Positions 1 to 24,299 of a DNA stretch of 24,299 bases are shown here, piece by piece. The number at the start of each line of letters is the position of its first letter. The stretch's first letter is position 1. The notes below the pieces were generated by a model. It was not told the DNA's origin. It was given only the letters and a program-made list of their open reading frames with translations, and did not search any database. Where the stretch lies: IMG/VR virus record IMGVR_UViG_3300032215_000544, positions 1 through 24,299 of that record. The stretch is one strand, 5' to 3'. A program made the translations under genes and the position numbers. The DNA comes from a virus.

Positions 1-49
1 CGGAGAGGGGAGTGCAGTCGAGTAGCTCAATGAAGCCGTTGCTTGTCAT
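1..49 (-). CDS. Start of an unidentified tail/fibre-region gene (partial, cut by window edge)
   Basis: Only the first 16 codons are inside the window (MTSNGFIELLDCTPLS). I place a start here because the ATG at 49-47 overlaps the TGA of the preceding gene as TGATG, the junction used repeatedly in this operon (for example at 20557 and 21949). Too little protein is visible to name a family. By position it is another small structural or fibre-associated gene. Confidence 0.5.
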   Translation of the reverse strand, partial: MTSNGFIELLDCTPLS

Positions 50-408
50 CACCCATCCCCGGAATAGGTAATGGGGTTCTTCACCGGCCCGCGCAGAGGG
101 TAGAAGGCTAGGGCGTCAGCGCCGGGGGGATCGAGGCGGAGATCCCACCAGGCGTCATCGGGGATCGAGAGGGAGGAGGCCTCGGGGAGTGTCAGCTGGA
201 TGTGCCACTGGGTGGCCGGGGTCGTGATGACGCGGTTCAGCCAGGTCAGCGTGATGTCGAAGTATTTGACGGTGCGGTCTTGGTTCCAGATTTGAGCGGC
301 AGCGGTGTAGCCCGTAAGGTCGGCGTACTGCGTATCTGATTTCAGACGAAACAGCTTGCGCAGTCCGACTCGCTGGGGGATTTCGAGTGGTGCGTAAGCG
401 GCGCCCAT
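49..408 (-). CDS. Small fibre/baseplate-associated structural protein, unidentified
   Basis: 119 residues, ATG start. The protein looks all-beta, with DLTGYTAAAQIW at residues 31-42, a W-x-I-x-L-T-L-P-E strand in the middle and a later WDLRL strand. This layout (DLTG, alternating strands, an acidic turn, then W-D-L) resembles the small N-terminal beta domains of phage upper-baseplate (BppU-like) or fibre-attachment proteins. That is a resemblance by eye, not a family assignment. There is no signal peptide or membrane segment. It lies 46 nt after the previous gene, overlaps the next gene by TGATG and has no clear Shine-Dalgarno. A structural role at the tail tip is inferred from position. Confidence 0.6.
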   Translation of the reverse strand: MGAAYAPLEIPQRVGLRKLFRLKSDTQYADLTGYTAAAQIWNQDRTVKYFDITLTWLNRVITTPATQWHIQLTLPEASSLSIPDDAWWDLRLDPPGADALAFYPLRGPVKNPITYSGDG

Positions 409-454
409 TCCGGTGGTGGTCGATTGGCCAGTCTAGAGCTGTCGGTTGGATGAG

Positions 455-1303
455 TCAGCTGATCTCGGTGCGGAGTCGAACGGGGCTGTTGATCACGAAG
501 TTGGCGGAGCCCCGGAGGAGGTCGTCGGGCGAGACAGCCAAGGAAGATTCAGTCAAAAGGATGGTGGCGCTGTAGTACAGACCACCGTTGAAGAAGGTGC
601 GAGTGGCGCCGCTGCAGGGCTGCAAAGTAGAGCTGCGTTTCATGATGAACTTGGCTTCGGCCTTAGCGCCTCGGGAGACCATCATCACCAGGCGCAGGAG
701 CTCGTCGGAGCTGAAGCTCGAGCCCCCGGTGTAGCTGCGCAGCAGGAAGTCGATGGAGCCGGAGCCGGAGACGATGACCTTCTCCGAGGACGAGTAGTTG
801 TCACCGACGGCGCCGGCCTCGACGGTAGGGCTGGAGATGTTGAGGGTCCACTTGTTGAGGTCCGCCGGAATGACCCAAGCCTGGGCGGTGGCAGCTGCGC
901 TGTAGGCGGTCGCCACCGAGGGGTAGGCCCGGATCGGGGTCTCGTAGGGGACGGTCGTGGACAGCAGCGGACTGAGAGCTGTGAGTTGGCCCGCCGTGGC
1001 GTGGCCGCAGATGACCAGGGGGCCGACCGTCAGGCCGGAGAGGCTGAGGCGGCTGGAAGCCGTGTTGTTAAGGGCGCCCTCGGGGGTGCTGTGGAAGTAG
1101 AGGCGATCGAGGGGGTCGCGGTAGAGGTAGGCGTCCAGGGAGCCGCCGCCGTGGACGATGGTGATCGCGTCGCAGGGCCACCAGTCCGGGCTGTTGACGG
1201 TGATGTAGGAGCTGGTCTTGTTCAGCGCCGCGGCCGGCAGGAGAAGGGGTTCAGGGGCTTCGCGGCGGAACTCAAGCCCGCCTTCACGACCGAGGAGGTT
1301 CAT
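455..1303 (-). CDS. Tail structural protein, possibly with a tail-tube-like domain
   Basis: 282 residues, ATG start, 14 nt after the previous gene. The N-terminal ~110 residues are strand-rich. The middle has W-x-L-N-x-S-S-P-x-V-E-A-G-A-V-G (about 152-167) followed by a SGSGSIDFLL strand. The C-terminal part has LVMMVSRGAKAEAKF (about 205-219), then GGLYYSATILL. An AVG turn, a GSGS-DF strand and an L-Y-Y-x-x-x-I-L-L strand make me suspect a tail-tube-like beta-barrel fold. That is weak pattern evidence. It sits downstream of the adsorption proteins in a co-oriented run with no terminator. Function unknown; virion structural role inferred. Confidence 0.65.
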   Translation of the reverse strand: MNLLGREGGLEFRREAPEPLLLPAAALNKTSSYITVNSPDWWPCDAITIVHGGGSLDAYLYRDPLDRLYFHSTPEGALNNTASSRLSLSGLTVGPLVICGHATAGQLTALSPLLSTTVPYETPIRAYPSVATAYSAAATAQAWVIPADLNKWTLNISSPTVEAGAVGDNYSSSEKVIVSGSGSIDFLLRSYTGGSSFSSDELLRLVMMVSRGAKAEAKFIMKRSSTLQPCSGATRTFFNGGLYYSATILLTESSLAVSPDDLLRGSANFVINSPVRLRTEIS

Positions 1304-1317
1304 GGTGCGCGGGTGGA

Positions 1318-1737
1318 TCAGGTATTACTGATGGTCAGAACTGACGCGGCCACCGAGAACGTGCCTCCGGCGGACGTCTTGTCCACCGTGAAGTCGTTGT
1401 AGCCGATGAGTTCGTCGGCTGAGCTAGCGCCTCCACGAGATTTATAGTAAACAGCGCCGCGGGCGGTGATGCTGCTGGTAGCCCAAGAAGCAGCTGAGAA
1501 CGTGAGGGTTACGACGTGCGTTGTAGCATTTTTGGCTACAGTGCATGTGACAGTAGTGCCTCCTGTGGTATAACCAGTTCCACTCGATTCATTTGTTACA
1601 TCGGATCGCTTTAGGTGAGTGCCTTTGTTTGGAGTGTAGGAGCTTGTAACGAGCAAAGCCTTAAAGGTATCATTGTCTGAATCGATGGCTCCTGTAACGA
1701 GGTCGTACAGGGCGCTGTCGTAAATGAGGCTGGCCAT
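1318..1737 (-). CDS. Conserved phage structural protein of the fibre region
   Basis: 139 residues, ATG start. It matches a small protein type often seen beside tail-fibre genes. An N-terminal helix is followed by D-T-F-K-A-L-L-V-T-S-S-Y-T-P (residues 23-36), a GTGYTTGGTTVTC turn, then A-R-G-A-V-Y-Y-K and LIGYNDF. These D-T-F-K, GYTxGG, ARGAVxYK and LIGY-x-DF elements recur in tail or head-fibre accessory proteins of many phages, but no biochemical role is known to me. The gene is visibly AT-richer than its neighbours, suggesting separate acquisition. It lies 49 nt after the previous stop, with no clear Shine-Dalgarno. Confidence 0.65.
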   Translation of the reverse strand: MASLIYDSALYDLVTGAIDSDNDTFKALLVTSSYTPNKGTHLKRSDVTNESSGTGYTTGGTTVTCTVAKNATTHVVTLTFSAASWATSSITARGAVYYKSRGGASSADELIGYNDFTVDKTSAGGTFSVAASVLTISNT

Positions 1738-1786
1738 TGAGCGACGTGCTTATGCACCAGGCTAGCGCTCGGAATCGGTTGGGTAA

Positions 1787-2227
1787 TCAGGTAGGACGAC
1801 TGAAAGTGCCCGTCGGTTTACCTGTAACCTGCATCGAGACTTGGACTGCAATAAGGTCGCCGAAGGCGATGCCGGGTGAGACGCTGGTGATTAGGCAGCT
1901 GCATTCCAGAGCCAGGGCTTTGGCTGCGAGGTGGTTCGCCGGGACTACACCGCTGTAGAGGCGGTCAAAGACGATGGTGATCCCCGAGGGCGAGGGTTGA
2001 TCCGCAAGGATCATGTCGAAGAGGGTGATGGCGGTGGCGTCCTCGGGGTCGAACAGGATGGTGGCCGAGACGGTGCTGGTGCGGAGGCCGTGGGTGAAGG
2101 TGTTGTCCCAGGAGTCGAGGACGGTGGTTTCGAGGGCGGCCCGGTTGATCTGGGGCTGGATGTTGCGGACTTTGCCGATGCGGGTGCCGTTCAGGCGGAG
2201 CTCGGCGGTGGCGCTGGAAAGGATCAT
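1787..2227 (-). CDS. Tail-tube-fold-like minor tail protein
   Basis: 146 residues. The N-terminus reads A-E-L-R-L-N-G-T-R-I-G-K-V-R-N-I (7-22), followed by LETTVLDSWDNTFTHGLRT and a strand ending I-L-F-D-P-E-D-A. This succession (G-x-x-I-G-x-V-x-x-I, then E-T-T-x-L-D-S, an H-G-L loop, and F-D-P-x-D) is typical of siphovirus tail-tube proteins. Here it lies after the adsorption genes, far from the main tube gene at 17980-18990, so it is more likely a tip or distal component with the same fold. It starts 3 nt after the previous stop (TGA-GCC-ATG), which implies coupled translation. Alternative: a plain minor tail protein of another beta fold. Confidence 0.6.
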   Translation of the reverse strand: MILSSATAELRLNGTRIGKVRNIQPQINRAALETTVLDSWDNTFTHGLRTSTVSATILFDPEDATAITLFDMILADQPSPSGITIVFDRLYSGVVPANHLAAKALALECSCLITSVSPGIAFGDLIAVQVSMQVTGKPTGTFSRPT

Positions 2228-2230
2228 GGC

Positions 2231-4753
2231 TCAGCTGTCAGGGAACTCAACGGTGGGCGGGGTGAAGGTGCTGGTGTAGCGGGCGACCCCTTTGGTGATG
2301 CGGAGGTCGTCTAAGTATCCATTCAAGTAATAGGAAGCACTATCTGCCACGCGCCCGATTACGCAATAGTTGACGCTAAGGTTGATAGAGAGTGTAAAGC
2401 TAGTGGCGTCCTGTGTTCCATCAATGTAAAACCTCCAAGTTGTGCCAGAACGAACCAAGGCAATGTGTGACCATTGATTTAATGGCACAGATGCAACGGT
2501 TGTGCCTCTGAAGCTCCCATTGCTGAAAAGAGTTAGATTCCTATTGGTATCCAGAATCCAGACGAAGGCATTGGTACGAACGCCGTTCCCGCTATCCAGT
2601 GTGTCAGAGTCGTAAATTGCGGAACCAGGTGATGCCGGCGCCGCGCTTATGTAGATCCAGGTTTCAACCGTAAAGTCGCCAGTCTCAAAGGCAAAGGCAG
2701 CGTTCGCGGGTGCGGTCAAGTAATCCCCGCTGCCATCAAGTGCCGCAGCCGCTCCGCCAAACTTGGATTGCGCTGTGCTGACTTGTGCGTTCCCGTAAGC
2801 AGTGATTGTGCGAGCTGCGCTGCTGTTGTCCGTGAATGTGGTCGATCCGTTGCTGCCATTCGCGTGCAGCAGCAGGGAGACATTAGAGAAGTAGGCGTCC
2901 GTGGCGACAGGGCCTCCATCAGGGAACGCAGCGGTGGGCAGGGTGAAAGTGTTGGTGTACCTGACCATTTTTGTGATTCGAACATCGTCAATGTATCCTT
3001 GGAAGAAACTGCCTGGTGCGTTCCAATTCTGTGCACCAATTAAAACTTTGCCGCTGGCATTGGTCAAAGAGACGCCGCTGTCGCTGCCAATCAAAGAACC
3101 GTTGAACCAAAGCTTAATTCCCGTTGAAGGGTCATTTGTCAAAGCTACGTGATGCCAAGTATTTGCGGGCACGTCCGAAAGCGGAGCAGTTACCACGGAA
3201 TTAGTGTTGTTTGTATAAATATAGAATCCAGTTTTGCGAACTTGAATGGTCCAAGAAAAGTTTGATCCATAAGTTGATTTATTGATAAGGTCTCGCCATG
3301 TAGTGTCATAGGTCGTCATGTAAAACCACAGCTCAATAGTGCAGGCAGTGTTGAGCTGTGCCCAGGTGCCGTCATCGATCATCAAGTAATCCCCGCTGCC
3401 ATCAAACGATGCAGAAGCGCCGCCCCACTTGGATTGCGTAGTGCTAACCTTTGCGTCGCCGTAAGCGGTGACAGTCTTGGGCGAAGCGCTGCTATCTGTA
3501 AATGTGGTGCTGTTGTTAGCACCGTCCATGTGAAGGAGTAGCTGGACACTGGAGAAGTTCGTATCTGCGATAACGCCACTTGCTGCACCACCAGAGAAAG
3601 CTGCTGTTGCATTCCAGTCGGCACCACTTACGGCCGTAATCTGCTCAGCCGTCACGGCGCCACCGCTCAGCGAAGCTGTTGCAGCCCAGGTGGCACCATT
3701 GAGGCTGACTTCTCCGGTATCGGCTGCGCCGCCTGTGAATGTGAGTGTGGCGATCCACGATGCTCCGATGTCGGCGACCCCGCCAGCGAAGGAGGCAGTG
3801 ACAGCCCAGGCAGCGCTGGAGGCCCCCGAGGATGAGACTGAGGCTGCTCCGCCTGTCAGGGAAGCGGTGGCGGTCCAGTTGATACCCGGCACAAACGCAT
3901 TGGGCACCGCTGCCGTCGCTTCTTGGAGCTCCAGGGTTCCGACCAGGCGGACTTGGACAGTGCAGATGCCGGGTGCGACGGAGTCCACGGTGGGTGGCTC
4001 CTGCCAGCGCCACATGATTGAGATAGTGTTGCGCTGGGCTAGCAGATCGCTAAGTACGCTGTCCCCTGGGTATGTCAGGTCTTTGGCAGCGCTGAATGTG
4101 TTCCAGTTGCTGTTGTCATCTGAGTATTGGAGGGTGAAACGCTTGAGGTAATAGGCTGAGCTCAATCCAGCAAGTTTTACGCCGTTGACCTGCTGAGCTG
4201 ACCCAAAGTCATAGCTAATCCATAAATCGTTTAAGGTGTTGTCAGACGTGCTGAACAGTGTGAACGCCGAGAGGTTGTTATCCCAAAGGTTCTGTAAAGG
4301 TTGGTAGTAGACGATTTTGTTAGTGTTTCCACTAACTGGTGTTCGTTTTGTATTGTTCAAGTAAAAAGCGAGCTCCTGAAGGCCTATCCAGGGGGCTTCG
4401 GTTGGAGTGGGGCCAACGACGTTGGCGATGCGCCAATAGCGGGCTGAAGGGAATGGTGCGCTTTCGTAATAGATACGAGCTGCCAGATCTTCGTCGTCGA
4501 TGCCCGCTACGACCTCGGGGGGAAGCGCCAGTGGGTGGAAGCTGGAGCGGCTCGAGCGGTAGCAGTTCAGCAAGGAGGCGCCCTGACTGTCTTGGACGTT
4601 GCGGAATGTCAGCGAGAGCTGGGCGCCGAAAGGCTTAGAGCCGAGCAGGCGAGGATAGTAAGAGCCGTCACGAGATCGTCCGTCTAGGACTGGGTAGCCA
4701 CCGAGTTCTAAGGATCGACTGCTGGGTTTGAGTGTGGGGAACGCTATGGTCAT
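2231..4753 (-). CDS. Tail adsorption protein: adaptor split by a discoidin domain, Trp/Gly repeats, two LamG domains
   Basis: 840 residues. Residues 1-90 form an adaptor that begins FPTLKPSSRS and runs to LPPEVVAGIDDE. It resumes at about 247-275 with MWRWQEPPTVDSVAPG, so an F5/8 type C (discoidin-like) domain at about 102-235 (starts RYWRIANV, contains VYYQPLQNLWDNNL) sits inside it. Residues 292-392 hold five short repeats of the form W-x-A-T-A-x-x-x-G-G-A. Two LamG/concanavalin-A-like domains follow at about 400-612 and 620-838. Each opens L-L-L-H-x-(D/N)-G, contains GGAxAxxDGSGDYL and ends GY-(I/L)-DD-(V/L)-RITK. Lectin-type folds at the tail tip suggest binding to host surface glycans. 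GAGGG 8 nt before the ATG is a fair Shine-Dalgarno. The LamG part is AT-richer than the rest. Confidence 0.85.
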   Translation of the reverse strand: MTIAFPTLKPSSRSLELGGYPVLDGRSRDGSYYPRLLGSKPFGAQLSLTFRNVQDSQGASLLNCYRSSRSSFHPLALPPEVVAGIDDEDLAARIYYESAPFPSARYWRIANVVGPTPTEAPWIGLQELAFYLNNTKRTPVSGNTNKIVYYQPLQNLWDNNLSAFTLFSTSDNTLNDLWISYDFGSAQQVNGVKLAGLSSAYYLKRFTLQYSDDNSNWNTFSAAKDLTYPGDSVLSDLLAQRNTISIMWRWQEPPTVDSVAPGICTVQVRLVGTLELQEATAAVPNAFVPGINWTATASLTGGAASVSSSGASSAAWAVTASFAGGVADIGASWIATLTFTGGAADTGEVSLNGATWAATASLSGGAVTAEQITAVSGADWNATAAFSGGAASGVIADTNFSSVQLLLHMDGANNSTTFTDSSASPKTVTAYGDAKVSTTQSKWGGASASFDGSGDYLMIDDGTWAQLNTACTIELWFYMTTYDTTWRDLINKSTYGSNFSWTIQVRKTGFYIYTNNTNSVVTAPLSDVPANTWHHVALTNDPSTGIKLWFNGSLIGSDSGVSLTNASGKVLIGAQNWNAPGSFFQGYIDDVRITKMVRYTNTFTLPTAAFPDGGPVATDAYFSNVSLLLHANGSNGSTTFTDNSSAARTITAYGNAQVSTAQSKFGGAAAALDGSGDYLTAPANAAFAFETGDFTVETWIYISAAPASPGSAIYDSDTLDSGNGVRTNAFVWILDTNRNLTLFSNGSFRGTTVASVPLNQWSHIALVRSGTTWRFYIDGTQDATSFTLSINLSVNYCVIGRVADSASYYLNGYLDDLRITKGVARYTSTFTPPTVEFPDS
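2716..2739. repeat. 24-bp direct repeat within the LamG duplication, copy 1
   Basis: Identical to 3382-3405. It encodes the DGSGDYL strand shared by the two LamG domains. The surrounding sequence is alignable but diverged, as expected of an older internal duplication. Confidence 0.8.
3382..3405. repeat. 24-bp direct repeat within the LamG duplication, copy 2
   Basis: Second copy of the repeat at 2716-2739, in the upstream LamG domain of the same protein. The spacing of 666 bp equals one LamG unit. Confidence 0.8.
4272..4313. repeat. 42-bp exact direct repeat, copy 1 (discoidin coding region)
   Basis: Identical over 42 bp to 5008-5049, 736 bp away. Both copies encode the YYQPLQNLWDNNL part of the discoidin domain in neighbouring genes. 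Flanking sequence is similar but not identical. Confidence 0.9.
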
Positions 4754-4763
4754 TGCAGTACCC

Positions 4764-5684
4764 TCAACCGATCCGAATGAGTGGGCTCAATGTGTTGTCC
4801 CCTGGGTACTGCAGATTTACGGCTGCGCCCAAGGTAATCCAGTTGACGTTGTCGACTGAATGCTGCAGTACAAAGCCTTGGGGATAAGATGCTGCGCTAT
4901 AGCCACCTAGCTTGATACCATTGATTTGTTGTGGGTAGCCCAAGTCGTTGCTGATCCATAAGTCATTCGCGGCATTGTCAGCTTTGCTGAACATCGCGAA
5001 TGAATACAGGTTGTTATCCCAAAGGTTCTGTAAAGGTTGGTAGTAGACGGGTTTGTTGGTGCTACCTGCAATCGGCGCTCGCTTGGTGTTGTCAAAGTAG
5101 AAGCCCAGTTCTTGCAACATCAGCCAGGGTTCACCAGTCGGGTTGATGACGTTGGCGATGCGCCAGTAACGGCGGTAGGGGGAGTATCCAGCTACGACGT
5201 AACAGGCGTAGCCGTTGACAAGCCCTGCTCCAGTGCCAGGAGAGGTAGAGCCGTAGGAGAGTTCGGGAGCAGTGAAGGTGGGGACGATGCGGCCCTGGAA
5301 AGAGATGGTGACGGAGGACAGGCCGGGGACGATGGACTCCAGGGAGGGCCTGCCCAGGAAAAACCAGGCGAGCGATGATCCCTCATTTCGGATGAGGGCG
5401 GCCATGCTGGTGCCGATTCCCGCAGTGATCGAAGAGGGAAGGGTGACTGGCTTGCGGCTGCCGTAGGCGCTGTCGTAGGCGGCGAGGATGCTTTCGGCGG
5501 CGGCATCGGAGATGTTGCTGAACTTGAGGCGAAGCTCGGGCTCGGTGGCCTTGGCGGCGAGGAGGCGACGGACGGTGAGGCCGGCCATTGTCTGGGCCGT
5601 GCTCATCGGGTGCTTCCCGTCGATGAAGCTACGGGAGCTGGGGACCAGTGAGGGGAAGGTGATGGTATCCGGCACGGGCGTCAT
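4764..5684 (-). CDS. Tail adsorption protein: intact adaptor domain plus C-terminal discoidin domain
   Basis: 306 residues, ATG start. Residues 1-135 are an uninterrupted adaptor (FPSLVPSSRSF at 10-20, LPSSITAGI at 82-90, WFFLGRPSLESIVPGLSSV at 107-125), homologous to the N-terminus of the next gene. Residues 170-300 are a discoidin-like (F5/8 type C) domain nearly collinear with that of the neighbour: RYWRIANV, LQEL-x-FY, YYQPLQNLWDNNL, NDLWIS, YPGD. Discoidin domains usually bind glycans or membranes, so a receptor-binding role is inferred. The protein ends right after the discoidin domain and has no LamG. It is separated from the hub gene by 54 nt without an evident Shine-Dalgarno and precedes the 840-residue protein by 10 nt. 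Confidence 0.8.
   Translation of the reverse strand: MTPVPDTITFPSLVPSSRSFIDGKHPMSTAQTMAGLTVRRLLAAKATEPELRLKFSNISDAAAESILAAYDSAYGSRKPVTLPSSITAGIGTSMAALIRNEGSSLAWFFLGRPSLESIVPGLSSVTISFQGRIVPTFTAPELSYGSTSPGTGAGLVNGYACYVVAGYSPYRRYWRIANVINPTGEPWLMLQELGFYFDNTKRAPIAGSTNKPVYYQPLQNLWDNNLYSFAMFSKADNAANDLWISNDLGYPQQINGIKLGGYSAASYPQGFVLQHSVDNVNWITLGAAVNLQYPGDNTLSPLIRIG
5008..5049. repeat. 42-bp exact direct repeat, copy 2 (discoidin coding region)
   Basis: Second copy of the repeat at 4272-4313, within the 306-residue adsorption protein. An 18-bp identical stretch (gacgttggcgatgcgcca) recurs near the start of the domain in both genes. Confidence 0.9.
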
Positions 5685-5738
5685 CTGCTGTCAGAGCCTG
5701 TGCGGGAAGCACCAGCGTATCGCCAGAATCGCAAACGA

Positions 5739-7904
5739 TTAGCCATACTGAATCACCCAGTAGTTGTCTGAGATGTAGCGTTTCTCAGTTTGGCTGAAAG
5801 TGGGGAAGTTTTTGCCGATGAGAGAGATGCCGAAGTCATCAACAGGGTGGTGAACGGCTTCAATATCAATGATTCCTTCTTGGTTGATTGCAATGGATTC
5901 GATCTTGTAGGTGCGAACCTGTTTGTTGACTTGCTTGATCACGAAGAGGCTGCCAGTTGGACTGGCGGTTCCGTCAGACGAGACCACGACCTGGCCGTCG
6001 TAGACGGGCTCGGTGGAGCCGGCCCAGAGGGCTGCTGGGTAGGTGCCGGCCGCAAGGCTGTCAGGCTGGGTGGTGATCAAGGTGCCGTCCGCCAAGATCG
6101 CGCCGTTGTTGAACTCATCGTAGAAGGTGTGATCCATCGCCACTTTGATGTAGTCCCCGGTGCCCAGGCTGCTGGTCAGGCCATCAGGAGTGGTGGCGAA
6201 ACGGATCGAGTGGGTGATCAGCCGCCGGGTGCGAATCACGTAGCAGGCAAAGTCGATGGCGTGCTCGACGTTGGTGCAGTAGGCCGAGAGATCGAAGCTC
6301 TCGATTGGGTCGGAGTAGGAGACGCGGTCGCGCTCGGTGACCAGGACTTCGCGCTCGGTGGGGAAAAACCCGGAGCTGGTGTAGTCGGAGCGGGAGCGCT
6401 CCTCGCGCCACTTGACGCTGGCCTGGATCGGCAGGCGGTCTTCCTGGTTGAGGAACTCGAGGGTGAACGAGTTTTCGACGGTGTTGCCCGTGGTGAACAG
6501 GGCTTTGATGGGGACGGGGCCGACCTCGGGGAAGTAGATGGCTGGGCTGAATGCCCATTTGCCGCCTTTCTGGCAGAGCTCGAGGAGCATGGTGCCGGCG
6601 ATGTCGGCGGCGAACTGGCGGAGGTTGACTTTCTTGGTGACAGCCACGTCATAGAAGTAGCGGCGGTTTTGACACCATTGAGCTGCGGCGGAGAAGCTGA
6701 CACTGTCAATCTGAGCTTCGCTGTAGGCGTCGCCAGCCCCGTAAACCGTAGAGAGCATCATGTCGCGCAGCACCCACGGGAACAGGTTGGTTACAACGTC
6801 ATTGCCACCAACACAGGTTGTATGCCCTTGGGTGACGTAGGCGCTGAACTGATCCAGTTGGCTGATGTCGGTTCCGGCTTGGATGTTGAGGCCGACGGTG
6901 GCGATATTGTCGTACTTGGGGGTGGTGTCGTTCTCGGAGACGATATTGATGTAGGCGATTTCGTGTTCTGGTCCGCCTGTGGCAGTGGTCTGTAGCTCGC
7001 TATAAGCGAAGGCTTCGGCGATGCGTGCCCAGTCATCGAGGACGGAGGACTCATCGGTCCAGCCGATGCTGGGGCGACTTGAGGGCTCCAGGGAGGGAAG
7101 ACGGAAGACATCTGCGCTTCGGCTGACGACGGTGCCAGTCCAAAAGACTCCGATGTTGGAGCCTGAGAGGGTGATGGATTCCTTGGTGGTCACATGGGCA
7201 TCCAGGATGACCAAGGGGGGCTTGACTCCGCCGTTGGCGGTGTTGTAACGCATCTCCCACCCCGAGAGTGGCTCTATCATGAGCTCCCAGCGGCGTGATT
7301 CTGGGAACTCGAAGCGGATGGAGTTGTAGACAGCGGCGCTGGTTTGGCTGCGGACAGCGAAAGTGCAGTTGATGTCTGTCCAGTCAGGTGTGCTGCTGTT
7401 CTCCGCTCGACGGTAGATACGGAAGAAGCTGTAACGGGCTTCCACACGCGAGATGGAGCCGGACTGGTACGTGGATGTGCCTAGCTTTGCATCTTTTGAA
7501 TAGGTCTTTTCGTCGAAACGCATACCTGCGTCGTCGTTGATCCTTCGCAGGTCGGGGACGTCACGAAAGTTGCAGAGGCCGTTGATTTGAATGCCAACGG
7601 TGGATCGGAAACCGATCTCGAAGACTCGGGCGGCGCGAGTGAGGACGACCGTGGCGATGGCACAGCGGTAAATCTGGGGAAAACTCGTTGCTGTCTCGAA
7701 GGTCTGTGGAGGGTTGAGACTTGCGAAGTCGACACCCCTGTTCCATTGTGGGGGCCTGATGGTCTGGTTTGTCCAGCTGGGCCTGAAGTTGCCGGGGGGT
7801 ATGGTTCTGATTTCGCCGGCTCGCACCACCTTGAACCGGTAGGTTTTACCGTTCCCGCCTCCGATCGGTTCATTGTCGGCTTCGCTGATGAAGATTTCGG
7901 CCAT
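5739..7904 (-). CDS. Central tail hub protein, J-like (second part of the split hub)
   Basis: 721 residues, ATG start. The N-terminal third has F-E-T-A-T-S-F-P-Q-I-Y-R followed by FEIGFRSTVGIQINGLCNFRD split over two strands, then a fibronectin-like stretch. The later part carries the hub signature: LNQEDRLPIQASVKWREE, DLSAYCTNVEHAIDFACYVI, RRLITHSIRF and a GTGDYIKV strand. This corresponds to the phage-tail_3/TipJ region of lambda gpJ-type proteins, which form the trimeric tail-tip hub. The first part of the hub appears to be the separate gene at 7946-9943. The ATG is preceded by in-frame stops and no convincing Shine-Dalgarno. The N-terminal residues MAEIFISEADNEPIGGG look like the start of an autonomous protein rather than a frameshift remnant. 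Confidence 0.8.
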   Translation of the reverse strand: MAEIFISEADNEPIGGGNGKTYRFKVVRAGEIRTIPPGNFRPSWTNQTIRPPQWNRGVDFASLNPPQTFETATSFPQIYRCAIATVVLTRAARVFEIGFRSTVGIQINGLCNFRDVPDLRRINDDAGMRFDEKTYSKDAKLGTSTYQSGSISRVEARYSFFRIYRRAENSSTPDWTDINCTFAVRSQTSAAVYNSIRFEFPESRRWELMIEPLSGWEMRYNTANGGVKPPLVILDAHVTTKESITLSGSNIGVFWTGTVVSRSADVFRLPSLEPSSRPSIGWTDESSVLDDWARIAEAFAYSELQTTATGGPEHEIAYINIVSENDTTPKYDNIATVGLNIQAGTDISQLDQFSAYVTQGHTTCVGGNDVVTNLFPWVLRDMMLSTVYGAGDAYSEAQIDSVSFSAAAQWCQNRRYFYDVAVTKKVNLRQFAADIAGTMLLELCQKGGKWAFSPAIYFPEVGPVPIKALFTTGNTVENSFTLEFLNQEDRLPIQASVKWREERSRSDYTSSGFFPTEREVLVTERDRVSYSDPIESFDLSAYCTNVEHAIDFACYVIRTRRLITHSIRFATTPDGLTSSLGTGDYIKVAMDHTFYDEFNNGAILADGTLITTQPDSLAAGTYPAALWAGSTEPVYDGQVVVSSDGTASPTGSLFVIKQVNKQVRTYKIESIAINQEGIIDIEAVHHPVDDFGISLIGKNFPTFSQTEKRYISDNYWVIQYG

Positions 7905-7945
7905 GACGATTACTTAGTTGGGATTAAAGTTAGATAGAGGTAGTG

Positions 7946-9943
7946 TCATGGCGTGAACGAAACGTTTCTCATGATCGTGGTGGGTGCAGCGTAATAACCG
8001 TCTGTACCGCCACCGAAGACCATGCGCCCATTGGCAGGTAAGACCAATCTTGTTGTTGTGATCATCAGTGTGCCGTTTTTGTAGACCTGAACTGTCATAT
8101 CATTACGGTTTGTGCCGGTGTAAACTATTTTCCAAGTGTATGTGCCGTAGATCGGGTCTTGTACGAAGTCCGTGCTGCCGTCCACTAAGTAAGTGGCACC
8201 GGTCCATGTCGTGGTTTTTTCGCCCGCTCGTTTGACGTAGATACCCTGAGTGGCTGTTTGGCCTACACCCCCGCCCCAAGGATTGAACGAGATAAAATGT
8301 GGGCTTGCAGTAGAGTTGTAGATTCCAATCGAGGCAAACCCGAGGCCGGAGCCTACGTAGGTTGAATCTGTTGCGTCGTAATCTAAAATACCGAAGCCCA
8401 CTGCGCCACCTATGGGACTGGCTGCGGGCATGTCTAGGGTAAATTGTATGGTGAACTTGTTGTAAGCTAGCGAAGGTGTTGCAATGTTGGAAACTATAGT
8501 TTCTGTCATGTTCCCAGACGCTTGCAGTAGCTGGGCCTCTACAATCTCTCCGCTGCTGTTTGTCGTTAAGGAGCCGTAAGGGCCGTTCTTTCTCCAGCTG
8601 TTATAGTACGAGTAGGAATATACGTTGGTGTCTTCGATGTCGGTGTTTTCGACGTCGCGGTTGGTGAGTATGCACAAGCAGCTTCCAGCTTTGTAGAGCT
8701 CTCCGATAATGAGGGCGTCGTCAGCGGCGCGTTGGCGTGCGGCGACAGCTGATGCGATGTCAGTACAACGTGCTTCGCCGTCTGCCGCGCTTACTTCATT
8801 GTCTGTGTTAGTCGAGTTAAATATGATTTTTGTATTGCCGTCGCTTTCGCGTTCAAGTTTGTAGGTGAAGGTGTCGCCTGGATTGACGCTGTCCCCTGCA
8901 CTGCTTGATAGAATCCCAGATCGACAGCTCCAGTGGTATTTGGCCTTCCAGGTGTCAGCGAGGGCCTGTGCGTCGTCGTCGCACAATGCTTTCATGTAGT
9001 TGCCGCTCTTGCCCGTCGGGACGATGCGCAGTACCACCGTCGGGCGGATCCGGGGGTTCACCCGGTAGCTCATGTTGTTGGGGATGTGGGAGAAGAGACC
9101 GAATTTGGTGGAGTTGGAGGGGCGAAAGGTGTAACAGAAGTCGGGCCTGAAGGTGTTGGCCTGACTGCGGATCTGGTAGACGTCGGCGGCGCCCCCGAGC
9201 TCGGAGTTGCCCGTGAGGTCTTTGGTGGCTAGGCGGCCAGTGAGACGGTTGCTGCCGGTCAGCCGGCCCCCCGAGGGCGTGAAGTAGATGGTCATGCGGC
9301 CCACCTCCTCGTTGGAGGTTGCGTCCTCGAAGCGGTAGGCCGAGAGGCTGTTGTCGCCGATGGCGAAGCCCCGTGGGTCCAGGGCGCCGATCTTGCCCTC
9401 CCCGAGCATGAAGATCGCCTTCAAGAACTGGTTGCCGTTTGTGCTGATCAGCTGGGACCAGAGGAGAGGGAGGTTGCAGCGGACGCCGCCGTAGGTGCCG
9501 GCCGGCCTCGGGGGGACAGCGCTCCAGGGGTCGCCTGGGTAAGCCGAGGCTGGTTGCGCGGGCAGGGACTGCCGGTTGGCGTAGATCAGGGGGATGGTGG
9601 TGCCCAGCGAGGCTGGTTGCTGGACCGAGTTGAAGCCCACACGGGGAGAGAAGCTGCTGTTCTCCGTGATGTTGTTGGCGTCTTTGGTTTTGTTGTCGAT
9701 GCCGCCCGTGCCAGCCTTTTGCTCGCGGGGCTTGAAGAATGAGGCGGCGATCGTCAGGCCGACCGAGAGGGCGAAGGAGGCAATCGCGATGATGGCGATC
9801 AGGCCCGCCTGGGGGACTGACAGGTCGATGCGGCTCTTCTGTTTCACCTCCGTCTTGAAACGGCGGTAGTCGTCCTCGGTGATGCCCAGGAGTTCGGCGA
9901 TGTGCCGGTCGTAGGGGAGGAGAGGCGGGGTGCGCTCAGACAT
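7946..9943 (-). CDS. N-terminal hub component with membrane-like segment and C-terminal concanavalin-like domain
   Basis: 665 residues from the ATG at 9943, which overlaps the previous stop by 8 nt (ATGTCTGA). I prefer it to an upstream in-frame start. Residues 46-70 form one hydrophobic segment (GLIAIIAIASFALSVGLTIA), as seen in tail-assembly proteins encoded next to J. Residues 98-130 (FSPRVGFNSVQQPASLG, IPLIYANR) and 150-200 (YGGVRC, LLWSQLIS, DPRGFAIGDN) match the N-terminal half of cyanophage J-like hub proteins. From about 480 to 665 the protein becomes a strand-rich, concanavalin/LamG-like domain that is AT-richer than the rest. It probably forms part of the tip and may bind glycan. 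A 41-nt gap separates it from the second hub gene. Confidence 0.75.
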   Translation of the reverse strand: MSERTPPLLPYDRHIAELLGITEDDYRRFKTEVKQKSRIDLSVPQAGLIAIIAIASFALSVGLTIAASFFKPREQKAGTGGIDNKTKDANNITENSSFSPRVGFNSVQQPASLGTTIPLIYANRQSLPAQPASAYPGDPWSAVPPRPAGTYGGVRCNLPLLWSQLISTNGNQFLKAIFMLGEGKIGALDPRGFAIGDNSLSAYRFEDATSNEEVGRMTIYFTPSGGRLTGSNRLTGRLATKDLTGNSELGGAADVYQIRSQANTFRPDFCYTFRPSNSTKFGLFSHIPNNMSYRVNPRIRPTVVLRIVPTGKSGNYMKALCDDDAQALADTWKAKYHWSCRSGILSSSAGDSVNPGDTFTYKLERESDGNTKIIFNSTNTDNEVSAADGEARCTDIASAVAARQRAADDALIIGELYKAGSCLCILTNRDVENTDIEDTNVYSYSYYNSWRKNGPYGSLTTNSSGEIVEAQLLQASGNMTETIVSNIATPSLAYNKFTIQFTLDMPAASPIGGAVGFGILDYDATDSTYVGSGLGFASIGIYNSTASPHFISFNPWGGGVGQTATQGIYVKRAGEKTTTWTGATYLVDGSTDFVQDPIYGTYTWKIVYTGTNRNDMTVQVYKNGTLMITTTRLVLPANGRMVFGGGTDGYYAAPTTIMRNVSFTP

Positions 9944-10340
9944 CACGGAGCTTGTAAAAGGCGGTGGTGGCACGGAGTGTGCGGAGCGGCAGGGCCTGCA
10001 CTCCGCGGCGGTGGTGGGGGATCAGCAGGAAGGGGCCAGGCACCACCACCCCGAGGCCGAGGGTGTACTCGCCAGCGGGGTCGCCGGTCTCGAGGAGGGT
10101 GAGGCTCCAGGGCTCGGCTGAGGGGATCTCTTCGCAGTGCCGGTAGAAGGCGTCACGGAGCTCGTCCCAGGACTCCTGGTGGGCCAGCTCGATCCAGTCA
10201 TCGATGGCGGGCATGGGGTAGCCGGCCTCGGGGAGGAGGATCTTGGTGATCACCAGGCAGCAAGCGGCGCCGTCAGTACGAGGATCGGCGCCGATGCGAT
10301 GTGGAAGGCCAATCCACTGATGCCAGTCATGGAGATCCAT
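9936..10340 (-). CDS. NlpC/P60-like tail-assembly protein (lambda gpK position)
   Basis: 134 residues, ATG start. Near the N-terminus, W-x-G-x-P-x-x-x-G-A-D-P precedes TDGAACCLVI, where C27 or C28 could be the nucleophile. Near the C-terminus a strand GLGVVV is followed by LLIPHHRRGV with H109/H110, a candidate catalytic histidine. A Cys followed about 80 residues later by His in a strand is the NlpC/P60 arrangement, and a K-type NlpC protein is expected exactly here, between the minor tail protein and the hub. Members trim peptidoglycan or act in tip assembly. The fold is inferred from motifs and position; the motifs are divergent. Confidence 0.6.
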   Translation of the reverse strand: MDLHDWHQWIGLPHRIGADPRTDGAACCLVITKILLPEAGYPMPAIDDWIELAHQESWDELRDAFYRHCEEIPSAEPWSLTLLETGDPAGEYTLGLGVVVPGPFLLIPHHRRGVQALPLRTLRATTAFYKLRDV

Positions 10341-10348
10341 GGGCCAGT

Positions 10349-10831
10349 TTAGGCAGTGAAAATGGTGCCGGTAGGAGGGAGTGAGCCGACTAAATACTGC
10401 GAAAGCACGCGCTTTGGCACTTGTTCGCGTGTGGCGTCTAATGGACTACCGAGGGTGAGCGTTACTTTCTCGTAGTCATGGGAGCCGGAGACGCAGGACC
10501 AGACTTCGGTGCTGATTGTGTAGGACTCGGTGATGGAGGTGTCCTCGGGGGTGTCGAGGATGACGGTTTGGACGTCGATCAGCCAGTGGTTGGTGGCCGC
10601 TTCGGCGATCAGGTTGACGGTGAGGGGGTTGGGGGTGGTGATCAGGCTGGATTGACCGGTTTCGCCGCCGCGGCTGCTGCGGTTGCCGGTGAGGACGAAG
10701 GGGGCGAACTTGTAGGCGGTGCCGCCGTAGGTGCGGGTTTCGCCGGGGAAGAAGTTCTGGTAGCTCTGCCCGTTGATGGCGGTGCCATCGCGGAGGGTGA
10801 AGGTGATGTAGCTGGCAACGGCGATGTCCAT
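10349..10831 (-). CDS. Minor tail protein (lambda gpM/gpL position)
   Basis: 160 residues. The ATG at 10831 overlaps the tape-measure stop codon (TGATG). The protein is strand-rich: YITFTLRDG near the start, FAPFVLTGNRSSRGG in the first half, NPLTVNLIAEAATNHWLIDVQTVIL in the middle and VWSCVSGSHDYEKVTLTLG later. The LTGNRSSRGG-x-x-x-x-S-S-L-I pattern is familiar to me from minor tail proteins between tape measure and hub in cyanobacterial phages. The likely role is in the tail-tip platform joining tube to hub. No enzymatic motif is visible. Confidence 0.65.
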   Translation of the reverse strand: MDIAVASYITFTLRDGTAINGQSYQNFFPGETRTYGGTAYKFAPFVLTGNRSSRGGETGQSSLITTPNPLTVNLIAEAATNHWLIDVQTVILDTPEDTSITESYTISTEVWSCVSGSHDYEKVTLTLGSPLDATREQVPKRVLSQYLVGSLPPTGTIFTA

Positions 10832-13800
10832 CAGACTCCAAGCCTCCGGCGGGTGTTGACTGAGCGCTGCAGGCCCTCGTAGGCGAGAGCGCGACCACGC
10901 TCGGCGGCCTGCTGCATGCCCTTGCGATGTTGATCAGCGGTGACGTATTCGACGTTGTTGATGACGCGGGACTCGAAGCGAACGTCGATCGGGCCGGCGG
11001 CGGCCATGGCCTGACCGTCCTCGGGGGAGGAGCGGCGGCTTCCACCGAGGGCGCTGCGGGTGCCGGCGAACAAGTCTTCGTTGGAGGTGATGTGGCCCGA
11101 GGAGCCTGGGGTGAAAAGTTCGGGGCCGTTCTCGCCGACGATGTAGGGGCTGTTGGCCGAGACGGGGCCGCCCGCTGCGCGGAAGCCGAAGAGCTTGCCA
11201 AGGCCCCCACCGGGGGTGAAGGCACCGGCCAGGGAGGAGATTCCGCCAAAGATGCCGGCGATGCCCATCAACGTGTTGTAGGTACCGCCTTTTTTCATCT
11301 GGTTGACTCCGGCGATGCCCATGCCGATTCCGGCCAGGGCGCCGACTACGCCGCCGATGGCTTGTTGTAGGCCGCTGAAGTTTTTGGGAATGTCGACGGC
11401 GCTTTCGCCGGTCTTGCGAACAACGCTGGAGGTGACCTTGCAGGAGTTGCCCAGGTCCGCCAGGTTCTGGGTGGCGTTGGCCGCTTCGGTTGCGACGGAG
11501 TCCACGGCTTTGCCAGAGCTCACGCCTGGTGTCAAGGGGACGATGCCGTTGGCGGCACCAGCGATCTCGGTGGTCTTGCTGGTGATGGCAGTGGTGAGGC
11601 CATCTAGGGCGGTCTTGACGCTGCCGAGCGCTGTGGTGTTGGCCTCCTGGGCGATCTTGACTGGATCCTGGACGCCGAGGAAGTCCTTGAACTGCTTCTC
11701 AAGCATCTGCTGGACGGGCTTGAAGGCCGCGTCGAGCATCGAGTTGAGGATGGTGTCGGTGATGCCCTTGAGCATTTCCTCCATGGCCTGGCCGGTGTCG
11801 CCCCCGGTGAGGGCGGCCTTGATGAAGTTCTTTTGGCCGTCGACGATCGAGCGGCTCACGTTCTGGATGAGGCTCATCGTGTTGATGAAGGCAGTCGTCT
11901 CCTTGTCCATGGCAGCCAGGCTGGCGGCCGAGTCGCGGGTGGCTTTGGCGAAAGCCTGGAACTCGGCGATCTCGCTTTCCTTCGCCAGAAGGCCTTTGGC
12001 CTCGAGGTCGAGGCGGCGTTCAGTGATCTTGGCCTCAGCCTCGGCGCGGCGCTTGCCGTAGTAGTCGCCCTCGCCGTAGGCCGCTGCACGCTGGCCCAGG
12101 TTGCTGGCGCGGGCCGCTTTGATCATCAGGTCGTTCCCGGTGGTGGCGTCGTACTTGAGGCGGGCCAGTTCCGCGGCGATTTCGCCTGCGGCGTCGACCT
12201 GGCTGCCTCTGCGGAGGACATCGATGGCCTTTGCCCCGGCCGGGGTTTTGAGTGCAGCGGCGCCCTCGGGGGTAGTGCGGTACTTGGCGATGAGGCCCTC
12301 GAGGGCGGCAGCGTGCTGAAGATAGATGTTGTTACCAGCTAAAATGGTTTGAGACTTTGTAAGAATTTCGACGTCGCTTTCGCGGATCTTCTTGCCTTCG
12401 GTAATGGCAAGATTCACGAGGTCTTGAACGGCCTTGACTTCTTTTGTTTGGTTAATCAGCTTCGTGCGGGCCACAAATTCAGCCTCGAGATCTGCAGCGT
12501 TCTTTTTACGCCCTTCGTCATAGGTTTTGACTAACCGATCGTATTCAGCTTTGGTCATCTCATTGTCAGGTTTGGCCATGAGCTTGTCAAGGCCCTTAAT
12601 GTAGTCTTTGCGCTCCTCTGCGATGACTTTTAGGGTCTTCTGATACTGAGTTGTAAGGTCAAGTTGTTCGGGCGTGACAACTTCCAGTTGCTCACTAGAG
12701 ATGGCGTTGAGGGTTGTGAGGGTCTCTTTTAGTTCGATGTTTTGATCGCGGTATTGTTCAAGGTTCACTTTCGGGAACGAAGCCTTGGCAATGTCCTCAA
12801 AGGCTTTAGCGGTATTGGCTTTGGTGATGTCAGTTTGAATTTGACGAGAGCGCTCCATCGTTGCTTGAAGGCTCGCCTGCGCCTGATTCACCTGATCGAT
12901 CGTGCGCTGACCGATTGAGGCGTCGAAGGTGGGGGCCGTGGGTGGTGCGACGGTGGCGGCAGCACGCGCTGCGCTGGAAGTAGTGGAGAGATAGCGGTTG
13001 GCTCTAGCCATAACCGCAGGTTTGGCCTGTTCAGTACCACCAGGGAGCGATGTCCATATCGGATTGAGCGTCTTGTCGAGCTCAGCGCGGTTCTCTTGTT
13101 CAAAAAGCTCTTTAGCTTTAGGTCGAGCTATGATGGCGTATTCTTTGAAACCTTTCGCAGCAGTATTAAAATCTGAGGACAATAAGTGCTTGACAACGTC
13201 TGTGTAGCCAAGTGATAGCAGGCTAGTTTTGGTATCAGGGGTCAGTTGGAAGTAGCCACGAGCTCCTGTTTTCGGGCTGAGAGCTGCTGATCCGTCTACG
13301 CCATATCCACCTTCAAGGTTTGAGACGCGCTTGGCGTAGCGCATGAAGAAGTCATCGTTCGCGCTTGCTCCGGCGGCGTTGGTGCCGCCGCTCAGCACTT
13401 TTTGTAGGTGACCGGCTTCAAAGGCTTCACCGTTTGGACCTGTGAATCGAGCACCGAGGCCTAAGTCACCCCGAACACCGAGATTGGTCTGTGTCCAGCC
13501 GGGGCGAAGGGTGAATGGCGTGCCCTGTGGTATCTCGAAGTCAAGGGCACGACCTGGGTATCTGCGATGAGTATCAGCACCGGACCCATACTTAGTGGAG
13601 ATCGATGAACCTCCAAAATCCAAAGCAGAGTCAACCATCTTACGGAGATCTGAAAGATTCCCGTTGCCGACTAATTGGACGTGAAGGTGAGGTCCAGTGC
13701 TGTGGCCTCGGGTGGGTCCGCTCTGTCCACCACCAGTCTCACCACCTGTGCCTGCCGCCCCGTCTCCGCCGACACCGTCAGCTGCGTCGTTCTTGCGGAT

Positions 13801-16638
13801 GTTAGAGCGCAACTGCTCCTGCCCTGTCTTGAACTGTTCTAGTTTCTTCTCGTATTCGCCGACGGCGATACGCATGTTGTAGATCTGGCGCTCGGTTTCG
13901 ATCTTGAAGTTGGCTAGGGCCTTCTCCATGTTGGCGAATTCGAGCTGCATGCTCTTTTTGGCGAGCTCGATGTCAAGTTCGCCCTTCTTCTTGGTGCTGA
14001 GGTAGGCGACGACGGCCTCGAGGGCGGCGCGGGAGCTGCCCTGCTCACCTTCGAGCATCTTGATGTTGGCCCGCTCGACGGCCTGGATCCTGAGTTCGCC
14101 TGCGGCACGGGCGTTTTCGATCTCTTTCTGGCGGGTTTCCTGCTGCTTCTGGAAGACGGCGTTTTCGAGGGAGCGGCGCTGGTCGCCGATGGAGTCTTCG
14201 AGCTGCTTGCGCTGCTTTGCAAGTTCGGCAATGAGGCCAACGTTCTGTTGGGCTTGGATCTTGATGTTTGCTTCGAGCTTTGCTTTGTCTTCTGCGATGT
14301 CGATCTTCCCGAGCTCAGCCTGGATACGATCGCGTTCCTTTTTAAGATTCTTGACTTCTACTCGACGTCCATCCAAGTAGAGCTGCATCTCCATAGGGAG
14401 TGCCCATTCCGATCCGCCTGCTCGTTTGATTACGGTTGCGTTTTCTTTCTCAATAGCTTTTATTTTGTCTGTGTACTCCCTGATTTTGGTCTCGTAGTTG
14501 CTGACTGTGCTCGTCTTGAGGCTCTCAAGGTATGCTTTTTGCCGTTTTTCAGCGGTTGTAGATTCTTCTCCTACATCTTTATAGGCACCAGCAAGATCTT
14601 TGATGGCCTGTTGCCCTCGTTTCTCTTCTGCGATCTCGGATAGGCGTTTCTGGTAGCGCCCCCAAAGATCTATAACGACTGTGATGGCGACTTGAAGTGC
14701 CAGCAAACCGCCTGTCATTGCCAAGTTGTCCATTATGAACTTTCTGATGTTCGTGCCGTTAATTCCTTTGCCGAAATTGTTGACGGCGTTTGCAGCACCT
14801 TGCGCTTTCACAGACAGTGCTTCAAGTGCGGCAGCGTTGCCTGCTAGGGCAGCACTGTTTGCAGCAGCAGCAGCCGAACTGGCTGCGAAAGACTCAATCA
14901 AAGCTATAAAGGCCTTTACGAGGTTGCCAACAAATCTGATGGCACCTCCGATCATGGCGATCGTAGAAGCGATACCAGCTTTTATGACCGTGAATCCAGT
15001 TATCAGCAGCGGTAGAATTGGTTTCCAAGTCTGTACTACAAACGTCCCGACTGAGATGATCGTTGTGATTGTATTGAGGCCAGTCTGTCGTAAAAATCCG
15101 AACTGGACGTTGAGTTGAGTGATGTATTGGACTAGAGGTAGCTTCAGCAGTTCGCCGTAGACACTGAGTACGCCGGAGAACGCTGTGGCGAGGCTGGTGA
15201 CAACGGGGATTAGGGTTTGGATGGTGGTCAAGATGACCTGGATGTTGCCGACTTGGAGGGAGACGAAGGCTTTGGCCAGGTCGAAGAGGCCCTTGCCGAC
15301 GGTGGCGATGCTCTGGCTGATGCCGTCGAAGATCTGGGTGAGGGGGGCCATCACCCGGCTGATGGACGCTTGGATGAAGCCGAAGGCGTCGCTCAGGGCG
15401 GTCTTGGCTTTGTCCAGGGCGGGGGCGACGTCGGGGCCGCCAATGGCTTGGGCAGCTTTGGAGCCTTCGCCGATGCGTCCGAGGGTGACGGCGGCCAGGC
15501 GTCCGGTAGCGCGGCCGGCGCCTTCGGCGATGGCAAAGACTTGCTCGCGGATCTTGAAGAGGAACTCGAAAGTGCTGCTCAGGCCGTTGAGCAGGGGGTC
15601 GAGCAGGCCGGCGCCGAAGCGCTGGTTGACCAGCTCCCAGAGGTCCACGATGTTGGACATCACACCGCTGAAGCCCTCGGCGGCGATCTTCTGGCCGGCG
15701 ACCGCGGCGGCGAGCTTGTCGTTGACGAACTTGATGACGCCGCCTGCCTTGCTACGGGCGTCTGTGATGTCCTTGTTGGTGATCCCCAGCGCGTGCGCTA
15801 GGTAGGAGTCCATGTTGATGTCGCCCCGGAGCATCGAGCCGATCTCCTGGCGGGCCTGTTCCAGGGGGAGGCCGAAGGTGCCCAGGGCCGCAGCCAGACC
15901 GACGGCCATGTCTTCGGCATCCTTCAGCCCCCCTCCGACCTGGCCGATCTGTGAGGCGACGATGCCGAAGACCTCGATGACGTCGTTGGAGGTGACGCCC
16001 GCGAGCTCGATGGTCCGGTCTCGGATGCTGGCGATGCGCTTCTCGATCTCACCCGTCAAGGAGACGATCTTCTGGTACGGATCGGTGACCTCCTTGCCGT
16101 CCTTGAAGACCCGGTTGGTGCTGGCCAGGGTGGTCTGGGTCTTCAGCATCGTTTCGCGAAGCTGGATCTCCCGGCCGATCGTGTTGTCGAAGAAGCCGGT
16201 GTAGGCCTGCTGCAGGACGCCCACGGTCTGCTTGACCGCAAACAGGGCGAAGCCCACTCGGGCCAGCTGGTCCACCAGGGACATCGACGCCTTCTTGGCC
16301 GTGTCCATGCTGCTGGCCAGGATGTGGCCGGCGCCGGAGGCTTCCTTCAGGGCCATCGTGGCCTGCGGGGCCTTCTTGATTCCGTTGATCAGGGTGTCGA
16401 TGTCCCGCAGTGGGTCACCGATGCCTGGCAGCATCTTGGCGACGCCATAGAGCGACTTGATATTGTTGGCGGCCTCGTGGATACCTGTATTCAGGTTTTT
16501 GACTGCTGTATTGACTCCGCTTAGATCAATATCTAGCTTTCGTGGTCGTGTTGCTGTATCGGCCGCTTTGTCGACTTGGTCGAGCTTCTGCTGAGCATCT
16601 GCAGTATTGGCTGTGACTTTGAGGAAGTATTCAGTCAC
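10831..16638 (-). CDS. Tape measure protein with embedded M23-like and lytic-transglycosylase-like domains
   Basis: 1935 residues from a GTG start, 27 nt after the GT stop. The N-terminal ~350 residues are the helical tape-measure region. Hydrophobic stretches lie at about 450-575, 640-660 and 1755-1810. Residues 660-945 and 1240-1590 are long charged helices or coiled coils. Between them, residues 971-1085 contain GHSTGPHLHVQ (H979, H984, H986), ALDFEIPQGTP (D1033) and AGHL (H1077), the elements of an M23 endopeptidase in altered order. Residues 1097-1220 (NLEGGYG, SPKTGARGYFQLTPDTK) resemble a lysozyme/SLT fold with E1109 as candidate acid. The C-terminus has the recurrent tape-measure motif AAGGPV, YIVGENGPELFTPG (1821-1844). 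The protein sets tail length and probably locally opens the cell wall during DNA entry. Confidence 0.93.
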   Translation of the reverse strand: MTEYFLKVTANTADAQQKLDQVDKAADTATRPRKLDIDLSGVNTAVKNLNTGIHEAANNIKSLYGVAKMLPGIGDPLRDIDTLINGIKKAPQATMALKEASGAGHILASSMDTAKKASMSLVDQLARVGFALFAVKQTVGVLQQAYTGFFDNTIGREIQLRETMLKTQTTLASTNRVFKDGKEVTDPYQKIVSLTGEIEKRIASIRDRTIELAGVTSNDVIEVFGIVASQIGQVGGGLKDAEDMAVGLAAALGTFGLPLEQARQEIGSMLRGDINMDSYLAHALGITNKDITDARSKAGGVIKFVNDKLAAAVAGQKIAAEGFSGVMSNIVDLWELVNQRFGAGLLDPLLNGLSSTFEFLFKIREQVFAIAEGAGRATGRLAAVTLGRIGEGSKAAQAIGGPDVAPALDKAKTALSDAFGFIQASISRVMAPLTQIFDGISQSIATVGKGLFDLAKAFVSLQVGNIQVILTTIQTLIPVVTSLATAFSGVLSVYGELLKLPLVQYITQLNVQFGFLRQTGLNTITTIISVGTFVVQTWKPILPLLITGFTVIKAGIASTIAMIGGAIRFVGNLVKAFIALIESFAASSAAAAANSAALAGNAAALEALSVKAQGAANAVNNFGKGINGTNIRKFIMDNLAMTGGLLALQVAITVVIDLWGRYQKRLSEIAEEKRGQQAIKDLAGAYKDVGEESTTAEKRQKAYLESLKTSTVSNYETKIREYTDKIKAIEKENATVIKRAGGSEWALPMEMQLYLDGRRVEVKNLKKERDRIQAELGKIDIAEDKAKLEANIKIQAQQNVGLIAELAKQRKQLEDSIGDQRRSLENAVFQKQQETRQKEIENARAAGELRIQAVERANIKMLEGEQGSSRAALEAVVAYLSTKKKGELDIELAKKSMQLEFANMEKALANFKIETERQIYNMRIAVGEYEKKLEQFKTGQEQLRSNIRKNDAADGVGGDGAAGTGGETGGGQSGPTRGHSTGPHLHVQLVGNGNLSDLRKMVDSALDFGGSSISTKYGSGADTHRRYPGRALDFEIPQGTPFTLRPGWTQTNLGVRGDLGLGARFTGPNGEAFEAGHLQKVLSGGTNAAGASANDDFFMRYAKRVSNLEGGYGVDGSAALSPKTGARGYFQLTPDTKTSLLSLGYTDVVKHLLSSDFNTAAKGFKEYAIIARPKAKELFEQENRAELDKTLNPIWTSLPGGTEQAKPAVMARANRYLSTTSSAARAAATVAPPTAPTFDASIGQRTIDQVNQAQASLQATMERSRQIQTDITKANTAKAFEDIAKASFPKVNLEQYRDQNIELKETLTTLNAISSEQLEVVTPEQLDLTTQYQKTLKVIAEERKDYIKGLDKLMAKPDNEMTKAEYDRLVKTYDEGRKKNAADLEAEFVARTKLINQTKEVKAVQDLVNLAITEGKKIRESDVEILTKSQTILAGNNIYLQHAAALEGLIAKYRTTPEGAAALKTPAGAKAIDVLRRGSQVDAAGEIAAELARLKYDATTGNDLMIKAARASNLGQRAAAYGEGDYYGKRRAEAEAKITERRLDLEAKGLLAKESEIAEFQAFAKATRDSAASLAAMDKETTAFINTMSLIQNVSRSIVDGQKNFIKAALTGGDTGQAMEEMLKGITDTILNSMLDAAFKPVQQMLEKQFKDFLGVQDPVKIAQEANTTALGSVKTALDGLTTAITSKTTEIAGAANGIVPLTPGVSSGKAVDSVATEAANATQNLADLGNSCKVTSSVVRKTGESAVDIPKNFSGLQQAIGGVVGALAGIGMGIAGVNQMKKGGTYNTLMGIAGIFGGISSLAGAFTPGGGLGKLFGFRAAGGPVSANSPYIVGENGPELFTPGSSGHITSNEDLFAGTRSALGGSRRSSPEDGQAMAAAGPIDVRFESRVINNVEYVTADQHRKGMQQAAERGRALAYEGLQRSVNTRRRLGV

Positions 16639-16665
16639 GACCTGGGCTCTGTACTTTGTGTCATT

Positions 16666-17145
16666 TTACCCGGATTCGTCCGGGGGGCGCATCATGGCGG
16701 TGAATACGTGTACTGGTATCTTGTGCTTCTTGGCTAGATCAACAAGCAGTAGTTTTGTAGCTTCGTCGGCGCCGACTTTCTTGGCTTTGTCGCCCTCGGG
16801 GGTGTAGTCGGGGAAGGGGAGGAACTCTTTGGGTTGGCGGCTCTTGTTGGTCTTGTCGCCGAAGTGAGCGAGAGCGACCTCGTGGACCAAGGTGGCCAGG
16901 CGGGCGGCGGTCACGGAGCTGACGTTGGCGCGGGATTGGTCGTCGTCGTCCAGGCGCCGGAGGATGTCCCGCAGCACGTAGATCGGGGTGCGCAGGAACC
17001 GGTCTGGGGGGTAGTCGGGGCCGAGGGGAGAGAGTCGGATGCGGAAGTAGACGCTCTCCCAGTCGGGGTCCGGGCTGTTGAGGAAGTCCTCGCAGTCCTT
17101 CAGGACTTCTTCTGGGGTGGGTCGCTCTCGGGGGGCTCCGTGTCG
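16666..17145 (-). CDS. Tail-assembly chaperone T part, made as a G-T fusion by -1 frameshifting
   Basis: This frame has no strong start of its own but is open from the slippery site GGGAAAC (17145-17151) through to TAA at 16668-16666. A -1 slip on GGA-AAC in the G gene would give a fusion of about 341 residues starting at 17690. After the slip the frame passes through TPEEVLKDCEDFLNSPDPDW, then a helical region (LRDILRRLDDDD, ARLATLVHEVALAHFG) and ends MMRPPDESG. In lambda and relatives, the T domain of GT recruits the tube protein while G coats the tape measure. Position between tube and tape measure fits this. A separate start (GTG at 16977) is possible but less likely. Confidence 0.75.
   Translation of the reverse strand, partial: RHGAPRERPTPEEVLKDCEDFLNSPDPDWESVYFRIRLSPLGPDYPPDRFLRTPIYVLRDILRRLDDDDQSRANVSSVTAARLATLVHEVALAHFGDKTNKSRQPKEFLPFPDYTPEGDKAKKVGADEATKLLLVDLAKKHKIPVHVFTAMMRPPDESG
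17083..17109 (-). other. Possible stem-loop over the G stop codon
   Basis: A 7-bp stem (GAAGTCC pairing GGACTTC, 13-nt loop) and an alternative 5-bp stem with a TGAA loop (AGTCC/GGACT, 17094-17107) both include the TGA of G. They may modulate frameshifting or be coincidental. Confidence 0.35.
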
Positions 17146-17690
17146 TTTCCCTCCGGGGCCGGCCAGCCGTCACGCTCCCAGAGGACCAGCTGGAAGATCT
17201 CCCCCACGAGGTTGAGGGGGGTCTGGTCGGTGTCGGCGTCGGACCAGTCGGGCAGCTTCACCCACTCCTTGGAGCCGGGGAGCTTGGTCTCGCCGCGGAA
17301 CTGGAGCAGGAGGGTGGCGAAGGCGCTCTGCTGTTCGGTGGAGCCGGGGGCCTCGTTCTGGATCTCCTCGAGGTCGCTGGCGTAGTCCAGCAGGATCTGG
17401 TTGTCCTGGCGGCCGTCGGCGTCGCTCAGGAGGTCCAGGGCCTGTTGGGTGGCGCTGAGCTTGGTGATCGTGCCGTCTTCTTCGACGGTCTCGGTGTCGG
17501 CCAGGTTCTTGTCTTTGGCGATGCGTTGAGCGAGCTTGATGGTGCGGTAGGTCGACTTCGTTTGAGCGCGGGCCAGTTTCTCGATACCTTTGGCTTCGCC
17601 TGGCAGTAGAGCGTGATAGATCGGGAACCTGAATGGACCGATCTTGTGGTACTCGTCGGTATCGAAGAGGACGCTGGCGTACTTACTCAT
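17100..17690 (-). CDS. Tail-assembly chaperone G-like protein
   Basis: 196 residues. Its ATG overlaps the previous gene's stop by 8 nt (ATGAGTAA). The N-terminus (MSKYASVLFDTDEYHKIGPF) and the following helical body with KGIEKLARAQTKSTYRTIKL suit an all-alpha chaperone. The C-terminal tail is Pro/Asp/Glu-rich (EGNDTEPPESDPPQKKS). It lies between the tail tube and the tape measure, where gpG-type chaperones that bind the tape measure are encoded. The slippery heptamer GGGAAAC is near its 3' end, 43 nt before the stop, as expected for a G/GT pair. The sequence alone gives a weak family match; synteny and the frameshift carry the call. Confidence 0.75.
   Translation of the reverse strand: MSKYASVLFDTDEYHKIGPFRFPIYHALLPGEAKGIEKLARAQTKSTYRTIKLAQRIAKDKNLADTETVEEDGTITKLSATQQALDLLSDADGRQDNQILLDYASDLEEIQNEAPGSTEQQSAFATLLLQFRGETKLPGSKEWVKLPDWSDADTDQTPLNLVGEIFQLVLWERDGWPAPEGNDTEPPESDPPQKKS
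17145..17151 (-). promoter_or_regulatory. Programmed -1 ribosomal frameshift site GGGAAAC
   Basis: In the G frame the codons are GAG-GGA-AAC, giving a perfect X-XXY-YYZ heptamer (G-GGA-AAC). The -1 frame is open from here through the T region to 16666. GGGAAA-type heptamers are the known class used by lambda G/GT. Two mutually exclusive stem-loops overlap the G stop codon about 35 nt or more downstream (17083-17109), farther than usual for a stimulator. Confidence 0.75.
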
Positions 17691-17919
17691 GGGTTATCGG
17701 GAGGGCGATCGACCAGGCTCGGGTGGGTGCGGGCTGGTTGATCGCCTCGTCGGGCAGTTGCACATCCAGATTAACGCCGTTATGCGAAAGGCGTATAAGC
17801 TGGAAGGGGTTGAGGGGTTCAACGTACAGGGCTCCACAGTGAAGGGTGGAGCCTTCTACTTTGCAGTTGACTGCATAGACAGTGTGCGCGGGATCTATAA
17901 GGATGTCGTGTTGATTCAT
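17683..17919 (-). CDS. Small unidentified protein between tail tube and chaperones
   Basis: 78 residues from the ATG at 17919; an in-frame TTG at 17925 is an alternative just inside the terminator's T-tract. The sequence includes HTVYAVNCKVEGSTLHCGALYVEPLN and later WSIALPITHE, suggesting a small beta-rich protein with two cysteines (C20 and C29) that could pair. I recognise no family. It lies immediately after a strong terminator with no Shine-Dalgarno, so it is probably expressed at a lower level than the tube. It overlaps the chaperone start by 8 nt. Its place in the tail operon suggests an assembly role, but nothing in the sequence shows what it does. Confidence 0.6.
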   Translation of the reverse strand: MNQHDILIDPAHTVYAVNCKVEGSTLHCGALYVEPLNPFQLIRLSHNGVNLDVQLPDEAINQPAPTRAWSIALPITHE

Positions 17920-17926
17920 TGGCAAG

Positions 17927-17952
17927 AAAAAAGGGGCCTGGAAGGCCCCCTT
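17927..17952 (-). terminator. Rho-independent terminator after the tail tube gene
   Basis: On the minus strand AAGGGGGCC-TTCCA-GGCCCCTTTTTT forms a 9-bp stem (one G-U pair) with a 5-nt loop, ending in six T. It lies 28 nt beyond the tail-tube stop, in the only sizeable non-coding gap of the tail operon. Downstream genes in the same orientation imply partial read-through or antitermination. Confidence 0.88.
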
Positions 17953-17979
17953 GGTTGGCTCGAACCAGTCTGACGAAGA

Positions 17980-18990
17980 TCAGGCGGTGCGGAAGGTGGT
18001 GGTGAAGCCGCCGAGGGGGCGCTTGACGCCGGAGGCGGAAGCGGTGCCGGTGCCGTCGACAGCCTGGGTGATGGCGCCGTCGGCGACACGCAGGCGGTAG
18101 ATGGTGGCAGCGCTCAGGGTGGGGGTCGGGTCGATGGTGACCACACCGCTCGACAGGGTGACGGCGGCGGGGACGGCCACGCCGGTCGAGGCGACCTCGA
18201 GGCGGAAGCCGGAGCCATCCGTCTGGCCCAGGGCCAGCTGGGTGAGGGCAGCGGTGCCGTCGCTGGTGTAGGTGACGGTCAGGTTCGAGGACACCACAAC
18301 CGCGCTGGCGTTGTCCACCGGGCTGACGGCGTAGCGGCGGGTGCCGCTGCCGGAGGCGGTGGCCAGCAGGCCAGCTTGGACGGAGCCGAAGGTCAGGGCG
18401 GTGCTGCCGGCGTTGTAGCGGCCGAAGACGGCCTTGCCGCGGGACATGGTGTCGAACGAGATTTGGGTCAGACCTTCGGCCGACTTGGACTCGTTGTAGT
18501 TCATGATCACACAGTTGAAACCTGTGTAGTCATAAATGTAGTCACCGGAGGTGCCGTTGAGCGGGCCGAGCTCTTTGAGGAACTCGATGTAGATCTCGTA
18601 GTCCTTGTTGTAGCGGGCCTTCTCGATCAGGGCGAAGCCTTCCTCGTACTCGCCGCGGAACTGCGGGCAGGTCTGGCCGGCAGGGATTTCGGAGTTCTTG
18701 AGGAAATAGCCGCTGTTGCTCGCTTGGACGCGGGAACCGGTGATGACACCGTCGCCCCAGCCTTCGTCACCGAGGAGGCGGAAGCCTTGCTCGTTGTCCT
18801 GGATCTGGAAGTTGGATTGGGTCAGGCCCTGGATCTCGACGTACCGGGTGCCGGTGTCGAGGGTGGGCAGGGTGATGAAACCGTCGCTACCACGGGTGGC
18901 GAAGTAGCGGCAGGGAGGGGTGAGGTCCACGGCACGGACGAGGGTCCGGTGAGCCTTGTGGAACGACAGCCCGATGGCGTAGTCAGCCAT
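17980..18990 (-). CDS. Major tail tube protein with C-terminal Ig-like domain
   Basis: 336 residues, ATG start. The first ~200 residues contain the putative tube fold, including YVEIQGLTQSNFQIQDNEQG, LLGDEGWGDGVITGS, and later YDYTGFNCVIMNYNESKSAEG. From about 205 on, the composition changes to Ser/Thr/Ala/Val-rich repeats of strands (YAVSPVDNASAVVVSS, LTVTYTSDGTAAL, YRLRVADGAI), typical of an Ig-like decoration domain. Evidence for the role is the position after neck and terminator genes and before chaperones and tape measure, the strong Shine-Dalgarno, and the strong terminator right after it, all expected for the most abundant tail protein. No direct family signature is decisive. Confidence 0.75.
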   Translation of the reverse strand: MADYAIGLSFHKAHRTLVRAVDLTPPCRYFATRGSDGFITLPTLDTGTRYVEIQGLTQSNFQIQDNEQGFRLLGDEGWGDGVITGSRVQASNSGYFLKNSEIPAGQTCPQFRGEYEEGFALIEKARYNKDYEIYIEFLKELGPLNGTSGDYIYDYTGFNCVIMNYNESKSAEGLTQISFDTMSRGKAVFGRYNAGSTALTFGSVQAGLLATASGSGTRRYAVSPVDNASAVVVSSNLTVTYTSDGTAALTQLALGQTDGSGFRLEVASTGVAVPAAVTLSSGVVTIDPTPTLSAATIYRLRVADGAITQAVDGTGTASASGVKRPLGGFTTTFRTA

Positions 18991-18998
18991 GGTTGGGG

Positions 18999-19006
18999 AC
19001 TCCTTA
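18999..19006 (-). promoter_or_regulatory. Strong ribosome binding site of the tail tube gene
   Basis: TAAGGAGT, with AGGAG 9 nt before the ATG at 18990. It overlaps the stop codon of the preceding gene. Most other genes here lack such a site. Confidence 0.85.
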
Positions 19007-19480
19007 GGGGATCGGGGGGTTCAAAACGGCGCCGCTGATGCGGGCCGTCAAGGCCTCGTAGGTGGCCTCAGTGCGGGGCAGGTACATGACCTGATCCCGC
19101 GGGAATGTGCGAGCCAGACGGCGCCGGATGTCCAGCACCGAGATCGGCATCACAGTTCCGTCTTTGGTGCCGTAGTTGGTGAAGCGGACAAGCCACCTCT
19201 CGAGTTGCACCAGACCGGACATCGTGCCCAGGTCTGCAATGTCGTCAGGGACGTCATTGATCGTGCATTCGATACCACCAACTTTCCAGGAGGAAGGCAC
19301 CATGTCTTTGCCGGTCACAAACACTGCAGGAATGCAGGTCTGGTTGGGCAGGGTGTAGTAACCGGGCCAGCTGGCCTGCGGCTTGAGCGTGACGCCATCG
19401 ACCTCGTAGAGGTTGAGGAGGTGACGCTCAACGGTGCGGCGCAGGTCCAGGGCCGAGGGGCAGGGGGAGATCGTCGTCAT
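19004..19480 (-). CDS. Putative tail terminator protein (gpU-like position)
   Basis: 158 residues. The ATG overlaps the previous stop (ATGA). An N-terminal helix (ALDLRRTVERHLLNLYEV) is followed by strands with IPAVFVTGK, W-K-V-G-G-I-E-C-T-I, and a W-L-V-R-F-T-N-Y-G strand. The C-terminal helix contains SVLDIRRRLARTFP. A mixed alpha/beta protein of about 150 residues between the gp10-like neck protein and the tube protein is the usual place for the tail terminator, which caps the tube and joins it to the head. Family membership is inferred from size, fold pattern and synteny. Confidence 0.6.
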   Translation of the reverse strand: MTTISPCPSALDLRRTVERHLLNLYEVDGVTLKPQASWPGYYTLPNQTCIPAVFVTGKDMVPSSWKVGGIECTINDVPDDIADLGTMSGLVQLERWLVRFTNYGTKDGTVMPISVLDIRRRLARTFPRDQVMYLPRTEATYEALTARISGAVLNPPIP

Positions 19481-19857
19481 CGACGTCCCTCCTCTGCCAG
19501 GGCCTGGGCCAGGTACTCGCCGAACTTGGCGGGGGCCTCAGACAGGGGGGCCTGGGTCCAGGGCCGGCCGGGGAAGGCGCGACCATCGAGGCCGACTCCG
19601 CCCTCGTGGACCTGTCCGGCATATTCCACGGGCCAGGTGAAGGTCACAGAACCATCGAAGTTGATGGTTCGTGTCTGGCTGGCGCGAAGGCGGCCGGTGT
19701 CAACGACGTCCCGCAGTTGCGGGGGCGTCGGGTACTTCCACTTCACGGCGGAGATCTCCTGCGTGAAACGGATGTCGAGGTAGTCAGCGGTCTGGGCCAC
19801 AGCTTGTGCTGCCGCTCGCTTCAGCACCTCGGACAGAGGACTCGGCTTGCTGTTCAT
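19477..19857 (-). CDS. HK97 gp10-like neck/tail-completion protein
   Basis: 126 residues. The ATG overlaps the preceding stop (TGATG). It opens with an amphipathic helix (EVLKRAAAQAVAQTADYLD). It then has the family layout D-T-G-R-L-R-A-S-Q, a W-P-V-E-Y-A-G-Q-V-H-E-G turn (residues 75-86) and FPGRPWTQ before a final helix. The tyrosine-V-H-E-G and P-x-R-P-W/F elements are the recognisable marks of HK97-gp10-like proteins, which sit at the head-tail interface. Length is normal for the family. It stands between the unknown neck gene and the tail terminator, as expected. Confidence 0.75.
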   Translation of the reverse strand: MNSKPSPLSEVLKRAAAQAVAQTADYLDIRFTQEISAVKWKYPTPPQLRDVVDTGRLRASQTRTINFDGSVTFTWPVEYAGQVHEGGVGLDGRAFPGRPWTQAPLSEAPAKFGEYLAQALAEEGRR

Positions 19858-20252
19858 CAGGGGCCTCCCACGACACGGAAGGTGCCAACCAGGGGTTGGC
19901 GGAGATCGCGGTAGGCGCCCTGGTTCATCGAGAGGGCGAAAGCCAGCTCGAAGCGGCCTCGGAGACCGTTGACGACGGCGTCGGCCTGGCTGCCGTTCGT
20001 GATTCGCGGATCGAGAACAGCAGGGGAGAGCAGACGGCCTTGGACGGAATAGGCCGTGGTGTCAGCGCCGGGTTGGCCCTGCCAGAACGGCTGCGCCGGC
20101 TGGAGGGAGGCCAGGTACTCCACGACCTCGGTGGCCGTGGTGGCGTTGCCGGTGGTCGGATCCGTGGTGACCGTGCCCGTCGGAACCTCGAACGCCAGCG
20201 TTGCGTTCCCCACGGGGGCGTAGGCGGCGATCGTGGCGGCGGAGATGGTCAA
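19857..20252 (-). CDS. Small head-completion/neck protein, unidentified
   Basis: 131 residues if it starts at the TTG at 20252, which overlaps the TGA of the preceding gene (TTGA). The open frame runs further upstream, but that part is the antisense-shifted shadow of the DUF4054 gene. The body reads SAATIAAYAPVGNATLAFEV, then ATEVVEYLASL, AYSVQGRLLSPAVLDPRI, and ends with RFELAFALSMNQGAYRDLRQ. I do not recognise a family. Location between a DUF4054 connector and a gp10-like protein suggests a head-tail joining role. The start codon is the least certain part. Confidence 0.55.
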   Translation of the reverse strand: MTISAATIAAYAPVGNATLAFEVPTGTVTTDPTTGNATTATEVVEYLASLQPAQPFWQGQPGADTTAYSVQGRLLSPAVLDPRITNGSQADAVVNGLRGRFELAFALSMNQGAYRDLRQPLVGTFRVVGGP

Positions 20253-20557
20253 ATTGCGAATCCGGTGAGGGCCAGGCCCCTGAACAGGCGCTCGTACTCC
20301 TGGCCGTAGAGGGTGGACTGGGTCAGCTGCCCACTGGGCGGGCCAGAGGGGGAGCCGACTTGCATGCCGATCTGCATCGTCCTCGTGGAGAGCAGATGGG
20401 CGGCCAGGTAGGACGCTCCGTCGGCGCGAACCGCTCCCCACACGGAGGGGGGAGTGGCCCGACCCGCCTCGCTCAGAGCACCGTCGACCACCGAGGGCGA
20501 TTGCTCGCCGAACTCGGGGAATCGAGAGAGGAACTCGTGGCGGGTCGGGAGGGACAT
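20249..20557 (-). CDS. DUF4054 head-tail connector protein
   Basis: 102 residues from the ATG at 20557, overlapping the previous stop as TGATG; the longer open frame upstream is out of context. The family pattern is clear: EFLSRFPEFGEQSP at 9-22, then ALSEAGRATPPSVWG, YLAAHLLSTR, and near the end TLYGQEYERLFR (residues 84-95). DUF4054 proteins lie between capsid and tail genes and act as small head-completion adaptors. Length and position are normal for the family. The following gene starts inside its stop codon. Confidence 0.8.
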   Translation of the reverse strand: MSLPTRHEFLSRFPEFGEQSPSVVDGALSEAGRATPPSVWGAVRADGASYLAAHLLSTRTMQIGMQVGSPSGPPSGQLTQSTLYGQEYERLFRGLALTGFAI

Positions 20558-20970
20558 CAGCCGGCGCCCTCGGTGATGGCACTGATGCGCTTGCTGATCG
20601 CGTTCTTCACCCGGATGCGGGACTCTTTGGCGTCCCACTTGCGCAGCTGTTCCAGATCGAAGGAGTCTTCGATCAGGGCCAGGGCGTCGGTCAGGGAGAG
20701 GTTGGTGATCCCCTCCTTGGCGGCGACCTCGGGGCTGACGAGCTCGGGGGACTCCTCCTCGACGATGCGCAGGGCACCGATGGAGAGGAGGGTCTTGACC
20801 ACGTCGTAGCCCTTGATCTTCTCCCAGGTCTCTTCGGAGAAGTCGCGATTGACTCCGCCTGTGAGTTGGGCGTACTCCGAGTTGCCGTTGCCGTTGATGA
20901 AGCTGAAAGCAATGGTGCTCTCAGCGGCCATCGGGGGGTTTTGGAGCTCGGGACGGAAAGCGAGGATCAT
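20557..20970 (-). CDS. Unidentified small protein after the capsid gene
   Basis: 137 residues from the ATG at 20970; an in-frame ATG at 20931 (MAAESTIAFSF) is an alternative, and neither has a Shine-Dalgarno. The visible parts are EETWEKIKGYDVVKTLLSIGALRIVEE, then SLTDALALIEDSFDLEQLRKW and a basic C-terminal helix (RIRVKNAISKRI). The W-x-x-I-x-x-Y/D-V-V-x-x-L-x-x-x-G-A-L plus D-L-E-Q-L-R-K-W pattern is familiar from small proteins encoded behind phage capsid genes, whose role is not known to me. Head completion or packaging accessory function is a guess from position. It overlaps the DUF4054 gene by TGATG. Confidence 0.6.
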   Translation of the reverse strand: MILAFRPELQNPPMAAESTIAFSFINGNGNSEYAQLTGGVNRDFSEETWEKIKGYDVVKTLLSIGALRIVEEESPELVSPEVAAKEGITNLSLTDALALIEDSFDLEQLRKWDAKESRIRVKNAISKRISAITEGAG

Positions 20971-21019
20971 GATCGGGTGAAGTGAGGAGCCAACCTGTTC
21001 AGGAAGTGGATGGAGAAGG

Positions 21020-21949
21020 TCAGGCCTTTTCCATGACGATGGTGCTCTTGGGGTAGTAGAGCGCCAGGCCACCGATGCGGGAGTGGGCCGCAATGGTGAA
21101 CTCGAGGCCGCGCCGCTCGGGAGGGAAGAACTCCAGGGGCTGCGGGATGTGCAGCTGGAGCTTGTCGGGCGAGCGGTCGTAGCAGATGATCCGGTCCTTG
21201 GACAGGAAGCCGAAGGACTTGGTGGCTTCGAGCTCGTTGATGGGCTCGATGCTGGTGATCATCGGGTTGGTGCGGAGGAAGAACTCCATCACCGTGGTGT
21301 CCGACGTGGTCGAACGGGGCTTGGTCGAGATGATGCGGTACACGTTGTAGGGGACCAACATCGTGTTCGGCATCTCCTTCATGTTGGAGTTCTGGACGAG
21401 GCGGGTGGGGGCCTCGTTCAGCAGTTCCAGCATCTCGTCGGTGGTTGCGGCGTCGAACCAGACGGAGGGGACGAGCTTGTCGACCTGATCGTTGTTGAAG
21501 AAGCCCTTCATGCCCGAGGGGGAGTCACCGAAATAGGCGATCTCCTGGACTTTCTCCTCGTAGGCGCGGCGCACGGCGTTGGCACGGCGCTGCTCCAGGT
21601 TCATGTTGGGCACCATGGCGGCGGCCCGCGTTTCCTGGACGGAATAGGCGAACGAGCCGCCCAGGGAGCGAACCGGGTAGTTCACTTCCTTCCGCAGGAC
21701 GTCGGCGCGGGGCAGATCCTGTGCCTTGTCACCGATGATCTTCATCGAACCTTGCTTGTCGAAGATTCGATAGGTGAAGCTATCGGCGCCAGGTCCGACC
21801 TCGGAGGAGATCGGGATCAGGGTGCTGTACTTGATGTCGGCGTACTCGACCTCGAAGGTACGGGAGAGGATGGTCTCCAGTTCCCTCGCGAGAAAGACGC
21901 CGACCTGATTGTCGAGTCGGGTGTCGTTTGTCATGGGGGTAGCCGTCAT
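21020..21949 (-). CDS. Major capsid protein (DUF2184-like, HK97 fold)
   Basis: 309 residues. An N-terminal helix region (DNQVGVFLARELETILSRTF) is followed by SSEVGPGADSFTYRIFD, an EETRAA-type E-loop area, and a helix LEQRRANAVRRAYEEKVQEIAYFGD that leads to MKGFFNNDQV. The domain with LLNEAPTRLVQ and NTMLVPYNVYRIIST and the C-terminal LEFTIAAHSRIGGLALYYP match encapsulating/DUF2184-type major capsid proteins. The start overlaps the cement gene's stop as TGATG; an in-frame ATG six codons in (21934) is possible. Capsid synthesis is therefore translationally coupled to the cement gene. There is no obvious cleavable delta domain; the scaffold is on the protease gene. Confidence 0.85.
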   Translation of the reverse strand: MTATPMTNDTRLDNQVGVFLARELETILSRTFEVEYADIKYSTLIPISSEVGPGADSFTYRIFDKQGSMKIIGDKAQDLPRADVLRKEVNYPVRSLGGSFAYSVQETRAAAMVPNMNLEQRRANAVRRAYEEKVQEIAYFGDSPSGMKGFFNNDQVDKLVPSVWFDAATTDEMLELLNEAPTRLVQNSNMKEMPNTMLVPYNVYRIISTKPRSTTSDTTVMEFFLRTNPMITSIEPINELEATKSFGFLSKDRIICYDRSPDKLQLHIPQPLEFFPPERRGLEFTIAAHSRIGGLALYYPKSTIVMEKA

Positions 21950-22563
21950 CAGACGTCGGCGGAGAAGGTGGCACCGGGCAGGTCAAACTCGAGGAGAGCC
22001 AGACCGGCAGCGGAGGTTTCGGACAGCCAGCGGGCGCCCGAGGTGACAGCGATCGTCTTGTTGGCGACCGCGGTTTTGCCCCACCGGCCCAGGTAGGCGG
22101 TGGCGATGGTGCCCGAATGGTCCACTTTGTAGAAGCGGACGGCGTCACCGAGGCTGACGGCGACGGCGGACCACACCCAGATCACACCCTTGGACAGGAT
22201 GTTGACCGCTTGGCCACTGGCGTAGCCCATGCGGCCATCGGAGGCCAGCGGGCTGGGGTTGGGGATGTAGGCCTGGCTGCCAGAAACGCCCTCGTGGATG
22301 AGGGTGTCGACGGTGAGGCCGACGATGAGCGTGGCACCGGTTGCCTGCTCGATCGCGTATTGATCGAGGGTCGTCGGGTTGTTATCGGTCATGCAGGGCA
22401 CGCCGAAGGGGATGGCCGCGCCGCTTTGATTGAAGTAGCTCCGGGTCACATAGGCCTGGAGGTCGGCAATCATGCCCTCGTGGCCCACACCTTCCCGCTG
22501 GGGGTAGGTGCCTTGGGCGCCGATCGGGTTGGCGACGGTAGTGGCGGTGAAAGTAGTTGCCAT
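21949..22563 (-). CDS. Head decoration / structural cement protein (Gp24-like)
   Basis: 204 residues, ATG start. It shows the cement-protein layout: an N-terminal Ala/Gly-rich lead-in (GAQGTYPQREGVGHEG), A-Y-V-T-R-S-Y-F-N-Q-S-G-A-A-I-P-F-G-V-P at about 37-56, IVGLTVDTLI, then VNILSKGVIWVWSAVAVSLG-D-A-V-R-F-Y. Such proteins sit on the capsid shell beside the capsid protein, and are encoded between protease/scaffold and major capsid genes as here. It has a strong Shine-Dalgarno (22571-22578) that overlaps the protease stop, so expression is expected to be high. Confidence 0.78.
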   Translation of the reverse strand: MATTFTATTVANPIGAQGTYPQREGVGHEGMIADLQAYVTRSYFNQSGAAIPFGVPCMTDNNPTTLDQYAIEQATGATLIVGLTVDTLIHEGVSGSQAYIPNPSPLASDGRMGYASGQAVNILSKGVIWVWSAVAVSLGDAVRFYKVDHSGTIATAYLGRWGKTAVANKTIAVTSGARWLSETSAAGLALLEFDLPGATFSADV

Positions 22564-22570
22564 GGGAGGT

Positions 22571-22578
22571 TCTCCTTA
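22571..22578 (-). promoter_or_regulatory. Strong ribosome binding site of the cement/capsid pair
   Basis: TAAGGAGA, with AAGGAG 8 nt before the ATG at 22563 and overlapping the TAA of the protease gene. The capsid gene downstream has none and depends on coupling through TGATG. Confidence 0.85.
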
Positions 22579-23859
22579 CTTGGTGGCGGTGAGAGGACGC
22601 TTCCAGGCTTCCGCTTGCCGTTGCCGGTAAGCCGAGACCGGCTGGTCGGCGTCGTGACGCTGCGCTCCGCGCAGGGCGTTGCGAAGGCGGGAGGTGTAGT
22701 CGACCGCGTCGCCGCGCTCGTCTTCCTCTTCGAGGTCGTCTTCCTCTTCGTCGTCACCTTCCTCGTCTTCGAGGTCGTCCTCGGAGTCGTAGTGGGCGGC
22801 GAGCAGGCCGTCGACCACGCCGTGGACGTATTCGTCGCTGGCGTCCTCGGAGGGGGAGGAACCGGTCAGGTTCTCGAAGGCTTGGACGTAGAGGTCGTCG
22901 TCGCCGATGCCGTCGAACTTGAAGTCAGGCTCGAAGGCGAGGGACAGGCGTTGAAGGGTGGAGAGGCGGGCAGCGACCAGTTGGTCGAGCTCCAGGGCGT
23001 CGATGCGAGAGGCGCCTTCACCGTCGCTGTTCCCGAGAGCGTTCTCGAGGGCGTCGGCGCGGCCTTCGGCGGATTCCTTTTCGGTGGCGAGGGTTTCGAG
23101 TGCTTCCTCCAGCTCGTCAACCCTGGCTTGCAGGGCTTCGTTGTCGGAGGTGGCGGCCTGCAGCTGGCGTCCCATGTCCCTGGCGAAGGACTGGACCGCC
23201 GTAGCTGCTTCCGCGGGCAGATCGATCTCCAGGCCGTCGAGTTTGACGGTAGCCATGAGGGGAGATGCAGTTGGATTGATGGGTGACACCGAGTCGTCCT
23301 CGTGCTCGGCCACGGCGTCAGCCGCATCCATGCGATCGAGGAGAAGTCGAACCTCAGGGCCTGCACGGCCTCGGGGGACGATGGCGATGTGGTTGACCCT
23401 GATGTTGCGCTGGACGCCGTCGTAGGACTCGCCCTCGGGGGTGAATCCGGGGGTGGGGTCGAAGTCGACCTTGTAGCCGGCGGAGACCTCGGTGGCCTCT
23501 TTGCGCTTGATGCGCTCGACGGAATCTGCGTCGGTGACGACGAGAGCCACTTCAACAAAGCCATCAGAGAACTTGACTTGGGAGCCGGATGTTCCCTTGC
23601 TGAATTCGCTGGTGTTTGTTGCGTCGAGGAGGACCGGGGGGTGGGTCCACGTCACGGGTTTCATGCCGAACGTCGCGAGGGTGTCGGGGTTGCCGACTTC
23701 CTCGGGCGGGCGATATTCCCGGACCTGGGAGCCATCAGCACGCCGGTACAGCTGTGTGCCCGTGCGAGCCGCTCGACACCAGACCCTGAGGTAGCCCTCG
23801 GGGGTGGTTTCGCTCCTGGTGATAGGGGCGAAGTCGTAGCGGCAGACTGATGCGTCCAT
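22576..23859 (-). CDS. Prohead maturation protease (DUF2213) fused to an acidic scaffold
   Basis: 427 residues, ATG start. Residues 20-175 are a DUF2213 domain: EGYLRVWCRAARTG, ADGSQVREYRPPEEV, P-V-T-W-T-H-P-P (H73), E-V-S-A-G-Y-K (S126), YDGVQRNIRVNHIAIVPRGR (H157). The H73/S126/H157 set is consistent with a herpes-type serine prohead protease. Residues 225-280 form a coiled coil (ALQARVDELEEALETL), and 359-383 are almost entirely Asp/Glu. Such a C-terminus is typical of capsid scaffolds fused to the protease. It would guide shell assembly and then be cleaved. An internal ATG (23256, MATVKLDG) has no Shine-Dalgarno. Next comes the cement protein. Confidence 0.85.
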   Translation of the reverse strand: MDASVCRYDFAPITRSETTPEGYLRVWCRAARTGTQLYRRADGSQVREYRPPEEVGNPDTLATFGMKPVTWTHPPVLLDATNTSEFSKGTSGSQVKFSDGFVEVALVVTDADSVERIKRKEATEVSAGYKVDFDPTPGFTPEGESYDGVQRNIRVNHIAIVPRGRAGPEVRLLLDRMDAADAVAEHEDDSVSPINPTASPLMATVKLDGLEIDLPAEAATAVQSFARDMGRQLQAATSDNEALQARVDELEEALETLATEKESAEGRADALENALGNSDGEGASRIDALELDQLVAARLSTLQRLSLAFEPDFKFDGIGDDDLYVQAFENLTGSSPSEDASDEYVHGVVDGLLAAHYDSEDDLEDEEGDDEEEDDLEEEDERGDAVDYTSRLRNALRGAQRHDADQPVSAYRQRQAEAWKRPLTATK

Positions 23860-23921
23860 AGGGACAGATTACGCACTTCAGCTGTGGGCGTTAGCCTTAC
23901 CCGCAGAGCGGATACCGTTGC
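23860..23921. other. Divergent intergenic region
   Basis: 62 bp between the divergent protease and regulator genes. It should hold promoters or an operator for at least one of them, but I see no convincing -35/-10 pair or palindrome. Confidence 0.4.
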
Positions 23922-24137
23922 GTGGCGATTCACAGGCAGCTTGTAATGTGTCGACGACTGCGTGTACTACGTGAAGAGAAGTTGTTGACGCAGAGTGACG
24001 TTGCAGAGAAGCTAGGGGTTAGTCAGGCTGCGTATTCAAGGCTGGAGAAAGGTGAGATTGAGGTATCGCTGAATAAGCTGATTAAGTTGAGCGAGTTGTA
24101 TGGGTTGTCGCTTGCGGTGCTGTTAGAGGGGGTTTAG
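23922..24137 (+). CDS. Cro/CI-like XRE-family helix-turn-helix regulator
   Basis: 71 residues from GTG; an ATG at 23946 (start MCRRLRVLREE) gives 63 residues and may be the true start. It is a single HTH_3 domain: RLRVLREEKLLTQSDVAEKL, LGVSQAAYSRLEKGEI, then KLIKLSELYGLSLAVLLEG. Helices 2 and 3 lie at about 22-33 and 34-45 in the longer form. There is no dimerisation or cleavage domain, so it is Cro-like or a small accessory repressor. It is the only plus-strand gene, divergent from the capsid protease, and its stop overlaps by 4 bp that of the convergent cysteine-rich gene. It may control the divergent structural operon or be a moron. Confidence 0.88.
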   Translation: MAIHRQLVMCRRLRVLREEKLLTQSDVAEKLGVSQAAYSRLEKGEIEVSLNKLIKLSELYGLSLAVLLEGV

Positions 24138-24299
24138 CGGCGGCTGGTTTTGCCTGAGCACTTCCACTTGGCGCGGGAGAGGCAGAGAGGGGTGTTGCGC
24201 TCGGCGCCGGAGCAGTCGTAGCCCTCGGATTTCATGTCACCGAAGGAGCGGGCGCAGTAGTTGTCGCCCTTGGAGGTGCCGGGGGCGATGGTGTAGCCC
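24134..24299 (-). CDS. C-terminal end of a small cysteine-containing protein (partial)
   Basis: Only the last ~54 residues are visible, ending KTSRR before TAA (24136-24134); the start is outside the window. The visible part begins GYTIAPGTSKGDNYCARSF and has four cysteines spaced as N-Y-C, Y-D-C-S, P-L-C-L and W-K-C-S, consistent with two disulfides in a small exported domain. I recognise no family. It is convergent with the regulator and oriented like the structural genes. Its place next to the regulator suggests an accessory (moron-type) gene rather than a head gene. Confidence 0.55.
   Translation of the reverse strand, partial: GYTIAPGTSKGDNYCARSFGDMKSEGYDCSGAERNTPLCLSRAKWKCSGKTSRR

Follow-up and report, generated by a model that had tools for sequence, protein, structure and literature searches.

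Two adjacent tail genes carry a discoidin domain in different positions

The DNA analysed here (the window) is a 24.3-kb record of an uncultured tailed virus of bacteria, with tail genes on the minus strand. Among them are two adjacent genes, X (306 aa, 4764-5684, minus) and Y (840 aa, 2231-4753, minus), both with open reading frames, and a gene for a 721-aa J-like tail protein lies directly upstream of the pair. In the product of X an uninterrupted adaptor domain precedes a discoidin domain (F5/8 type C), whereas in Y the discoidin domain breaks the adaptor (table 1). Both N-termini match phrog_15525, named "minor tail protein" (X residues 9-131, E 2e-12; Y residues 4-85, E 3e-6), and both proteins exceed the gathering cut-off of 28.2 bits for the Pfam family PF00754 (F5_F8_type_C), X with 32.8 bits (208-292) and Y with 40.4 bits (150-225). 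These matches bear out an earlier sequence-only reading, centred on a span (4049-5177) that takes in both discoidin domains, in which X was described as a continuous adaptor and then a discoidin domain. When X is compared with Y by BLASTP, the N parts of the adaptors are 39% identical over 84 aa, and the C parts give a short match (E 0.005).

Table 1. Positions of domains, linkers and shared blocks in the window
Feature	Position	Strand	Evidence
X continuous ring/adaptor domain (ring fold predicted), residues 8-134	5283..5663	-	phrog_15525 E 2e-12; HMM 69 bits; AF2 ring fold
X appended discoidin, residues 168-303	4776..5183	-	PF00754 32.8 bits; 6eon Z 10.6 (model); GC 0.51 vs adaptor 0.65
Y ring/adaptor first part (ring fold predicted), residues 1-94	4472..4753	-	phrog_15525 E 3e-6; HMM 52 bits; AF2
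Y inserted discoidin, residues 95-240 (146 aa)	4034..4471	-	missing in L046 orthologue; PF00754 40.4 bits; dN/dS 0.10 vs L004
Y ring/adaptor second part (ring fold predicted), residues 241-285	3899..4033	-	HMM 16.4 bits vs best shuffle 6.5; AF2
Y low-complexity linker repeats of NWTATASLTGGAA type, ~residues 286-396	3566..3898	-	sequence
Y two concanavalin-A-like (Laminin_G_3) domains, ~residues 397-838	2240..3565	-	PF13385 E 1e-40, two stretches
42-nt block in X discoidin, identical to 4272-4313 of Y discoidin	5008..5049	-	codon shuffles
42-nt block in Y discoidin, partner of 5008-5049	4272..4313	-	codon shuffles
C-terminal module of 675-aa protein	7949..8605	-	66% identity to C-terminus of gene X in L046

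Linker repeats of the NWTATASLTGGAA type also follow the adaptor in S-LBS1-like phages. The concanavalin-A-like (ConA-like) domains of Y were considered as Toxin_R_bind_N, and this assignment was rejected: it reaches 22.6 bits, below its cut-off of 23.8, where Laminin_G_3 scores 139.6 bits in the same region, and we take the resemblance to reflect a shared lectin-type fold only. A 146-aa tail-tube-like protein is encoded at 1787-2227 (PF16460 E 1e-5, below the cut-off); its gene lies downstream of Y and not upstream of the tape measure gene.

The adaptor of Y is interrupted and then resumes

Comparison with relatives confirms that Y contains the same adaptor as X, with a discoidin insert of 146 residues separating I94 from R241. 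The clearest evidence comes from L046, a contig retrieved with the neighbouring 139-aa protein as query, whose J-like protein is 81% identical to that of the window. Its Y orthologue is uninterrupted: it continues from ...LSSRI directly into RDGGAMVWRWLEPPSV... (junction SSRI/RDGG), with flanks intact and synteny kept, at the point where the window reads ...LAARI, then the 146 aa, then RNTISIMWRWQEPPTV.... This alignment sets the limits of the insert at Y95 and Q240 (window 4034-4471). Because the L046 flanks join directly at the same point, the insert in Y replaces nothing.

An HMM built on 71 uninterrupted adaptors of other phages, with the sequences of the window, L004 (a second contig, described below) and L046 excluded, was used to evaluate the segment that follows the discoidin. 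Residues 241-290 of Y score 16.4 bits, and the best of the shuffled versions of this segment (2000 made, 1585 scored) scores 6.5 bits. Similarly, the N part (residues 1-94) alone scores 52.2 bits and the N and C parts together 69.7 bits, whereas the N part joined to shuffled C parts reaches at best 57.6 bits in 1000 trials. A narrower HMM built only from S-LBS1-like adaptors is a weak test, giving 8.5 bits for the C half and 8.3 for the best shuffle. The conserved W of a WRY/WRW motif aligns to W248 of Y in all adaptor rows, and the interrupted loop, which is 10-22 residues long in 74 measured family members, comprises 163 residues in Y. Furthermore, 84 of 84 further diverse adaptors, aligned together with the two Y proteins, are continuous; phrog_15525 is matched by 75 of the 77 aligned adaptor-family members. 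The proposal that the adaptor of Y is cut by the discoidin and then resumed thus stands, as does the homology of the post-discoidin segment to the end of the X adaptor, with one correction: the adaptor starts again at R241 (RNTISIMWRW) and not, as originally given, six residues further on at M247.

Relatives with filled and empty sites

L004, a contig separate from the window, has both topologies as the window does, and the proteins of these genes are 76-83% identical between the two. In a more distant relative, L124, whose J-like protein is 48% identical to that of the window, the Y-type adaptor is continuous. A tree of 85 adaptors shows a Y group and an X group, each containing the window, L004, L046 and L124 (supports 98/85 and 96/69), with long branches for L124. 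Because each group holds all four phages, the duplication that produced X and Y predates the insert. Moreover, since L046, L124 and the 84 other adaptors are uninterrupted, insertion in the lineage of the window and L004 is the simplest history, and on this simplest reading the insert would have been gained in their common ancestor. The modular evolution of the tail that had been read from the window is therefore visible in further genomes, with L046 as the empty-site relative and L004 as a second phage with two topologies.

The Laminin_G_3 repeats of Y number two in the window and in L004 and one in L046, which indicates gain or loss of a repeat.

Predicted fold of the adaptors

The X adaptor is predicted by AF2 to adopt a ring fold with pLDDT mostly 75-96. 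In the Y model, residues 1-90 (pLDDT mostly 73-98) and residues 251-270 (~97) are joined as one domain, with the discoidin modelled at only ~55-66 pLDDT. Thus, the two halves of Y are predicted to fold back into a single ring domain, with the discoidin bulging from one loop. The top solved match of the modelled split domain is T5 pb9 (Z 9.4, rmsd 2.3 Å, 90 residues), and the model also matches the Dit of roseophage R4C (Z 7.8). The X adaptor model (7-134) matches lambda gpM (Z 8.9) as well as tail-tip proteins of T1 and T5, and the X discoidin model matches 6eon with Z 10.6. No sequence relatives of the adaptors were found in the PDB, and no Dit-type Pfam family matched them at E 0.1; phrog_15525 is the sole named family.

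Based on these models, the general label "adaptor" can be refined to a predicted tail-tip ring (Dit/gpM-like) fold. Dit genes usually sit between the genes for the tape measure and the hub (Tal/J), and the lambda gpM gene sits just after the tape measure gene, whereas X and Y come after the J-like 721-aa gene. Because this position is unlike that of the usual Dit, we term X and Y ring-type by fold only.

Divergence and origin of the discoidin module

The discoidins of X and Y are 61% identical over 137 aa (BLASTP). No discoidin relative as close as this was found outside the window and L004 in viral_contigs, genome_contigs and the phage collection, and scans of genome_contigs with P0001 and with the discoidin returned no relatives. 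The GC content of the window discoidins is 0.49-0.51, against 0.62-0.65 in the surrounding adaptors. Between the window and L004 the discoidins have dN/dS values of 0.10-0.26 (0.10 for the Y insert) and so evolve under purifying selection. The X and Y copies are old relative to each other, with dS of 1.5-2.4. Between the two phages, discoidin dS is 0.64 (X) and 1.83 (Y), and that of the flanking adaptors is 0.32 (X) and 0.42-0.73 (Y). Because silent divergence is greater in the discoidins than in their flanks, it is likely that alleles of the module continue to be exchanged. The two window discoidins additionally share an identical block of 42 nt, which lies in an alignment of 67% identity and was reached by 0 of 20000 codon shuffles. 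This block is confined to the window; identical runs in the other discoidin pairs (X and Y of the window and L004) do not exceed 27 nt. It looks like a short conversion tract. By eye, no direct repeats of the flanks are seen at the ends of the insert, and for this reason we do not propose a mobile-element mechanism.

Taken together, the exclusive similarity of the two discoidins and the one short patch suggest that the module was probably copied between the X and Y genes. It is also conceivable that X and Y took up their discoidins independently of each other, both from a common outside reservoir of related modules low in GC. Discoidins do exist as separate small genes in three other contigs (L085, L109 and L115), and the high discoidin dS noted above has the appearance of modules that keep swapping; however, the three collections hold no outside relative near 61% identity, the same two phages carry both copies, and the 42-nt patch unites X with Y. 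We therefore regard separate uptake as unlikely, although by no means far-fetched. The sequence-only reading had the module moving directly from one gene to the other: its presence in two positions of paralogous adaptors is confirmed, whereas a direct move between the two genes, in either direction, is only probable, with two acquisitions from one outside source as the less likely rival, and receptor binding by the module is a putative role. With respect to timing, an old insert in Y that was cleanly lost in L046, L124 and the other adaptors would leave the same empty site as one that never received it. Yet this history needs at least two independent, exact losses in the Y group (L046 Y and L124 Y), and all other aligned family members are without the insert, so that we consider it improbable.

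The structure of Y itself could be questioned if the protein were a truncated adaptor joined to a discoidin, with a later segment that resembles an adaptor by chance. The C segment is indeed short and its pairwise BLAST E value is only 0.005, but this reading is refuted by the score against a profile that lacks the window, L004 and L046, by the L046 orthologue, in which the same segment directly follows the N part, and by the AF2 model, which builds one domain from both halves; chance resemblance is very improbable. An assembly or frame error is harder still to credit. Although the record is single and metagenome-derived, the same arrangement recurs in the separate contig L004 at 76-83% protein identity, the frames are open and dN/dS is well below 1.

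Proposed history and function

We propose that X and Y are ancient duplicates built on a small siphophage domain of the tail-tip-ring fold (Dit/gpM type). In the ancestor of the window and L004, X would have received a low-GC discoidin as an in-frame C-terminal addition, and a discoidin would have been spliced without loss into a surface loop of Y, at I94/R241, immediately ahead of the strand with which the ring fold is completed. The two discoidins would probably derive from copying within one phage lineage. The ring domain most likely fixes the proteins in the tail tip, with the discoidin and ConA-like modules facing outward, where they may reach and bind sugars of the host surface and so help first reversible attachment. 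We infer this role in adhesion from the class to which the domains belong and from evolved Dits, whose inserts aid adsorption (PMC10688798). As a whole, this explanation, from ring-fold duplicates to an outward adhesion role, appears probable to us. The host is probably a cyanobacterium, judging only from the distant relatives S-LBS1, S-CBS1 and S-CBS3.

Comparison with known tail proteins

It is well documented that distal tail proteins can carry sugar-binding inserts within their sequence. Evolved Dits occur in lactococcal, streptococcal and Lactobacillus siphophages, where the distal tail protein is split by a carbohydrate-binding domain lying inside it (PMC7291167, PMC10688798); most of these inserts are BppA-like CBMs placed in galectin-domain loops (PMC7291167, PMC10688798), and they vary among related phages and were found to alter or aid adsorption (PMC10688798). 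Like evolved Dits, Y is a tail protein split by an internal insert, and both flanks align to a full uninterrupted protein, as seen with the L046 orthologue and the 71-member HMM. Unlike in evolved Dits, the discoidin of Y lies inside the ring domain itself and not in a galectin loop, and the paralogue next to it, X, has a related discoidin at its end; no galectin domain is seen in the X and Y models.

The Dits of T5 (pb9), RcGTA and roseophage R4C consist of a ring or core and an outward domain that is thought to bind sugars (PMC10276861, PMC10038345), which is an OB-fold in T5 (RcGTA is considered homologous) and a T7-fibre-like barrel in R4C (PMC10276861, PMC10038345). Y resembles them in that its predicted ring domain bears an extra domain, and pb9 is its top structural match, but the extra domain of Y is a discoidin. 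The ring domain of X is similarly matched by lambda gpM, which is undecorated and corresponds to the uninterrupted state, although no sequence relation to X was detected. The Synechococcus siphophages S-LBS1, S-CBS1 and S-CBS3 also have phrog_15525 adaptors, with two paralogues per phage and with ConA-like C-terminal modules in some relatives. Unlike in the window, all adaptors of that group are continuous, and discoidins, where found, are separate genes.

As far as we found, three features are new: the nested module is a discoidin, the insert resides in the ring-type minor tail protein of this phage group, and a nested and appended pair occurs together with an empty-site relative. Close, syntenic genomes here show one module inserted, appended and absent, which is more telling than an insertion in a single protein, and they show a loop of a ring-type tail domain to be tolerant of a 146-residue insert. 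The uninterrupted L046 relative indicates that such modules slot in and out over evolution, as is already known in other phages. The locus offers a small case for studying the spread of adhesion modules among environmental siphophages, which are probably cyanobacterial.

Other mobile modules in the phage group

A further low-GC module appears in two positions. The 675-aa protein of the window ends in a stretch of 218 residues that shares 66% identity with the C-terminus of X in L046 (E 8e-97; L046:4499-5134), and the L046 counterpart of the 675-aa protein stops at 443 aa, without this module. Its GC content is 0.50 in the 675-aa protein and 0.47 in L046 X, and it matches no Pfam family above the cut-off. 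Several adaptor-family members also end in ConA-like (Laminin_G_3) modules. We tentatively raise the idea, which we hold to be doubtful, that the 675-aa protein, X, Y and the small genes between adaptors form an exchange system for low-GC adhesion modules. If so, recombination inside a genome and from one genome to another would move modules among gene termini and a single permissive loop of the ring domain, with one module displayed at several sites of one tail tip.

F5/8 type C domains are encoded as separate small genes beside adaptors at L085:3778-4305, L109:2505-3029 and L115:1480-2046. At L124:6675-11702, a single frame of 1676 aa unites the 675-aa protein with the J-like 721-aa protein and ends in two ConA-like-looking repeats.
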